Shown: positions 1-64,000 of the stretch, in pieces | Layout of the letters: the number at the start of each line of letters is the position of its first letter | Position numbering within the stretch: position 1 is the stretch's first letter | Assembly: GCF_000092245.1 (NCBI RefSeq) | Contig: NC_014166.1 | Coordinates: forward strand, 2,046,001-2,110,000 | DNA length: 64,000 nt | Direction of reading: 5' to 3' | From: Arcobacter nitrofigilis DSM 7299 | Lineage (GTDB): Bacteria > Campylobacterota > Campylobacteria > Campylobacterales > Arcobacteraceae | The notes under the pieces: generated by a model | Told to the model about the DNA's origin: nothing | The model's input: only the letters and a program-made list of their open reading frames with translations | Database searches by the model: none | Made by a program: the position numbers and the translations under genes

Positions 1-60
1 ATAAGTTCTTGCTCTTTTAAATTTTTCTTTCTTAGAAGTTCTAAAAATCCAAGAAAACAT
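1..60 (-). CDS. Partial CDS (N-terminus only), unknown function
   Basis: An ATG on the minus strand at 60 opens a reading frame that runs off the window edge after 20 codons without a stop (begins MFSWIFRTSKKEKF). An AAGGGG ribosome-binding site lies 5-10 bases upstream of the ATG. It sits just downstream of the nhaD terminator and reads in the same direction. The fragment is short and basic and I do not recognise a family. The start is plausible because of the ribosome-binding site, but identity cannot be judged from 20 residues. Confidence 0.5.
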   Translation of the reverse strand, partial: MFSWIFRTSKKEKFKRARTY

Positions 61-77
61 TAAAACCCCTTTTTGAT

Positions 78-110
78 AAAAAAAGGCTACTAAGAAAAAA
101 CTTAGTAACC
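78..110 (-). terminator. Rho-independent terminator of nhaD
   Basis: Read on the minus strand, GGTTACTAAG pairs with CTTAGTAGCC (one G-U pair) across a TTTTTT loop, and the stem is followed by seven T residues (78-84 on the plus strand are A). It lies about 30 bases after the nhaD stop codon and before the next minus-strand start at 60, so it separates the nadB-nhaD unit from the partial gene. Confidence 0.85.
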
Positions 111-141
111 TTTTATTTTGTTTATTGATAAACTATATAGT

Positions 142-1533
142 TTATCCCGCGTGATAAAATCCAATAATTTCGTATTGTAAATACCAAATTGCTACAGAAG
201 CAAAGTATCCAACTAAGATAGTCCAAGCATATTTCATATGTGACCCAAAAGTATAAATACCATGTAATTTACCCATAACACCAACACCAGCAGCAGAACC
301 AAATGAGATTAAAGAACCACCAACACCAGCTGTCAACGTTACAAGCATCCATTGGTCAAGTCCCATTTCTGGTCCTGCTTTTAAAACAGCACTCATAACA
401 GGTACATTATCAACTATAGCTGAAAGAAAACCAACACAAATATTTGCAATCGTTGGTCCTAAAACAGAAGGTTGATAAACATGAACTGCTAATCCTAGCC
501 ATCCGATAAAATACAAGGCACCAACTGCTGCTAAAATACCAAAGAAAAATAATAATGTATTATTTTCAATTTTAGCCATTGAATGGAAGATATTAAAATG
601 GTCTTTCCCATATTTTTTCTTCAAACCATAAGAATAAACTTTAAGTAAAGCTAAACCAAACATCATACCCCACATAGCAGGTAAATGTAATACTTGGTGT
701 CCAACAACTGCAGAAAAAATTGTAAATATACCAAGTCCCATAACTACTTTTGCACCCTCAGCCATAACTGGAACTTTTTCAGTAGAAACATCAAATGCTG
801 GAACCTCTTTTGGAACAAATTTTGACAAAATAATAGCTGTAACTAAATATCCACCAATAGCAGCTGGGAATAAGAATAAGAAGTCAGTGAAGTCACCTTT
901 TCCTGCTGTCCATGCCATAAGAGTAGTAATATCACCAAAAGGAGACCATGCACCACCTGCATTTGCAGCAACAACAATATTTATAGCCCCTGGAACTAAG
1001 AAGTCTTTTCTACTCTTTTCAATAGTAATAAGAACTGTTGATAAAATCAAAGCAGTTGTTAAGTTATCAGCAATTGGTGAGATAAAAAAAGCTAAAAGAC
1101 CAGTTACCCAAAAAAGTTTTCTATATGTATAACCTTTTGATACAAGATTATATTTTAATTTATCAAATACACTCATATGAATCAAAGATTCAATATATGT
1201 CATTGCAACAAATAAGAAAAAGAAAATACCTGCGATTTCTAAGATAAGATGAGATGCTTCATTGTGTACAGCATCCATATCTAAGCCATTCATTGAATAA
1301 TAAACAGCAACCAACATAAACATTAATGTACCAATTAGTAAAGCAGGTTTTGCTTTATCAATTTCATATTTCTCTTCTGCAGCTACAAAATAGTAACCTA
1401 TAACAAAAATAAACAAACATGAAATACCAACCCAAGTCATAGTAAGATCAGGGTTTACTTGTGCTTCTCCTCCACCACTAGATGCAAAAGATGCAACAGT
1501 AAGTAAAAGTAATGACACCAAAACTTTTAACAT
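142..1533 (-). CDS. nhaD: Na+/H+ antiporter, NhaD family
   Basis: 463 residues, about the normal length for NhaD-type sodium/proton antiporters of the ion transporter superfamily. The protein starts with a hydrophobic leader (VSLLLLTVASFA) followed by a Gly-rich patch and then a series of about 12 membrane segments. Internal family-like stretches include ISPIADNLTTALIL around residue 155 and the related IVDNVPVMSAVLKAGPEMG around residue 370, the paired inverted-repeat helices expected of this fold. It would exchange cytoplasmic Na+ (or Li+) for protons in the inner membrane, suiting a marine or salt-exposed lifestyle. It is co-transcribed with nadB: the nadB stop and the nhaD ATG overlap by one base (TAATG), with AGGAG just upstream inside nadB. 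A terminator follows at 78-110. Confidence 0.92.
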   Translation of the reverse strand: MLKVLVSLLLLTVASFASSGGGEAQVNPDLTMTWVGISCLFIFVIGYYFVAAEEKYEIDKAKPALLIGTLMFMLVAVYYSMNGLDMDAVHNEASHLILEIAGIFFFLFVAMTYIESLIHMSVFDKLKYNLVSKGYTYRKLFWVTGLLAFFISPIADNLTTALILSTVLITIEKSRKDFLVPGAINIVVAANAGGAWSPFGDITTLMAWTAGKGDFTDFLFLFPAAIGGYLVTAIILSKFVPKEVPAFDVSTEKVPVMAEGAKVVMGLGIFTIFSAVVGHQVLHLPAMWGMMFGLALLKVYSYGLKKKYGKDHFNIFHSMAKIENNTLLFFFGILAAVGALYFIGWLGLAVHVYQPSVLGPTIANICVGFLSAIVDNVPVMSAVLKAGPEMGLDQWMLVTLTAGVGGSLISFGSAAGVGVMGKLHGIYTFGSHMKYAWTILVGYFASVAIWYLQYEIIGFYHAG

Positions 1534-2984
1534 TAATTCTCCTTAATAAAATGTGCACCCAACGATTCTTTTCGTCCAAGAGCACTAGTTAATATAGATT
1601 TTGCCGTAAGCAATCTTAAAAACAACAGCCTACCAACATCTTCTTTTAGAAATATTTCTATTTGATTTAAAGCACTGCGTAAATCTGACTCATTTCGTAC
1701 TATTGAGGCACTTTCCCACATAAGTTTTCTTAATAAATCTTTTATATCTTTGTCAATACTTTTATTTCTTATATGAGTATTTATTTTTTTGTCATATGCT
1801 TTTGAATCTATTTCAAAGTGATTTTTCAAACTATGCTCAACTGCAATCTTTGAGAAAACAATTCCCTCTAATAAAGAGTTTGAAGCCAATCTATTTGCTC
1901 CATGAACACCAGTACAAGCACACTCACCTATTGCATATAAATTTTTCATGCCTACTACTTGTGCATCTAAATTTGTAGGAATTCCTCCCATCGTATAATG
2001 AAAAGCAGGAGAAATTGGAACTTTCTCGAAAGGAAGTTCAAAGCCTAAGTCTTTTAAATTTGCATAAATATTTGGAAATCTTTTTTTGAAAAATTCCTTT
2101 TCAAAGTTTTTAAAAGAGAGGAATACACCTTTGCCAGTTTTTGTAGCATAATCAAATATTGCACGACTTACAATATCCCTTGGTGCTAACTCACCATCTT
2201 GATGATATTCAAATAAAAATCTTTTATCATCATCATCAACTATATGTGCACCTTCACCTCTTAAAGCTTCACTTAAAAGTGGTTTTCTAGCAAAATGAGT
2301 TCCTCTTACAACCGTTGGATGAAATTGAATCATCTCCATATCTTTTAGTGAAATACCTTTTTCCAAACATATACCTTGTAACTCACCAGATATTGAAGTT
2401 GAATTTGTATGATATTTATATAAAGAACCTACTCCTCCACTCGCTATTATTGTATTGTGGGCATAGGCAACTTTTTCTTCTGTCTCATTTACAAAGTATT
2501 GAACCCCATAACAAACATCATCTTTGATAAGTAAATCACTTACCACAACATTTGTAACTAGTTCATGGGGAAACTGTTCTATTAAGAACATATGTATCAT
2601 TCTTCCTGTTGCATCACCATCTGCATGTAAAATTCTACTTCTACTATGGGCTGCTTCTTTTGTAAGTGCAATTTGCCCTTTTGCATTTAAGTCAACTTTT
2701 AAACCAGCTTTTATCATATCATTTACTGCTTCATTTGACTTTTCACTTAGAAGTTTTACAGCGGCTTGATTATTATGGTGTACCCCAGCATTTAAAGTAT
2801 CTTCTATATGAGCTGGAATATCTTCCCTATCAACAGCAAAAGCGACACCACCTTGAGCCCAAAAAGTATTACACTCCCAAGGAGATTTTTTAGACAACAG
2901 AAGTACTTTTTTGTCTTTAGGAATAAGTCTTGCTGCATTTAGACCAGCAACACCAGAGCCTATAATTACATAATCGTAAATCAC
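1533..2984 (-). CDS. nadB: L-aspartate oxidase
   Basis: 483 residues; FAD-dependent oxidation of L-aspartate to iminoaspartate, the first step of de novo NAD synthesis (partner quinolinate synthase NadA is not in this window). The N-terminal dinucleotide-binding motif VIIGSGVAGLNAAR is at residues 6-19; the flavoprotein signatures QFHPT and GEGAHIVD, and the active-site-type sequence SRAIFDY, follow in the order typical of NadB and succinate dehydrogenase flavoproteins. Late in the protein GANRLASNSLLEG matches the FAD-binding C-terminal motif. Translation begins at a GTG (2984), which overlaps the stop of the small upstream lipoprotein gene by four bases, suggesting coupled translation. It is followed directly by nhaD with a one-base overlap. 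Confidence 0.95.
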   Translation of the reverse strand: MIYDYVIIGSGVAGLNAARLIPKDKKVLLLSKKSPWECNTFWAQGGVAFAVDREDIPAHIEDTLNAGVHHNNQAAVKLLSEKSNEAVNDMIKAGLKVDLNAKGQIALTKEAAHSRSRILHADGDATGRMIHMFLIEQFPHELVTNVVVSDLLIKDDVCYGVQYFVNETEEKVAYAHNTIIASGGVGSLYKYHTNSTSISGELQGICLEKGISLKDMEMIQFHPTVVRGTHFARKPLLSEALRGEGAHIVDDDDKRFLFEYHQDGELAPRDIVSRAIFDYATKTGKGVFLSFKNFEKEFFKKRFPNIYANLKDLGFELPFEKVPISPAFHYTMGGIPTNLDAQVVGMKNLYAIGECACTGVHGANRLASNSLLEGIVFSKIAVEHSLKNHFEIDSKAYDKKINTHIRNKSIDKDIKDLLRKLMWESASIVRNESDLRSALNQIEIFLKEDVGRLLFLRLLTAKSILTSALGRKESLGAHFIKEN

Positions 2985-3109
2985 TTCTTAATTACCTCTT
3001 TTGAATTGTCAACATACTTAGGGTCAGCTTTAAAACCACACCCTGATAAACTTAATAAAAATAGTGTTATAATGATTGCATGAAAAATGCTAGCGAAATT
3101 CTTACTCAT
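2981..3109 (-). CDS. Small lipoprotein (42 aa), LptM-like in form
   Basis: A 42-codon frame on the minus strand starts at ATG 3109 with AGGA 11 bases upstream and ends in a TGA that overlaps the nadB start by four bases. The product has a charged N-terminus (MSKNF), a hydrophobic stretch (AIIITLFLLSLSG) and a lipobox LSGC with Cys24, followed by a short polar tail of 18 residues (begins GFKADPKYVDNS). This matches the form of tiny outer-membrane lipoproteins such as LptM/YifL, which assist LPS-assembly protein folding, but the resemblance is in architecture rather than proven homology. Its first 30 bases overlap head-on with the start of the divergent dciA-like gene, so both genes share their 5' ends. 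Confidence 0.72.
   Translation of the reverse strand: MSKNFASIFHAIIITLFLLSLSGCGFKADPKYVDNSKEVIKK
3065..3073 (+). promoter_or_regulatory. Extended -10 promoter of the dciA-like gene, inside the lipoprotein gene
   Basis: TGTTATAAT is a perfect extended -10 box. The predicted transcription start, six to eight bases downstream, falls on or next to the ATG at 3080, so the transcript would be leaderless; there is no Shine-Dalgarno sequence before that ATG. The box lies within the coding sequence of the opposite-strand lipoprotein. Confidence 0.55.
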
Positions 3110-3496
3110 TTGAAATATTATCCTGAATTTAAAAAAATTAATACCAATATTACAATAGAAAGATTAATTAAGTCCTTACCTTTAAAACTAAACAAAGGTA
3201 TAAAATTTGGTTATATAAAAAACCAAACTCTTTTTTTCGTATTAAAACATCCTGTTTATAAAATGGAGTTTGAGTATAACAAGAGTTTGATAAAATCACT
3301 TTTAAAAAAAGCAAATATTGCAAATGTAAATGACATAAAGTTTTTTGTAACTAATGTTATTGAGAAAAAAGAAGAAGAACCCAAAGAAGAAGATTTCTAC
3401 AAAGAGCGCTCTTATGGTATCTTTGAAAACTTTTGTGAAAATGAAGATTTACGAAAGAAATTTGAAGAAATTAGAAAGATAATTAAAAACTCTTAA
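3080..3496 (+). CDS. DciA-like protein (DUF721)
   Basis: 138 residues. The central part (about residues 10-95), with the pattern of a short helical start, IKFGYIKNQTLFFVLKHPVY and a following helix ending in LLKKA, resembles the DUF721/DciA fold, a KH-like domain that loads or recruits the replicative helicase DnaB in bacteria that lack DnaC. The C-terminal third is highly charged (VIEKKEEEPKEEDF) and probably helical. The gene is divergent from the lipoprotein-nadB-nhaD unit and converges on the YgjP-type gene, overlapping its 3' end by 14 bases. The chosen ATG fits a leaderless transcript from the box at 3065. Assignment rests on pattern similarity only; it could be another small nucleic-acid-associated protein. 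Confidence 0.6.
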   Translation: MKNASEILTHLKYYPEFKKINTNITIERLIKSLPLKLNKGIKFGYIKNQTLFFVLKHPVYKMEFEYNKSLIKSLLKKANIANVNDIKFFVTNVIEKKEEEPKEEDFYKERSYGIFENFCENEDLRKKFEEIRKIIKNS

Positions 3497-4070
3497 GTAA
3501 TTTTTCACATTTTTTATACTCAGGACAGTATATTTCTACCAAATCCCAAAACTTTTTAGAGTGATTTTTATGTTTTATATGTGCTAATTCATGAATCACT
3601 ACATATTCTATAACATTTGCTGGAAATTTTAGTAAGTTCAAATTTAAATTTATAGTGTTGTCATAAGAACAAGAACCCCATCTTGATTTGTTGTTTCGAT
3701 ACTTTATATTTTTAGGAAATAATTGCATAATTTGTGCTTGATTATTTACTATTGGAGTTATGACTAAAGCAGCTTTGCTTTTATAAAAACTTATTAAGTC
3801 AAACCCCTCAAAATCTTTTTTTTCAAATACTTCTCCCAAATAAAAAAACTTATCATCAGAGATTTTTGATGACTTCTTATTTAGATGACTTAAAATCCAC
3901 TGTTCTTTTCTCTTTATCAAATCTTTTGCTTCATCTAAAGAAAAATATTTATTTGCAGTAATTTGGATAGAATTATTCTCTATAATTCTTAAATAACAAT
4001 GTCTTACATTTCTTTTATTTATTAATTTTGCATCTACTTCTTTTTCCTGCAATAAAACTTTAAATTTCAA
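3483..4070 (-). CDS. YgjP-type zinc metallopeptidase domain protein
   Basis: 195 residues from a TTG at 4070, with AAGG six bases upstream. A longer frame reaches back to 4280, but its first 70 codons lie on top of the aminotransferase gene and lack family similarity, so the TTG is preferred. The C-terminal half holds SRWGSCS followed by VVIHELAHIKHKNHSKKFW; HELAH plus a downstream His is the zinc-binding HExxH arrangement of the YgjP/DUF45 (M48-like) peptidases. These are soluble proteins found widely in bacteria with poorly known substrates. The gene converges on the dciA-like gene and its start region is divergent from the aminotransferase. Confidence 0.85.
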   Translation of the reverse strand: MKFKVLLQEKEVDAKLINKRNVRHCYLRIIENNSIQITANKYFSLDEAKDLIKRKEQWILSHLNKKSSKISDDKFFYLGEVFEKKDFEGFDLISFYKSKAALVITPIVNNQAQIMQLFPKNIKYRNNKSRWGSCSYDNTINLNLNLLKFPANVIEYVVIHELAHIKHKNHSKKFWDLVEIYCPEYKKCEKLLKSF

Positions 4071-4149
4071 GATTAGCCTTAAGTATAGTTTTGATAAAAT
4101 CCGCTTAATATTATATTGAAATATAATAAAAAATACATTGAGGAAAATA

Positions 4150-5322
4150 ATGAAAATTGCAAAAAGAATGGAGAACCTATCTCCGTCGGTTACAATGGCT
4201 ATTACTGCTTTAGGAAGAGAGCTTAAAGCACAAGGTAAAGACATTCTAAGTTTTAGTGCTGGTGAACCAGATTTTGACACGCCTGATATTGTAAAACAAG
4301 CGGCAATTAAAGCTATACAAGATGGTCATACTAAGTATACCGCTGTTGAGGGTATCACAGAAACTAAAAAAGCAATCATTACTAAACTAAAAAAAGATCA
4401 TGGACTAAATTATAATTTAGATGAAATTATAATCTCAAATGGTGCAAAACACTCTTTATTTAACCTTTTTCAAGTATTAATTGAAGAAGGTGATGAAGTA
4501 ATTATTCCTGCACCTTATTGGGTAACTTATCCAGAGCAAGTTAAATTTTCAGATGGAGTACCTGTTTTTATTGAAACAGATGATACTACAGGTTTTAAAG
4601 TAACTGCTGAACAAATAAAAGCAGCTATTACTCCTAAAACAAAAGTATTATTATTAAATACTCCTTCAAATCCAACAGGAGCAATTTACACTAAAGAAGA
4701 ATTAACTGCTATCGGAAAAGTTTTAGAAGGTACTGATATTTTAGTTTTTTCTGATGAAATGTATGAAAAAATTATATACGATGGCAAAAAGTTTTGTACA
4801 GCTGCTGAAGTAAGTGATGATATGTTCCAAAGAACAGTTACAATCAATGGACTTAGTAAAGCAGTTGCAATGACTGGTTGGAGATTTGGATATCTTGCAA
4901 CTCCACAAAAGAATCTAGTAAAAGCTATGACAAAACTTCAAGGTCAAGTTACATCAAATGTAAATTCAATCACTCAATATGCTGCAATTCCTGCGCTTGA
5001 AGGTGAAGCTGATGCTACAATTGAAATCATGAGAAAAGAGTTTGAAAAAAGAAGAGATATATCAGTTGAAAAATTTAACGCTATAAAAGGTATCTCTTGT
5101 CTTAAACCAGATGGTGCTTTTTATCTTTTTGTAAATATCAAAGAACTTACATTTGATTCTATGAAATTTTGTTCAGATTTATTAGAACTTAAAGGAGTAG
5201 CTGTAGTACCAGGTCTTGCATTTGGTACTGAGGGATATTTTAGATTTTCTTTTGCTACAGATTTAGATTCTATTCTAAAAGGTATTGCTAGAATAGAAGA
5301 GTTCGTAAACGAAAACTACTAG
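4150..5322 (+). CDS. aspB: Class I aminotransferase, probable aspartate aminotransferase (type Ib)
   Basis: 390 residues from ATG 4150, which has GAGG eight bases upstream; a TTG 12 bases earlier is possible but poorly placed. The sequence has the hallmarks of subgroup Ib aspartate aminotransferases: FSAGEPDFDTPD near the N-terminus, NTPSNPTGAIYT around residue 170, SDEMYEK with the pyridoxal-binding Asp/Tyr, and the Schiff-base lysine in GLSKAVAMTGWRFGY around residue 235. It transfers amino groups between aspartate/glutamate and oxaloacetate/2-oxoglutarate in the cytoplasm. The CDF transporter gene starts four bases after the stop, indicating an operon. A TATAAT-like AT-rich promoter region lies at about 4085-4130. 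Confidence 0.92.
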   Translation: MKIAKRMENLSPSVTMAITALGRELKAQGKDILSFSAGEPDFDTPDIVKQAAIKAIQDGHTKYTAVEGITETKKAIITKLKKDHGLNYNLDEIIISNGAKHSLFNLFQVLIEEGDEVIIPAPYWVTYPEQVKFSDGVPVFIETDDTTGFKVTAEQIKAAITPKTKVLLLNTPSNPTGAIYTKEELTAIGKVLEGTDILVFSDEMYEKIIYDGKKFCTAAEVSDDMFQRTVTINGLSKAVAMTGWRFGYLATPQKNLVKAMTKLQGQVTSNVNSITQYAAIPALEGEADATIEIMRKEFEKRRDISVEKFNAIKGISCLKPDGAFYLFVNIKELTFDSMKFCSDLLELKGVAVVPGLAFGTEGYFRFSFATDLDSILKGIARIEEFVNENY

Positions 5323-5326
5323 TATT

Positions 5327-6211
5327 ATGTCTCCACAAAGAAAAGCAACCATAATCTCTTCAAGTGTTGCAGCAATTCTTACGCTAATAAAATTAGCTGT
5401 AGGAGTTGCAAGTGGATCTGTGGCAGTTTTAGCTTCTGCTGTTGATTCCATCTTAGATATGTTTGTATCTGTATTTAACTATTTTGCTATTTCAAATGCA
5501 GAAAAACCAGCTGATAAGTATTTTAATTATGGTAGAGGAAAAATTGAAGCCTTAGCTTCTGTTATTGAAGGTACTATTATCAGTTTATCTGGACTTTTTT
5601 TATTATATCAAGCCCTTGAAAAAGCTATCACAGGTGAAGTATCAAAGTATTTAGAAGAGTCTTTAACTGTTATGATTATCTCTTTAGTTATCACTACATC
5701 TTTAGTTATATACCTTAATTATATAGCTAAAAAAACAAATAATATGGTTATAAAAGCTGATTCTTTACACTATAAAACAGATGTTTATACAAATATTGCT
5801 GTACTATTATCTTTAGTCTTAGTAAAATTTACAGGTTATGAAGTAATCGATATAGTTATTGGGGCTTCAATATCATTATATATAATCTATTCAGCATATG
5901 AATTAATTCAAAATGGGGTATTAGTTTTACTTGATAAAGCTGTTTCTCAAAAAATAGTAAAAAAAATCGAAAATGCTTTTAATGTAGAAGAAAGAGTAAA
6001 TAATCACCATCTTTTAAAAACAAGGGAAGTTGGAGATAAGATCTTTGTGGAAGTTCATTTGGTATTTGATTGTCTTATCACTTTAATGGAAGCACACAAA
6101 ATTTCTGATAGAATAGAAAACAAAATTAGAAAAATCGATAAAAAGAAGAAATGGGTAATCAATATACATATGGATCCATATGATGATTTTGAATCAAATG
6201 ATGAAAAATAA
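5327..6211 (+). CDS. Cation diffusion facilitator (FieF/YiiP-like) metal exporter
   Basis: 294 residues with six membrane segments in the first 200 and a soluble C-terminal domain, the standard CDF layout. The transport-site residues are visible: DSILDMFVS on helix 2 (Asp pair) and ADSLHYKTDVYTN on helix 5 (HxxxD). The C-terminal part contains HHLLKTREVGDKIFVEVHLVFD and HMDP near the end, matching the metal-sensing cytoplasmic domain. It probably exports Zn2+, Fe2+ or a similar divalent metal in exchange for protons. It follows the aminotransferase after four bases and its 3' end overlaps the next gene by up to 32 bases. Confidence 0.9.
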   Translation: MSPQRKATIISSSVAAILTLIKLAVGVASGSVAVLASAVDSILDMFVSVFNYFAISNAEKPADKYFNYGRGKIEALASVIEGTIISLSGLFLLYQALEKAITGEVSKYLEESLTVMIISLVITTSLVIYLNYIAKKTNNMVIKADSLHYKTDVYTNIAVLLSLVLVKFTGYEVIDIVIGASISLYIIYSAYELIQNGVLVLLDKAVSQKIVKKIENAFNVEERVNNHHLLKTREVGDKIFVEVHLVFDCLITLMEAHKISDRIENKIRKIDKKKKWVINIHMDPYDDFESNDEK

Positions 6212-8375
6212 AATTTTAAAAAAATTACTACTATATTCTTTTATTTCGATAGTTCTCTCTTTATTTTTATCATTTATATATATCTTCTTCCCTCAACTTC
6301 CCCAAACCTTTGATAATAGTATAAGGGATACTCTTTTTAAAATAAGAGGAGAAATACCCAATAGCCACAATGTATTTATAGTAGATATTGATGAAAAATC
6401 TATACAAGCCTTAGGTCAATGGCCATGGTCTAGAGATAAAATAGCTAAAATCTTAGAAAATCTCACAAATGCAGGAATTGGACTTATTGCTTTTGACGTT
6501 GTTTTTGCAGAAAGAGATAGAAGTTCCCCTAAAAAAATTTTAGAAAAATACAATATAAAAAGAGATGATGTTCCTGATTATGATGAAATATTTGCAAAAA
6601 CTGTTGCAACTACTCCTACAATCTTAGGTTATCAATTTGAGTTAGAAAAAGACAATAAACACATAAGTAAAAAAGCACCCTCTATCCCTGCTATATTTGT
6701 AGAAAAAAACAAAAACCCTAATGAAAACTATCTAATCAAAGCAACAGGAACTATTTTAAATACTCCTATGGTTCAAAATAGTGCCTATTCAAGTGGATTT
6801 TTTAATAATGTTCCAGATGAATCAGGAATCATAAGAAGTGTACCTTTAATCATCTCATATGATGGGATAATTTATCCTTCACTTGCCCTAGAAGTATTAA
6901 GAGTCATTACTGATACTAAAAGAGTTGTTATAAATTATGACAAAGATGGTGTTGAAAATATAAAATTAAATAGTATTACAATCCCAACAGATAGACATGG
7001 AAGAATATTAGTAAACTTTAGAGGAAAAGAAAGAAGTTTTAAATATATCTCTGCCCTTGATATATATAATAATAAATTTGACAAAAAAGCTATAGAGGGC
7101 AAAATAGCACTAGTTGGAACTACTGCGGCTGGATTACTTGACCTTCGAGCTACTCCTTTTGAGTCTGTTTATCCGGGAGTTGAAGTTCATGCAAATGTTA
7201 TTGATAATATTTTAACAGGTGATTTTATTTATAAAGCATCGTGGATGGATGGAGTAAATATAGTATTAATTTTTATTCTATCTTTAGTAGTTACCCTTGC
7301 TATTACCTTTACTCCATTTTGGTATAATCCTTTTATTACAATGGCATTTTTGGCAGCTACAGGATATGCTGCATATTATTCATTATTTACTAAAGGTATA
7401 GTATTTAATATATTTTATCCCATACTCACTATAAGTACAGCAGCCTTAATTGCCACTTTACTTGATTACTTTTTTGAAATAAGGCAAGAAGAAGCTATCA
7501 AGAAAAAATTTGCTTCTAAAGTATCAAAAGATGTAATGGATAACTTACTTAAAAACATGGGTGATAGTGGTTTTCAAGCTATGGAAAAAGAAGTTACAGT
7601 ATTTTTTAGTGATGTAAGAGGTTTTACTCAAATATCTGAAAAGATGGGAAGTGCAAAAAATCTAATTGAATATTTAAATCAATATATGGAACCTATGAGT
7701 AATATAATTACAAAATACCAAGGAACTATTGATAAATATATTGGTGATGCTATTATGGCTTATTGGAATGCACCTGGAAATGTAGAAAACCATCCAGATA
7801 AAGCAGTACTTGCTTCACTTGAACAAATAGCCCACTTAGAGCCTTTAAATAAAGAGTATGACAAAAATAATAAACCTCATATTGATATAGGGATTGGTCT
7901 AAATACTGGTATGGCAATTGTAGGTGAAATGGGAAGTAGTGGGAGAAGTGATTATACAGTTATTGGTGATGCAATTAACTTAGGTGCAAGATTAGAATCC
8001 CTATGTAAATTTTATAACTCAAAACTAAATATCTCTAACTTTACAAAGGATGCTTTAAAAGAAGAGTATATCTTTAGGTTTTTAGATTTAGTAACAGTAA
8101 AAGGTAAAGTAGAACCTATAGAGATTTGGCAAGTATATGCAAGAGGGAAAGCGCAAGGGGAACAAAAAGAAGAGCTAGAAAAACACCATAAAGCAATTGA
8201 GTTATATAAAAACTCAAAATTTAAAGAGGCTTTAGTAATTTTTGAAGAGTTAGAAAATAGTAAAACAAAAACTAACAATAATATCTATAAAATCTATATC
8301 CAAAGATGTACTGAATTTATAGAACACCCACCAGAAAACTTTATTGGAGTTTATGAACATACTACAAAAGGTTAG
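6180..8375 (+). CDS. CHASE2 sensor-adenylate/guanylate cyclase
   Basis: About 731 residues. Order of parts: N-terminal membrane anchor; a large extracytoplasmic CHASE2 domain (about residues 40-340; note DIDEKSIQALGQWPWSR and IALVGTTAAGLLDLRATPF); three hydrophobic segments (about 350-430); then a class III nucleotide cyclase domain. In the cyclase, FFSDVRGFT carries the first metal-binding Asp and YIGDAIMAYW the second; GEMGSSGRSDYTVIGDAINL follows as usual. It would make cAMP (or cGMP) in response to an external signal. The start is uncertain: ATGs at 6180, 6183, 6198 and 6201 are all in frame and overlap the CDF gene; the hydrophobic anchor would fit a start at 6198-6201. The C-terminal tail after the cyclase is helical and TPR-like. 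Confidence 0.9.
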   Translation: MMILNQMMKNKILKKLLLYSFISIVLSLFLSFIYIFFPQLPQTFDNSIRDTLFKIRGEIPNSHNVFIVDIDEKSIQALGQWPWSRDKIAKILENLTNAGIGLIAFDVVFAERDRSSPKKILEKYNIKRDDVPDYDEIFAKTVATTPTILGYQFELEKDNKHISKKAPSIPAIFVEKNKNPNENYLIKATGTILNTPMVQNSAYSSGFFNNVPDESGIIRSVPLIISYDGIIYPSLALEVLRVITDTKRVVINYDKDGVENIKLNSITIPTDRHGRILVNFRGKERSFKYISALDIYNNKFDKKAIEGKIALVGTTAAGLLDLRATPFESVYPGVEVHANVIDNILTGDFIYKASWMDGVNIVLIFILSLVVTLAITFTPFWYNPFITMAFLAATGYAAYYSLFTKGIVFNIFYPILTISTAALIATLLDYFFEIRQEEAIKKKFASKVSKDVMDNLLKNMGDSGFQAMEKEVTVFFSDVRGFTQISEKMGSAKNLIEYLNQYMEPMSNIITKYQGTIDKYIGDAIMAYWNAPGNVENHPDKAVLASLEQIAHLEPLNKEYDKNNKPHIDIGIGLNTGMAIVGEMGSSGRSDYTVIGDAINLGARLESLCKFYNSKLNISNFTKDALKEEYIFRFLDLVTVKGKVEPIEIWQVYARGKAQGEQKEELEKHHKAIELYKNSKFKEALVIFEELENSKTKTNNNIYKIYIQRCTEFIEHPPENFIGVYEHTTKG

Positions 8376-8424
8376 ATTTTCAATTTTTTATTAATTTTGT
8401 TATACTAAACAAAAAGGATAAAAA

Positions 8425-8577
8425 ATGCAGACAGCTATGATTTTAATCTATATTGTTATGTTTATAATAGCATTTTTCTTAAGCCTTGTTAGTGTGAGAT
8501 ATTTTATAACTATGTGGAAATATAAAAATAGAAAAAAAGATGGTAGCGAAGATGATGATTTTAAAAAGTTCGATTAA
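8425..8577 (+). CDS. Small single-pass membrane protein (50 aa)
   Basis: A 50-codon frame from ATG 8425 to TAA 8577, with AAGGA eight bases upstream of the ATG and a TATACT-type -10 box near 8400. The product has one strongly hydrophobic segment (about residues 4-24, AMILIYIVMFIIAFFLSLVS), then an aromatic-basic stretch (RYFITMWKYKNRKK) and an acidic tail ending DDDFKKFD. The positive-inside rule places the C-terminus in the cytoplasm. I do not recognise a family. It lies between the cyclase gene and the convergent CBS gene, whose stop is only six bases away. The good ribosome-binding site and coding bias support a real gene. Confidence 0.7.
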   Translation: MQTAMILIYIVMFIIAFFLSLVSVRYFITMWKYKNRKKDGSEDDDFKKFD

Positions 8578-8583
8578 ACTTTT

Positions 8584-9207
8584 TTATGACCACAATTGTA
8601 ATTTTGGTAAATGAGAAACTGCCTTTAAAATATCAGTTTTAGAGATAATCCCAAATAAAATATCATCATCAACAACAGGAACAGCATCAAGATTATAATC
8701 AATCATAACTTTAGCCACTCTTCTTATATCTGAAATTGGATCTGTTGTTATAACTTCAGGTAAAAAGACATCTTCTAATTTTCTATTTAATATCTCTTTT
8801 ACATTATCTATATCAGCCATCAAAAGATTTAATATTATTTTTTTACTTATTAGTCCTATTATTTTCCTATCAATTGAGACTACTGGTATTTGCACAAAAT
8901 CATACTCTTTTAAAAAATGATATGCTTCTTCTATAGTTGTTTTTGTACCAACGGTAAAGACATCTTTTGTCATGATATCTTTCACTTGGTAAATAAGCTC
9001 AGAGGTATCCATATTAGCTATTTTTTTATAGGAGTTTATTACTTCATCATTGTTTTTAGGGTTCTTTTTTTTATGGGAAAAATGTTCAATAATTTCATCA
9101 TTTGGACTAAATTTTTCTTTAGTTGATTTATCAATTGGTTTAACTTTATGTAAATTATCAGCTGTTGTCTGAACACCTATTATTCCATTTTCATATATTG
9201 TAAACAT
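8584..9207 (-). CDS. CBS-domain pair protein
   Basis: 207 residues. The N-terminal 75 are polar and variable; the rest is two consecutive CBS motifs (about 78-135, beginning VKDIMTKDVFTVGTKTTIEEA, and 148-205, with the pattern DIRRVAKVMIDYNLDAVPVVDD and GIISKTDIL). CBS pairs bind adenosine nucleotides and act as energy or ionic sensors; as a stand-alone cytoplasmic protein its partner is unknown. A good ribosome-binding site (AAAGGAAAT) precedes the ATG at 9207. Downstream it converges on the small membrane-protein gene. Confidence 0.88.
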   Translation of the reverse strand: MFTIYENGIIGVQTTADNLHKVKPIDKSTKEKFSPNDEIIEHFSHKKKNPKNNDEVINSYKKIANMDTSELIYQVKDIMTKDVFTVGTKTTIEEAYHFLKEYDFVQIPVVSIDRKIIGLISKKIILNLLMADIDNVKEILNRKLEDVFLPEVITTDPISDIRRVAKVMIDYNLDAVPVVDDDILFGIISKTDILKAVSHLPKLQLWS

Positions 9208-9313
9208 CTTATTTCCTTTTGAAAATGAATAATTGTAACATCATTTTGAGATTAAATACAAATTATTTGATATAAATAGTTTGATTAGATTGTCAAATTT
9301 TAGAGTTTTTTCT

Positions 9314-9884
9314 TCTCTTGAAGAGGTAAACCTCTCCGCTTTCTTACTTTTGTATTGACGAAAAGTAAGCCTTGTGCTTGCACTCTCTTTGAGAAAAACA
9401 ACTACGGCTGCGAAGCCAAAGGTTCCCTCACTTATTATTTTTATCTTTTCTGATTGGTAAAACTCGTTTATTAAAACTTCCATTTAGGAACTTTTAAACA
9501 CTCAGACAGTTACCAATCTTATTTAGAAAAGAGAAAAATAAACGTTCGGCTTCTGTAGATGTAGCAATATTATTTGGTGTCTATATATTACTTTATAAAC
9601 TAGCAGTTAAAACTATCGTCTTTTCTTTCTGCCTTTGATGAAGCTGGAAGTTATATGTTTATTTTCGGGAAAGCCCGAAACTGTTTGAACGTTAAGAAAT
9701 GACCTAAATGGTCATTTTAGTGAGTTTTGCAGGGCAGAAAATAAATATATAACTGGAAGGTAACTTCGCCTTCATCAATTCGGCAGTCTTTTTGCTTACT
9801 TTTTCGAGATCATGCAGGAACGCTAGTGACTAAATCCCGAAGGGTAAAAAGTAAGAAAAACGAAGACCGTCAGGTGTTTATGAG
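9314..9884. repeat. Long inverted-repeat-ended intergenic element, copy 1 (about 571 bp)
   Basis: A non-coding block nearly identical (by eye above 90 percent) to 54889-55403. Both ends carry related sequences in opposite orientation: the left end reads AGGTAAACCTCTCCGCTTTC and then a hairpin CTTACTTTT/AAAAGTAAG; the right end, read on the other strand, gives the related order ending in the same CTTACTTTT hairpin. Relative to the other copy it has an extra stretch of about 27 bases after the left hairpin and an enlarged loop of about 40 bases in the right hairpin. Inside are GATTGGTAA/TTACCAATC (9452-9518) and a branched palindromic domain (9629-9786) with stems TTTCGGG/CCCGAAA and AAATGACC/GGTCATTT. 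No transposase is present, so it is MITE-like; the boundaries are set by where the copies stop matching. The whole 9208-9983 gap holds only this element and, near 9960, the leader of the next gene. Confidence 0.85.
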
Positions 9885-9983
9885 AAAATTTACTCAAATA
9901 AAAACTAAAAGCAGGATATAACAGATATTTAGCTATTATAACTACCCAAATTAATAAATAATATATAGGATTTTAAAACTCAT

Positions 9984-11942
9984 ATGGCACTAATAGACTT
10001 ACAAAACATTTCAAAACAATATGACATCAAAGTAATACTTAAAAATGTAAACTTTACACTAAACCAAGGGCAGAGAATCGCTGTCATTGGACAAAATGGT
10101 CAAGGAAAATCAACTCTTCTCAAAATCATCACTGGTGAAGTGGAGGTTGATAGTGGAGAAATGGCTATTGATAAATCTCTTAAAATAGAGATGCTAGCCC
10201 AACAACCAAAGTTCAAAGACAATCTGATGGTAAGAGATGCTATTGAAGAGCAACTTGTTGAAGTAAAAAGTGCAAAAGATGAGTATGAAGAGATATCTCA
10301 TAAACTAATGACTGATTATGAAAATGATGCCCTCCTTCATAGACAAAGCGAACTAGCCACATTTTTAGAGTTTCACAATGCTTGGGACTTGGATAATCTA
10401 ATTGAGCGAGTATTGATAGAGTTCCATTTAAAAGAGTTTGAACACAAAGATGTAAACCTTTTAAGTGGAGGAGAACAAAGACGAGTTAGTCTTGCTGGAT
10501 TGTTACTTAGAAAACCAGATGTTTTACTTCTAGATGAGCCTACCAATCACCTTGATGTTTATATGGTAGAGTTCCTTGAAGAACTACTTATTAAAAACAA
10601 CTTTACACTTATTTTTATCTCACATGATAGATACTTTATAGATAATATTGCAACTGAGATTATAGAAGTAGAAAATGGGGAAATCAAAAAATACAAAGGT
10701 GGATATACAGACTACCTAGAGCAAAAACAACAAATGCTTGAAATAATGGAAAAAGAACACCACAATCTAATAAGAATGGTAAAAAGAGAAGCTTACTGGA
10801 TGCAACATGGAGTTACAGCTAGAAGAAAAAGAAATGAAAGAAGAAAATCAGAATATTTTGACCTAAAAAAACAAGCAAAATCAAATCCAGCACTTATAAA
10901 AAAGATGAGTGTAGAACTTCAAAGGGAACAAAAGGCATTTAATAGTGAAGATGTAAAAATTCAAAATAAAAGAAAAATGCTCTTCGAACTTGATGACATA
11001 TCAAAAACACTAGGAAATAAACTTCTTATCAAAGACTTTACAGCAAGAATCTTGCAAAAAGACACCATAGCAATAGTAGGACCAAATGGTACTGGAAAAT
11101 CAACTATGCTAAGAATCTTTATGGGCAAACTTCAAATTGATAGTGGTAGCTTTAAAAAAGGTGATTTTAAAATCGGGTATTTTGATCAACATAGAGAAAT
11201 GCTAGATGATAACAGAAATCTTTTAGAAACCTTTTGTCCAAATGGTGGAGATAGAGTTGTACTTCCAGATGGAAGAAACTTACATGTATTTGGGTATCTG
11301 AAAAACTTTTTATTTCCTAGAGAATATTTAGATAAAAAAATTGGAGTATTAAGTGGTGGTGAAAAAAACAGAGTAGCCCTTGCACTTTTATTTACTAAAG
11401 ATATTGATTGTATGGTTTTAGATGAACCTACAAATGACCTTGACATCCCAACAATCAATATCCTAGAAGAGTATTTGCAAAACTTCCAAGGGGCTCTTAT
11501 ATTTGTATCACATGATAGATATTTTGTAGATAAAATTGCAAAAAAACTTTATGTTTTCAAAGGCAAAGATGGTGAGATATTTGAATCTTTTCAACCATAT
11601 ACTGAGTACCTTGAAATAGAAAAAGAGATAAAAGAATTAGAAGCTTATGAAAAAGAGTTAGCGAAAGAAGAAAATGCAAAAGCAAAACAAACAACTAATA
11701 CTAAAAAACAGACAAAACTAAGCTATAAAGACCAAAGAGATTATGATAATCTCCCAAAAGAAATTGAAGGATTAGAATCAAAAATAGAAGAGATAAATGA
11801 GTGTTTATCAAATCCCTCTTGTTATGAACAAAAAGGAATATTAGCAATTTCACAAGAGTTAGAAGAGGTAAATACAATCTATGAGGGTAAAGTTGAACGC
11901 TATTTAGAACTTGAAGAATTAATAGAAAGTTTTAACGCATAG
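9984..11942 (+). CDS. ABC-F family ATPase (Uup-like)
   Basis: 652 residues with two ATP-binding cassettes and no membrane domain, the ABC-F plan. Cassette 1: Walker A GQNGQGKST (about residue 37), signature LSGGEQRR, Walker B LLLDEPTNHLD. The inter-domain P-site tRNA interaction motif region is basic and helical (about 245-320, TARRKRNERRKSEYFDLKKQ). Cassette 2: GPNGTGKST, LSGGEKNR, MVLDEPTNDLD. A C-terminal coiled coil (about 540-652) makes it resemble Uup rather than EttA. Members act on ribosomes or at branched DNA. It has its own promoter region after the repeat element, with AGGA about 15 bases before the ATG, and is followed by the yqeY gene. Confidence 0.92.
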   Translation: MALIDLQNISKQYDIKVILKNVNFTLNQGQRIAVIGQNGQGKSTLLKIITGEVEVDSGEMAIDKSLKIEMLAQQPKFKDNLMVRDAIEEQLVEVKSAKDEYEEISHKLMTDYENDALLHRQSELATFLEFHNAWDLDNLIERVLIEFHLKEFEHKDVNLLSGGEQRRVSLAGLLLRKPDVLLLDEPTNHLDVYMVEFLEELLIKNNFTLIFISHDRYFIDNIATEIIEVENGEIKKYKGGYTDYLEQKQQMLEIMEKEHHNLIRMVKREAYWMQHGVTARRKRNERRKSEYFDLKKQAKSNPALIKKMSVELQREQKAFNSEDVKIQNKRKMLFELDDISKTLGNKLLIKDFTARILQKDTIAIVGPNGTGKSTMLRIFMGKLQIDSGSFKKGDFKIGYFDQHREMLDDNRNLLETFCPNGGDRVVLPDGRNLHVFGYLKNFLFPREYLDKKIGVLSGGEKNRVALALLFTKDIDCMVLDEPTNDLDIPTINILEEYLQNFQGALIFVSHDRYFVDKIAKKLYVFKGKDGEIFESFQPYTEYLEIEKEIKELEAYEKELAKEENAKAKQTTNTKKQTKLSYKDQRDYDNLPKEIEGLESKIEEINECLSNPSCYEQKGILAISQELEEVNTIYEGKVERYLELEELIESFNA

Positions 11943-11987
11943 TTTGCTACAATAAATAAATTTATAAATTATAAAAGGATTATGAAC

Positions 11988-12431
11988 ATGAGTTTAAAAG
12001 AACAACTAAAATCAGATTTAAAAGATGCTATGAGATCAAAAGAGATTGTAAAAAGAGATTCTATAAGAGCTATTAATACTATGATAAAACAAATCGAAGT
12101 AGATGAAAGAAAAGAGTTAAATGATGAAGATGTTATTAAACTTGTACAAAGAGGTATCAAACAAAGAGAAGAAGCCTCTATGCAATATAAAGATGCAGGA
12201 AGAGATGATTTAGCTCAGGTAGAACAAGAGCAAATCGAAGTATTTAAAATATATTTACCACAACAAATAAATGATGAAGAACTAGAAAGTGGAATGAAAG
12301 AAGTAATAGCAGAAGTTGGTGCAACAACTATAAAAGATATGGGAAAAGTAATGGGAACTGCAAGTAAAAAATTTGCAGGCGTTGCTGATGGAAAAAGAAT
12401 AAATGAGATGGTAAAAAAACTTTTAGCATAA
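11988..12431 (+). CDS. yqeY: GatB/YqeY domain protein
   Basis: 147 residues from the ATG at 11988 (nine bases after AAGGA; an ATG six bases earlier is too close to it). The whole protein matches the YqeY family: MSLKEQLKSDLKDAMRSKEI, then RGIKQREEASMQYKDAGR and the C-terminal KDMGKVMGTASKKFAGVADG, which is the tRNA-binding tail-domain motif shared with GatB. It is thought to contribute to tRNA-dependent amidation or tRNA handling. The GGDEF gene follows 12 bases after its stop, implying co-transcription. Confidence 0.93.
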   Translation: MSLKEQLKSDLKDAMRSKEIVKRDSIRAINTMIKQIEVDERKELNDEDVIKLVQRGIKQREEASMQYKDAGRDDLAQVEQEQIEVFKIYLPQQINDEELESGMKEVIAEVGATTIKDMGKVMGTASKKFAGVADGKRINEMVKKLLA

Positions 12432-12443
12432 AAAAGGAAACTC

Positions 12444-13700
12444 ATGACAAGTATTGAGAAAATAGCGGCCAAGACATTAGAAGTATTAAAAGAACGAAAT
12501 GTTCAACCAACTCCTAATGAATACAACAAAGAGTTTTGTAATCTTGCAAAAGAGCAAAATGAAAAAATAGAAGAATGTAATTTATTTAAAAACTTAGTTA
12601 GTAAACTAACACCCCAAGAAAGGGATGAATTAAATGCAAATGATATTCAGACATTTGAAGAACTTATTGCCCTACTTTTAAAAAGAGTTCATATTAATAA
12701 TGTCTCGACATTGGCTTCTATTATCAAACAAGCTTTATCGCCATCTATCAATATTCACCTTGATGAACAGCTTACAAATTTTTCTATTAAAATCGGTGAT
12801 TCTCCAGAACTTATCTTCGAAGAAGATATACAAAAAGAGATGCAAAAACTTTTAGAAAAAAGATTTACAACAGATCAAACCTTACTAAAAGAAAAGACTG
12901 CTGATATTGCCAAATTAGTAACACTTATGGGCAAACACCTAAAAGAAGCAATCAACAGTAATCAAAATAGCTCAATCAATGTAACAAGCATAAAAGATGA
13001 ACTAACATCAATAGATTTAGAAGATAGTAATATTTCTGAATTAGTAACCTTACAAAATAAACTTATAAATGCCGCTTCTAGTATCGAAACAGAGATGAAT
13101 GAAGTAAATAAAAAATTATCTTCTGGTGAAAACCATGTAAAAGATTTAGAAAACAAGGTTCAAAATTTAGAATCTCAATTAAAAAAAGCAAAAGAAGAGG
13201 CAATCATAGACCACCTTACTGGGCTTCTTACAAGAAGAGCTTATGATACAGAGATAAAAACTATAGATAAAAATTTTGAACGAGAAAATATACAATACGC
13301 AATAGTCTTTTTTGACTTAGACCACTTTAAAGATATAAATGATACTTACGGTCATGAAGGTGGAGATACGGTATTAAAAACTTTCTCAAAAATACTGAAA
13401 AGCCAAACGAGAGAGAATGATATCTTAGCTAGATATGGTGGAGAAGAGTTTGTAGCAACTGTTGAATATAAACTAAGAAGAGAAGTTTTACAATATTTAA
13501 AAAGAATAAAAAATATCGTAAATGAAAATAGTTTTAATTATAAAAATAATAAAATAAAAGTGACCTTCTCAGCTGGTGTAGTTTTAAGAAATGACCATAA
13601 AACTTACCATGATGCAATACAAAAAGCAGATATACTTCTATATCAAGCAAAAAATGATGGTAGAAATAAAATAATACTAGAAGATGGATTAGTAATATAA
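12444..13700 (+). CDS. Diguanylate cyclase (GGDEF domain)
   Basis: 418 residues. The N-terminal 230 are helical with no predicted membrane segment and end in a coiled coil (about 195-250); I do not recognise a named sensor domain there. The C-terminal domain begins DHLTGLLTRRAYD and contains RYGGEEF, the active catalytic motif for making cyclic di-GMP, with the product-inhibition I-site REND five residues upstream, so both catalysis and feedback control look intact. As a cytoplasmic enzyme it would respond to an internal cue. It is the last gene of the ABC-F-YqeY-GGDEF row. Confidence 0.93.
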   Translation: MTSIEKIAAKTLEVLKERNVQPTPNEYNKEFCNLAKEQNEKIEECNLFKNLVSKLTPQERDELNANDIQTFEELIALLLKRVHINNVSTLASIIKQALSPSINIHLDEQLTNFSIKIGDSPELIFEEDIQKEMQKLLEKRFTTDQTLLKEKTADIAKLVTLMGKHLKEAINSNQNSSINVTSIKDELTSIDLEDSNISELVTLQNKLINAASSIETEMNEVNKKLSSGENHVKDLENKVQNLESQLKKAKEEAIIDHLTGLLTRRAYDTEIKTIDKNFERENIQYAIVFFDLDHFKDINDTYGHEGGDTVLKTFSKILKSQTRENDILARYGGEEFVATVEYKLRREVLQYLKRIKNIVNENSFNYKNNKIKVTFSAGVVLRNDHKTYHDAIQKADILLYQAKNDGRNKIILEDGLVI

Positions 13701-13709
13701 AACTAAGTT

Positions 13710-13742
13710 ATGGTTAAATCATCATCAAAGATGATTAACCCA
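13710..13742. terminator. Hairpin between convergent genes (likely terminator)
   Basis: GGTTAAATCATC and GATGATTAACC face each other with an ATCAAA loop, one bulged A, between the stop of the GGDEF gene and the stop of tpsB on the other strand. There is no clear T tract, so termination strength is uncertain. Confidence 0.5.
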
Positions 13743-13752
13743 TAAAAGTAAA

Positions 13753-15420
13753 TTAAAATGTCATACCAAGTTGTAACATAAATCTAGTACTATAATCATC
13801 TCTACTAGTAACTTTAGCAGCTCCAAGCTTATGTGATAAGTTAGTATTCATAAAAAATCTTTTATAAAAAGCACTATAACTTAGTCCAATATCTTGTAAA
13901 GTTCTACTTTTATCATTTGTGACATTTCTACTCATATATACTCTTCCCACATCGTAAAAAATACCAATTTTTGAATTTAACTCATTAAATGAAGGTAAAG
14001 TATAAGTTAACTCAGTACTATAAATGTAGCCATTTTCAGCACTCTCTTCTCCACTAGGATAAAATTTAACTCCATTTATTCCACCTAAACTCAAATCTTC
14101 ACTTCCATCTAGATTTTTATTTCCAAGAGCATATTGAAGTTGTAGTTTATTTTTCCAATTTATCTTCTCATTAAGTAAAGTATTATTTTCTAACTCAATA
14201 TTTATTTTTGAGAAGTTTCCATTTGTATTTGCACCTGCTTCATCATCTGCTTCATCAACTGAATTATTAAAATTCAATCTACCAAAAGAAAGTGAAGTAT
14301 CTATTTTTGTTTGTGAATATTTACCAAGAATAAGATGGTTTTTTGAATAATCAACTCCAAATTTAGAAACTACTGTATTCTTTTTTACATTTGATGAAGT
14401 AGCTCTAATCTCATCATTCATTTTATTATATGATGTTTTTAAGTATGTATTTAAATTCTCACCGTTTGAGCGAAGAACTGGATAAGTAAATAAAGCTACA
14501 AAACTATCAGCACTTCCTAAAGCATCAAGATTTTTATATTTGTCTCCTAACTCATAAGTAGTTTTAGAGTAACTTACTTCTCCCCTCAATCCGTTTTCAT
14601 ATATGGGAAAGCCATAACCTACTCTTCCATTTAATAAACCCATATTTTCAGAACTCAAAGCAGACAAAGAGATTTTATCGCCTATTTTAAAAGGAGAATT
14701 GATATCAACTCCTGCCATAAATCTGTATTTACCTGTATAATCTGAACCATAATTATCCCCAATAACATAACCATTATATGGTTCAGTGGCTTGTGTCCCT
14801 ATTATAAAATCACTAGAACCAACCTCTTTTCCAGCAGCAATTTTTGTACTACTTACTTTTACCCCAGGAGTATCATTGATTAAAAGCAATGCTCTTTGTA
14901 AGTCTTTTATAGCTATTGCTTCTTTGTTTTTTGCAGTATCAAGTTTGGCTTGCAAGATAGAATCTTTGACTAATGAACTATTTTCTAGTTTAAACTCTCC
15001 ATAGCTCCCTTCGATAATTGCTATTTTAAGTACTCCATCTTGTGCTTGTAAATCTTGAGTAGGTATATAAGCTCTTGCTACAAAATACCCCTCATCTCTA
15101 TATGCTTTTGTAATAAGAGCTACTATCTCTTGTATCTCTTTAAAGTTTAACTCTTTTGATTCATAAGGTTTTAAAATAGTTTGTAGCTTTTTGGTACCGA
15201 TTTGAGTATTTCCACTTATAGAATAACTTTTAATAAATACTTTTTTACCATCTTCAAAACTTTTTTTATACTCATCACTCTCTTGTTGTAAAGGAGGTAG
15301 AACCTCTTTTTTCTTTTCCATCTTTGGTGGTTTTACCTCATTTAAGAAGTCACCGATATTTGGTATAGGTGCTGAATACAGACTTAATGTTGTTGCTAAT
15401 AGTATTGATGTTTTTTTCAT
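13753..15420 (-). CDS. Two-partner secretion transporter, TpsB (ShlB/FhaC/HecB family)
   Basis: 555 residues. An N-terminal signal peptide is followed by a Pro/Lys/Glu-rich linker (to about residue 60), two POTRA domains (about 60-210; the first ends with GVLKIAIIEGSYG) and a C-terminal beta barrel ending in the outer-membrane signature LQLGMTF. It would export TpsA proteins across the outer membrane. The conserved loop-6 motif, usually VRAYP or VRGF, reads GVKFYPSGEESAENGY here, so the usual Arg is a Lys. Its gene begins 31 bases after tpsA1, as in a TPS operon, and there is no second tpsB in the window although there are two tpsA genes, so it may serve both. Confidence 0.9.
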   Translation of the reverse strand: MKKTSILLATTLSLYSAPIPNIGDFLNEVKPPKMEKKKEVLPPLQQESDEYKKSFEDGKKVFIKSYSISGNTQIGTKKLQTILKPYESKELNFKEIQEIVALITKAYRDEGYFVARAYIPTQDLQAQDGVLKIAIIEGSYGEFKLENSSLVKDSILQAKLDTAKNKEAIAIKDLQRALLLINDTPGVKVSSTKIAAGKEVGSSDFIIGTQATEPYNGYVIGDNYGSDYTGKYRFMAGVDINSPFKIGDKISLSALSSENMGLLNGRVGYGFPIYENGLRGEVSYSKTTYELGDKYKNLDALGSADSFVALFTYPVLRSNGENLNTYLKTSYNKMNDEIRATSSNVKKNTVVSKFGVDYSKNHLILGKYSQTKIDTSLSFGRLNFNNSVDEADDEAGANTNGNFSKINIELENNTLLNEKINWKNKLQLQYALGNKNLDGSEDLSLGGINGVKFYPSGEESAENGYIYSTELTYTLPSFNELNSKIGIFYDVGRVYMSRNVTNDKSRTLQDIGLSYSAFYKRFFMNTNLSHKLGAAKVTSRDDYSTRFMLQLGMTF

Positions 15421-15451
15421 TTTTATTTCCTTTTATATTTTTCTTTTTAGA

Positions 15452-18400
15452 TTAACTTTCTTTCTTTTTATCATTATCATCATTGTTATTATTCTCTAAA
15501 TTAAGCTCTTGTTTACTTCCATAAGGAAGATTGATACCACCATTGAGTACTTGCATTACAATTCCAGGAATGAGTGCAAGTTCATTGGTATTGAGCTGTT
15601 GTAAGATGGTTTGTATATCTATTCCACTTTTTAGTAAAGTATCTATATCTTTATTTGTAAATATTGTTTTATTAATTATTGGAGTAATTATTTTACTTAA
15701 ATCAGGTGTTGTTGTTTTAGCAATTTGAGTTGGAGTAACTGGAACTGAAGGGGGAGCTTTATAAATTTTCCAAACACTACTACCCCCGCCATTAAAAGCA
15801 CTTAATACAGGATATTTATAACTACTTGAAATCGTTGAATCTTCTATAATATCAAAGCCTGCGTAAGTTGCTTTATCAAAAGCATCTTTCGTATTGGTTG
15901 AGCTGTAGATTCCTGTAGCACCAGCTGAACCACCGTTTGTTTGTCCTGTGGTATCTATATCCCAATATGAGTTTGTGATACTTGAGTCAAAAGTATCTCC
16001 AACTACTCCTCCAACAAACTTATTTCCACTTACAGCTCCTGTAGCATATGAGTTTGTGATAACAACTCCATTAACAATATTCCCTACTAATCCTCCAATA
16101 AAATAATCTCCATCTACATTTGTATTTGTGTAAGAATTATTAATTGTACCATTTTCAGCATATCCTATCAATCCACCATTTCGACTATTAATCCCTATTA
16201 CGCTCCCCGTTGTATAAGCATTATTTACAGTAAAAGAGTTAGCATAACCAACTAGTCCACCAACTCTAGTACCTCCCTTTATATCTACATTTGTAAGTCC
16301 AATATTAGAAATATTTACTCCATTAGCATATCCAAAAAGACCTATCCTAGATTCACTATCTCTATTGATATAAAGACCATCTATAACATGCCCTTGACCA
16401 TCAAAGTTTCCTTGAAATGATGTAGTACTATCTCCTATAGAATCAAACCCTTTAGAGCTCCACATATCGCCTGTGTATTTTATATTATTTGCTAGAACAT
16501 AATCAGCTGTTAAATCCATAGCCATAAGTTGGAGTTGATGGTCATTTGTGATAGTAGTAGAGTATTCACTTCTTAAAAAAGGTCTTGTCTCCCCCTCTAT
16601 CATAAACCAAGTGTTTGTAAAGTCAAAGCCTACATAAGTTGCTTCATCAAAAGCATTTTTCGTATTTGTTGAGCTGTAGATTCCTGTAGCCCCAGCTGAA
16701 CTTCCAAGTCCTACTCCATTTGTTTGACCTGTGGTGTCTATATCCCAGTATGAGTTTATGATGGTTGAATATTCATTAAATCCAACTAATCCTCCACCAT
16801 GAGTATTTCCACTTACATTTCCTGTAGCATAAGAGTTTGTGATTTGAGAACTAGAACTATTTTTTCCAACTAATCCTCCAACAGTATTATCACCACTTAC
16901 CTTTCCTGTAGCATATGAGTTTGTGATGCTTGAATATTTATTGAGTCCAACTAATCCACCAACAGTATCATCACCACTTACATTTCCTGTAGCATAAGAG
17001 TTTGTGATGGTTGAATGATCGTTATATCCAACTAATCCTCCAACAACATATCGACCTGCAATATCTATATTGATAAGTCCTACATTTGATATAGTTGTAC
17101 CATATGTATAACCAAACAACCCTACATAATTTTCACCACCTCTATTGATATACAAGCCATCTATAACATAACCCTTACCATCAAAGATTCCTGTAAATAT
17201 TGTATCTATATTATATGTAGAGTAGTTATTTCCTATTTGTTTAAATCCAGCTCCACTATTCCAAGTTCTAGTATCACTGGCATCTATGTTTGAACCTAAT
17301 TCATATCTACCATTTAAAGCTTGACTTATCCATTGGAGTTGATTGATATTATTGATTATTACTTTTCCAGTTGTTGGGTCAAACTTTATTGCTGCATTTC
17401 TATTAACTGCATTAAAGTAAACTCCACCATAAGTGTTGTTAGTATTTTCAATCGTTGCATTTACATATATCTCATCTGCTGCATTTAAAGTAAGTTTACT
17501 TTGGCTAGACCAAGTGATATCACTATTTACATAAATATCACCATCTGTTGTATCTCCATCTGTACTTGTTTCATGAGATGAAGTATCTACTGTAGAAGAA
17601 GATGTCTCTGTTTCAATTGTAACATCACCACTTGCAAGTTGAGTCTCAATAGCACTTGCTAAACTTGCATCTATAGTTACATCTACAGGATCAATAAGCC
17701 ATTCTCCTGCTTCTATCTTTGCACCATTAAAATTAAAGATTTCTCCTGAAGTCTCTACAAACCCATCTTTAGCTTTTATAGTTCCAGCTATATTTGCAGT
17801 TCCTCCATGGGCATATAGTTCCACATGTCCGTTTATACCATCTAGTGAGTTAGCTTCTATGATCCCTGTATTATTTACTACTCCTCTTAGAAGTTCATCT
17901 ACTGCATGGGTAGTTAGATATACTTCTCCACCATCTGCTAGAATAGTTCCTGAGTTTTCAACTAAGGCATCTAAAGTTCCTTTATCTACAGACAAGTCTA
18001 TTAAAGAGTTACCATTTAGATTTATTGTATATTCATCAGCTGATGTAAGTTGTACTCTTCCTTTTATAGCTTCTATAGTTCCACTATTTTTAGCTTCATT
18101 AGAAGCAAAGATTACATAACCATTATTTTTAACTTTTATAGTACCTTGGTTGATAATAGATTCTGTTGAATCTCCTGTAAAAGTATAGTTTCCATTTTGA
18201 AAGTTAGTATCTGAGATATCTTTAGTTGTAGCTAATAAGCCTGCAGTGTTTATACTTGCATTTTTACCAAAGAGTACTCCATTTGAATTAAGTATCCAAA
18301 CTTGACCATTGGCATTTAAAGCTCCATCTATAATACTTCTTTCATTTCCTATTACTCTATTGAGAGTTATACTATTTACATTTGGTTGATTGAAGTTTAC

Positions 18401-18637
18401 TGTTTCATGTGAGGCTATATTAAACTTATTCCAGTTTATACTAGCCTTTTGTGTGGATTGGTTTATATTGGTTGTATTTCCACTTTGGGAAATAGTTGCA
18501 GACCCTGAAGTAACTGTACCACCACTTGGAGCTGCAAAGCTTAGAGTTACACCTCCTAATAAAGCACTTACTACTAAGCTTATCTTTCCACCTTTTAGAA
18601 TACGGAATCTATTTGAATAGTTATGATTTGATTTCAT
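15452..18637 (-). CDS. Two-partner secretion exoprotein TpsA1 with GLUG repeats
   Basis: 1061 residues. Residues 1-35 form a long signal peptide with the sequence FRILKGGKISLVVSALL. Residues 36 to about 155 are the TPS secretion domain (haemagglutination-activity type), with ILNSNGVLFGKNA as the NPNG-like box. A beta-helical region follows to about 300. Two blocks of GLUG repeats (pattern GGLVGxN..S.ITNSYATGNVSG; about 490-680 and 760-960) form the passenger. A conserved C-terminal module (about last 95 residues, including LLKSGIDIQTILQQL and PGIVMQVLNGG, ending in an Asn/Asp/Lys-rich tail) is shared with TpsA2. No Cys-based anchor is seen. Probable secreted or surface adhesin. The promoter is the shared operator cassette at 18690-18721. 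Confidence 0.92.
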   Translation of the reverse strand: MKSNHNYSNRFRILKGGKISLVVSALLGGVTLSFAAPSGGTVTSGSATISQSGNTTNINQSTQKASINWNKFNIASHETVNFNQPNVNSITLNRVIGNERSIIDGALNANGQVWILNSNGVLFGKNASINTAGLLATTKDISDTNFQNGNYTFTGDSTESIINQGTIKVKNNGYVIFASNEAKNSGTIEAIKGRVQLTSADEYTINLNGNSLIDLSVDKGTLDALVENSGTILADGGEVYLTTHAVDELLRGVVNNTGIIEANSLDGINGHVELYAHGGTANIAGTIKAKDGFVETSGEIFNFNGAKIEAGEWLIDPVDVTIDASLASAIETQLASGDVTIETETSSSTVDTSSHETSTDGDTTDGDIYVNSDITWSSQSKLTLNAADEIYVNATIENTNNTYGGVYFNAVNRNAAIKFDPTTGKVIINNINQLQWISQALNGRYELGSNIDASDTRTWNSGAGFKQIGNNYSTYNIDTIFTGIFDGKGYVIDGLYINRGGENYVGLFGYTYGTTISNVGLINIDIAGRYVVGGLVGYNDHSTITNSYATGNVSGDDTVGGLVGLNKYSSITNSYATGKVSGDNTVGGLVGKNSSSSQITNSYATGNVSGNTHGGGLVGFNEYSTIINSYWDIDTTGQTNGVGLGSSAGATGIYSSTNTKNAFDEATYVGFDFTNTWFMIEGETRPFLRSEYSTTITNDHQLQLMAMDLTADYVLANNIKYTGDMWSSKGFDSIGDSTTSFQGNFDGQGHVIDGLYINRDSESRIGLFGYANGVNISNIGLTNVDIKGGTRVGGLVGYANSFTVNNAYTTGSVIGINSRNGGLIGYAENGTINNSYTNTNVDGDYFIGGLVGNIVNGVVITNSYATGAVSGNKFVGGVVGDTFDSSITNSYWDIDTTGQTNGGSAGATGIYSSTNTKDAFDKATYAGFDIIEDSTISSSYKYPVLSAFNGGGSSVWKIYKAPPSVPVTPTQIAKTTTPDLSKIITPIINKTIFTNKDIDTLLKSGIDIQTILQQLNTNELALIPGIVMQVLNGGINLPYGSKQELNLENNNNDDNDKKKES

Positions 18638-18646
18638 GATATAATC

Positions 18647-18688
18647 CTTGAATAAGAAGAAGCTGGACTCTTCTCTCTTTTATTCAAG
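18647..18688 (-). promoter_or_regulatory. Conserved 5'-leader hairpin of tpsA1
   Basis: On the minus strand CTTGAATAA pairs with TTATTCAAG, extended by AAGA/TCTT-type pairs, starting within a few bases of the predicted transcription start. The 3' arm runs into the ribosome-binding site AAGGA, so three of its bases are in the stem base. Equivalent hairpins with changed but still paired bases precede the other two genes. Confidence 0.65.
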
Positions 18689-18689
18689 T

Positions 18690-18721
18690 ATTATATTTAG
18701 CTATCGTTATATTCACCGTTA
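18690..18721 (-). promoter_or_regulatory. Operator-promoter of tpsA1: TAACG-N7-TAACG-N9-TATAAT
   Basis: Minus strand: TAACG at 18721-18717, TAACG at 18709-18705 (12-bp period) and the -10 box TATAAT at 18695-18690. No -35 box is evident; two direct repeats just upstream of a -10 box are typical of OmpR-type activator sites. The same layout occurs at 24090-24121, 27269-27300 and 29210-29241. Most of the operator lies inside the final codons of the upstream TIGR03032 gene. Confidence 0.72.
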
Positions 18722-20148
18722 CTTTTTTCTTTTCTTAAAATTTCTAATGAATTCTTTGCTTTTTTATTATCAGGGTCAAGTTCAAGAATTTTTTTAAAGT
18801 TCTTTTCTGCTTTTTTAAAATCACCTTTTTTGTAGTAAATGAAGCCTAAAGATTCATAACTTTGTAATATTGAAGCATCATTTTTAATAACATTATAAAG
18901 TATCTCTTCAGCTTCATCATATCTGCCTAAGTCTCCCAAAGCTATCGCCATATTAAAAGTAGCTGGAAGGTAGTCACTTTGTATCTCTAAGGCTTTTTTA
19001 AAATAGATAATTGCTTCTTCCTTTTTATTTTCATTAAACAAATCTATCCCTTTTTCAAAGTGAGGAGCTGCTTGTTCTAGTTTCGTTTCTGGCATCTTTA
19101 TTTGCTCACAATCTTCAGGGGATATCATGTAGTTTTCTTTTGATTGTTCACTATCAAAATTTAACATCTCTACTTTTTTATGTGGAAGAACTGTTATAGC
19201 AAATACTTCATCAAGTCCACTTGTAAACTCTACAAATGAGATGATTTGTCCTGTTTTTATATTGACTATCCATACTCCACTGACCCTTTTAGGAAGTTTT
19301 GTGATTTCAAGCCCTGAAAAGGTTGCACTTTCTCGCACCTTTGAAACTCCAATAAAAGCAAAATCTCCAACTATATCAAGACCTCTTGTAAAACCTGGAA
19401 CTTTTGCTATTTGGGTAAGTCTTTTCTTTTTAAAATCAAAATGACTAATAGCTCCTTTTCCTGATTCTAAAATATACAGTGTATTTTCATGCCATCGAGG
19501 GGAATGAGGCATAGAAAGTCCTTCTATTAAAATTTCATTGGTTTTTATATCCATCAGTAATCCACCATTTGCCTTATTGGCTCTCCAGCCCAATGGTTCA
19601 TCAGTAAGTCCAAGCATTGTAACATACCTTGGTTCCCCATCTCTTGTACAAAAACCATTTAAATGGCATTTATCAACAGGTTGTAAAAGTGAGATGAAAT
19701 CTGGTTTCCAAATAGGTTTAAAACTATTATCAGGTTCTTTGATACAAAGGCAAGAGAATTTTGTATTGATAAAATAAAGTTGATCTTTGCAATACTCCAT
19801 CTCATGAATATCTATATCTCCCGTAAAGTGGATATTTTGTGGCATATAGCAGGCATCAAAATTACCTTCAATATTTTGTGCAACACCTGTGTAGTTGCTG
19901 AACTGATATATTCCATGCCCTAAACCAGCAAAGAGCTTTCCATCTTTTTTACACATCCCCATAGGTCTTGGAAACTCTTTATATCGTATATCAAATTGGT
20001 CATTTTCTTGACCTATTATCATTATTTTATTTGTTTGATAAGTTGAAAGTAAAATAGTTGTGTTAGTTTCTTTAAAAAATTTTACAATATTTTGTGAATA
20101 GGTAAAGTCTATTTTTTGTTGCATAATCTGTTTATCATTGTTATTCAT
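18697..20148 (-). CDS. TIGR03032-family protein with C-terminal TPR repeats
   Basis: 483 residues. Residues 1 to about 340 resemble the TIGR03032/DUF4915 family, a beta-propeller-like domain of unknown function (note PRPMGMCKKDGKLFAGLGHG, the HLNGFCTRDGEPRYVTMLG region and a WHENTLYILESGKG segment). From about 365 to the end there are three TPR units (for example YFKKALEIQSDYLPATFNMA). No signal peptide, so it is cytoplasmic. It overlaps cysC by four bases (ATGA), so the two are co-translated. The last residues KSNGEYNDS are encoded by the tpsA1 operator sequence and reappear at the end of the unrelated kinase at 27276. Function unknown; the context suggests a role in modifying or regulating the neighbouring exported proteins. 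Confidence 0.8.
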   Translation of the reverse strand: MNNNDKQIMQQKIDFTYSQNIVKFFKETNTTILLSTYQTNKIMIIGQENDQFDIRYKEFPRPMGMCKKDGKLFAGLGHGIYQFSNYTGVAQNIEGNFDACYMPQNIHFTGDIDIHEMEYCKDQLYFINTKFSCLCIKEPDNSFKPIWKPDFISLLQPVDKCHLNGFCTRDGEPRYVTMLGLTDEPLGWRANKANGGLLMDIKTNEILIEGLSMPHSPRWHENTLYILESGKGAISHFDFKKKRLTQIAKVPGFTRGLDIVGDFAFIGVSKVRESATFSGLEITKLPKRVSGVWIVNIKTGQIISFVEFTSGLDEVFAITVLPHKKVEMLNFDSEQSKENYMISPEDCEQIKMPETKLEQAAPHFEKGIDLFNENKKEEAIIYFKKALEIQSDYLPATFNMAIALGDLGRYDEAEEILYNVIKNDASILQSYESLGFIYYKKGDFKKAEKNFKKILELDPDNKKAKNSLEILRKEKSNGEYNDS

Positions 20149-20807
20149 TCTTTTAAATCCTTTAAATAATTGAATCTTTTTAAATAGCTAATCACTTCTT
20201 CACTGGCTTGTTCTATTGTTAACTCATTAGTTTTTAAGTGTATCTCTGAATTTATAGGTACTTCATAAGGACTATCTATCCCAGTAAAATCTTTAATCTT
20301 TCCCTCTTTAACTTTTTTATATAATCCCTTAGGATCCCTTTGTTCACATATTTCTAGTGAAGTATCTATAAAAATTTCTATAAATTCATCTTCTTTCACC
20401 AACTTTCTTGCCAATTCTCTATCTCTTTGAAAAGGAGAAATAAATGCAGTAAGTACAATACTTCCACTATCAACAAAAAGTTTTGCAACTTCACTTATTC
20501 TTCTAATATTTTCCGTTCTGTCTTTTTTACTAAAGCCTAAATCTCTATTTAATCCATGTCTTATATTATCACCATCAAGAAGATATGTTTTTATACCCAT
20601 TTTATAAAGCTTTACTTCAAGTACATTTGCAATTGTAGATTTACCACTTCCACTAAGTCCAGTAAACCACAATATACATGGCTTTTGAGAAAGTTGTTTA
20701 ACTCTATCTTCTTTTGTAATATGACTATCGTACCAGATTATATTATTTGTCATTAATTCTGATTCAAGTTGTTTTAAAGGTTTTATTTTTTGTTCACTAT
20801 TTTTCAA
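20145..20807 (-). CDS. cysC: Adenylylsulfate (APS) kinase
   Basis: 220 residues. The kinase core has the Walker A loop WFTGLSGSGKST (about residue 50), LLDGDNIRHGLNRDLGFS (APS-binding DGDN and RHGLN motifs), and the downstream FISPFQRDRE and RDPKGLY motifs, all canonical for CysC. It converts APS and ATP to PAPS, the sulfate donor for sulfotransferases or for sulfate reduction. No ATP sulfurylase or PAPS reductase gene lies nearby; instead it is embedded between a predicted exported hydrolase and the TIGR03032 protein in a surface-protein operon, so a role in sulfation is a reasonable inference. It overlaps both neighbours (11 and 4 bases). Confidence 0.93.
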   Translation of the reverse strand: MKNSEQKIKPLKQLESELMTNNIIWYDSHITKEDRVKQLSQKPCILWFTGLSGSGKSTIANVLEVKLYKMGIKTYLLDGDNIRHGLNRDLGFSKKDRTENIRRISEVAKLFVDSGSIVLTAFISPFQRDRELARKLVKEDEFIEIFIDTSLEICEQRDPKGLYKKVKEGKIKDFTGIDSPYEVPINSEIHLKTNELTIEQASEEVISYLKRFNYLKDLKE

Positions 20808-21624
20808 GAATACTATCCTTTAAAAATTCCTTATATGATTTTTCCCAACCTTTTGAATGGCTTGCATCATAAATTTTATATTTTATATTTGTTTTATTAT
20901 GAAATTTACTTTTATATGAGAAAAAAATCTCTTTAGGGATTATCCTATCATTTTTTCCTATGAGATGATACTGCTTTATATTCTCAAGTTTTGAAGTATA
21001 ATCAATGGGATTTAATGAACCATTAAGTGGATAAATATTATGAATATCCACCCATTTTGTAGGATTTAAATTCCCAGCTATTGTGATAAGTTTATTTATA
21101 TCATCTCGTTTTGTAGCTATAAGTGTAACTATAGCTCCGCCACCAGAATATCCAATAAGTGTAAAAGAAGTATTATCATATTTTAATTTGACATTATTAA
21201 GTACTTCATCATAACTTTGTATTACTATGTTGCTAAACCTATGACTTGTCCAGTATTTATTATCACAATTTTTTTTAGTAAGATATTGGCAAGGACGAGC
21301 AAGATATATTTTACAAGAAGAATTATCCATATTCATCAGTTTTAGTCCAAGAGGATTTATAGGTGTTGGATTTTTAGAAATTCTATTTCTACTTATCCAA
21401 GCTAAGCCATCCCCTTCTATGTAGACTTTTATATTTTTGCACTCTTTAATATTTGTTTGTAATGAAAAAATATCAAATTCTTTTGTACTGTATATTTGTT
21501 CTTTCAGATTATATTTATTTCCAAGAGATAAAGCAGTTGCTTTTCTCTCTTGAGGTGTTGGTACATTTTGTGAGCAACCTACGATAAAAAAAGTTAAAAA
21601 AAATAGATTTGTAAAAAGTTTCAT
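20797..21624 (-). CDS. Exported alpha/beta-hydrolase lipoprotein
   Basis: 275 residues. The N-terminus is a lipoprotein signal (FFLTFFIVGCSQ, Cys17). The serine nucleophile elbow GYSGGG appears at about residue 158, DRIIPKEI supplies a candidate acidic residue, and SHSKGW near the C-terminus a candidate catalytic His, giving an alpha/beta-hydrolase triad. A Cys-rich segment in the first half (CKIYLARPCQYLTKKNC) could form disulfides in the periplasm. Substrate unknown; esterase or lipase activity is likely. It begins 24 bases after the autotransporter gene and overlaps cysC, so it belongs to the same transcript. Confidence 0.8.
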   Translation of the reverse strand: MKLFTNLFFLTFFIVGCSQNVPTPQERKATALSLGNKYNLKEQIYSTKEFDIFSLQTNIKECKNIKVYIEGDGLAWISRNRISKNPTPINPLGLKLMNMDNSSCKIYLARPCQYLTKKNCDNKYWTSHRFSNIVIQSYDEVLNNVKLKYDNTSFTLIGYSGGGAIVTLIATKRDDINKLITIAGNLNPTKWVDIHNIYPLNGSLNPIDYTSKLENIKQYHLIGKNDRIIPKEIFFSYKSKFHNKTNIKYKIYDASHSKGWEKSYKEFLKDSILEK

Positions 21625-21648
21625 AATATATTATAGTCTAAATCCATT

Positions 21649-24036
21649 TTAAAACTTCAATACATACTTTGCTGAAAAGGTATTGTTTGTAAAATCACTT
21701 CCTTGACCTTGCCTATTGTAAGAAAAGTTAATATTTGAAGTGTCATTGATATCCATTTCATATCCAACTCCTAAGTCATAAGACCATCTTCCATTATCTA
21801 TTCCTGTTGTATCAAAGCTTACTCCTGTTGCACCTTGATAAGATGCTGTTACACTTTGTTGTCTATCATGTAAATTATATCCAATATTTACACTTCCAAC
21901 TATTCTTGAATCATTATTAAGTTTATAATTTGCAAGAGTTCCTACTCCTAAAAGTAGTTCAGTAGAGGTAAACTTTTTAATAGCAAGATTTAAAGCACCT
22001 GCTCCTGTTTCACTATATGATGGATTTGTAAAGTGTCTATAAGTTGTGCTTATCATTGGTTGTAAAAGCAAGTCATCATTGATTTTATAATCTCTTACTA
22101 GTTTTAAATCTAGTGATGCTGTTTTTGATGTATATTTAGATCTTGCAGTATCTCCTGTAAAAATACTTCTCTCACCATTCGTTTTTTGCCAAGAATAACC
22201 CACTTGATAAAGAAGATTTGTTTTTTCATCTAGTACAGGTACATTTCCATATACCAGTGTTGTAAATACATCTAAATCAGATTTTTGAGAAACATTATTC
22301 ACATCGACATTAGCATTAGTATAAAAAAATCCAAATCCAAGTGTTTGGTTTGGTTTATATTCTCCATCTATACCCACACCTATACCATGTGCTTTTAAAT
22401 CAAATCCATTTAATCCATCTTTATCATTTTGAGAACCAAATGACCCAAATGGTTTTATCCAAACAGATTTTTGGCTAAACATTTCATCCCCTGAATTTAA
22501 TCCACCCATAGTGATATTTTGCCTTTGGTCTACGATACCTGTTATTGTATTTGATATTTGTCCTACTGCACCTACGGTTGAACCTGCATTTTGTGGTGTA
22601 GTTGACTCTACTGCGTTGGCTACTTCTTTGTTTGTTGAAAGTTTATTAAGTGCTGTAAACACTTGTGACATTGCTGTATTTGTACCTGCATTTTGAATAG
22701 TTTGTAAGGCAGATGCTGCTGCTTTTGTTGTACTATTTCCTCCTCCTGTTGATGTTGCATTAAGAAGTGTTGTTCCTTCAACTACATTTAAATCTAGCGT
22801 TTCTCCATCTTTTACATATTCAAAATTTAAAAGAGCTGAATTATCTGTAACATTTAGTGTACCATCTAGTGTTAAACTATTGGATGCAGTTACAATATCA
22901 TCAAGCTTTTGTCCTATCAATAGTTCACTATTTGTAGAAGAACTCAATACATTGACATCTATTGTACTTCCATCTTCAAAGGTTGCATCGTCTGTACTTA
23001 ACTGAGAATAAGTTGTTGTTGAACCATCTGTGAAAAGACCTATTTGTAGTTTTCCTGTTTGTGTTTGAGTAAAGTCACTTATCTTAGCACTGTCAGTTCC
23101 TGTTGCATTATATGGCAAAGAGATAAGACCTTTATTTGTAAACTTTAGACCTTCTATTTGTATATTTCCATAGAGTTTTCCACTAGTATCATTAAGAGCA
23201 GTTGATGTAGAACTACTATCGAATAAAGATAAAGAATATGCGTTAGCATCTGCTTTACCGTTTATTGTTGCCATGATGGTTCCAGAATTTATGATAGAAC
23301 TTTCATATTTACTATCACTTTCAATACCAACATTCCTACTAGAAGTATCGACTGTTATACTTCCAGTATTTTCGATGCTACCATAATAGTTATTCGTATT
23401 ATAAATACCTGCTGCATATGTACCAGTTGCCGTGATAGTTCCAGAATTTACGATGTTACCATAATAGTTATCCATATTAGAAATACCTGATGCATATTTA
23501 CCAGTTGCCGTGATAGTTCCAGAATTTACGATGCTACCATAATTGTTATCCATATTAAAAATACCTGATGCATGTTTACCAGTTGCCGTGATAGTTCCAG
23601 AATTTTCGATGGTATCACTATTCTCATTAGTGTAAATACCCGTAGCATCTCCATTTCTTGATTTAGAGGTAATTCGTCCAGAGTTTAAGATATTACCTTC
23701 ATTTAATCCATCTACCTGAATAGCTGTAACATCAAGGTCTCTTTCTATCTCTATTATTCCTGCATTAGATATAAAGTGTTCTTCATTTATCTGCCCGCTA
23801 TCATTTGCTATAACTGCAAACTCTGTGTCATCTACAATTGTAATAGACCCAGTGGAGGTTATATCTATATCTGTAGTTGATAAATCATGCGACTGTGTTG
23901 TTGTAACAGCAGTAGATATTGTTGCAGCATCACTTAGGCTAATTACACTCCCTAACAATAAAGCACTTACTACTAGGCTTACTTTTCCACCTTTTAAAAT
24001 TCTAAATCTTGATTTATAATCAATACTATTTTTCAT
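21649..24036 (-). CDS. Classical (type Va) autotransporter
   Basis: 795 residues. The signal peptide (residues 1-37) carries the same FRILKGGKVSLVVSALL sequence as the TpsA proteins. The passenger (about 38-500) is rich in NSGTI-type beta-helix repeats, including three nearly identical 26-residue units. The C-terminal 270 residues are an autotransporter beta barrel (starts near QKSVWIKPFGSFGSQNDKDG, ends in the outer-membrane terminal signature SAKYVLKF). It would display or release its own passenger at the cell surface, probably as an adhesin. Its promoter is the shared operator cassette at 24090-24121, and a hydrolase, cysC and TIGR03032 gene follow closely. Confidence 0.9.
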   Translation of the reverse strand: MKNSIDYKSRFRILKGGKVSLVVSALLLGSVISLSDAATISTAVTTTQSHDLSTTDIDITSTGSITIVDDTEFAVIANDSGQINEEHFISNAGIIEIERDLDVTAIQVDGLNEGNILNSGRITSKSRNGDATGIYTNENSDTIENSGTITATGKHASGIFNMDNNYGSIVNSGTITATGKYASGISNMDNYYGNIVNSGTITATGTYAAGIYNTNNYYGSIENTGSITVDTSSRNVGIESDSKYESSIINSGTIMATINGKADANAYSLSLFDSSSTSTALNDTSGKLYGNIQIEGLKFTNKGLISLPYNATGTDSAKISDFTQTQTGKLQIGLFTDGSTTTYSQLSTDDATFEDGSTIDVNVLSSSTNSELLIGQKLDDIVTASNSLTLDGTLNVTDNSALLNFEYVKDGETLDLNVVEGTTLLNATSTGGGNSTTKAAASALQTIQNAGTNTAMSQVFTALNKLSTNKEVANAVESTTPQNAGSTVGAVGQISNTITGIVDQRQNITMGGLNSGDEMFSQKSVWIKPFGSFGSQNDKDGLNGFDLKAHGIGVGIDGEYKPNQTLGFGFFYTNANVDVNNVSQKSDLDVFTTLVYGNVPVLDEKTNLLYQVGYSWQKTNGERSIFTGDTARSKYTSKTASLDLKLVRDYKINDDLLLQPMISTTYRHFTNPSYSETGAGALNLAIKKFTSTELLLGVGTLANYKLNNDSRIVGSVNIGYNLHDRQQSVTASYQGATGVSFDTTGIDNGRWSYDLGVGYEMDINDTSNINFSYNRQGQGSDFTNNTFSAKYVLKF
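23376..23610 (-). repeat. 78-bp tandem repeat, about three units, in autotransporter passenger
   Basis: The string CCAGAATTT recurs at 23441, 23519 and 23597, exactly 78 bases apart, within units that are nearly identical over their length. Each unit encodes 26 residues beginning NSGTITATG. The period is a multiple of three, so unit gain or loss would preserve the frame and alter passenger length. Confidence 0.85.
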
Positions 24037-24044
24037 AACTCTAC

Positions 24045-24088
24045 CTTAAATACGGAGAAGATATCTTCTCCTTTTTCTTTTATTCAAG
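24045..24088 (-). promoter_or_regulatory. Conserved 5'-leader hairpin of the autotransporter gene
   Basis: CTTGAATA pairs with TATTTAAG (one G-U pair) at the outer stem and the inner part is the perfect palindrome GGAGAAGATATCTTCTCC. Position relative to the -10 box and to the following AAGG ribosome-binding site is the same as in the tpsA leaders. Confidence 0.65.
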
Positions 24089-24089
24089 T

Positions 24090-24121
24090 ATTATATTTAG
24101 CTTGCGTTACTTTCACTGTTA
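24090..24121 (-). promoter_or_regulatory. Operator-promoter of the autotransporter gene
   Basis: Minus strand: TAACA at 24121-24117 (one mismatch to TAACG), TAACG at 24109-24105, then TATAAT at 24095-24090, with the same N7 and N9 spacings as the tpsA and regulator promoters. It lies in the short gap between the tpsA2 stop and the autotransporter start. Confidence 0.68.
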
Positions 24122-24136
24122 CTTTTTTATATAAAA

Positions 24137-27100
24137 TTAACTTTCTTTCTTTTTATCATTATCATCATTGTTATTATTCTCTAAATTAAACTCTTGTTTA
24201 CTTCCATAAGGAAGATTTATCCCACCATTTAGTACTTTCATTACAATTCCGGGGATAAGGGCAAGTTCATTAGTATCTAGTTGTTGTAAGATTGTTTTTA
24301 TATCTATTCCACTTTTGAGTAATGTTTCTATATCTTTATTTGTTAGTACTGTTTTATTTACTATAGTTGAAACTATCGTACTTAAATCAGGTATTGTAGT
24401 TTTAACAACAGGGATATCACCAATTTGAACACTATTATTAGCTGAATATGCTAACAAAGAAGGAAGTTCATAGTTACTAGCTAGTCCACCATTTTCTCCA
24501 TCTTGTAAAGTTATCTCTTTTATAAAGTTATTGGCTATTGGATTACTTGAATTAGCTTTTGCTTGTGTATATTCTAATGTCTCAGCTCCTACTAGATTTC
24601 CAAAGCTTACAAAGTCTGTTAGGTCATCTGTTCCATCATAATCTTTTTTTGCTTCTAAGGTTAAGGCTCTTTTATTGATATCTAAACTACCATCTACAAA
24701 AGTGATGTTGTAGTTTTCATCTGTACCACTTAGGTTTGTATTATATGTACCTGCATTTTTACCACTTACACTATCTCCTGTCACACCATCAAGTACAGCA
24801 ACAGTTTCTCCACTTACTAAACCATTTGCTGTAAATCCACTTGTATTTTGTACAGTTCCATCATAAGTGGTAGTATTTGAGTTTCCTGTTACTGTGATAT
24901 CTTTTTTATTTGTAGTTAAAGTACCTGTATCATAGTTAATAATATACCCTTGTTGAGAAGAGTATAAACCATCTACATTTATTGTAGCTGTTCCTGCATT
25001 TTTTAAATCAGTACCACTATAAGACAAAGTACCATTTACTAAAGAGTTATCGTAAGTTGGATTTGAGTAAGTTACACCTGCGCTTCCATTATAAGTTGTT
25101 CCATCATAAGTTCTTGTAGCATCATTTGCTTTTACAGTAAGTTCTGTCATAAATGCTCTTAAAAGTGGTCTTGTATGCCCTTCATAGATTATCCAATCAT
25201 TTGTAAAATCAAAGCCTGCATAAGTATCTTTACTAAAAGCATTTTTCGTATTTGTTGAGCTGTAGATTCCTGTAGCCCCAGCTGAATTTCCAGTTCCAGC
25301 TCCGTTTATTTCTCCTGTGGTGTCTATATCCCAATATGAGTTTATGATGGTTGAATATTCATTAAATCCAACTATTCCTCCAACTAATCCTCCAACACTA
25401 CCATTTCCAGTTACTGTAGCTATTGAATATGAGTTTGTGATGGTAGAAGAATCATCCCCCCCAACTAATCCTCCAACATAATAATCACCACTTACATCTC
25501 CTGCAGCATAAGAGTTTGTAATGATTGAGGCATAATTCACTCCAACTAATCCTCCAACTCTAGTATCTCCACTTACATTTCCTGTAACATATGAGTTTGT
25601 GATGGTAGAAGAAGCCTCCCCTCCAACTAATCCACCAACAAGATCCCTACCTGTAATATCCACATTGGTAAGTCCTACATTTGATATAGTTGTACCATTT
25701 GTATAACCAAACAACCCTACATAATCTTCACCACCTCTATTAATATACAAGCCATCTATAACATAACCTTTACCATCAAAGACTCCTGTAAATCTTGTAT
25801 CTATATTATCTGTAGAGTTGTCTCCTAATTGTTTAAACCCATAGTAACCACCACTTCCATCACTATTCCAATTTCTCGTATCACTAGCATCAATGTTTGA
25901 ACCTAATTCATATCTACCATTTAAAGCTTGAGTTATCCATTGGAGTTGATTGATATTATTTATGATTACTTTTCCAGTAGTTGCATCAAACTTTATTGCT
26001 GCATTTCTATTAACTGCATTAAAATAAACTCCACCATTAGTAGCATTAGTATTTTCAATAATAGCATTTACATATATCTCATTACCTGCAGTTAAAGTAA
26101 GCTTTGTAGCTTCACCCCAAGTGATATCTTCATTTACAGTAATATCATTATCAGCTTTTAGTTCTATATCTGTTGTAGCTAAGTTAGACTCTATAGCAGT
26201 AGCACTTACACTAGCTCCCGTAAGACTAGTTCCACCTGTTGATTCTATAGTCATATTTGTAGGGTCTAGTAGCCATTTAGAAGCTTCTACTAAAGTTGTA
26301 GAAGCTACACTTAGCTCTTTTCCTGAAGTCTCTACAAACCCACCTTTAGCTTTTATAGTTCCAGCTATATTTGCAGTTCCTCCATGGGCATATAGTTCCA
26401 CATGTCCGTTTATTCCATCTAGTGAGTTTGCTTCTATGATTCCTGTATTATTTACTACACCTCTTAGGAGTTCATCTACTGCATGGGTAGTAAGATATAC
26501 TTCTCCACCATCTGCAAGAATAGTTCCTGAGTTTTCAACTAAGGCATCTAAAGTTCCTTTATCTACAGATAAATCTATTAAAGAGTTACCATTTAGATTT
26601 ATAGTATATTCATCAGCTCCTGTTAGTTGTACTCTTCCTTTTATAGCTTCTATAGTTCCACTATTTTTAGCTTCATTTGAAGCAAAGATTACATAACCAT
26701 TATTTTTAACTTTTATAGTACCTTGGTTGATAACAGATTCTGTAGAATCTCCTGTAAAACTATAGTTACCTTTTTGAAAGTTAGTATCTGAGATATCTTT
26801 AGTTGTAGCTAATAGTCCACTTGTATTGATACTTGCATTTTTACCAAAGAGTACTCCATTTGAGTTTAATATCCAAACTTGACCATTGGCATTTAAAGCA
26901 CCATCTATTATACTTCTTTCATTTCCTATTACTCTGTTTAGAGTTATACTATTTACATTTGGTTGATTGAAGTTTACTGTTTCATGGGAAGCTATATTAA
27001 ACTTATTCCAGTTTATACTAGCCTTTTGTGTGGATTGGTTTATATTGGTTGTATTTCCACTTTGGGAAATATTTGCAGTTCCACTTGTTACAACTCCACC

Positions 27101-27214
27101 ACTTGGAGCTGCAAAGCTTAGAGTTACACTTCCTAATAAAGCACTTACTACTAAGCTTACTTTCCCACCTTTTAGGATTCTAAAACGGGAACTATAATTT
27201 ACATTTGCTTTCAT
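24137..27214 (-). CDS. Two-partner secretion exoprotein TpsA2 with GLUG and MBG-like domains
   Basis: 1025 residues. The first 300 residues (signal peptide, TPS secretion domain, start of beta helix) differ from TpsA1 at only about 15 positions. A GLUG repeat block (about 500-650) follows, then a region not found in TpsA1: tandem MBG/YDG-type modules (about 690-930) with repeated TYDGT motifs such as NDATRTYDGTTYN and SNTTTYDGTVQN. The C-terminal module of about 95 residues matches TpsA1. The passenger is thus a domain-swapped version of TpsA1 between conserved ends. No cognate tpsB lies beside it, so the TpsB at 13753 is the likely exporter. Confidence 0.92.
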   Translation of the reverse strand: MKANVNYSSRFRILKGGKVSLVVSALLGSVTLSFAAPSGGVVTSGTANISQSGNTTNINQSTQKASINWNKFNIASHETVNFNQPNVNSITLNRVIGNERSIIDGALNANGQVWILNSNGVLFGKNASINTSGLLATTKDISDTNFQKGNYSFTGDSTESVINQGTIKVKNNGYVIFASNEAKNSGTIEAIKGRVQLTGADEYTINLNGNSLIDLSVDKGTLDALVENSGTILADGGEVYLTTHAVDELLRGVVNNTGIIEANSLDGINGHVELYAHGGTANIAGTIKAKGGFVETSGKELSVASTTLVEASKWLLDPTNMTIESTGGTSLTGASVSATAIESNLATTDIELKADNDITVNEDITWGEATKLTLTAGNEIYVNAIIENTNATNGGVYFNAVNRNAAIKFDATTGKVIINNINQLQWITQALNGRYELGSNIDASDTRNWNSDGSGGYYGFKQLGDNSTDNIDTRFTGVFDGKGYVIDGLYINRGGEDYVGLFGYTNGTTISNVGLTNVDITGRDLVGGLVGGEASSTITNSYVTGNVSGDTRVGGLVGVNYASIITNSYAAGDVSGDYYVGGLVGGDDSSTITNSYSIATVTGNGSVGGLVGGIVGFNEYSTIINSYWDIDTTGEINGAGTGNSAGATGIYSSTNTKNAFSKDTYAGFDFTNDWIIYEGHTRPLLRAFMTELTVKANDATRTYDGTTYNGSAGVTYSNPTYDNSLVNGTLSYSGTDLKNAGTATINVDGLYSSQQGYIINYDTGTLTTNKKDITVTGNSNTTTYDGTVQNTSGFTANGLVSGETVAVLDGVTGDSVSGKNAGTYNTNLSGTDENYNITFVDGSLDINKRALTLEAKKDYDGTDDLTDFVSFGNLVGAETLEYTQAKANSSNPIANNFIKEITLQDGENGGLASNYELPSLLAYSANNSVQIGDIPVVKTTIPDLSTIVSTIVNKTVLTNKDIETLLKSGIDIKTILQQLDTNELALIPGIVMKVLNGGINLPYGSKQEFNLENNNNDDNDKKKES

Positions 27215-27223
27215 AATATTGTC

Positions 27224-27267
27224 CTTGTATAAAGAAAAGAGAAATCTCTTCTTTTTTTATATACAAG
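27224..27267 (-). promoter_or_regulatory. Conserved 5'-leader hairpin of tpsA2
   Basis: CTTGTATA pairs perfectly with TATACAAG, and the inner arm AAGAAGAGA pairs with TCTCTTTTC-type sequence. Compared with the tpsA1 leader (CTTGAATAA/TTATTCAAG) both arms have changed so as to keep pairing, evidence for a selected structure. Confidence 0.66.
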
Positions 27268-27268
27268 T

Positions 27269-27300
27269 ATTATATTTAGCTATCGTTATATTCACCGTTA
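27269..27300 (-). promoter_or_regulatory. Operator-promoter of tpsA2
   Basis: Minus strand: TAACG at 27300-27296, TAACG at 27288-27284, TATAAT at 27274-27269, identical in spacing to the tpsA1 promoter and identical in sequence over about 40 bases. It overlaps the last codons of the sensor kinase gene. Confidence 0.72.
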
Positions 27301-29157
27301 CTTTTTTGTATTTTATTTTTAAACCATAAAGAGATATGTGTTCCCTTATCAACTACTACTTGAAGGTTTCCTTCTAGTTGGTCAGTTGCAAGTGATTCTA
27401 CCATCATCTCTCCAAAATTTGCTTTTGTATTAGCACTTTTCCCTCTACCATTGTCTGAAACCTCTAATAAGGTTCCATTATCTACACTATTTAGAGAGAT
27501 TTTTATGATTCCTCCTTTTGAATCAAAAGCATGCTTTACAGCATTTGTAACTAACTCATTTACTATAAGACCACAATAAATAGCTTCTTCGGTATCAAGA
27601 AAAGAGTTTATGTCAAGTTCACATGTGATATTCTCAATTTCAAAGCTATCTTTTATGTTTTGTAAAACTTTTTCAAAATACTCTTTTGCATCAATTTTTA
27701 CAAGATTTTTTTGATTGTAAAGCATCTGGTGTACGATACTCATAGCATGGATTTTTCTCTCTACATCATAAAGTTTTTCTTGGATATGCTTATCATTGTT
27801 ATCATTGAGCTTAAGTGCATATAGTGAAGTGATAAATTGCATGTTGTTTTTAACTCGGTGATGTAGTTCTTTTAGCAGGAGTTCATTTTGTTTTAATTCG
27901 TTGTTTAACTCTTGAGTTCTGATGTTTACAATTTTTTCTAAACGGTTAGATTCATTTTGTTGTTGTATTAAAAGTGATTTAGTTAAATCATTTTTTTTCT
28001 TTTCAAGTGTTTTGATACGATATGCCAATGATATAGCAAATAAAATAACCTCTGCCATAATAAGAGTTTCAAAGGTATAAGTAAATACATACTCTTCAGG
28101 AATTAGTCCCAAAAATTTGAAAAATAGTGATAACCATGCTAAAAGAGCAAAACTCCAACCCAATAAGAAAAATTTTGCTTGAGGGTTTTTCTTATATAAA
28201 GCATAAAAACCAATCCATAAAAAATAGTATGGGGTAACAAACTGAAAAAGAATTACCTGTGGAACAGTAAATATATTAAAGATTTGTAAAACATAATAAA
28301 CAGGTATTATACAAATGATGGTTTTTAAAGATAAGTCAATTTTAGGATAAAGTTTTGTATTTAAGAAATATCGAATAAAAAGAGTCATAGTAAAAGTAAC
28401 AAAAACATTTGCATAAAAAAGATTAAAATATAAACTTTTTTTGACAAATTCAATATCATCCATAGGGAAAAAATAAAATCTTATATTTATAGAAAATTCA
28501 CTTTGTAAAAGGGTAGCAATAAGATATAAAAAATAATACAGATAAACTTTATCTCTTGTAAAAACAAACAAAAAGATATTATATAAAACAAGAGATAATA
28601 TCCCACCAAAAAAGAGTGCCCAAATTACTTGTTTAGCTGTATCTTCTTTACTGAATTCTTTTGGAGTATGAAGTATTGGTTTGAACCAAAGTGAAAGTTT
28701 TTGGTTTTTCACATGAAGATAATAATTTTGTGTACTATTTGGCTCAATAGTTGTAGAAACATTAAGTATAACACTACCATCAAATTTTCCAAGGCTATAA
28801 AATCCAGTGGTTTTTTTTTGATATTATTTTTTGGTTTTTCATTTCATAAAGCTCAATTTCTTCTAAAAAGATATTTTCGAAACTAATTTTTTTTTCTATT
28901 GTTTTTGATGTAGGATTTTTAAGTCGAAATTTTATCCATACACCTTCAGGAGCCAAAATACAATAATCAACAACTTTTTTATTTGTTGTAATAAATTTAT
29001 CATTTTTATTTAAAATAGTGTTTATGGTTTCGTGATTGCCTATATCATGGTATATTTTAGAGTTGGGAAGAAGGTCTATACTATTTGTAGTATTGACAAG
29101 AATAGTTGCTTGTAAATTTATATATAAAAAAACTAATAAAATAATAGGAATACGCAT
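27276..29157 (-). pseudogene. 7TMR-DISM histidine kinase, frameshifted in an A9 tract (phase-variable or pseudogene)
   Basis: Two frames make one kinase. The first (ATG 29157 to 28795) has a signal peptide and a 7TMR-DISM extracellular domain; the second (28712 to 27276) has seven membrane segments, a coiled coil, the HisKA_2-type phosphoacceptor motif LLKELHHRVKNN and an ATPase domain (NELVTNAVKHAF, DNGRG). They are out of register by one base. Removing one A from the nine-A run (28811-28819, T on the plus strand) joins them without any stop into a 626-residue protein: the sequence between then reads TTGFYSLGKFDGSV and continues into the second frame. It is divergent from an OmpR-type regulator at 29248, its likely partner. 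Could be a true phase-variable gene, a slippage-read gene or a sequencing error. Confidence 0.82.
28811..28819. repeat. Nine-base homopolymer (A9 on the coding strand) at the kinase frameshift
   Basis: Nine consecutive T on the plus strand, A on the kinase coding strand. With nine A the kinase terminates 12 codons later; with eight it is full length. The position is in the extracellular domain, about 120 codons from the start. Confidence 0.9.
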
Positions 29158-29209
29158 AAGGCTCTTTTTTTCAAAAGTTTAACATAAAAAAAGTAATGTT
29201 TTTACAATA

Positions 29210-29241
29210 TAACGGTAAATATAACGCAGAAGTGTTAAAAT
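29210..29241 (+). promoter_or_regulatory. Operator-promoter of the response regulator (autoregulation site)
   Basis: Plus strand: TAACG at 29210-29214, TAACG at 29222-29226, -10 box TAAAAT at 29236-29241. The N7 and N9 spacings equal those before tpsA1, tpsA2 and the autotransporter. The predicted start of transcription coincides with the ATG at 29248, so the mRNA may be leaderless. Confidence 0.68.
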
Positions 29242-29247
29242 ACTTAC

Positions 29248-29934
29248 ATGAAAAAAATTAACATACTAATCATAGAAGATACAACTTTAACTGCACAAAA
29301 AATGAAAAGAACATTAGAATGGGCAGGATACCATGTAGTTGCTATTGCAAGTAGAAGCGAAACTGCTTTAGAAGCAATGTTTAAAGAGCATATTGATATT
29401 ATCATCGCAGATATCAATATCAAAGGTGAACTAAATGGTATCGAAACAGCAAAACTTATTCAAAAAAACTTCAATGTTCCAGTTATATTTTTAACATCAT
29501 ACCACGATGATACAACGCTAGCTGAAGCTTCTAGCGTCAACTTTACAGGATATATTGTAAAACCATATTTAGATGCCCATCTTCTTAGAGAAGTAAAACT
29601 AGCTTCTCTTCGTTTTGGACTCAATAATAAAATTGAGGCAATTAAACTTGATAATGATTATATTTATGATATACAAAATAAAGTTTTATTGAAAAATAAT
29701 AAAGAGATAACTCTGACAAAAAAAGAAGAACAATTTTTATATATACTAATACAAAATAAAAACTCTGTAATATCCAATGAATATGTAGATTTAACATTAT
29801 GGCATGACAATGCAACTTATGATGAAAATAGAAGACAATTACTTTTTAGACTAAGAAAAAAAGTACCAGAGTTAGATATTCAAACTATAAAAGGTGTAGG
29901 TTATACTTTAAAGATAAATACCCCTGATATATAG
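29248..29934 (+). CDS. OmpR-type response regulator of the surface-protein island
   Basis: 228 residues. Receiver domain 1-120 with acidic pocket ED at 10-11, phosphoacceptor Asp55 (IIIADINIKGE), Thr83 and Lys105 (YIVKPY). The C-terminal domain (about 135-228) is a winged helix of the OmpR/PhoB type, with LTKKEEQFLYILIQNKNSVI and the recognition-helix region ENRRQLLFRLRKKV, ending TIKGVGYTL. It should bind direct repeats such as TAACG-N7-TAACG and activate from just upstream of -10. The gene is divergent from its likely kinase partner and shares its operator motif with three surface-protein genes. Confidence 0.9.
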   Translation: MKKINILIIEDTTLTAQKMKRTLEWAGYHVVAIASRSETALEAMFKEHIDIIIADINIKGELNGIETAKLIQKNFNVPVIFLTSYHDDTTLAEASSVNFTGYIVKPYLDAHLLREVKLASLRFGLNNKIEAIKLDNDYIYDIQNKVLLKNNKEITLTKKEEQFLYILIQNKNSVISNEYVDLTLWHDNATYDENRRQLLFRLRKKVPELDIQTIKGVGYTLKINTPDI

Positions 29935-29964
29935 TATAAATTTTAGTTATGATAATTATATTAC

Positions 29965-30762
29965 CTAATCTTTAAGTTCCATTATTTTCTCCTGACCAAT
30001 TCTATATAAGGCAAAATCATACTTTATAGGGTCGTTTTTATCAAACTGTTTTAATTTTGTAGTTAGTAAATATGAAGCATATAAATCACAATTTTTCCTA
30101 TTTATAAGTCCAAGTTTATTTGATACATTAAAAGTGTGAGTATCTAGTGGCATTAGTAAATCTTCACTTGATACACCGCTCCATAATCCCATATCTAAAT
30201 TATCTTTTCGTACCATCCATCTAAGATACATAAACCATCTTTTGTATGCTGCATTTCCTACTTGTTTTATATTGTTTTGTTTATCTCTTTTAAAATTTGA
30301 GCCAAGTAGAAATTTGTAGCCTTGGGATGTGTGAGGATTTATTTCATTTATTTTACTTATTATATTATCTATTCCTTCACAGACATTATTATTTATTTTA
30401 TATTTCTCAACAAATAGTTCATTTAGAGTTGTTTGTTTTTTTAGTCTTGATAAGGCTATGAAAAACTCTTGGATATCTTTGTTATTTTGAAATCTATAAT
30501 AGTGTTTTTCAAAACTTTTTCTAATACTTTCTTCATCTTTATTCAAAAGTGAAAAATCCAAACTATCTAAAAACTTTATTATCAAAGATGCTTTTCCATA
30601 GGCAAATAGTGCACAAATAAGTGAGATGTATTCATCATTGTGTCTTTTTGCTATAAATAGTGGGTCTGGTCGCTCTAAAGTCAATTCACACTCATTATTT
30701 CTGTTGTCAACTTCTATATCTAATAGGTTTTTGAGTTCTATATCTTTTTTGTTCATAGGCAT
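29965..30762 (-). CDS. TIGR02757 family protein (DUF2400)
   Basis: 265 residues (or 263 from the next ATG). Matches the TIGR02757 family: ERPDPLFIAKRHNDEYISLICALFAYGK near the N-terminus, then a helical middle and RWFMYLRWMVRKDNLDMGLW with PLDTHTFNVSNKLG in the C-terminal half, an arrangement reminiscent of the helix-hairpin-helix DNA glycosylase fold. Cytoplasmic; biological role unknown. It converges on the response regulator gene and is divergent from the SDR gene. Confidence 0.88.
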   Translation of the reverse strand: MPMNKKDIELKNLLDIEVDNRNNECELTLERPDPLFIAKRHNDEYISLICALFAYGKASLIIKFLDSLDFSLLNKDEESIRKSFEKHYYRFQNNKDIQEFFIALSRLKKQTTLNELFVEKYKINNNVCEGIDNIISKINEINPHTSQGYKFLLGSNFKRDKQNNIKQVGNAAYKRWFMYLRWMVRKDNLDMGLWSGVSSEDLLMPLDTHTFNVSNKLGLINRKNCDLYASYLLTTKLKQFDKNDPIKYDFALYRIGQEKIMELKD

Positions 30763-30821
30763 CTTTGGAAGTAAAATCTTTTTCGATATAATAGCATCTT
30801 AGAAAAAATATTAGGTTAAAA

Positions 30822-31643
30822 ATGGCAAATATATTAATAACAGGCTGTTCTTCTGGAATAGGATTAGAAACAGCAAAACTTTTAAAAAACAATGGATATA
30901 AAGTATATGCAACTGCACGAAAAAAAGAAGATGTGCTTATGTTGCAAGAGTTAGACTTCATCGCTTACAAATTAGATGTCACAAACCAAGCAGAAATAGC
31001 AGAGGTTTTAGAAAAAATCTTAAAACTAGACAAAAACTTAGATGCAGTTTTTAATAATGCAGGATATGGACAACCAGGAGCTCTTGAAGATGTATCAACG
31101 GAGGTTTTAAAAGAACAATTTGAAACTAACTTTTTTGGACTACATGAAGTCACCCTTCAAGTTATGAGAATATTTAGAAATCAAGGATATGGTAAGATTA
31201 TTCAACATAGTTCAGTTTTGGGAATTATCTCTTTAAAATTTAGGGGTGCTTATAATGCAAGTAAATATGCAATAGAGGGTATTGCAGATACCTTAAGACA
31301 AGAAGTTATAAATGATAATATTTTTGTAAGTACTATAAATACAGGTCCAGTAACTAGTAAATTTAGAGAGAATTCACTCAAAAAGTTTAATGAACATATC
31401 AATATAAAAGATAGTTTTCATAGAAAAACTTATGAAAAAGAGTTAAAAACTAGACTAGAGAACAAGGATGATGGAGGTTTATTTAACTTACCACCTTCAA
31501 GTGTGGCAAAGGTTGTTTTAAAAATCATGAAAAGTAAAAATCCAAAACCTAGATATTATGTTACAAAAGCAACTTATATTCTAGGTTTTGCAAAAAGAAT
31601 ACTTAGTACTAAATTATTAGATAAGCTATTAAATAAAATTTAA
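30822..31643 (+). CDS. Short-chain dehydrogenase/reductase
   Basis: 273 residues. Rossmann motif ITGCSSGIGLETAK at the N-terminus, NNAGYG around residue 90, and the catalytic YNASK around residue 145, with a Ser (QHSSVLG) at the expected distance before it. Classical SDR using NAD(P)H; the C-terminal stretch (KATYILGFAKRIL) may associate with membrane. Substrate cannot be told from sequence. A single gene with a strong terminator after it. Confidence 0.9.
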   Translation: MANILITGCSSGIGLETAKLLKNNGYKVYATARKKEDVLMLQELDFIAYKLDVTNQAEIAEVLEKILKLDKNLDAVFNNAGYGQPGALEDVSTEVLKEQFETNFFGLHEVTLQVMRIFRNQGYGKIIQHSSVLGIISLKFRGAYNASKYAIEGIADTLRQEVINDNIFVSTINTGPVTSKFRENSLKKFNEHINIKDSFHRKTYEKELKTRLENKDDGGLFNLPPSSVAKVVLKIMKSKNPKPRYYVTKATYILGFAKRILSTKLLDKLLNKI

Positions 31644-31668
31644 AAGAGAAGTGATACTTCTCTTTTTT
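31642..31668. terminator. Bidirectional terminator between SDR and nhaC-type genes
   Basis: AAAAGAGAAGT and ACTTCTCTTTT form a perfect 11-bp stem with a GAT loop, flanked by A and T runs on both sides, so it can stop both convergent transcripts. Confidence 0.88.
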
Positions 31669-33382
31669 ATACCTCTTTAGTCAAATATGGTTTCCCATAA
31701 AATCTAACTGTCAAGGCTAAGACTACTAAAGCTATAGGAATCAAATAAGAAACTGAGATTCCAAGAGCTGCTGGGATATATCCAAATACTACAGAAATAA
31801 CACCCACAAATACAGCATATGGTAATTGAGTAGAGATATGGTCCATATGATCACAACTTGAACCCATAGATGAAAGAATAGAAGTATCAGAAATAGGAGA
31901 ACAATGATCTCCAAAAATAGCACCTGTCAAAACAGCACCAATATTTAAAATAATATACTCATTTAAAGCATTAGTATCTAGTCCATAATTTATTCCAATG
32001 GCATTTGCTAAAGGAATAGTAAGTGGCATCAAAATCCCCATTGTCCCATAAGAAGTACCTGTAGAAAAAGAGATTAAAGAACCAAAAATAAAAATTACAG
32101 ATGGCAAAATAAATTGAGGCATATCATGTGATAAGATTGATACTAAATAAATAGAAGTACCTAACTCTTTTATAACAGCAGAAATTGACCAAGCTAATAT
32201 CAAAATAACAGCAGTAATTACAAGTGCTTTTACTCCATGAACCCAAGTTTCTAAAGCTTCATTTAAATCAAATATTTTTTGCTGCATTCCCATTGCTATA
32301 GCTACAATTGAAGCAAATAATGCAGCTTCAAATAATACAATAGAAGCATCAGCTCCACCAAAACAATCTCGAATAGAAGCAAATGAATAAGGATCTGCTT
32401 GTACTGCTTTTAAGGCCTCACCTTCTAGGGAATGTAAACCATTAAAATAAAATCCTAAAAATGAAACTATGATTAAAACTGAAATTGGAATAATCGCATT
32501 CCAAATAGAATATTCCACATTTTTTTTAGGAGCCATAGTTGAAGATTCTTGATTTAAATGTTCTTCTTCATGTCTAATATGTCTTGATACTTTTCCTGTA
32601 GTTGAAGCTCTAAGAGCTGCTTTATGCATAGGTCCAAATTCTCTTAAAAAGTATGCTGTAAAAAATACAAATGCCAACATAAAAATATTGTAAAATCTAT
32701 AGGCAATCGTATCCACAAAGATTGCATAAGCATTTATATCAACCTGTCCTATTGTTGCATAAGCATCTTTTATCAAAGAAATTTCATAACCAATCCAAGT
32801 AGAAATAAGAGCAATACCAGCTATTGGTGCAGCTGTTGCATCTATAATAAAAGCTAATTTTTCCCTTGCTATTTTTAATCTATCTGTAACTGGTCTCATA
32901 ATAGGACCAATAATTAGTGAGTTTGCATAATCATCAAAAAAGATAAAAAATCCCATCACCCAAGTGTAAATTTGTGCACTTGCAGGAGTTTTTGCCTTTT
33001 TTGCAAGAGCTTTTGCTATAGCTCTTGGTCCACCCATTTTAGTAATAACTGCAATCAAACCACCGATAGTTAGAACTTGTAAAATAATACCTGCATTCCA
33101 TGAATCTGCCATTGAACCAATCATTTTACTAACCATATCCATAAAACCGCCAACAAAAGCAGCAAAAATATCACCATTTATAATATTTACTAAAAATGTT
33201 CCACTAAATATTCCTATAAATAAAGAAAATATTACATTTCTAGTTATAAAAGCTAATAAAATAGCAACAACTGGTGGTATTAAAGTCCAAGCTCCAAAAA
33301 GCTCGGCATTTGCCTTATTATCTGCAAGCAGTATAATTGGCAAAAATGTTAAAAATAATATACTATTTTTTAATTTATTCAA
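31667..33382 (-). CDS. Na+/H+ antiporter, NhaC family
   Basis: 571 residues with a signal-like first helix and about 12 membrane segments. Conserved stretches of the NhaC superfamily include FFDDYANSLIIGPIMRPVTD around residue 150, IAGIALISTWIGYEI, FSTGTSYGTMGILMPL and GAIFGDHCSPISDTSILSS near residue 500, which hold the charged and polar residues expected at the transport site. It would extrude Na+ in exchange for protons. It is the second sodium antiporter in the window beside NhaD. Some members of the superfamily exchange organic acids or amino acids instead. Confidence 0.88.
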   Translation of the reverse strand: MNKLKNSILFLTFLPIILLADNKANAELFGAWTLIPPVVAILLAFITRNVIFSLFIGIFSGTFLVNIINGDIFAAFVGGFMDMVSKMIGSMADSWNAGIILQVLTIGGLIAVITKMGGPRAIAKALAKKAKTPASAQIYTWVMGFFIFFDDYANSLIIGPIMRPVTDRLKIAREKLAFIIDATAAPIAGIALISTWIGYEISLIKDAYATIGQVDINAYAIFVDTIAYRFYNIFMLAFVFFTAYFLREFGPMHKAALRASTTGKVSRHIRHEEEHLNQESSTMAPKKNVEYSIWNAIIPISVLIIVSFLGFYFNGLHSLEGEALKAVQADPYSFASIRDCFGGADASIVLFEAALFASIVAIAMGMQQKIFDLNEALETWVHGVKALVITAVILILAWSISAVIKELGTSIYLVSILSHDMPQFILPSVIFIFGSLISFSTGTSYGTMGILMPLTIPLANAIGINYGLDTNALNEYIILNIGAVLTGAIFGDHCSPISDTSILSSMGSSCDHMDHISTQLPYAVFVGVISVVFGYIPAALGISVSYLIPIALVVLALTVRFYGKPYLTKEV

Positions 33383-33422
33383 ATTTTTCTCCGTATTAAA
33401 TTTTATTTTTGATAGTTCTATT

Positions 33423-33962
33423 TTAAGAATAAAGATGTTCTAAAAGTATTTTAAGTCCAATGCAAATCAAGACAATACCTCCTAGTTTTTCAGCCTTGTC
33501 TTCTAAAAAGCTTCCACCTTTTGAACCCATATAAACACCTACAAAGCTAAACAAAAATGTTACAATTCCAATGATAAACATAGATAAGTAAGGATTAATG
33601 TCCAACAAATTTAAAGTAAATCCAGCAGCCATAGCATCAATACTTGTAGCAATAGCTAAGATAAATAAGACTTTATTTGAAATAATACTTATTTCATCTT
33701 CAGTATTTTCACCAAAACTTTCATAAAGCATTTTTCCACCAATTAAACTTAAAAGCAAAAATGCAATCCAATGGTCAAAGGATTCTATTAAAGTACCTAC
33801 TCCTAAACTGGCCAAATGTCCAAATAAAGGCATCAAGGCTTGAAAAAATCCAAAAAACAATGCAGCTTTAAAAGCTAATACTTTGTCAAACTCTTTTCTT
33901 TTTACTCCAAGTCCTATAGAAACAGCAAATGCATCCATAGCCAAGGCAAATGCCAAAAGCAA
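33423..33962 (-). CDS. mntP: Manganese efflux pump MntP
   Basis: At least 179 residues, six membrane helices in two related halves with AMDAFAVSIGLG and SIDAMAAGFTL, the paired Asp-containing motifs of the MntP family. It exports Mn2+. The start is unusual: in frame only TTG (33962) is a standard start, but it lies 18 bases from the nearest AGGA; five more codons upstream (ATT ATA GCA GAA GTT) encode residues that match the usual family N-terminus and place an ATA or ATT start near the ribosome-binding site. The frame is closed upstream by the stop of the permease gene, so translation may be coupled to it. Confidence 0.9.
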   Translation of the reverse strand: MLLAFALAMDAFAVSIGLGVKRKEFDKVLAFKAALFFGFFQALMPLFGHLASLGVGTLIESFDHWIAFLLLSLIGGKMLYESFGENTEDEISIISNKVLFILAIATSIDAMAAGFTLNLLDINPYLSMFIIGIVTFLFSFVGVYMGSKGGSFLEDKAEKLGGIVLICIGLKILLEHLYS

Positions 33963-33977
33963 AACTTCTGCTATAAT

Positions 33978-34778
33978 TTATCCTTTTTGTATCTCTTTTG
34001 TATTTATTTTACTTTGTAAGAAATCACTTATTTGCATCAAACAAAAAGTAACTATAAATATCATCAAACCAGGGAAAAAACTTACCCACCAAGCAATATC
34101 AAGTACAGCTTTACCATCACTTAACAAACTTCCCCATGACATTTCAGGGGAATTGACTCCAAGCCCTAAAAAAGACAATCCAGACTCAGCCAAAATAGCT
34201 CCACCTACTCCAAAAGTAAAAGAGATAAGAAATATAGGTGCTAAAAGTGGGGTAAAATACTTGAATATGATTTTAAGACTACTTACATTTGCTAACTTTA
34301 AAACTTTTATATATGGTTTAGTAGCAATAGCAAAACTTTCACTTCTTATCATTCTTGCCATTCCCATCCAACCAGTTATAGAAATCACTATTATCAAAAT
34401 AATTGATGAAGCTTGGATATAAGAGACTAAAGCAAGTAATAAGAAAAATGTAGGAAAAGTCAAAAATAAATCAATGATTATGGTAATAGTCTTATCAACT
34501 TTACCCTTTAAATATCCAGCATTTATACCAATAAAAAGACCTAAAAGAGAAGAGATAGCAGCACTTAAAAATCCGATAATCAAAGAAGTTTGACCACCAT
34601 TTAAGATTCTCGCAAATATATCTCTTCCTAATCTGTCTGTTCCCATTATATGGGATAAACTAGGTGCTTGTAATATTTTGTCTGGATTTAATTCATAAGC
34701 AGATACAGTATAAAAAAGTGGCATAAAAAAGATAATAGCTACAAAAAAAGCTAAAATATAAAATGCCACTTTATTCAT
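33978..34778 (-). CDS. Peptide/nickel-type ABC transporter permease (DppC/OppC family)
   Basis: 266 residues with six hydrophobic segments. The N-terminal motif HIMGTDRLGRDIFARILNG is diagnostic of DppC/OppC permeases, and the cytoplasmic EAA-like loop is seen as ILAESGLSFLGLGV. Imports oligopeptides, nickel or similar solutes with a partner permease, ATPases and binding protein, none of which are adjacent. The gene starts one base after the rsmD stop and ends next to mntP, so the three are probably one transcript despite different functions. Confidence 0.9.
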   Translation of the reverse strand: MNKVAFYILAFFVAIIFFMPLFYTVSAYELNPDKILQAPSLSHIMGTDRLGRDIFARILNGGQTSLIIGFLSAAISSLLGLFIGINAGYLKGKVDKTITIIIDLFLTFPTFFLLLALVSYIQASSIILIIVISITGWMGMARMIRSESFAIATKPYIKVLKLANVSSLKIIFKYFTPLLAPIFLISFTFGVGGAILAESGLSFLGLGVNSPEMSWGSLLSDGKAVLDIAWWVSFFPGLMIFIVTFCLMQISDFLQSKINTKEIQKG

Positions 34779-34779
34779 A

Positions 34780-35370
34780 TTAAGCTAGCCTAAAATATGT
34801 AAGTGTAGTTTTACCAAATTTTTTAGACTTATATTTTTCAAATTTACCTAAAATATCTGGTACTTCAACAGTTGAAACATGTTCAAAACAAATCATCATG
34901 ATATTATCATTTTCAATCTCTTTTACCAATTCGAATGATTTTTCATAAATATCTTCCATTCCATCTCTATAATCAAAAGGAGGATCAATGTATACAATCA
35001 ACTCTTCACTAGAATTTTTTAATGAATTTAAGATACTTGGTAATTGCACAAAAGTATCACCCATCATTGTCTGACACTTATTTATATCTATTGATTTACA
35101 ATTATTTACTAAAATATTGTATGAATTCTTATTTAATTCTATAAAGTAAGATTTTTTTACATCTCTAGAAACAGCTTCTAAACCAATACTTCCACTACCT
35201 GCAAAAGCTTCTATAAATACTTTATCAATAATATCAAATTGAAGAACATTAAAAAATGACTCTTTAACTCTTGCTTTTGAACTTCTTGTTACATCTAAAG
35301 ATGGAAGTTCTATCTTTTTGCCTTTGTATTTTCCAGCAATAATTTGTGTTGTTAATATATTTCTTTTCAT
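34780..35370 (-). CDS. rsmD: 16S rRNA (guanine966-N2)-methyltransferase
   Basis: 196 residues. N-terminal IIAGKYKGKKIELP, S-adenosylmethionine-binding region AFAGSGSIGLEAVSRDVKKS (about residue 55) and catalytic IDPPFDYRDG (about residue 125), all as in RsmD. It methylates G966 of 16S rRNA. It is the first gene of the rsmD-permease-mntP row. The 210-bp gap upstream (35371-35580) is extremely AT-rich and holds only promoter-like sequences. Confidence 0.92.
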   Translation of the reverse strand: MKRNILTTQIIAGKYKGKKIELPSLDVTRSSKARVKESFFNVLQFDIIDKVFIEAFAGSGSIGLEAVSRDVKKSYFIELNKNSYNILVNNCKSIDINKCQTMMGDTFVQLPSILNSLKNSSEELIVYIDPPFDYRDGMEDIYEKSFELVKEIENDNIMMICFEHVSTVEVPDILGKFEKYKSKKFGKTTLTYFRLA

Positions 35371-35580
35371 TACTCTTCTACTAATTTTTTGTAATTATAG
35401 TCAAAAGTTGTTGAGGGTTTGATTTTAGAAAACAATATTAACAAAATAATATATTTAATTATTTTCAATGCTTTAAATTAGTTTAAATTATATAAATTTA
35501 GTTGTTTTATTACTCATTTAATATATTTAAATTTCTTTTTGTGATGTAAAATATACTTATACATTTATAAAGGATTGATT

Positions 35581-36435
35581 ATGTTTATTTTTACAAGAGA
35601 CACTGAAAGTAATTTTGTTACACAAAACTCCGTAGATACCTATTATCAACATAAAAGTAGCTATAAAAATGAAAAACAAGAGACAAATGATTTTCAAACT
35701 ACTTTAGACAAAGAACAAAATAAAAAAAATAACACAAGAACAGAAGAAGAAATATCAGCAAATATAAAAAAACTTCTTGAAGATATAAAATCAGTCATGC
35801 AAACTGGTATGACTAAAGATGAAATAGAAGCATTAGAAAAAATGATTCAAGAGATAAAAAAGGAAATGAAAGAAAAAGATCTTACCAAAGAAGAATTAAG
35901 TGATATGATGGATAAGGTAGAAAAAAAAATTAGAGAATTTAAACTAAGAATTACAGGGCAATCAATCACAGAAGCTAAAGATGTAAAAGAAAAAGAAAAA
36001 ACATCAAGTGATGATATTAACACTAGAATTGAAAAAGCAGAAAAAGATATAAAAGAATTTGGCACACAATTAGAGAAAAAAGATACTAATAAAATTCTTG
36101 AAGAAATAAAATCATTACTAAGAACAGGTATATCACCTGAAGAAGTAGAAGCATTTGAAACTTTGCTTGAGCGAATTAAAGATAAATTAAGAGATAAGAA
36201 TTATGATAAAAAAGAACTTACTAAAATGATAGAAGAACTTCAAGAAAAAATATCAAAATTTAAAAATCATATGGCAGGAAAAGCTGTATTTAAAGCAGAA
36301 GATGCCCTAAAAGAAGCAAAATTAAACAAAAACATAGAGGAAGAAGCAGAAACTTCTCATACTAATGTTGCTGATAATCAATCACATAATCAATTGGAGT
36401 TTTTACAAAGAATTAAAAAGTCTCAATCAAAATAA
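35581..36435 (+). CDS. Coiled-coil protein with two tandem 75-residue repeats, unknown function
   Basis: 284 residues from ATG 35581 (AAAGGA is seven bases upstream; a TTG six bases earlier is too close). After an N-terminal segment of about 55 residues there are two homologous charged helical units, about 60-140 (LLEDIKSVMQTGMTKDEIEA) and about 165-245 (ILEEIKSLLRTGISPEEVEA), each ending in a segment like RITGQSITEAKD or HMAGKAVFKAED. No membrane segment or signal peptide. About half the residues are Lys or Glu. I do not recognise a family. It stands alone with its own promoter and is divergent from rsmD. Confidence 0.8.
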   Translation: MFIFTRDTESNFVTQNSVDTYYQHKSSYKNEKQETNDFQTTLDKEQNKKNNTRTEEEISANIKKLLEDIKSVMQTGMTKDEIEALEKMIQEIKKEMKEKDLTKEELSDMMDKVEKKIREFKLRITGQSITEAKDVKEKEKTSSDDINTRIEKAEKDIKEFGTQLEKKDTNKILEEIKSLLRTGISPEEVEAFETLLERIKDKLRDKNYDKKELTKMIEELQEKISKFKNHMAGKAVFKAEDALKEAKLNKNIEEEAETSHTNVADNQSHNQLEFLQRIKKSQSK

Positions 36436-36453
36436 TTTCCATAAAATATATTT

Positions 36454-36463
36454 TTGTTATAAT
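36454..36463 (+). promoter_or_regulatory. Extended -10 promoter of the aldo/keto reductase gene
   Basis: TTGTTATAAT contains TATAAT at 36458-36463 with an upstream TG, 24 bases before the ATG at 36487. Confidence 0.55.
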
Positions 36464-36486
36464 TAAACAAAAATATTGGATTTATA

Positions 36487-37299
36487 ATGAAGATACCAAA
36501 ACTTATATATGGAACTGCTTGGAAAAAAGAAGAAACAGCAAGATTAGTTGAACTTGCTGTTAGAAGTGGATTTAAAGGCATAGATACAGCTTGCCAACCA
36601 AGACACTATAATGAAAAAGGTGTAGGTGATGCTTTACAAAGTCTTTATAAAGAAGGTTTCAAAAGAGAAGAGATATTTTTAGAGACAAAATTTACACCTA
36701 AAGATGGACAAGATTTAAATAATATACCCTATAATCCAAATGATCCTTTAGAAAAACAAGTTTTAGATTCCTTTGAAGTAAGTCTTAATAACCTTCAAAC
36801 TACATATCTTGACTCTTATCTTTTACACTCACCTATTTTCCCTTTTGTACATTTGATGAAAGTTTGGAAGGGTTTTGAAAGCTTTTATGAAGAAGGAAGA
36901 ACTAAAAATATTGGTATAAGCAATTGCTATGATATAAGAGTGTTAAAAGCCTTATATAAAGAAGCAAAAATAAAACCAACAATAGTTCAAAATAGATTTT
37001 ACAAAGATAGTGATTATGACAAAGAAATAAGAGAATTTTGTAAAGAAAATGGCATCACTTATCTTGGATTTTGGACACTTAGTGCAAATCCACATATTTT
37101 GGGTTCAAAAGAGCTAATTAACATAGCAAGAAAATACAAAAAAACACAAGCACAGATTTTTTATAGATTTCTCACTCAAATAGATGTTACTCCACTAAAT
37201 GGAACAACCTCACAAGAACATATGAAAGAAGATTTGGATATTTTTTCTTTTGAATTAGAAGAAGATGATATAAAAGTTATATCATCTTTTATAGAATAA
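36487..37299 (+). CDS. Aldo/keto reductase
   Basis: 270 residues. The barrel signature parts are visible: KGIDTACQPRHYNEKGVGDAL (Asp and Tyr of the catalytic tetrad), FLETKFT (Lys), LLHSPIFP (His), IGISNCYD and NRFYKDSDYD. It reduces carbonyls with NADPH; substrate unknown. Slightly shorter than the usual 280-320. Single gene converging on rny. Confidence 0.9.
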   Translation: MKIPKLIYGTAWKKEETARLVELAVRSGFKGIDTACQPRHYNEKGVGDALQSLYKEGFKREEIFLETKFTPKDGQDLNNIPYNPNDPLEKQVLDSFEVSLNNLQTTYLDSYLLHSPIFPFVHLMKVWKGFESFYEEGRTKNIGISNCYDIRVLKALYKEAKIKPTIVQNRFYKDSDYDKEIREFCKENGITYLGFWTLSANPHILGSKELINIARKYKKTQAQIFYRFLTQIDVTPLNGTTSQEHMKEDLDIFSFELEEDDIKVISSFIE

Positions 37300-37305
37300 A
37301 GATAA

Positions 37306-38853
37306 TTATCTTGCGTAAGATTCTGCTCTTAACTCTCTAATAACATTTACTTTTATCTCACCTGGATATTGAACTTTTTGTTCAATCTCTTCGGCGATTT
37401 CACTTGCTAATAATATTGCTTCATCGTCATTTACAAGTTCAGCTTTTACTATTACTCTCACTTCTCTTCCTGCATTAATTGCAAAGGCATTTATAACACC
37501 TTTTTTAGATGTTGAAATATTTTCTACTTCTTCTACTCTTTTTAGGAAGCTTTCAAGTACTTCTCTTCTAGCACCAGGTCTTGCTGCACTTAAAGCATCA
37601 GCAGCACAAACAGCAGCACTCTCTACATTTATAGGTTCTTCATGTCCATGGTGAGCATAAATTGAGTTAATTACTGTTGCTGGTTCATCATATCTTCGAC
37701 ACATCTCTGCACCTAAGTCCACATGTGATCCTGGCAAATCATGTGTTAGTGCTTTTCCAATATCATGTAAAAGTCCTGCTCGTCTTGCTAAAATAGCATC
37801 TCCACCCATTTGTGCAGCCAATAATCCGGCAAGGTGTGCCACCTCAAGAGTGTGTTTAAGTGCATTTTGTCCATATGAAGCTCTATATCTCAATCTTCCT
37901 ACTAAAATAGTAAGTTCAGGGTGCATAGATTTAATTCCTAACTCCATTACAACATCTTCACCCTCTTTTAACATATTTTTGTCAAATTCAGTTTTTACTT
38001 TGTTGTAAATCTCTTCTATTCGTGCTGGTTGAATTCTTCCATCTTCCAACAAATCTTCTATAGTTTTTGTAGCAATTGCTCGTCTGTAAAGATTAAAAGA
38101 AGAGATTGTAATAGTGTTTGGAGTATCATCAATAATAATATCAACACCTAAAAGCATCTCTAATGCTTTTATATTTCTTCCCTCTTTACCAATAATTTTC
38201 CCTTTTGTTTCTTCATCATTTATTGGTATATTATTGATAAGTCTTTCAGCTGCAAATTCTCCGGCATATCTTGTAACTGCATGAGAAAGCATATTGTTTA
38301 TCTCTTTTTTTGAGTTATCTTCTGCTATTTTATATTTTTTTCTAAATAGTGAAGCTATTTTTGCTCTAGAATCTTCTTCTACTTTTTCAAGCATCAATTC
38401 TCTTGCTTCTTCAACAGTTAATCCAGATGCATTTTCCAAAATCTTTAAAGTTTTTAAAATATTTTCTTCGTAAGTCTTACTTTGTTTTTGTAATCCTTCT
38501 TTTAGTGATGCAATTTTTTTATTATTTTCTACTATTTCTTCTTTTTCTTTTTTGATAGCTTGAAGTTCTGATTCTAGATGTTCATTTAACTCTTTTTCTT
38601 TTCTTTCGATTTTACAGAACATCTCATCATATTCTCTTTTAGCACTTTTAAATTCCCTCTCATAATCCCTCTTTGCCTTAGCTTCTGCTTCTTTTAAGAT
38701 AACTTCAGCTTCATGTTCTATAACATATGCTTTTGCTTTTGCCTGCTCAATATAAATATCAATTTTTGCTTTATTTATTTTTTTAACCACGAAAAATGTA
38801 ATTGCTGAAGCAAAAATAGCAACTACAAATCCTTCTATAAGTAACATATCCAT
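37306..38853 (-). CDS. rny: Ribonuclease Y
   Basis: 515 residues. N-terminal membrane anchor (LLIEGFVVAIFASAITFFVV), a long Lys/Glu-rich coiled coil (about 30-200), a KH domain (GKIIGKEGRNIKALEMLLGVDI, about 215-260) and an HD domain (GLLHDIGKALTHDLPGSHVD, about 350). Membrane-bound endoribonuclease that initiates mRNA decay in bacteria lacking RNase E. It follows the formyl-THF cyclo-ligase gene by 18 bases, a gene order conserved in related genera. Confidence 0.95.
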   Translation of the reverse strand: MDMLLIEGFVVAIFASAITFFVVKKINKAKIDIYIEQAKAKAYVIEHEAEVILKEAEAKAKRDYEREFKSAKREYDEMFCKIERKEKELNEHLESELQAIKKEKEEIVENNKKIASLKEGLQKQSKTYEENILKTLKILENASGLTVEEARELMLEKVEEDSRAKIASLFRKKYKIAEDNSKKEINNMLSHAVTRYAGEFAAERLINNIPINDEETKGKIIGKEGRNIKALEMLLGVDIIIDDTPNTITISSFNLYRRAIATKTIEDLLEDGRIQPARIEEIYNKVKTEFDKNMLKEGEDVVMELGIKSMHPELTILVGRLRYRASYGQNALKHTLEVAHLAGLLAAQMGGDAILARRAGLLHDIGKALTHDLPGSHVDLGAEMCRRYDEPATVINSIYAHHGHEEPINVESAAVCAADALSAARPGARREVLESFLKRVEEVENISTSKKGVINAFAINAGREVRVIVKAELVNDDEAILLASEIAEEIEQKVQYPGEIKVNVIRELRAESYAR

Positions 38854-38871
38854 ATTATGACCTTTTATCTT

Positions 38872-39408
38872 TTAACTAGAAATTATTATATCAGCTTGAA
38901 TATCGTAGTTATTACTTAAAATTTTTGTAGTCGTACAAAGTTTTCTTTGAGTAAAAAGGATTGTTGGTTTGTAGTTTAGTTTATAAAAAAACCTATCATA
39001 CATACCTTTTCCAAAACCAATTCTTTTATTTAGTCCATCAATCCCCACAACAGGAACTATTGCTAAATCTATTTTCACATTAGCAAAAGAATTATTAGGC
39101 TCTTTGATACCAAATTTTTTAGTTTTTAAAGGCAGTCTGTATTTGACTACTTTGAAACTAAGCCCTTCCATATATGGTACAAAAACTTGAACTTTTTTTT
39201 CTCTTCTTAATCTTTTTATCAAAGGATATATATCCACTTCTAAGTCAAGGGGAATATATAATAAAACATTCTTTTTTTTTAATTCACAAATAGTTTTATA
39301 TATCTCATCTACTATTTTTTTATCTTCATAACACTTTGCGAATCTACTAACAAATTTTAATTTTTTAATACACGATTTTCTAAAATCACTCTTGTGATTT
39401 TCTAACAT
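38872..39408 (-). CDS. 5-formyltetrahydrofolate cyclo-ligase
   Basis: 178 residues, a little short for the family. The C-terminal motif GFGKGMYDRFF with the upstream LAIVPVVGIDGLNKRIGFG is the ATP/folate site of 5-FCL enzymes; the N-terminal KSDFRKSCIKKLKFV corresponds to the family start. Converts 5-formyl-THF to methenyl-THF. Divergent from the TlpA-like gene and directly upstream of rny. Confidence 0.88.
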   Translation of the reverse strand: MLENHKSDFRKSCIKKLKFVSRFAKCYEDKKIVDEIYKTICELKKKNVLLYIPLDLEVDIYPLIKRLRREKKVQVFVPYMEGLSFKVVKYRLPLKTKKFGIKEPNNSFANVKIDLAIVPVVGIDGLNKRIGFGKGMYDRFFYKLNYKPTILFTQRKLCTTTKILSNNYDIQADIIISS

Positions 39409-39467
39409 ATTTAAGCCTTAGTTAGCTAAAATTCTTAGCTTCAAATATTTTACCAAAAGGAATTAAA

Positions 39468-40010
39468 ATGCAGTTTAAAAAAATAGCATTTTTAACATTT
39501 TTTATAACAATATTTTTTGCAGCGTGTGGCTCAGATAATTCAAAAAATGATAAAAAAGTGCAAAACGTAGAAGTAAAAGATTTCAAACTTACTACTACAG
39601 ATGCTCAAACACTCAATATAAAAAAGCTAGATGATGGCTTTGCTTTCCAAGAATACAAGGGAAAAGCCGTACTTGTGAACTTTTTTGCGACTTGGTGTTT
39701 ACCTTGTAAAGCTGAAATTCCAAATTTGATTCATCTAAAAGATAAATACAAAAATGACTTAGAAATAGTTTCTGTTTTAATGGAAGAGAATAAACCAAAT
39801 AACCAAGTAAAAGATTTCGTAAATGAATATAATATTAATTATGTTGTAACAAATTCAAGACAAAATGCAACATTTGCAGAAGCAGTTGGTGGAGTTAAAG
39901 CAATTCCGACTATGTTTTTATATGATAAAAAAGGCAAACTTATTCAAACTTATGTGGGAATAGTTCCAGAAGAGATGATAGATGTTGATATCCAAAAGGC
40001 AATAAAATAG
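39468..40010 (+). CDS. TlpA/ResA-like thiol-disulfide oxidoreductase lipoprotein
   Basis: 180 residues. Lipoprotein signal with lipobox FAACG (Cys20); thioredoxin-fold domain with active site ATWCLPCK (about residue 77) and the cis-Pro loop VKAIPTMFLYD. It reduces disulfides in the periplasm, for example of apocytochrome c. A good AAGGA precedes the ATG. ftsY follows immediately with no gap. Confidence 0.92.
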   Translation: MQFKKIAFLTFFITIFFAACGSDNSKNDKKVQNVEVKDFKLTTTDAQTLNIKKLDDGFAFQEYKGKAVLVNFFATWCLPCKAEIPNLIHLKDKYKNDLEIVSVLMEENKPNNQVKDFVNEYNINYVVTNSRQNATFAEAVGGVKAIPTMFLYDKKGKLIQTYVGIVPEEMIDVDIQKAIK

Positions 40011-40943
40011 ATGTTTAGTTTTTTAAAAAAGAATAAAAAAGAAGAAACAATTGAAGAAAAAGAAGAGAATAAAAGTTTCTTTTCTTCTGCCTTATCAAAA
40101 ACATTTGATAATATAAAATCAGTAGTTCCTCAAAAAAAAGAGAAAATCTCTTTTGAAGATATAGAAGAACTGCTTATTGAAGCTGATATGGATTATTCTA
40201 TTATAGAAAAAGCTATGGATGGGCTTCCTGAGATGATAAACAGAAAGCAATTAAGACATAGACTTGTTATGCTTTTTGAACATGCACCTGATGTTAATAT
40301 GGAAAATTTACCCTCTCCTTTTGTTCAACTTATCATTGGAGTTAATGGGGCTGGTAAAACTACTACTATTGCAAAACTTGCAAATCTATATAAAAAAGAT
40401 AATAAATCGGTTATTTTAGGAGCTGGAGATACTTTTAGAGCAGCTGCTATTGAACAACTTTCTATTTGGGCTGATAAGTTAGAAGTTCCAATTATAAAAA
40501 CAAAACAAGGACATGATCCAAGTGCCGTTGCATATGATACTATCTCTTCTGCAGTTGCTAGAAATATCGATAATGTTATAATTGATACAGCAGGAAGATT
40601 ACAAACTCAAACAAATCTATCAAATGAATTGAAAAAGATAGTAAAAGTTTGTAGTAAAGCAAAAGAAGGAGCTCCTCACCAAAAGCTTATGATTCTTGAT
40701 GGAACGCAAGGAAATACTGCAATTGAGCAAGCAAAAGCTTTCAATGAAATGGTGGGAGTTGATGGTATTATTGTAACAAAGCTTGATGGAACAGCAAAAG
40801 GTGGAGCACTATTTTCTATCTCAAATAGATTAGAACTTCCAATTTTTTATATTGGGGTAGGAGAAACAATGAACGACCTAGTAGAATTCTCACCTGATAA
40901 TTTTGTAGATTCCTTATTGGATGAAATATATATTTCAGAATAA
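40011..40943 (+). CDS. ftsY: Signal recognition particle receptor FtsY
   Basis: 310 residues. Short acidic/basic N-terminus, a helical N domain (about 30-100), then the NG GTPase: G1 GVNGAGKTTTIAKLA, G2/insertion DTFRAAAIEQL, G3 DTAGRLQTQ and G4 TKLDGTAKGG, ending with GVGETMNDLVEF. It docks SRP-ribosome complexes at the membrane. It starts directly after the TlpA-like stop, as in related genomes. Confidence 0.95.
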   Translation: MFSFLKKNKKEETIEEKEENKSFFSSALSKTFDNIKSVVPQKKEKISFEDIEELLIEADMDYSIIEKAMDGLPEMINRKQLRHRLVMLFEHAPDVNMENLPSPFVQLIIGVNGAGKTTTIAKLANLYKKDNKSVILGAGDTFRAAAIEQLSIWADKLEVPIIKTKQGHDPSAVAYDTISSAVARNIDNVIIDTAGRLQTQTNLSNELKKIVKVCSKAKEGAPHQKLMILDGTQGNTAIEQAKAFNEMVGVDGIIVTKLDGTAKGGALFSISNRLELPIFYIGVGETMNDLVEFSPDNFVDSLLDEIYISE

Positions 40944-40964
40944 ATCACAATAAAAGGAAATACC

Positions 40965-41849
40965 TTGGATATTTTAAAACCAAAGTCAAACAAGTATTTC
41001 TTTTTTGTATCCTTGCTCGCTTTAGTTTTAATAGCTTTCACCTTTTATATTCTTCTAGATATCAATAATCAAAAAAAACTAATCTCAAAGCTTGAAAACT
41101 CATTAGTAATAACAAAAAATCTACTAGAAGAAGAGAAAAGATATGCTCTTTCTTTATCCATATTACTCTCACAAGATAAAGAGCTTATAAATGCATATAA
41201 AAACAATAATAGAGAAAAAGCTTTTTATATAGTAAATAAAAAAATAAGTGGACTTAAGAAACTTCAAAATAGTCTTTTTGAAGTACAAATTCACACAAAA
41301 GATTTAACTACCTATCTTAGAAGTTGGGATTTTTCTAAAAAAAATATTCCTTTATCATATTTTAGAGAAGGATTAGTAAAAGTAAAAAAAGTAAAAAAAC
41401 CTTTAGTTTCTATAGAATTAGGTAAAAGAGTAAATATCAAAGCCATTTCTCCTATACTTAAAAATGGTGAATTTATAGGTTCTATTGAAGTTATTATTGG
41501 TTTTAATCATTTGGAAAAAGAGTTAAAAGACAAAGGTTATAACCTAGACATATTACTCAATAAAGAATATCTAAATATAGCTACAACACTAAAAAATAAC
41601 CCGATAATTGGTAACTTTGTCTTAGTAAATAAAAAATCATTTGATACAAGTTTTGATTTAACTAAGCTTAAAGATTATGGATACTTTACAAACACTACTA
41701 ATGCTTTTAGTTATTTTTCCTATTATTCTTTTAGTAGAAAAAAACTTGGATATTTTATTATTTCATTAAAAAATAGTTCAAAACTTCAATTAAATAGTAA
41801 TTATAAAAACAAGTATATAAAGACAAATAGTAAGGTAATAATTCAGTGA
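40965..41849 (+). CDS. Membrane-anchored double-Cache-like sensor protein without output domain
   Basis: 294 residues from a TTG (40965) that has AAGGA eight bases upstream. One N-terminal membrane segment (about 12-33), then a helix and a periplasmic ligand-binding region (about 55-270) that resembles the membrane-distal Cache fold (for example LRSWDFSKKNIPLSYFREGL and ISPILKNGEFIGSIEVIIGF). There is no second membrane helix, kinase or HAMP domain. It is followed, with a four-base overlap, by a response regulator and histidine kinase, so it probably feeds ligand information to the kinase. Such Cache-only partners occur in Campylobacterota but the ligand is unknown. Confidence 0.8.
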   Translation: MDILKPKSNKYFFFVSLLALVLIAFTFYILLDINNQKKLISKLENSLVITKNLLEEEKRYALSLSILLSQDKELINAYKNNNREKAFYIVNKKISGLKKLQNSLFEVQIHTKDLTTYLRSWDFSKKNIPLSYFREGLVKVKKVKKPLVSIELGKRVNIKAISPILKNGEFIGSIEVIIGFNHLEKELKDKGYNLDILLNKEYLNIATTLKNNPIIGNFVLVNKKSFDTSFDLTKLKDYGYFTNTTNAFSYFSYYSFSRKKLGYFIISLKNSSKLQLNSNYKNKYIKTNSKVIIQ

Positions 41850-42508
41850 ATATACTTTTATTGGAAGATGATTTTGATTATAGAATAAGCGTTAAAGAAT
41901 ATCTAGAATCACTTGATTATAAAGTAGATGATTTTGAAAATGGAGAAGAAGCACTAAATGAGATTTATGAAAAAACCTATCACCTTTTGATTTTAGATAT
42001 TAAGGTTCCTAATTTAAATGGTTATGATTTAGTTAGAACTTTAAAAAAAGATGATAAAAATATTCCAGTTATTTTCATCACTTCATTAACTGACATAAAT
42101 AATCTAAGTATGGGTTATGAACTTGGTTGTAATGATTATATAAAAAAACCTTTTTCATTAAAAGAGTTAAAATATAGAGTGGAACAAGTAATAAAATCTA
42201 CTTATTTTAATACAAATGAAAATATTATAGAACTTGCAGAAAACTTTTCTTACAATACCAATAAATTAGAACTTCTAAAAAATACAGAAATTATAAATTT
42301 AACAAAAAAAGAGCAAGATGTGATTTTTTCTCTTTTAAGGCATAATGGCAGATTTGTAAATTTTGATACCCTAAGAGAAGAAGTTTGGGACAATAAATAT
42401 ATAAATGAAGCAGATATTCGAGTATGTATAAAAAACATACGAGCAAAAACCTCTAAAACTTTTATTATAAATCAAAGAGGACTAGGATATAAGATTGATA
42501 GGGATTAA
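41846..42508 (+). CDS. OmpR-type response regulator
   Basis: 220 residues from a GTG that overlaps the previous stop (GTGA). Receiver domain with acidic pair at 8-9, phosphoacceptor Asp51 (LLILDIKVPNLNG), Thr and Lys (IKKPF); C-terminal winged helix (about 130-220) with LTKKEQDVIFSLLRHNGRFV and the terminal GLGYKIDRD. Second member of the Cache-RR-HK operon. Confidence 0.93.
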   Translation: MNILLLEDDFDYRISVKEYLESLDYKVDDFENGEEALNEIYEKTYHLLILDIKVPNLNGYDLVRTLKKDDKNIPVIFITSLTDINNLSMGYELGCNDYIKKPFSLKELKYRVEQVIKSTYFNTNENIIELAENFSYNTNKLELLKNTEIINLTKKEQDVIFSLLRHNGRFVNFDTLREEVWDNKYINEADIRVCIKNIRAKTSKTFIINQRGLGYKIDRD

Positions 42509-43646
42509 TACAAAAAGTTATATTTTTAAATTAGCTCTTAGCTACTCATTTTTAATCATTATTCTTATTTGTATTCCTGCATATTTTTATACTCAAAGTG
42601 AACTTGAAAGCTATAAATTTAATCAAAATAAACTTTTAGATATACATACTTCAAGTATCCAAAGAAGTATAAGTGACTTTTCTGATTCTAAAAGCAATAT
42701 TTTTAACTTCCCAAAGTCTTTTAGTTTTGATAGCTATTTATTTAAAAATAATAATCAACTAATCTACTCTACAACAAATAAATCCTTTGATATAAATAAG
42801 ACACAGCAACTTATAAAAAAAGTATCCTTGAGTCCAAATAGACTAAATGCAGACTACCTTGTAGTTACAAAAGCATTTGATTATGAAGAAATATATATAA
42901 AAATAACACTTTTAACTCTTATTCTTAGTATATTTGTTTTTATCTCTTTATTTCTCATTTTAAAACAAAGTATTACTCCATACAAAAAAGCAAATGACTA
43001 CCTTGATGCTTTTTTTAATGATGCAATGCATGAATTAAAAACACCCCTTGGAGTAATACAATTAAATCTTGAAATGCTTCAAGAAAAACAAAAAGATTCC
43101 AAAGAGATATCTCGTTGTTTAAATGGACTAAAAAATCTACTTTTTATATACGAAGATATAGAATATCTAATAAAAAATAAAAGAATTACCTTTACAAAAG
43201 AAGATTTGGATTTATCTTTATTTTTAAAACAAAGGGTTGAATTATTTGAAAGTTTAGCAAAATCAAAAAATATCATTTTTGATTTAAATATAGAAGATGA
43301 TTTATTTCTCTTTATAAACCGTGCTCAAATACAAAGAGTAATAGATAATACAATTTCAAATGCAATCAAATACTCAAAAGAAAATCAAAAAATCATTATA
43401 AAACTAAAAAAAGAAGAACAAATAATACTATCTATCCAAGACTTTGGTAAAGGGATAAAAAATACTTCAACAATATTTAATAGATACTATAGAGAAGACA
43501 CTGTAAAAGGTGGTTTTGGCATTGGATTAAATATTGTTAAAAATATTTGTCAAGAAAATAATATAAAAATAAAAGTCATATCAAAACTTAATAAAGGTAG
43601 TAGCTTTAGCTATTTTTTTCAATTATTAATCTTTGTTTTATCTTAA
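42495..43646 (+). CDS. Sensor histidine kinase
   Basis: 383 residues from a TTG (42495), 14 bases inside the regulator gene. Two membrane segments (about 12-30 and 137-157) enclose a small periplasmic loop; the phosphoacceptor is His179 in DAMHELKTPLGVI; ATPase motifs are RVIDNTISNAIKYS (N box), DFGKGI (G1) and GGFGIGLNIVK (G2). No HAMP is obvious. It phosphorylates the regulator encoded just upstream; its small periplasmic loop suggests it relies on the separate Cache protein for sensing. Confidence 0.92.
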   Translation: MIGINTKSYIFKLALSYSFLIIILICIPAYFYTQSELESYKFNQNKLLDIHTSSIQRSISDFSDSKSNIFNFPKSFSFDSYLFKNNNQLIYSTTNKSFDINKTQQLIKKVSLSPNRLNADYLVVTKAFDYEEIYIKITLLTLILSIFVFISLFLILKQSITPYKKANDYLDAFFNDAMHELKTPLGVIQLNLEMLQEKQKDSKEISRCLNGLKNLLFIYEDIEYLIKNKRITFTKEDLDLSLFLKQRVELFESLAKSKNIIFDLNIEDDLFLFINRAQIQRVIDNTISNAIKYSKENQKIIIKLKKEEQIILSIQDFGKGIKNTSTIFNRYYREDTVKGGFGIGLNIVKNICQENNIKIKVISKLNKGSSFSYFFQLLIFVLS

Positions 43647-43716
43647 AATATATATTGAAAAACAAACTTTATACTTACATTCAATTGCTATAATTGCAAT
43701 ATAACAAGGAGCAAAT

Positions 43717-44640
43717 ATGAAAAAATTACTTTTATTAATTGCATTTAGCTTAATAGCTTTTGCACAAACACCAGAGGTACCAAAGGAATATCCAAAAGGA
43801 GAACTAGGTAGAATGGTAAAATTAGGGGAAGCTATTATGAATGAAACTAATACTCACCCACTAACAAAAGACTTAGTAGGAAACAGTCTACAATGTAAAA
43901 GCTGTCACCTTCCAGGAAATGATGGAAAACCTGGAACTATAACAACTGTTGGTACATTTAGAGGAACAGCTGCTTCTTTTCCTGCATTTTCAAAAAGAGA
44001 AAAAACAGTGCAAACTTTACAAGACAGAATCAATAACTGTTATATGAGAAGTATGGATGGTAAAAGACCAATTATTGATACAGAAGCATCTGTTGCAATG
44101 GCTGCTTATATCACATGGCTTTCTACTGGATTTCCAATACAAATGGAAGAGCATAGACCATGTAGTGTGCTTACAAGTAAAAGATGGGCAGCAAATCAAA
44201 AAAAATTTGGAGCTATTCAAAAAAAAGCTACTCATAAAAATTATGTAGCTGGTAAAAAAATATTTGAAGCAAAATGTGCTTCATGTCATGGTATGAATGG
44301 AAAAGGTACTGGAAATTTCCCTCCATTATGGGGACAAGATAAAAATGGGAAATGGTTATCTTATAATACAGGTGCTGGTATGAGTAAACTTAACAAAGCT
44401 CCAGCTTGGATTCAAGAAAATATGCCATTTGGTCAAGGTGGAACATTAAGTGATCAAGAAGCTGCAGATGTAGCACTTTATGTTGACGCACAACCAAGAG
44501 CTAGTTTTAGTTTAAAAGACCATTTACTTCCAAAAGAAGAAATGGGACATTATAATTCAAAAGTACATGAAGAGAAACACTCAGTTGAATCAAATTTCAA
44601 AGACTTTGGACTTGATTTAGCAAAAATCAAAGGAGAATAA
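43717..44640 (+). CDS. tsdA: Dihaem cytochrome c, probable thiosulfate dehydrogenase/tetrathionate reductase TsdA
   Basis: 307 residues. Signal peptide MKKLLLLIAFSLIAFA. Two haem-binding motifs: CKSCH (60-64) and CASCHGM (187-193). Between them RINNCYMRSMDGK places Cys108 where TsdA enzymes have the unusual Cys axial ligand of haem 1, and KGTGNFPPLWG follows the second haem as in that family. It would interconvert thiosulfate and tetrathionate in the periplasm, providing electrons to or taking them from respiration. Preceded by AAGGAG and TATAAC-type -10 sequence; followed by a hairpin terminator. It is a single gene with no TsdB beside it. Confidence 0.82.
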   Translation: MKKLLLLIAFSLIAFAQTPEVPKEYPKGELGRMVKLGEAIMNETNTHPLTKDLVGNSLQCKSCHLPGNDGKPGTITTVGTFRGTAASFPAFSKREKTVQTLQDRINNCYMRSMDGKRPIIDTEASVAMAAYITWLSTGFPIQMEEHRPCSVLTSKRWAANQKKFGAIQKKATHKNYVAGKKIFEAKCASCHGMNGKGTGNFPPLWGQDKNGKWLSYNTGAGMSKLNKAPAWIQENMPFGQGGTLSDQEAADVALYVDAQPRASFSLKDHLLPKEEMGHYNSKVHEEKHSVESNFKDFGLDLAKIKGE

Positions 44641-44650
44641 TATCTCCACT

Positions 44651-44674
44651 AGACACAAAGTTTTCTTTGTGTCT
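44651..44674 (+). terminator. Terminator-like hairpin after tsdA
   Basis: AGACACAAAG and CTTTGTGTCT form a perfect ten-base stem with a TTTT loop, 11 bases after the tsdA stop. No long T tract follows. Confidence 0.65.
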
Positions 44675-44776
44675 ATCCTCTCATAATTTTCCCTTAACTT
44701 TTCCCTATTTTAAATCTATATATTAACTCTTAATTCTTACATTTTTTCTAAAATATTTATTTTAATGCAATTTACT

Positions 44777-44804
44777 TTGTATTACAAAGTAAATTGTGAT
44801 ACAA
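44777..44804 (+). promoter_or_regulatory. Double palindromic operator before the PadR gene
   Basis: TTGTATTACAA (44777-44787) and TTGTGATACAA (44794-44804) are two copies of TTGT-N3-ACAA, 17 bases apart. The first is embedded in a longer perfect repeat, TTTACTTTGT/ACAAAGTAAA. They sit just upstream of the probable -10 TATACT (44806-44811), a position fitting repression. PadR dimers commonly bind such inverted repeats near their own promoter. Confidence 0.6.
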
Positions 44805-44827
44805 TTATACTTGCATAAGGAGAAAAC

Positions 44828-45169
44828 ATGGAAGATGATTATAAAAAGTGGTTAACTCAGTTTAGAAAAGGTTATATAGAACTCTGCACTCTTATGGCTT
44901 TAAAAACAAAAGGAAGCATGCATGGAATAGCACTTATTCGTTTTTTTGAAGATATGGATTTACAAGTAAATGAAGGAACACTCTATCCTTTATTAAATAG
45001 AATGGAACAAAACGGATGGTTAGAATCCACTTGGAATATGCCAACAACTAGTGGACATCCCAAAAGAGAATACATAATAAGTAAAAAAGGTGAAATAATT
45101 CTACCAAAATTAGTAGAGACTTATGATTTACATCATGAAAGCATAAAAAAAATAAAGGGGATAAAATAA
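44828..45169 (+). CDS. PadR-family transcriptional regulator
   Basis: 113 residues, a single winged-helix domain: YIELCTLMALKTKGSMHGIALIRFF, then EGTLYPLLNRMEQNGWLES (recognition helix and following strand) and HPKREYIISKKGE, all typical of PadR. AAGGAG lies seven bases upstream of the ATG. Its gene overlaps the next by one base (ATAATG), and this PadR plus HAAS membrane-protein pairing is common, the membrane protein usually being the target. Confidence 0.9.
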   Translation: MEDDYKKWLTQFRKGYIELCTLMALKTKGSMHGIALIRFFEDMDLQVNEGTLYPLLNRMEQNGWLESTWNMPTTSGHPKREYIISKKGEIILPKLVETYDLHHESIKKIKGIK

Positions 45170-45933
45170 TGAATACTCAAGATTACATAAAAGAATTAAG
45201 AAAACAACTATCAGGACTTGATAATGACAAAACAAAAAATATAATAAAAGAGATTGAAAGTTATATTGAAGAAAGCAATGCAACATATGAAATTATAGTT
45301 GAACGATTTGGTACTCCAGCACTCTTAGCAGAAGGTTATTTAGAAGATATGCCAACAACAAATAAAAGAGATAAAAATCGAAGCATAATAAAAAGAACTC
45401 TTCTAATTATGTTGGGCTTCTTTTTACTAGCCATAGCAATCATACTATTTGTATTTTATAAAATGACTCAAGATCCTTTTGATTATAGTAAATACACAGC
45501 AACAACTGTTGAACAAAAACTAAAATCCCCATGGGTAACTATTGATAATAATATTAATAAAATCAATATAAATCAATCACAGTCAGTAATTTATTGGAGC
45601 AATGATAATAAACTACAAATAAGTTGTAAAAGAGATAAATATAAACAAGAAGAAAATACTCTGTTTATAAAACAATCAAGATGTATCATAAAAGTGCCAA
45701 AACAAAATCTTGATTTGAAAATATTACAAGCAAAAGTAGTATTAGTTACTCCTACAAAAGAACTTAATATTAATGCAGAACAATCACATATTTCAATTGT
45801 AGAAAAAAACAATCAATACAATTATTCTATTATAAAAAAACAAAGTGATATAAATAATCTTAAATCAAAAGAAAATGGAATATTGATAAAAGGAACTCTT
45901 TCTCAAAGTGACTTTGATTTATATAAATATTAA
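45169..45933 (+). CDS. HAAS/DUF1700-type membrane protein
   Basis: 254 residues. The N-terminal 60 residues (YIKELRKQLSGLDNDKTKNI and ERFGTPALLAEGYL) match the HAAS signalling helical domain; one membrane segment (about 78-100, LLIMLGFFLLAIAIILFVFY) follows, then a C-terminal beta-rich region, probably outside the membrane, of the DUF4097-like kind. Linked to PadR; likely an envelope-stress or surface regulator. Confidence 0.8.
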   Translation: MNTQDYIKELRKQLSGLDNDKTKNIIKEIESYIEESNATYEIIVERFGTPALLAEGYLEDMPTTNKRDKNRSIIKRTLLIMLGFFLLAIAIILFVFYKMTQDPFDYSKYTATTVEQKLKSPWVTIDNNINKININQSQSVIYWSNDNKLQISCKRDKYKQEENTLFIKQSRCIIKVPKQNLDLKILQAKVVLVTPTKELNINAEQSHISIVEKNNQYNYSIIKKQSDINNLKSKENGILIKGTLSQSDFDLYKY

Positions 45934-45941
45934 TATAAAAA

Positions 45942-45972
45942 TATATTCAAGTAATCATTTTACTTGAATATA
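45942..45972. terminator. Bidirectional hairpin between HAAS and LysE genes
   Basis: TATATTCAAGTAA and TTACTTGAATATA form a 13-bp stem around a five-base loop in the gap between two convergent genes. Confidence 0.7.
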
Positions 45973-45988
45973 CTATTTACTAAACTTC

Positions 45989-46618
45989 TTACTTATTGGC
46001 ATCAAAAAGAAGTTTAAATCCCACTAGTGAAAAAGTAACTCCTACAAAAGTATCAATATATTTTTTAAAGTTAAAATACTTATTAACAACTTTTTCATTG
46101 GAAAACATAAAAGCATAACCAACAAATACAACTATCCCAAAAGGTAAACAAAGTATTACAGGAAGATATATTGACATGGTATTTTGTTCACTTGGCAGGG
46201 CTATTGCAATTATAGCAATCCACACTGCAATTGCTTTTGGATTTAGTAAATGCATCATTATGCCTGAAAAAAAATATTTTTTGTGAGAATTCTTAGACTC
46301 TTTTATTTCAACTTTTTTATACTCTTTTTTTATAAGCATTTTAAAAGAGTTATATGCCAAATAAAGAAAATATAAGCCACCTAAAATTTTCAAAATATAC
46401 AAAACATCAGAATACTTATTGAGAAGTGGTTGTAAGCCAGAAGCTGCACAAATTCCCCAAAAAAAAGAACCAATAGTTACTCCAAGAGCAAAATAAACCC
46501 CTGCTTTTCTTCCTGCATATATTGAAGTTTGAGCAATAGCAAGATTGCTAGGTCCAGGACTTGCAATACCCAAAATATAAATAAACAGTGCAATTATAAT
46601 ATTAGAAAAAATTTCCAT
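45989..46618 (-). CDS. LysE/RhtB-family exporter
   Basis: 209 residues with about six membrane segments. The family signature GIASPGPSNLAIAQTSIYAGRKAG is near the N-terminus and MMHLLNPKAIAVWIA in the middle. Exports amino acids or related small solutes; substrate unknown. Twelve bases separate it from the upstream RNase H-like gene; possible operon with that and the YqiA-like gene. Confidence 0.9.
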   Translation of the reverse strand: MEIFSNIIIALFIYILGIASPGPSNLAIAQTSIYAGRKAGVYFALGVTIGSFFWGICAASGLQPLLNKYSDVLYILKILGGLYFLYLAYNSFKMLIKKEYKKVEIKESKNSHKKYFFSGIMMHLLNPKAIAVWIAIIAIALPSEQNTMSIYLPVILCLPFGIVVFVGYAFMFSNEKVVNKYFNFKKYIDTFVGVTFSLVGFKLLFDANK

Positions 46619-46629
46619 ATAAATATCTC

Positions 46630-47094
46630 CTAGGATAAAAACTCTCTCAAAGCTTTTCGTGAAGCTTTATCAACCAAGTTAAAAAGTCTATCGATGTTAT
46701 CTTTTTGACTTGAACTCTTATGACCTTTTACTTTTACAAATTTACAATGTGTTTTATCACATATTTCAAAAAACTTTTTATAAAGCTCTTTATTTTTTAT
46801 CTCTTTTCCAGTACTACTTTTATAAAAGTTTCCTTCTAGCTTTTCTCTTCTATTTTCTAAGCCTAAAATATTTTGGCAATCAGTATAAACAATTATATCA
46901 TTACTTATGGTTTTTTCATCTTCTAAAGCCCAAAGGAAAACTTCTAATTCTAACTTTGTAGAAGAGGTATTTTCAAACTTTTTGAGTCTTATATTTTGTG
47001 TACTTAAATTCTCATCATAGATAAAATAAGCCCCAAAGCCTATTTTTGATTGGGGATTTACACTTCCATCACAAAATAGTTTTAAAGAACTCAT
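46630..47094 (-). CDS. RNase H-like nuclease
   Basis: 154 residues. RNase H fold with catalytic acids in the expected order: LFCDGSVNP (Asp), TKLELEVFLWAL (Glu), VYTDCQN (Asp) and a late DNIDRLFNLVDKASR (Asp), with FVKVKGHKSSSQKDNIDRL as the last part. Degrades RNA in RNA-DNA hybrids. It starts within the ATGA overlap of the YqiA-like gene, so the two are translationally coupled. Confidence 0.82.
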   Translation of the reverse strand: MSSLKLFCDGSVNPQSKIGFGAYFIYDENLSTQNIRLKKFENTSSTKLELEVFLWALEDEKTISNDIIVYTDCQNILGLENRREKLEGNFYKSSTGKEIKNKELYKKFFEICDKTHCKFVKVKGHKSSSQKDNIDRLFNLVDKASRKALREFLS

Positions 47095-47642
47095 CTAAAA
47101 AAAAGAGTTATTTTTCTAAAATATCTTTCAACCTCATCAAAACTATGACTTCCACCTTGCTCAATTATAAGCTCTGAATCTGGTAACTTTTCAACTGCAT
47201 CATTGAAATCTAGAACCTCATCATCTTCTTGAAGTAATACCATAAAATTAGATTGTTCGTTTATTTCCTTTACTTCGATTGATTTTAAGTATGTCAAATG
47301 TTCTTTTATCACTTCAAAACTTGAATAATCATAATAATTTGTAGCTGTTCCAATTTTATCTAAAGTCTCATAGGCGTGAACTGCAGGATTAATTAAAACT
47401 GCTTTTAAATTATATTTATTAGCTAAATAAATAGCATAATATCCACCTAAAGAAGAACCTACTAAATAAACCTCTTGTTCTAAACTTAGATAAGATTCAA
47501 TAAGTTGTTCTAAAGTATTAATAGCAAGTGAAGGAACATATGAAAGTGATGGAGAGATTAACTCTTCATCAAAATATTCTTTAAAAAGTGCTGCCTTATC
47601 ACCAAGTCCAGATGAGGCAAAACCGTGTATATATATAATCAT
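47091..47642 (-). CDS. YqiA/YcfP-type esterase
   Basis: 183 residues. Starts MIIYIHGFASSG (oxyanion region), nucleophile elbow VGSSLGGYYAI at about residue 62, Asp in LLQEDDEVLDF, His in QGGSHSFDEV; a compact alpha/beta hydrolase of the UPF0227 family. Cytoplasmic acyl-esterase of unknown substrate. First gene of the row with the RNase H-like and LysE genes. Confidence 0.88.
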   Translation of the reverse strand: MIIYIHGFASSGLGDKAALFKEYFDEELISPSLSYVPSLAINTLEQLIESYLSLEQEVYLVGSSLGGYYAIYLANKYNLKAVLINPAVHAYETLDKIGTATNYYDYSSFEVIKEHLTYLKSIEVKEINEQSNFMVLLQEDDEVLDFNDAVEKLPDSELIIEQGGSHSFDEVERYFRKITLFFR

Positions 47643-47731
47643 TTTTACTCTTTTTTATTGTTTTAGCGTATTTTATATGATTTGTACTTAAGCTCTATTT
47701 GAAGTTGAGAATTAAATATCTATGTTAGATA

Positions 47732-47759
47732 AATAGTATGACTAAAAAGTCATACTATT
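47732..47759 (-). terminator. Hairpin at the end of the chemoreceptor gene
   Basis: AATAGTATGACT and AGTCATACTATT form a 12-bp perfect stem with an AAAA (TTTT on the minus strand) loop; it overlaps the chemoreceptor stop codon. No long T tract, so function is likely but unproven. Confidence 0.6.
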
Positions 47760-49674
47760 AGAATTTAGATTTTTGTACTTCTTCTACAACTTTATCAGCC
47801 ATATTATGTACACTTTTTACTACTTCGTTTATCTCAGAAGCAATTGCAGCATTTTCTTGTGTTGTTTTATCTAGTTGCCCCACTGCTGAGTTTATTTGTT
47901 CAACTCCTATCATCTGTTCTTTTGCATTTGTTGTAACAGTATCAACAATAGATGTGGTATTTATTATATTATTATTTAGTTTTTCATAACCCTCATACAT
48001 AATATTTACTATATCTTTACCTTCATTAGAACTTTTTGTCGCACTTTCCACTAAAGCTTTTATCTCTTTTGCTGCTTCTGCACTTCTTGTTGCTAGATTT
48101 CGTACTTCTCCTGCAACTACAGCAAACCCTTTTCCTGCTTCTCCAGCAGTTGCCGCTTCTACTGCTGCATTTAGACTTAGAATATTTGTTTGAAATGCTA
48201 TTTGATCTATTATTGCAATAGATTCAGTTATGGCATGTACATTAACATTTATTTGCTCCATTGAATTACTTGTTTTTTTAGATAACTCTTTACCTTTATT
48301 TACTTCATCTCTTAGGGATACAGAATTAGAAGATAATTCATTTATATTATTTGAATTTGCTCTCATTGTCTCCGTTATCTCTTCTAGTGCTGCTGCTGTC
48401 TCTTCTAAACTTGCAGCTTGCTCATTTGCACTAATAGTAAGTCTATTCATATTAGAAGTAAGATTATTTGCATTTTGATCTAATACTTCTGAATTCTCAA
48501 GATTTGTTCTTAACATCATAGATATCTCTTGTCCTAATTTATTCACTCCACTTGTTAATGAAGAAAGTTCACCCTTACATGAAATAGTTGTTTGCTTAGT
48601 AAAGTCTCTACTCTCATATGACTTTAGAACATCAATTGTATGGTTAATAGTATTATAAAGACTTCCAATCATAATATTTAAATCTTCTGTCAATTCATTT
48701 ATTACTGCATTTGTAGTTTTTGCTTCTACTTTCTTAGTCAATATTCCAGAGCTAACATCATTTACTACTTTTGTAACATCTTCAATAACTTTTTCATCTT
48801 GTTCTATTGTTTCTTTTACTTTTATGATATTTTCATTGATTCTATTTGTCATAAGACCTATTTCATCTTTAGTTGTAACTTCTATCAAACTTACATCTTT
48901 TTTCTCTTTATTTAAAAAAGATAAAAATGACAATAATCCCTCTTCAAATATAAGTAAGGGAGTTATCAAAGTTACTTTAGAGATAAAAGAGACAACAAAT
49001 ACAATAACAATCAATAATACAGCAATAATAGATATTAAAGTATAAATTAAAGAATTTACATCATTATCAATTCTTTTTCTCTCTTTTGCAATATTTTTTT
49101 CAATATCATCAACATATATTCCTGTTACAATAGTCCAATTTAACTCTTTAACATATTTAGAAAAAGAGAGTTTTTTTACAATTTCATCACTATTTGGTTT
49201 TTTATAAAAATATTCTACAAATTTATTATCATCATTTGCAGTATCAATTAACTCTTTTCTAAATTGAAATCCTTTTATATCAGGTTTAGTAATATCTGTT
49301 ATAGTACCATTTAGTTTTGGATTACTTCCATGAAATGCGAAAATATAATTATCTCCTTTTTTCTCATATGCAAAGAAGTAACCACTTCCATTTAAATATC
49401 TTGATTGAGATATAACACTTATAACTTTTCTTTTTGCCTCATCAATAGTTTTTGAATTTCCAATTATGGCTTCAATAATCGTATATACAGTTAAAACTTC
49501 GTTTTTTAAAAGTTCTTTCTTTTCATTGAGTATACTTTTTTCAAATTGTTCTATTGTTTTTTCACTATTATCATATGTTAAATTTATACTTACAATAGTT
49601 GTAATAATTACTATTAATAATACTGGTAAAATAACCAACATTAATAATTTTCCTCTAATGCTTCTAATCACCAA
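47758..49674 (-). CDS. Methyl-accepting chemotaxis protein with Cache domain
   Basis: 638 residues. First membrane segment 10-30; a periplasmic single-Cache domain (about 35-190, with [20 protein letters not shown]); second membrane segment about 207-232; HAMP-like linker; a signalling domain (about 390-638) with the conserved hairpin [20 protein letters not shown] and [15 protein letters not shown]. Directs chemotaxis towards or away from a small ligand, often an organic acid for this Cache type. Single gene, long 5' AT-rich region. Confidence 0.94.
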
Positions 49675-49836
49675 AAACTCCTAATTTTTAATATTATGTT
49701 TTTCTTAAATAATAAATATAGTAATATTATTAATATTAAGCCAAGATAAACAAATAATTAAAGAATTCTATTATTTAGTAATTAAACATAAATAGTATAG
49801 AATCTACTCACTATTGAAAATTCAAAGGAAAAAGAG

Positions 49837-50703
49837 ATGAAATACCACCTATCAAATAACTTTATAGAAGTTTCAATTAAGAATTTAGGGGCAGAACTTT
49901 GTAGTTTAAGAAAGAAAGATAACTCCTTAGAATATATCTGGCAAGGAGATAAAAAGTATTGGAATCGTCATTCTCCTATTTTATTTCCTTTTGTTGGTAA
50001 ACTATTAGATAATGAATATATTTATGATAATAAAACTTACCAAATGGGACAACATGGATTTGCTAGAGATAAGGTATTTGAAGTTTTTACCAAAGAAGAT
50101 GATTATATTTGCTTCAAACTTAAAAGCACAAAAGAAACACTTGAAATCTATCCTTTTGAATTTGAATTATATTTAAGTTATAAACTAATAAAAACCTCTC
50201 TTGAAATATCATATAAAGTAATAAATAAATCTAAAAATATAATGTATTTCTCAATAGGTGCCCACCCTGCTTTTAATTGGCCTTTAGAAAAAGAAGATAA
50301 AGCTAATTATTACTTAGAGTTTGAAAATACAAAAAAACTAGAGAGATTACCTTTAACTATAAATGGCATATCTAATAAAAAAGAGCTTATAAATTTAGAA
50401 AATAATAAATTAGCTTTAAGTGAAGAACTTTTTAAAGATGATGCCCTAGTTTTACAAAACTTAACAAATAAAACAATAACACTTAAAAACTCAAAAGATG
50501 ACAAGAGTATAGAGATGTCATTTGAAGGTTTTCCTTATCTTGGGATTTGGTCAAAACCAAGTGGTGCACCACTTATCTGTATAGAGCCTTGGCATGGGAT
50601 TGCTGATTTTATAGGTCACAATAAAAAACTTGAAGATAAAACAGGAATAATTTCTTTGGATAAAAATGAAGTATTTGAAAGTAGTTATACTATATCAATA
50701 TAG
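49837..50703 (+). CDS. Aldose 1-epimerase family protein (LacX-like)
   Basis: 288 residues. N-terminal GAELCSLRKKDNSLEYIWQG, then WNRHSPILFPFVGKL and the catalytic region SIGAHPAFNWPL, and IEPWHGIADF near the C-terminus, all as in the LacX branch of galactose mutarotases. Converts sugar anomers or phospho-sugar anomers. Converges with the deaminase gene; AAAGGAAAA precedes the ATG. Confidence 0.9.
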   Translation: MKYHLSNNFIEVSIKNLGAELCSLRKKDNSLEYIWQGDKKYWNRHSPILFPFVGKLLDNEYIYDNKTYQMGQHGFARDKVFEVFTKEDDYICFKLKSTKETLEIYPFEFELYLSYKLIKTSLEISYKVINKSKNIMYFSIGAHPAFNWPLEKEDKANYYLEFENTKKLERLPLTINGISNKKELINLENNKLALSEELFKDDALVLQNLTNKTITLKNSKDDKSIEMSFEGFPYLGIWSKPSGAPLICIEPWHGIADFIGHNKKLEDKTGIISLDKNEVFESSYTISI

Positions 50704-50704
50704 T

Positions 50705-51142
50705 TTACACTCCAATATCTTCATTCCAAAGTTCAGGATTGTTTTTTATAAATGTTCCCATTAAATTGATACACTCTTGATTATCCATAACTTTTACATT
50801 TACGCCCCTTGATTTTACATACTCTTCTGGTCCTTTAAAAGTTTTATTTTCACCAATTACTACATTTGGTATTCCATAAAGTAAAACTGCTCCACTACAC
50901 ATATCACAAGGTGACAAAGTAGAATATAAAGTTGCTCTTTTATAATCACTTGCCTTTATTCGCCCTGCATTTTCTAAGCAATCCATTTCTGCATGTAAAA
51001 CTGCACTTCCATTCTGAACTCTTCTATTATGACCTCGTCCAACTATTTTATCATCAATAACAAGTACTGAGCCAATAGGTATTCCGCCTTCATCTATACC
51101 TTTTTTTGCTTCATCAATTGCTGCTTGTAAGAATTTGTCCAT
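50705..51142 (-). CDS. Cytosine deaminase, fungal Fcy1-like
   Basis: 145 residues. Zinc ligands HAEMD (about residue 50) and SPCDMCSGA (about residue 78) with catalytic Glu. The resemblance to yeast cytosine deaminase Fcy1 extends through the whole chain from memory of that protein: GGIPIGSVLVIDDKIVGRGHN, YSTLSPCDMC, the YGIPNVVIGEN segment and the C-terminal WNEDIGV (yeast WFEDIG). Bacterial cytosine deaminases are usually of the unrelated CodA type. It would make uracil from cytosine in the cytoplasm. Alternatives: other CDA-fold nucleobase deaminases. Confidence 0.85.
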   Translation of the reverse strand: MDKFLQAAIDEAKKGIDEGGIPIGSVLVIDDKIVGRGHNRRVQNGSAVLHAEMDCLENAGRIKASDYKRATLYSTLSPCDMCSGAVLLYGIPNVVIGENKTFKGPEEYVKSRGVNVKVMDNQECINLMGTFIKNNPELWNEDIGV

Positions 51143-51153
51143 AATATTGCCTT

Positions 51154-52074
51154 TTATATTCTAACTTTAGCAAGATAAATAGAAGTTTTACCTTCATGTG
51201 AAGAATAATAGCTTATCCACAAGATATCCTCTTCATATACCATTCCAGCATAACTAGTATCTCCACCTGATGGTAGGGTTAAAACTTCGTGTAATTCATC
51301 TTTTTTCTCATCAATCCAACATAAAGAAGTTCTTGCACTTTTATTTCCGTAAAGACGAACTGCTGCTAAAAATCTATTATGCTTTTCTACATAAATCATT
51401 TTAGGTCCCCCAATAGGAACATTTAAATCACTCCAAGACCACTCATTATATGGAAACTTAGAAAATCCAAGGGCTGATGTATAACTTTGCGAGTCACGCC
51501 GTAAAAGTACATATAAATCTCCATTTTCTAAAAAGACTATTGAACTCTCACTCCAAGAAGAGTTTTTAGTAGGAAAAAGTTTGTCTTTTACTATTTTCCA
51601 TTTTTTTCCATCTTTTGTACTATATAAACAGCCTAATTTATCTTTTTCTGTATACCCTATACTATATGCTATCTTTTCATGCCAAGTTGTACTCCATCGC
51701 CAAGTTCCAAGACCTGTAGGGCAAGTAAAAACCTCACTCCACTTTTTACCATCAACTGATAACCAAGTTACTGATTCGATTTTATGATTACTTTTTACTT
51801 CAACTAATCGTACTCCAGCATTTAACATAAGTTCATTTTTAGGTGTAATTGAAAATTTACCATCACGAACATCACCACCATCAAATCCTAAAAGAGCAAC
51901 TGAAGACCATCTTTTACCATCTTTAGATTTTATGACTCTTAGCTTTCCATCCATAGACATATGTTCATCTGCTTCTCTAAAAGTACAATACAAATAATCG
52001 CCAAATCGTATCAAATCAGTAAATGCATTATGAGGTGATTTATCCCATATCTTTTTGAGTTCTAAAAATTCCAT
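51154..52074 (-). CDS. Sialidase-like beta-propeller protein
   Basis: 306 residues, no signal peptide. Repeated Asp-box-type motifs: SKDGKRW (about residue 48), SVDGKKW (about 108) and STKDGKKW (about 150), with FREADEH near residue 33 placed like the catalytic-arginine strand of sialidases. It resembles small bacterial members of the exo-alpha-sialidase fold, many of which have other or unknown glycosidase activity. It lies 11 bases from the deaminase gene in the same direction and after the unknown exported protein gene, so these may be one transcript. Function unproven. Confidence 0.75.
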   Translation of the reverse strand: MEFLELKKIWDKSPHNAFTDLIRFGDYLYCTFREADEHMSMDGKLRVIKSKDGKRWSSVALLGFDGGDVRDGKFSITPKNELMLNAGVRLVEVKSNHKIESVTWLSVDGKKWSEVFTCPTGLGTWRWSTTWHEKIAYSIGYTEKDKLGCLYSTKDGKKWKIVKDKLFPTKNSSWSESSIVFLENGDLYVLLRRDSQSYTSALGFSKFPYNEWSWSDLNVPIGGPKMIYVEKHNRFLAAVRLYGNKSARTSLCWIDEKKDELHEVLTLPSGGDTSYAGMVYEEDILWISYYSSHEGKTSIYLAKVRI

Positions 52075-52086
52075 TTAAGACTCCTT

Positions 52087-52788
52087 CTATTCATCTGTTG
52101 TATAAGTAATTTTTCTGAATTCAACTTTATCAATTTTTATATTTTTCCTATAAAAATCACTAAAATTTTCTTTTTGAATTCGTTTATTTGTAATTGGATC
52201 TTGGGCTTGTAAATAATCTCCAAATTTCAAATATACTTTTGGGGAATTTTTTGTTTTAAATTGAACTTCTTTTTCATTTACTACTATTTTTATATTCCCA
52301 AATGAATTTCCAAAATAATAAGAAAAGATAGTATTAGCTTTAAGTGTTGTAATAGGAAGTACAACTTTCTTATTCGATTCATTTTTATATATAACATACA
52401 TGTCAAATATACCATCATTAGCTTTACCATTTATAAGCTTATTACTTTTTATATCAGCAATATAAACTAATAACAAAGTAGAAGTATCTTTCTCATGGTA
52501 CTGTGTAATTATAGTTTTAGCTCCATTATTTAAATCAAATAGAATATTTGAAAATATATTTTCATATGTTTCAAACATACTTTTTCTAAAAGTTTTTTTC
52601 TTTTTTAATTCATTTCTCCAACCATGTCCATTTTTTGATACATATTTTGAATCAATTGCGCTAAATAATAAATTCTCTTTATCCAAATAAGGACTATTGC
52701 CTTCAATATCAAAATAAGTAGATAAATCTTGTGAATAAGCAATTGAATTTACCAATAAAATGAAAGTTATAATTATTTTTTTATACAT
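52087..52788 (-). CDS. Exported protein of unknown function
   Basis: 233 residues. N-terminal signal peptide (KKIIITFILLVNSIAYSQ, cleavage after about residue 19). The mature part has mixed alpha/beta character with Lys-rich stretches and no motif I recognise; it carries no Cys for a lipobox. Its ATG comes eight bases after the stop of the broken LysE tail, whose GGTAATA motif serves as its poor ribosome-binding region. Same direction as the sialidase-like gene. Confidence 0.75.
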   Translation of the reverse strand: MYKKIIITFILLVNSIAYSQDLSTYFDIEGNSPYLDKENLLFSAIDSKYVSKNGHGWRNELKKKKTFRKSMFETYENIFSNILFDLNNGAKTIITQYHEKDTSTLLLVYIADIKSNKLINGKANDGIFDMYVIYKNESNKKVVLPITTLKANTIFSYYFGNSFGNIKIVVNEKEVQFKTKNSPKVYLKFGDYLQAQDPITNKRIQKENFSDFYRKNIKIDKVEFRKITYTTDE

Positions 52789-52796
52789 TTATTACC

Positions 52797-52884
52797 CTAG
52801 TTTTTCTGCATCGTAGCAGTAAATATTCCCACTCCAATTAGAGCAGTTCCACCAACTTGATTCAATCTTTTCTTAGCTTTATAA
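52797..52884 (-). pseudogene. Broken 3' end of a LysE gene (about 28 codons)
   Basis: These 88 bases match the 3' end of the intact LysE gene at 54174 (its last codons and stop) with only three differences, then similarity stops abruptly. The encoded residues are YKAKKRLNQVGGTALIGVGI followed by FTATMQKN and a stop. No start codon or upstream part is present. It is the remnant of a duplication or recombination. Confidence 0.88.
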
Positions 52885-52903
52885 TTATTCAGTTTTTAAT
52901 AAA

Positions 52904-53506
52904 TCAACCTATTGCTAACCAAAGTGCTGTAAGACATAGCATTAACCCAAAAATAGTTCCTTGTACCTTTTGTACATTAGAACTAGTAACAAAACTAATA
53001 AGTACTTTTCCACCTAATATCCATATAAGATTACTTATCATAGTCAATAAAGACAGAGAAATAGTAAGAATAATAAATTGAGTTACAGAATCATTCTTTG
53101 CTGAATAAAACTGTGAAAACATAATAATAGGAATTATTAGAAACTTTACATTTAAAAACTCTACTATAAGCCCATTTTTGAAACTCAAAGGTTCTATTTT
53201 CTCTATTTTTTTTACAGACATTTTAAAAAACTTAAATGCTAAATACAATAAAAACAAAATTCCAATATATTTTAATATTTCAATAAAAAGTGGATAAGCA
53301 GAAATAACATACCCAAGACCAAAACCAACAAACAAAATTTGAAAGATACAAACAATGTTTGTACCTAACCAAAAAGGAAGACTACCTTTAACACCAAAGG
53401 AGCTACCAGATGCAGCAAACAATATATTCGCAGGACCAGGACTAAGAGCAAGTGGTACAAATATCAAAAGCCATTGAATGATTGAGTCAATATTCATCTG
53501 ATACAC
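52904..53506 (-). CDS. LysE-family exporter
   Basis: 200 residues (or 197 from the internal ATG encoding MNIDSI). Signature LALSPGPANILFAASGSSFG near the N-terminus, about six hydrophobic segments, and VEFLNVKFLIIPIIM replacing the more usual NPK motif, so substrate specificity may differ. It is followed on the same strand by the broken LysE tail and preceded by the DUF2059 gene. Confidence 0.87.
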   Translation of the reverse strand: MYQMNIDSIIQWLLIFVPLALSPGPANILFAASGSSFGVKGSLPFWLGTNIVCIFQILFVGFGLGYVISAYPLFIEILKYIGILFLLYLAFKFFKMSVKKIEKIEPLSFKNGLIVEFLNVKFLIIPIIMFSQFYSAKNDSVTQFIILTISLSLLTMISNLIWILGGKVLISFVTSSNVQKVQGTIFGLMLCLTALWLAIG

Positions 53507-53534
53507 TCCTTTTGTTATTCTTTAATAAAACAGT

Positions 53535-53984
53535 TTATTGTATGTTTTGTTTAATATAATTTTTCACTTTTAATTTATCAATAATTCTTTGTGCAACTTG
53601 ACGACCCCATTGTTGACCAACTGTCATAGATTCTTGCATTATTGCAGGACTTGCTTTAATTAATTTTTGCCCTGCATCTGTTTCATAAAATTTATTTATA
53701 GCTTGAATATCTTCTTCAGTTAAATGTTTTTGATAAATAGGAATTATCAATTCTGCCACTTTATCCATATCTATTTCTTTTTTCATTTCATCCCAAAATT
53801 CTTCTGGTGCATCTGGTGCAAGTCTTTTTAAATTTGGTAAAAGTTGATTCATAAATTGTTGTCCTATATTCTTAGAACCTGATAATTCAATCAATTTTCT
53901 AATACTATCTTCTTTTGCAGGGCTTGCAAATAATGTAGTTCCACACAATAACATAACAACAATTATACCTATAATTTTTTTCAT
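53535..53984 (-). CDS. DUF2059 exported protein
   Basis: 149 residues. Signal peptide (KKIIGIIVVMLLCGTTLFAS), then a helical domain with RKLIELSGSKNIGQQFMNQ, QKHLTEEDIQAINKFYETD and AGQKLIKASPAIMQES, the standard DUF2059 pattern. Periplasmic protein of unknown function. Its promoter region (54007-54052) is nearly identical to that of the LysE gene at 54797. Confidence 0.88.
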   Translation of the reverse strand: MKKIIGIIVVMLLCGTTLFASPAKEDSIRKLIELSGSKNIGQQFMNQLLPNLKRLAPDAPEEFWDEMKKEIDMDKVAELIIPIYQKHLTEEDIQAINKFYETDAGQKLIKASPAIMQESMTVGQQWGRQVAQRIIDKLKVKNYIKQNIQ

Positions 53985-54006
53985 TTTTTCTCCTAAGTTT
54001 GGTTAA

Positions 54007-54052
54007 AATAATATTATAGATTGTATTGGAAATAAACTTTGAGATAATTTAC
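54007..54052 (-). repeat. Duplicated promoter region, copy A (DUF2059 gene)
   Basis: 46 bases that differ from 54815-54860 at three positions. It lies 22 bases upstream of the DUF2059 ATG and contains TATAAT on the minus strand. Its 5' side (on the minus strand) abuts the solo repeat element. Confidence 0.8.
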
Positions 54053-54054
54053 GT

Positions 54055-54138
54055 TCTCTTGGAGAGGTAAACCTCTCCGCTTTCTTACTTTTAGTTGTAA
54101 AAAGTAAGAAAAAGCGAATACCTTTAGGTGTTTATGGG
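54055..54138. repeat. Solo short form (about 84 bp) of the inverted-repeat element
   Basis: Contains only the two ends of the long element: TCTCTTGGAGAGGTAAACCT and CTCCGCTTTCTTACTTTT joined through a six-base loop to AAAAAGTAAG, AAAGCG and ACCTTTAGGTGTTTATG. The two subterminal hairpins of the long form have been reduced to one, as expected from recombination between them or internal deletion. Confidence 0.85.
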
Positions 54139-54173
54139 AATTAAGTATCCTGTCACAGGAATTTTCTATTACC

Positions 54174-54797
54174 CTAATTTTTATGCATCGTAGCAGTAAA
54201 TATTCCCGCTCCAATTAGAGCAGTTCCACCAACTTGATTCAATCTTTTCTTAGCTTTATAACTAGTGATTTTATGTTGAATTGATCCTGCAAAAAGAGCA
54301 AAACATGTAATAGTACATAAAGTTACAGCTGAAAATGAAATCATCAAAATCAAAAATTGAGATAAAACTTCACTTGATGTATTTACAAATTGAGGTAAAA
54401 AAGCCACAAAAAATACTATGTTTTTAGGATTTAAGGCTGTTACTATCAATGAAGATTTAAACATTTTTGACTTTGACATATTCATTTGTTTAAATAATTG
54501 TGCATCCATACTAGGCTCTTCTTTAAAAGCTTTGATTCCTAAATAGATTAAATAAAATACCCCAATCCACTTTAAAATAGTATATAAAACAGCAGAAGCA
54601 GCCAATATAGCTCCAAGTCCTAAAAGTGAAATAACCATTGCAATAAAATCACCAGTTAATACACCTAGGGCAAGTGGTGTAACAGATTTCTTTCCATGAG
54701 TAATTGCTTGACCGATTACAAATATAACAGTAGGACCTGGAATAATTGCAAAAATAAAAACTGTAGAGATAAAGGCAAACCAAATTTCTATTGACAT
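54174..54797 (-). CDS. LysE-family exporter
   Basis: 207 residues. FIFAIIPGPTVIFVIGQAITHG near the N-terminus and VTALNPKNIVFFVAFLPQFV in the middle are the LysE/RhtB signatures; about six membrane segments. Ends FTATMHKN. Its 3' end was duplicated at 52797, and its promoter (54815-54860) resembles that of DUF2059. Its substrate is unknown, probably an amino acid or derivative. Confidence 0.9.
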   Translation of the reverse strand: MSIEIWFAFISTVFIFAIIPGPTVIFVIGQAITHGKKSVTPLALGVLTGDFIAMVISLLGLGAILAASAVLYTILKWIGVFYLIYLGIKAFKEEPSMDAQLFKQMNMSKSKMFKSSLIVTALNPKNIVFFVAFLPQFVNTSSEVLSQFLILMISFSAVTLCTITCFALFAGSIQHKITSYKAKKRLNQVGGTALIGAGIFTATMHKN

Positions 54798-54814
54798 GTT
54801 AAACTCCTGAAATA

Positions 54815-54860
54815 AATAATGTTATAAATTGTATTGGAAATATACTTTGAGATAATTTAC
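54815..54860 (-). repeat. Duplicated promoter region, copy B (LysE gene)
   Basis: 46 bases matching 54007-54052 at 43 positions, 17 bases upstream of the LysE ATG. The long repeat element begins about 30 bases further out, so both copies of this promoter have an element on the same side. Confidence 0.8.
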
Positions 54861-54888
54861 AGTCATACTCTCTTTAATAGTTTTATAC

Positions 54889-55403
54889 TCTCTTGAAGAG
54901 GTAAACCTCTTCGCTTTCTTACTTTTGTATTGACGAAAAGTAAGCAAAAACAACTACGGCTTCGAAGCCAAAGGTTCCCTCACTTATTATTTTTATCTTT
55001 TCTGATTGGTAAAACTCGTTTATTAAAACTTCCATTTAGGAACTTTTAAACACTCAGACAGTTACCAATCTTATTTCAAAAAGAGAAAAATAAACGCTCG
55101 GCTTCTGCAGATGTAGCAATATATTTGGTGTCGAAATATTACTTTATAAATTTACAGTTAAGATTGTAATGGATTTTTTTCTGCCTTTGATGAAGCTGGA
55201 AGTTAGATGTTTATTTTCGGTAAAGCCCGAAACTGTTTGAACGTTAAGAAATGACCTAAATGGTCATTTTAGTGAGTTTTGCAGGGCAGAAAATAAATAT
55301 ATAACTGGAAGGTAGCTTTGCCTTCATCAATTCGGCAGTCTTTTTTGCTTACTTTTTCGAGATCAAAAAGTAAGAAAAGCGGAGACCTTTAGGTGTTCAT
55401 GAA
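54889..55403. repeat. Long inverted-repeat-ended intergenic element, copy 2 (about 515 bp)
   Basis: Second long copy, nearly identical to 9314-9884. Left end: the palindrome GAAGAGGTAAACCTCTTC, then CGCTTTCTTACTTTT and the hairpin CTTACTTTT/AAAAGTAAG. Right end: hairpin CTTACTTTTT/AAAAAGTAAG, AAAGCGGAG and ACCTTTAGGT. Interior stems include GGCTTCGAAGCC, GATTGGTAA/TTACCAATC and the branched domain 55181-55338. No protein-coding frame of normal character. It fills most of the 54798-55422 gap between the LysE and HNH genes. Confidence 0.87.
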
Positions 55404-55422
55404 AAAAAGATATAAAATACTC

Positions 55423-55734
55423 TTACTTATTTTCAAGTGCTTGTTTTATTATTAAAGAAACAGTATCTTTATTGATATTCTTTTCTTGACAATATTTTGA
55501 TTCAAGCCAAACAGAAAGTTCCTTCTGTCCTTTACTTGCATTACAACTACAACAACACAAAGCTATATTTTCTCTTGTAATTATTTTTGCATCATTAATA
55601 ATATGTTCCCAACTTGGAGCAGTTTTTTTAGAAATTCTTGAGGATGTGAATTCTATACCACAATAAACACATCTTTTATCTCTTTGCCTAACTTCTAATT
55701 CTAACCATAAAGGTATATTCCAACTATTTGACAT
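55423..55734 (-). CDS. HNH endonuclease domain protein
   Basis: 103 residues. Two Cys pairs, CVYCG and CCSCNASKG, flank WEHI and an Asn (NIALCC), the beta-beta-alpha metal HNH fold. These 100-residue stand-alone proteins are found in many bacteria, sometimes near mobile or defence genes. It sits between the repeat element and radA; its stop is about 20 bases from the element end. Function unknown. Confidence 0.82.
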   Translation of the reverse strand: MSNSWNIPLWLELEVRQRDKRCVYCGIEFTSSRISKKTAPSWEHIINDAKIITRENIALCCCSCNASKGQKELSVWLESKYCQEKNINKDTVSLIIKQALENK

Positions 55735-55884
55735 ATTTTTTCTTTCTACACAAGTTTAAGATAAATTGTATATCAAAAAATCACAAATTGCAATATTTTT
55801 AATCCCCTCCAACTTTTTATGCTAAAGTTCATAAAATTAAACAAAAATAATATAAAATCCCCTTGTGATTATAAGGAAAAAAAA

Positions 55885-57234
55885 ATGGCTAAGAAAAAAA
55901 CAACTCTTTTTGAGTGTCAGCATTGTGGAGAACAATCTACCAAATGGATGGGGAAATGTCCATCTTGTGGAGGTTGGGATAGTTTTGTTGAACTCAATAC
56001 CGAACAACAAGAAGTACTAAAACAAACATCAAAGATAATAAACACAACATCAAAAGCAAAACCAATCACACAAATAGAACAAGATGACATCATCAGATTC
56101 TCATCAAATAACCATGAATTTGATTTAGTCTTAGGTGGAGGAATAGTTCCAGGGAGTCTTACACTTATTGGTGGAAGTCCAGGAGTTGGGAAATCAACCC
56201 TACTTTTAAAAGTTGCAGGTGATATCTCACAATCAGGTAAAAAAGTTCTTTATGTCTCAGGTGAAGAGAGTATGGGACAAATAAAACTAAGAGCAAATAG
56301 ACTTGATGCAAATAGTGATAATCTTTATTTATTATCTGAAATCAAACTCGAAGAGATACAAGAAGAGCTGTTAAGAGAAAATTACGAAGCAGTAGTAATT
56401 GACTCTATTCAAACTATTTATTCAAGCTCACTCACCTCTGCTCCTGGTTCTGTTTCACAAGTAAGAGAGATAACTTTTGAACTTATGCGTAAAGCAAAAG
56501 AATCTGATATAGCCATGTTTATCATAGGACATATCACAAAAGATGGAAGCATAGCAGGACCTAGAGTTTTAGAACACATGGTTGATACAGTTTTATACTT
56601 TGAAGGAGAATCATCAAAAGAACTTAGAATGCTAAGGGGCTTTAAAAATAGATTTGGAAGTACAAGTGAGATAGGTATCTTTGAGATGACAGCCGAAGGA
56701 CTTATAAGTGCTAAAGACATAGCCTCTAAGTTTTTTGATAAAAGTAAACCCCAAAGTGGCTCTGCTTTAACTGTGGTTATGGAAGGAAGTCGAGCACTTA
56801 TTATAGAAGTACAAGCCTTAGTTTGTGAAAGTACCTATCCAAACCCAAAACGAAGTGCTACAGGCTTTGATGTAAATAGATTAAACATGCTTTTAGCCCT
56901 ACTTGAAAAGAAACTTGACCTTCCACTAAATCACTATGATGTATTTATAAATATAAGTGGTGGTATTAAGATAAAAGAGAGTTCTGCCGATCTGGCTGTG
57001 ATTGCTTCGATTATTAGTTCATTTAGGGATAGACCTATCTCAAAAGAGTCAGTATTTATTGGTGAAGTTTCACTAACTGGTGAGATAAAAGATGTATATT
57101 CTATAGATATGAGACTAAAAGAGGCTAGTGCGCAAGGTGTTACAAAAGCAATAGTTGCTCAAAAAACAAATTTAAAAACAAAACTAAAAATCTTCCCGGT
57201 GGATGAAGTAGTAAAAATGATTGAGCTATTTTAA
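55885..57234 (+). CDS. radA: DNA repair protein RadA
   Basis: 449 residues from ATG 55885 (AAGGAAAA upstream; an ATG-like start at 55819 adds an unrelated leader). N-terminal zinc finger CQHCGEQSTKWMGKCPSCGG, ATPase Walker A GGSPGVGKSTLL (about residue 95), the RadA-specific KNRFG motif (FKNRFGSTSEIGI) and a C-terminal Lon-protease-like domain. Acts in recombination-intermediate branch migration. Ends with a terminator hairpin. Confidence 0.95.
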   Translation: MAKKKTTLFECQHCGEQSTKWMGKCPSCGGWDSFVELNTEQQEVLKQTSKIINTTSKAKPITQIEQDDIIRFSSNNHEFDLVLGGGIVPGSLTLIGGSPGVGKSTLLLKVAGDISQSGKKVLYVSGEESMGQIKLRANRLDANSDNLYLLSEIKLEEIQEELLRENYEAVVIDSIQTIYSSSLTSAPGSVSQVREITFELMRKAKESDIAMFIIGHITKDGSIAGPRVLEHMVDTVLYFEGESSKELRMLRGFKNRFGSTSEIGIFEMTAEGLISAKDIASKFFDKSKPQSGSALTVVMEGSRALIIEVQALVCESTYPNPKRSATGFDVNRLNMLLALLEKKLDLPLNHYDVFINISGGIKIKESSADLAVIASIISSFRDRPISKESVFIGEVSLTGEIKDVYSIDMRLKEASAQGVTKAIVAQKTNLKTKLKIFPVDEVVKMIELF

Positions 57235-57242
57235 TAGCTCAA
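57221..57242 (+). terminator. Terminator at the end of radA
   Basis: TTGAGCTA and TAGCTCAA form an eight-base stem spanning the radA stop, followed by a T run (ATCTTTTT); it can also affect the convergent thioesterase gene. Confidence 0.7.
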
Positions 57243-57248
57243 ATCTTT

Positions 57249-57653
57249 TTACTTCCCTACTCTTTTATTTGCCCCACTCATAAGCCTATCTTTTGTCACT
57301 ATTGCTCTTGTATGAGTACCTGTTCCTATTACTCCACCAGAATCAACAACTTCTAAACTAAATTTGTAAAGCTTCCCTTCCATACCTTCAAAAGTTGCAG
57401 TTGAAATTGCCACATCACCACTTAGAGTTGGAGCTAGATGTTTTATATTTACTTCCACTCCTACTGATAATTGTCCCTCTTCTAAAAATGGTATTAAAAT
57501 TTTTGCAGCTGAACACTCCATAAGTGCAACCATTCTAGCCGTTGCAAACACTTCTGGAAAATTATCTTCAGGTGAGATTTGTAAATTTTTTGCCAAGTCT
57601 TTATCTTCTACTTTAAATTCAATACTATCTTTTGTACCAATTTCTAATTCCAT
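57249..57653 (-). CDS. Hot-dog fold thioesterase (FlK-like)
   Basis: 134 residues. FATARMVALMECSAAKIL with the active-site Glu region and VGVEVNIKHLAPTLSGD, plus HTRAIV near the C-terminus, match small thioesterases of the fluoroacetyl-CoA thioesterase-like branch. Hydrolyses acyl-CoA; substrate unknown. It converges on radA and is divergent from ybeY. Confidence 0.85.
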   Translation of the reverse strand: MELEIGTKDSIEFKVEDKDLAKNLQISPEDNFPEVFATARMVALMECSAAKILIPFLEEGQLSVGVEVNIKHLAPTLSGDVAISTATFEGMEGKLYKFSLEVVDSGGVIGTGTHTRAIVTKDRLMSGANKRVGK

Positions 57654-57770
57654 ATTTTAACTCCTTTGATTTTTTATATTTTATATTTTATTTACTTAAA
57701 GACAAAAAATGTCCTTTATTTACTAATTTACCTAATTTAGCTATAATCCGCCAAAAATAAATGGATAAAG

Positions 57771-58190
57771 ATGATTGACTTTGATAATCAAACAAAAATT
57801 GATATAGATGTAAGTTCATTGGAAATAATAAAAAATGAACTTAGTTCAAAAGATATTGAACTAATACTTGTATACAATGATGAAATACAAACTTTAAATA
57901 AAGAGCATAGAAATATAGACAAAGCTACAGATGTACTGAGCTTCCCACTTGAATATGATATGCCAAATATGCCCTTAGGCTCTATTGTCATTTCTGTTGA
58001 TTTTGTAGAAGACAAAGCAAAAGAGTATAATCACAGTTTTTTAGATGAATTAACACTTCTTTTTATCCATGGTATGCTTCATTTATTAGGTTATGATCAT
58101 GAAGTTGATAAGGGTGAACATAGAAAAAAAGAAGAAGAATTAATCAAAAAGTACAATCTTCCAAATAGTTTAATTGTAAGGAATTCATAA
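57771..58190 (+). CDS. ybeY: Endoribonuclease YbeY (rRNA maturation)
   Basis: 139 residues with the zinc motif HGMLHLLGYDHEVDKGEH (HxxxHxxxxxH) and DKATDVLSFPLE upstream, as in YbeY. Needed for 16S rRNA 3'-end processing and ribosome quality control. The next gene starts directly after its stop. Confidence 0.94.
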   Translation: MIDFDNQTKIDIDVSSLEIIKNELSSKDIELILVYNDEIQTLNKEHRNIDKATDVLSFPLEYDMPNMPLGSIVISVDFVEDKAKEYNHSFLDELTLLFIHGMLHLLGYDHEVDKGEHRKKEEELIKKYNLPNSLIVRNS

Positions 58191-59111
58191 ATGGATATTT
58201 TAATTTTTATTGTTTCAATGACAGCTTTAATCTTTGGAGCTGATTTTATAATACAACAAAGTGAAAAAATAGCACTTCATTATAATATCTCACCTTTTAT
58301 TATCGGAGCTACCTTAGTTGCAGTTGGTACTAGTTTACCTGAAATGGCGGCTTCTATTTCTGCTTCTTTAAAAGGAAGTCCAGATATAGCTGTTGCAAAT
58401 GTAATTGGAAGTACCATTTTTAATATCTCATTAGTATTAGGATTAGTTTTTTTATTAGCTAAAAAAATCGTTCCAAATAGAGATATTTTTGCCAAAGATT
58501 CTGCTTGGTCATTATTTCCTATTTTTGTTTTCATACTTATGAGTATAGATGGAAAACTTACTTTTTTTGATGGGGTTTTATTTTTATTTTTAATGGCTGG
58601 ATATTTAATATTTTTAATCTCTTCAAATCAAGTAGAAGAGATAGATGAAGAATTGAAAAAAGAGCCTTTTGGATGGGGGAAATCATCAATATTTTTATTT
58701 TTAGGATTTGTTTTAACTATTGGTGGAGCTGATTTTGCTATTGAAAGTGCTTCAAATATTGCTAGAAGTTTTGGAATAAGCGAATGGCTTATTGGTCTAT
58801 TTTTAGTTGCTTTTGGTACTAGTTTACCAGAACTAACTGTTTCAATAAAAGCAGCACTTAATAATCAAGCAGATTTAGCAATAGGAAATATTATAGGCTC
58901 AAATGTTGCTAATTTTACTATGGTATTAGGATTATCTGCAATGGTTAATCCATTGAATGTTAATTTAAGTGCAAACTTATTTGATATAGTGGCAGCTTTG
59001 ATTTTATCAATAATGTTAGTATTTATTACTGCTAATAAAATGTATAATAAAAGTGCGGGTATTGCATTGTTAATTGTATTTGCATTAGTGGTACAAAATA
59101 GCTTTTTTTAA
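58191..59111 (+). CDS. Calcium/sodium antiporter (CaCA family, YrbG-like)
   Basis: 306 residues with about ten membrane segments and the two alpha-repeat motifs: VGTSLPEMAASISASLKGSP with NVIGSTIFNIS, and FGTSLPELTVSIKAALNNQA with NIIGSNVANFT. Exchanges Na+ for Ca2+. The gene starts one base after the ybeY stop, so they are co-transcribed. Confidence 0.92.
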   Translation: MDILIFIVSMTALIFGADFIIQQSEKIALHYNISPFIIGATLVAVGTSLPEMAASISASLKGSPDIAVANVIGSTIFNISLVLGLVFLLAKKIVPNRDIFAKDSAWSLFPIFVFILMSIDGKLTFFDGVLFLFLMAGYLIFLISSNQVEEIDEELKKEPFGWGKSSIFLFLGFVLTIGGADFAIESASNIARSFGISEWLIGLFLVAFGTSLPELTVSIKAALNNQADLAIGNIIGSNVANFTMVLGLSAMVNPLNVNLSANLFDIVAALILSIMLVFITANKMYNKSAGIALLIVFALVVQNSFF

Positions 59112-59119
59112 GCTATTTT
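59094..59119. terminator. Bidirectional terminator between the CaCA and Fur-family genes
   Basis: CAAAATAGCTT and AAGCTATTTTG form an 11-bp perfect stem around TTTT; it includes the stop codons of both convergent genes. Confidence 0.8.
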
Positions 59120-59517
59120 GCACATTGTGAACATACACCTGTAAAAACTACATTTGCATGTTTTACATTAAATTTACTTTGAGATTCTAATTCTTTTAAA
59201 ACACTAGAAGTATCTATAATTATATCTTCGATTTTTTTACACTTTTCACAAACTAAATGAGAGTGATCCTCTTTTATTAATTCATAAACAGATTTTTCAT
59301 TAGGTATTTTTACCTCAGATATAAAAAACTTCTCTACCATCGAATTTACATTTTTATAAATCGTTGCTAGTGAAATTGAAGGGAACTTACTTAACATACT
59401 TGCATAAAGTTCATCAATATTTATATGACCTTTGTGATAAAGTTCTTCAACTATAGCTATTCTTTGAGGTGTTACTTTCAAATTAAACTCTTTTAATAAT
59501 CTACTAGAATTTTCCAT
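59113..59517 (-). CDS. Fur-family regulator, probable PerR
   Basis: 134 residues. Winged helix KVTPQRIAIVEELYHKGHIN, then FPSISLATIYKNVNSMVE; structural zinc Cys pairs CEKC and CSQC; His-rich regulatory site DHSHLVCEKC. Closest in pattern to PerR-type peroxide sensors. It is divergent from dps, and dps and rrc are PerR-controlled genes in Campylobacter, which supports the assignment. Confidence 0.82.
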   Translation of the reverse strand: MENSSRLLKEFNLKVTPQRIAIVEELYHKGHINIDELYASMLSKFPSISLATIYKNVNSMVEKFFISEVKIPNEKSVYELIKEDHSHLVCEKCKKIEDIIIDTSSVLKELESQSKFNVKHANVVFTGVCSQCAK

Positions 59518-59593
59518 GACGCCTCCTTTATAATATATGTATAATAGTTTTATACTAATACTCGAATAGTAGTATAAGTAAGATAAACTTTAG

Positions 59594-59617
59594 TTAAAGA
59601 AAATAATTATTCTTTAA
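59594..59617 (+). promoter_or_regulatory. Candidate PerR/Fur box 1 (upstream of dps)
   Basis: TTAAAG, an AT-rich core (AAAATAATTATT) and CTTTAA form a near-palindrome. A similar 22-base sequence recurs 85 bases downstream. It is about midway between the fur-type gene and dps. Confidence 0.45.
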
Positions 59618-59680
59618 CTATTATTTTAAATTAAGAATGAAAATCAAAATTTATACTTTTATTATTAATAAAAACTATCA

Positions 59681-59702
59681 AAAGAAAATAATTATCCTTT
59701 AA
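59681..59702 (+). promoter_or_regulatory. Candidate PerR/Fur box 2 (upstream of dps)
   Basis: AAAGAAAATAATTATCCTTT repeats box 1 with one change, about 60 bases upstream of the dps ATG. Two equal AT-rich near-palindromes suggest cooperative binding. Confidence 0.45.
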
Positions 59703-59764
59703 GCTATATTCTATTAGAATTCTCAAAGGAAAAAAATTATCCACAAAATAAAAAAGGAATTAAA

Positions 59765-60202
59765 ATGAAAAATTTAACAAAACAATTAAAAGTTATCCAA
59801 GCAAGTTCTCTTGTAATGTTTACAAAAGTACATAACTACCATTGGAATATAAAAGGTATGCAGTTCTTTCCAATACATGAAATGACTGAAAAAATTTATG
59901 GTGAATTTAGTTCAATATATGATGATACAGCAGAAAGATTATTACAATTAGGAGATAAACCAATTGTGTTATTAGGTGAATTATCAAAAACATCAATTAT
60001 AAAAGAAGATGAAAAAACTGATTTTGATGCAAAATATGTATTAGAAAATATATTAGCTGACTTTGAAATATTTATGTCAGAATTTAAAAAACTATCAACA
60101 TTGGCAAATGAAAACAACGATAATACTACTGTTGCATTTGCAGATGAAAATGTTGCACATTTAGAAAAAAGCATCTGGATGATAAAAGCAACACTTAACT
60201 AA
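59765..60202 (+). CDS. dps: DNA-protecting ferritin-like protein Dps
   Basis: 145 residues. The ferroxidase-site residues are visible: TKVHNYHWNIKGMQFF (His) and SIYDDTAERLLQLGDKP (Asp/Glu), with the usual four-helix spacing. Stores iron and protects DNA from oxidative damage. AAAGGAAT precedes the ATG. rrc follows 77 bases later, probably under related control. Confidence 0.94.
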   Translation: MKNLTKQLKVIQASSLVMFTKVHNYHWNIKGMQFFPIHEMTEKIYGEFSSIYDDTAERLLQLGDKPIVLLGELSKTSIIKEDEKTDFDAKYVLENILADFEIFMSEFKKLSTLANENNDNTTVAFADENVAHLEKSIWMIKATLN

Positions 60203-60279
60203 TTCTTGCATTTAAGTTTGGATGAAATATAATCTTTAAATGATTAAATTCATCTAAAACTTATATATAAGGAAAAATA

Positions 60280-60933
60280 ATGAGACAACACGAATCTTAT
60301 AAATGTAATAAATGTGGAAATATAATAGAAGTATCAAATGTTGGTGGAGGAACTCTATCTTGCTGTGGCGAAGAGATGGCCTGTATTACGACTGATTTAA
60401 CATCAGTCGTTCTAATGAAAGCTTTTGCAGGTGAATCAATGGCTAGAAATAAATATGAATATTATGCAAAAGTTGCCCAAAAAGAAGGATACAGAGATAT
60501 TGCTGAACACTTCCAAAGAGCTGCCAATAATGAAAAAATGCATGCTAAACTAGAATATAAAGCTTACAATGTTTTAAATTATGATAGAGAGTTTGCTAAT
60601 ACAAGTGAAAATCTTCAACTTGCAGCTGATGGTGAAAACTATGAAAATACAACTATGTATCCAGACTTTGCAAAAATTGCAAAAGATGAAGGTCATAAAG
60701 ATATCGCAAGAATGTTAGAAATGATTGGTAAAATCGAAATAGAACATGAAAATATGTACAAAAGTTTAAAACAAAGACTTGATTCGGGTGCTGAATATGT
60801 TAGCGAAGATGAAGAGGAAGAGTGGATTTGTGAAGTTTGTGGACATGTTCATAGAGGTAAAAAAGCTCTTAAAATGTGCCCTGTATGTAAACACCCTCAA
60901 GAGTATCAATCAAGATTAAACTCTAAAAAATAA
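60280..60933 (+). CDS. rrc: Desulforubrerythrin (Rrc-type)
   Basis: 217 residues with three iron domains: an N-terminal desulforedoxin-like domain (CNKCG, then CCGEEM, residues about 9-37), a rubrerythrin di-iron four-helix domain (about 45-175; ESMARNKYEYY, ANNEKMHAK, IEIEHENMY) and a C-terminal rubredoxin domain (CEVCGHVHRGKKALKMCPVC). This architecture is that of Rrc from Campylobacter jejuni, which reduces hydrogen peroxide. AAGGAAAA precedes the ATG. Followed by a terminator hairpin. Confidence 0.93.
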   Translation: MRQHESYKCNKCGNIIEVSNVGGGTLSCCGEEMACITTDLTSVVLMKAFAGESMARNKYEYYAKVAQKEGYRDIAEHFQRAANNEKMHAKLEYKAYNVLNYDREFANTSENLQLAADGENYENTTMYPDFAKIAKDEGHKDIARMLEMIGKIEIEHENMYKSLKQRLDSGAEYVSEDEEEEWICEVCGHVHRGKKALKMCPVCKHPQEYQSRLNSKK

Positions 60934-60941
60934 AATCTTAT

Positions 60942-60974
60942 TTTAGGTTATTTGTTAAGTTCAAATAACCTAAA
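60942..60974 (+). terminator. Terminator-like hairpin after rrc
   Basis: TTTAGGTTATTTG and CAAATAACCTAAA pair perfectly over 13 bases around a seven-base loop, ten bases after the rrc stop. No T tract follows on this strand. Confidence 0.7.
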
Positions 60975-61013
60975 TCTCAACATAATCTAATAGTATAAAC
61001 TATATAATCCCTT

Positions 61014-62567
61014 ATGATAATAAGAACTATATTTCTAATATTTTTTACATATAACCTAACTCTTGCAAAAGATTTTACAGTAGCTTCTTATAATGTGGAA
61101 AATTTCTTTGATTTAAAATATGACAAAACAGAATATAAAGAGTTTATTCCAAATACTAAATCAAACTGGAACAAAACGACATATAACACAAAACTAAAGC
61201 ACATAGTAAAAGTAATAAATGACTTAGATAAAGATGTTATTGCTTTACAAGAAGTAGAATCAAAACAAGCCTTTGATGAACTTGCAAAAAATTTACCCCA
61301 ATACAAATACTCAATTTTCAAAAAATACAAAACTTCAAGCATAGGACTAGCAATACTAAGTAAATATGAAATTAGTGATTATAAACTCATTGATGTAAAA
61401 CACTCAAAAGTCAATCGCCCTATTTTAAAAGTCACCCTAAATATAGATAATCACAAATTTATTGTTTTTAATAACCATTGGCCATCAAAAAGAAATGAAG
61501 AGAGTCAAAGAGTTTTATATGCCCAAGCCATAGAAGAGTATATAAAAAATTTAAATGAAGATGTAGATTATGTTATTTTGGGAGATTTAAATTCAAATTA
61601 CAATGAATTTGAAACTTTCAAATACTCAAAACTAAATAATACTTATGATTTAACAGGTATAAATGATGTTTTAAATACTTCTATTAAGGGTAAATTTATC
61701 TCTAAAAATGAGATTTTAAAGTATGATAAAAAAGTACATTACAATTTATGGTTAGAATTAAATTATAATCAAAGATTTTCTTATAAATTTAGAGGAGAAA
61801 ATGAGACCCCTGATAATATTGTTTTACCCAAGGCTTTATTTGATAATAAAAATATCTCTTATGTAAATAATAGCTTTCAAGTTTTCAAACCAAATTATTT
61901 AATAAAAGATGGAAAAATATTTAGATGGAAGATAAAAAATAATATCCACCAAAATATAGGATATTCTGATCACTTACCAATTTATGCAACATTTACAACA
62001 GACAAAGTTGCAAAACAAATACCAGCAAAAGTAAACTTAGTAAGTGAACTTTACACTAATAATAACCTCTCTTATCCTATATTTTTATCTAACATAAACT
62101 TAGTATATAAAACTCAACAAATAGCAATCATAAAACAAAAAAATGATAGAGCAATATTTGTTTATAAAAATGTGGCAAAATTAAAATATGACAAAAATTA
62201 CACTCTAAAAATAAATCAAACTAAGAGATTCAATGGACTATTAGAAATAAATGACTTCCAAATATTAGATAAAAAGGAAGATAAGCTAAATAAGAAATCC
62301 CTCTATTTAGATGCTTCTAAATATGATATATTAGAAAATAAGTTTCAAAATGAAGTTATATACAATATCTCAGGACTTATGCAAAACAACTATTTACACT
62401 ATATTTTCAAAAATGAAGAAAGAAAAATAAGAGTTTATGCAAAGAATAAAGAACTTTTACCAAAAAATGGGCAAAAAATTACTATAATAAATGCTCATTT
62501 AGGTTTTTACAAATCAAAACCACAAATAATACTCTATAAAAAAAGTGACTATAAATATGCTGATTAA
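61014..62567 (+). CDS. Exported endonuclease/exonuclease/phosphatase-family protein
   Basis: 517 residues. Signal peptide (IIRTIFLIFFTYNLTLA). The EEP fold is seen as VASYNVENFFD, ALQEVES, NNHWPSK, ILGDLNSNY and YSDHLPIYAT. The C-terminal 180 residues form an extra, mostly beta region that resembles an OB-like domain but is not recognised. Probably a periplasmic or secreted nuclease or phosphodiesterase. It overlaps murJ by 11 bases. Confidence 0.85.
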   Translation: MIIRTIFLIFFTYNLTLAKDFTVASYNVENFFDLKYDKTEYKEFIPNTKSNWNKTTYNTKLKHIVKVINDLDKDVIALQEVESKQAFDELAKNLPQYKYSIFKKYKTSSIGLAILSKYEISDYKLIDVKHSKVNRPILKVTLNIDNHKFIVFNNHWPSKRNEESQRVLYAQAIEEYIKNLNEDVDYVILGDLNSNYNEFETFKYSKLNNTYDLTGINDVLNTSIKGKFISKNEILKYDKKVHYNLWLELNYNQRFSYKFRGENETPDNIVLPKALFDNKNISYVNNSFQVFKPNYLIKDGKIFRWKIKNNIHQNIGYSDHLPIYATFTTDKVAKQIPAKVNLVSELYTNNNLSYPIFLSNINLVYKTQQIAIIKQKNDRAIFVYKNVAKLKYDKNYTLKINQTKRFNGLLEINDFQILDKKEDKLNKKSLYLDASKYDILENKFQNEVIYNISGLMQNNYLHYIFKNEERKIRVYAKNKELLPKNGQKITIINAHLGFYKSKPQIILYKKSDYKYAD

Positions 62568-63858
62568 ATCTATTTTTACAAATAGTAGTGGAATTTTAGT
62601 ATCAAGAATACTAGGCTTTGGAAGGGATTTACTTACTGCTTCTATTTTAGGAGCAAATATATATTCTGATATATTTTTTGTAGCTTTTAAACTACCAAAC
62701 CTATTTAGAAGAATATTTGCAGAAGGAGCTTTTACCCAAGCTTTTATTCCAGCTTATGCAAAAACAAAACAAAAAATAAGATTTACAAGCGCGATATTTT
62801 TACAATTTTTAGCTCTTATTTTATTTCTTTCACTTCTAGTGACCCTATTTTCAAAATTTGTAACCCATGTTATAGCTTTAGGATTTGATGCTAAGACTGT
62901 AGATTTAGCAGCCCCGCTTGTGGCAATAAACTTTTACTATTTACCTATGATATTTATAGTAACTTTTATGGCTGCTCTTTTACAATATAAACACCACTTT
63001 GCTACTACTGCTTTCTCAACAGCCCTATTAAACCTAGCATTAATAGCAGCACTACTTTTATCAAAAAACTTAGAAAAATATGAGATAACATATTACATGT
63101 CTTATGGAGTTTTAGTTGGTGGATTTTTACAAATTTTAGTACATCTTATTGCTATAAAAAAGAAAAATTTACTTAAAGTTTTTACTTTCAATAAAATAAA
63201 TATAAGTGAAAATAAATTTTACAAAAACTTTGTAAGTGCCACAGTAGGAAGTTCAACTTCACATATTTCTGCATTTTTAGATACTTGGTTAGCTTCATTT
63301 TTAGTAAGTGGTTCTATTTCTTATTTATACTATGCAAATAGAGTTTTTCAGCTTCCTTTAGCACTTTTTGCAATAGCAACTTCAACTGCCCTTTTTCCTA
63401 TGATTGCAAGGGCAATTAAAAATAAAGATGAAGATAACGCTTTAAGACTAATGAAAAAATCAACTATAATATTAACAGCCTTACTTGCAATTTCAACTCT
63501 AATAGGAATTGTTTTTGATAAATTTATAGTTCAATTACTTTTCCAAAGAGGTGCTTTTACAAGTACTGATACTACAAATACAGCTTTGATACTTAGTATG
63601 TATTTAATAGGACTTATTCCCTTTGGAATAGCAAAGATATTTTCCCTTTGGTTGTACTCACACGAAAAGCAATTTTTAGCTGCAAAAATCTCTATGAAAG
63701 CACTTGGCTTTAATATAGTTTTTTCACTTCTTTTAATCACTCCCTATGGAGCAGCAGGATTAGCTTTTGCTTCCACTTTAAGTGGATTTATTCTATTTTT
63801 TCTTACAATAAAAGAGTTTGGATTTATAAAATTTAAACAACTTATTTTTAGCAAATAA
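62557..63858 (+). CDS. murJ: Lipid II flippase MurJ
   Basis: 433 residues from ATG 62557 (a GTG 12 bases earlier is possible). Typical N-terminus: SSGILVSRILGFGRDLLTA, then NLFRRIFAEGAFTQAFIPAY, with 13-14 membrane helices and FQRGAFTSTDT late in the chain. Flips the peptidoglycan precursor lipid II. Overlaps the upstream gene; the ABC transporter gene follows after 68 bases. Confidence 0.95.
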   Translation: MLIKSIFTNSSGILVSRILGFGRDLLTASILGANIYSDIFFVAFKLPNLFRRIFAEGAFTQAFIPAYAKTKQKIRFTSAIFLQFLALILFLSLLVTLFSKFVTHVIALGFDAKTVDLAAPLVAINFYYLPMIFIVTFMAALLQYKHHFATTAFSTALLNLALIAALLLSKNLEKYEITYYMSYGVLVGGFLQILVHLIAIKKKNLLKVFTFNKINISENKFYKNFVSATVGSSTSHISAFLDTWLASFLVSGSISYLYYANRVFQLPLALFAIATSTALFPMIARAIKNKDEDNALRLMKKSTIILTALLAISTLIGIVFDKFIVQLLFQRGAFTSTDTTNTALILSMYLIGLIPFGIAKIFSLWLYSHEKQFLAAKISMKALGFNIVFSLLLITPYGAAGLAFASTLSGFILFFLTIKEFGFIKFKQLIFSK

Positions 63859-63926
63859 AAATTTTAGCTTTTTATTAAATATTTTAGATATAATCTGCCT
63901 TTATCACAAAAGATTTCAGGAATTTA

Positions 63927-64000
63927 ATGAGACAATTTTTTAAACAATACATACCCTATTATAAAAACTATATTTTAAAATTTTTCTATGCTTTTATTGG
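63927..64000 (+). CDS. Partial CDS, start of an ABC exporter (MsbA-like)
   Basis: ATG at 63927, with AGGA upstream, opens a frame that continues to the window edge (25 codons, MRQFFKQYIPYYKNYILKFF). The pattern of a basic amphipathic start and a first membrane helix is usual for MsbA-type lipid exporters, which often follow murJ in related genomes. Identity is tentative because only the first 24 residues are available. Confidence 0.5.
   Translation, partial: MRQFFKQYIPYYKNYILKFFYAFI

Follow-up and report, generated by a model that had tools for sequence, protein, structure and literature searches.

Candidate operator-promoter sites of an OmpR-type response regulator at type V secretion genes of Arcobacter nitrofigilis

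Direct-repeat operators of OmpR-type regulators

In Sulfurospirillum, tetrachloroethene respiration is controlled by the two-component system PceP/PceS (TCS2), whose OmpR-type regulator PceP binds to direct repeats lying across the −35 region and has been interpreted as an activator of its regulon (PMC7755780). The locus described here lies in a stretch of 64,000 nucleotides of the Arcobacter nitrofigilis DSM 7299 genome (the window), from the same phylum, and resembles this system in that an OmpR-type regulator stands beside a seven-transmembrane sensor kinase, direct repeats overlap the −35 region and the putative local regulon includes the regulator's own gene (PMC7755780). The PceP repeats, however, are CTATW in three copies with N6 gaps and an outer pair N17 apart, whereas the repeats here are TAACG with N7, and PceP serves respiration targets from a variable site position, in contrast to the surface secretion genes and fixed position found here (PMC7755780).

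Three other OmpR-type regulators are comparable. HP1043/HsrA of Helicobacter pylori binds its own promoter, and its direct hexamer repeats take the place of the −35 box in front of a sigma80 −10 element; it differs in its TTTAAG-N5-TTTAAG site and in being an orphan and essential regulator (PMC5253667). MtrA of Corynebacterium glutamicum binds a direct repeat whose half-site, (A/G)TAACAAT, is close to the (A/G)TAACG found here, but it has 8-bp repeats with a 3-bp linker and belongs to another phylum, with another kinase and other targets (PMC3353115); the consensus in the paper on MtrA of M. tuberculosis is no clearer than that of C. glutamicum. The architecture I class II promoters of Salmonella PhoP carry a single, directly oriented repeat some 12 nt ahead of the −10 element, the PhoP box overlaps the −35 region, activation needs an exact distance and the phoP gene itself is a target, but the sequence is (T/G)GTTTA-N5-(T/G)GTTTA and PhoP uses five architectures, compared with essentially one here (PMC3335776).

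The sites of HP1043 (PMC5253667), PhoP (PMC3335776) and C. glutamicum MtrA (PMC3353115) all have an 11-bp period, and a period of 10–11 bp, about one helical turn, is a common trait of OmpR/PhoB-type sites rather than a strict definition of the family. In contrast, every exact site in our set has a 12-bp period. The candidate regulon is new but of a known kind, its unusual points being the 12-bp period and the rigid layout. Its fixed 12-bp period offers an informative exception to the rule of 11 bp, or one turn, in the OmpR-type family. It also provides a concrete candidate operator for this two-component system, for which the literature searched holds none; we found no paper on the regulation of surface adhesins or exoproteins in Arcobacter-like bacteria. 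TAACTGA repeats of Beggiatoaceae (PMC4679880) were considered and had no link to the motif.

Four sites in one secretion gene cluster

The initial annotation of this DNA had described a single exact layout, TAACG-N7-TAACG-N9-TATAAT, at four genes. Coordinates, strands and the 7- and 9-base spacings proved correct at all four, but the sequence is perfect only at tpsA2 and tpsA1, whose sites are identical 32-mers; the other two each carry a variant element (Table 1). At up to three mismatches the window holds 6 matches against 0.86 expected, a number reached in none of 100 shuffles, and the layout is therefore well above chance. When 132 spacing combinations were tried in the window at no more than one mismatch, the 7/9 combination gave four matches and the other 131 together gave one. 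A genome-wide pattern search, which had been proposed as a check, returned at the same threshold only these four sites, all in this cluster, among 3,192,235 bases in one contig; two further places at 2 mismatches resemble background.

Table 1. Candidate operator-promoter sites and surrounding genes in the window.
Feature	Coordinates	Strand	Remarks
Operator-promoter of response regulator	29210-29241	+	TAACG-N7-TAACG-N9-TAAAAT (−10 TAAAAT instead of TATAAT); same spacing and same 6-nt gap in 11/11 family orthologs and G415
Operator-promoter of tpsA2	27269-27300	-	Perfect match; overlaps 3′ end of kinase ORF
Operator-promoter of autotransporter gene	24090-24121	-	First half-site TAACA instead of TAACG; same variant in G105
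Operator-promoter of tpsA1	18690-18721	-	Perfect match; 32-mer identical to tpsA2 site; overlaps 3′ end of DUF4915-TPR ORF
Response regulator P0001, receiver and OmpR-type winged helix, 228 aa, proposed binder	29248-29934	+	Pfam Response_reg 9e-21, Trans_reg_C 2.2e-09; PDB matches to PhoB-family regulators
N-terminal fragment of partner histidine kinase, 7TMR-DISMED2 sensor domain	28795-29157	-	Frameshifted near 9-A tract
C-terminal part of partner histidine kinase (7TMR-DISM_7TM, HisKA_2, HATPase_c)	27276-28712	-	Single 619-649 aa ORF in orthologs
tpsA2, two-partner-secretion exoprotein (TPS domain, MBG, GLUG), 1025 aa	24137-27214	-	
Autotransporter, 795 aa, first gene of putative operon	21649-24036	-	Pfam Autotransporter 2.3e-42
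Abhydrolase, APS-kinase-like and DUF4915-TPR genes, between autotransporter and tpsA1	18697-21624	-	Probably co-transcribed
tpsA1, two-partner-secretion exoprotein, 1061 aa	15452-18637	-	
tpsB, outer-membrane transporter for TpsA proteins (POTRA_2, ShlB), downstream of tpsA1	13753-15420	-	

The regulator and kinase genes are divergent, and the kinase is followed on the minus strand by tpsA2, the autotransporter, the abhydrolase, APS kinase and DUF4915-TPR genes, tpsA1 and tpsB. Relative to six aligned orthologs, the kinase gene of the window has one extra base at the 9-A tract near 28804-28815 (minus strand, region 28795-28830), which splits it into two ORFs; the orthologs are intact. The frameshift could stem from phase variation, from a genuine mutation or from a mistake in the assembly. 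The tpsA2 and tpsA1 operators cover the last codons and the stop codon of the upstream ORFs (ends at 27276 and 18697), and through this overlap (27276-27300 and 18697-18721, minus strand) the kinase and DUF4915-TPR genes, which are unrelated, end in the same C-terminal peptide. This shared ending suggests that the promoter block was inserted or copied along with tpsA.

Pfam confirmed the annotated OmpR type of the regulator by finding both a receiver domain (PF00072, residues 6-116), in which the phospho-acceptor Asp aligns with that of PhoB, and a Trans_reg_C winged helix (PF00486, 37.7 bits against a cut-off of 26.2), and phmmer matched it to full-length PhoB-family and other OmpR-type regulators. 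CGTTA, the half-site on the other strand, resembles LytTR sites; binding of this type was dropped because the regulator has a Trans_reg_C and not a LytTR domain. The recognition-helix signature RRQ[LV] is present in every aligned motif-associated regulator, and was rejected as a discriminator since it also occurs in regulators of genomes without the motif (e.g. L038, L039).

Co-occurrence of the motif and the regulator among relatives

Of the 104 family genomes searched, 11 have an ortholog of the regulator (76–100% identity, E ≤ 4e-108), and a twelfth, G108, carries no more than a 42% relative. The exact pattern TAACG-N7-TAACG-N9-TANAAT occurs in the same 11 genomes, in 28 copies, and both motif and ortholog are absent from the remaining 93, whereas a reversed control pattern had 4 matches in the family and none in the 11 ortholog genomes. 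The Fisher p-value for this co-occurrence, about 4e-15, ignores phylogeny and is indicative only, the genomes not being independent. Moreover, part of the co-occurrence arises automatically: one of the sites is the promoter of the regulator itself, which is located within the same stretch of conserved DNA.

This does not apply to copies on other contigs. Sites that are unlinked or differently embedded were found in G101, G103 and G104, and G010 and G027 have such sites with one mismatch. They include a site at a tpsA gene beside a 52% identical regulator (G101, contig C2), two divergent sites at an autotransporter and a kinase (G103, C6), a site at a further autotransporter (G103, C17) and, with one mismatch, a site at an inverse autotransporter (G027, C12); sites at an autotransporter and tpsA in G105 (C19) may lie on a separate contig of the same region. 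All 28 exact sites are immediately upstream of a gene, which encodes the regulator, a TpsA, an autotransporter, an inverse autotransporter, a PAS-HD protein or a related kinase. The targets recognized by Pfam are TpsA proteins, autotransporters, inverse autotransporters (IAT_beta) and a PAS-HD protein, and downstream of sites that deviate at one or two positions there are also Big_9 adhesin-like proteins. With about 0–5 exact copies per genome, the motif is rare enough to predict regulon members, including unlinked ones, from sequence in any genome that carries the regulator. G027 has a second, 51% identical regulator directly behind the first (L084, 15326-16009), with a promoter that contains TAACG and TAACA, apparently spaced at an 11-bp period, and a TATAAT located 8 nt upstream of the ATG.

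One explanation for such a pattern is that there is no specific operator, and that a strong core promoter block was copied together with the surface-protein genes, the repeats being incidental. Part of the material fits this explanation. The three secretion-gene promoters of the window are 0.84–1.0 identical inside the site, the autotransporter block being 84% like the identical tpsA1 and tpsA2 32-mers and sharing their flanks, with a common AAAAAG...GCTAAATATAATACTTG block, and they are probably copies of one ancestral promoter. Because they share this longer block and probably one origin, the window contributes about two independent instances; relatives add several. In the INDEPENDENCE of sites, 28 of 35 join one cluster by spacer and near flank (single linkage at 60%), a cluster that is loose because the linkage level is close to the 99% null of 57%. 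However, as the initial annotation had claimed, the regulator promoter has only the motif in common with the others, the identity of the upstream 60 bp (0.27–0.33) being background for AT-rich DNA. At least three further groups of sites have unrelated spacers and flanks: the inverse-autotransporter sites of G010 and G027 (grouped with a G103 kinase site), the tpsAb site of G101 and the AT2/AT3 sites of G103; the Big420 site of G027 also falls outside the large cluster. In an alignment of 36 sites the half-sites and the −10 element are near-invariant while most spacer bases drift. Given also that the 93 relatives without the regulator lack the motif, we consider incidental copying very improbable.

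When the search was widened to the order, 14 of 399 genomes had exact sites. In G415, from another family, a 50% identical regulator has the site in front of it, at a distance of 6 nt from the ATG. In each of five genomes outside the family (G242, G360, G252, G339 and G209), one exact site lies divergent to a kinase gene; the regulator paired with this kinase is 35–38% identical to P0001, with kinase and regulator domains checked by Pfam at one of these loci, that of G339. The genes adjoining the sites are tpsA-tpsB in G339, an autotransporter in G209, genes for Slam-type proteins and a TbpB-like lipoprotein in G242 (gene sizes in G360 match) and, in G252, a gene for a 1297-aa multidomain protein. 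This last protein (L145, 6263-10153), which combines methyltransferase, Fic and deaminase-like domains, is encoded downstream of an exact site that has a 36% identical regulator as its neighbour. G242 and G360 have other exact sites with no related kinase/regulator pair next to them; those at L140 6692-6723 and L141 6965-6996 have conserved surroundings and are followed by a gene for a ∼460-aa protein that matches TPR weakly. The single matches in G158 and G314 overlap ORFs and look like chance background. In two metagenome-assembled genomes labelled Sulfurimonas and Helicobacteraceae (L091, L092), a degenerate motif with the same N7 period precedes 52% identical regulators and also large adhesin- or RTX-type genes.

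The five loci with 35–38% identical regulators, which have exact sites and no close ortholog of P0001, raise the possibility that the sites are bound by a different regulator, such as a paralogous response regulator or an unlinked factor, and suggest that more than one family member may read the motif; G103 has two such regulators. Against this, motif and ortholog coincide in 11 of 11 genomes and are jointly absent from 93 of 93 in the family, even though further OmpR-type response regulators, often dozens, are present in the relatives searched. We regard a different regulator as quite improbable, and conclude that, very probably, the motif is where this regulator itself binds and marks out a small, self-regulating set of surface-protein genes. 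It seems that the motif characterizes not one ortholog group but a broader subfamily of regulators. A broader proposal, which we make tentatively and with slightly more doubt than belief, is that a Campylobacterota-wide subfamily of paired 7TMR-DISM kinases and OmpR-type regulators may be dedicated to moving large surface proteins across the outer membrane (type Va, Vb, Ve and Slam) and may read one rigid operator-promoter code of 12-bp period, with a leaderless, self-activated regulator mRNA in the clade of the window.

Promoter geometry and the proposed mode of control

If the −10 element is placed at −12 to −7, the repeats fall at −38 to −34 and −26 to −22 and overlap the −35 region. In a free-spacing search for TAACG/TAACG/TATAAT (gaps of 4–10 and 4–18) in the 11 ortholog genomes, 17 of 18 matches had the 7/9 spacing, and a repeat-to-−10 distance fixed in this way (N9) is the position expected of a class II activator. 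The initial annotation had also remarked on the lack of an obvious −35 box, which had to be rejected as evidence: such a lack is normal in this phylum, and sigma70 promoters of C. jejuni generally have no −35 box, about 89% of promoter regions showing a periodic AT pattern instead (PMC3656092), and its absence therefore does not in itself show dependence on an activator.

We think it likely that the sites combine the binding site and core promoter of the OmpR-type regulator, with a dimer on the direct repeat, class II activation and autoregulation. A head-to-tail dimer of the (presumably phosphorylated) regulator would bind (A/G)TAACG-N6-(A/G)TAACG at a 12-bp period, cover about −38 to −22, where a −35 element would be, and touch RNA polymerase (sigma), activating as a class II factor in the manner of PhoB or PhoP. 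Its predicted targets are its own gene, through positive autoregulation and a leaderless mRNA, and the adjacent type V secretion genes, namely tpsA2, the autotransporter operon and tpsA1-tpsB; the neighbouring 7TMR-DISM/HisKA_2 kinase would be the presumed sensor. The sequence itself shows the sites, their spacing and genome-wide rarity, the perfect co-occurrence with the regulator and the recurrence at unlinked surface-protein genes, whereas binding, its dependence on phosphorylation, the direction of control and the transcription starts are inferred. The initial proposal of a candidate OmpR-type regulon with autoregulation gained support from the domain type of the regulator, from ortholog tracking in 104 genomes, from unlinked targets and from recurrence beside distant family members. 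Points against it are the 12-bp rather than 11-bp period, the partly trivial co-occurrence, the shared descent of the tpsA and autotransporter promoters, the sites of G242 and G360 that are not beside a related regulator, the likely chance matches of G158 and G314 and the frameshifted partner kinase.

The main rival keeps the same regulator and the same sites but assumes repression: the repeats overlap the place where sigma contacts the −35 region, and the bound regulator would block RNA polymerase. The position of the sites agrees with this, and the promoters could be active without an activator, as the lack of a −35 box does not keep sigma70 promoters of C. jejuni from working (PMC3656092). 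However, steric blocking tolerates shifts, and the fixed distance to the −10 element is better suited to contact-dependent activation; displaced PhoP boxes give little or reduced expression (PMC3335776), and PceP, whose sites likewise overlap the −35 region, has been argued to be an activator (PMC7755780). Repression is in our judgement unlikely, and activation with positive autoregulation is preferred.

Positive autoregulation would act through a site that is conserved in the regulator's own promoter, as in autoregulated systems (11 family orthologs and G415; degenerate in L091 and L092). Between the −10 element of this promoter and the ATG at which the receiver domain begins lie 6 nt (window 29236-29250), and the gap is the same in G415 and in all 11 family orthologs (the orthologs with this gap being L079-L084, L102, L104, L107, L108 and L147). 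A transcript starting 7 nt after the −10 element would begin with the A of the ATG, and the regulator mRNA is therefore predicted to be leaderless; it appears to be so across genera. No Shine-Dalgarno sequence is visible upstream of the ATG in the sequences inspected, and many regulator promoters have a TG one base before the −10 element (extended −10).

The secretion genes of the window have 5′ leaders. RNAalifold on 14 leaders gave no consensus pairs with an automatic MAFFT alignment of poor register. When folded singly, each of the minus-strand leaders of tpsA2 (27262-27215), the autotransporter gene (24083-24037) and tpsA1 (18683-18638) forms a hairpin just past the predicted start and before the ribosome-binding site, with stems that differ in sequence.
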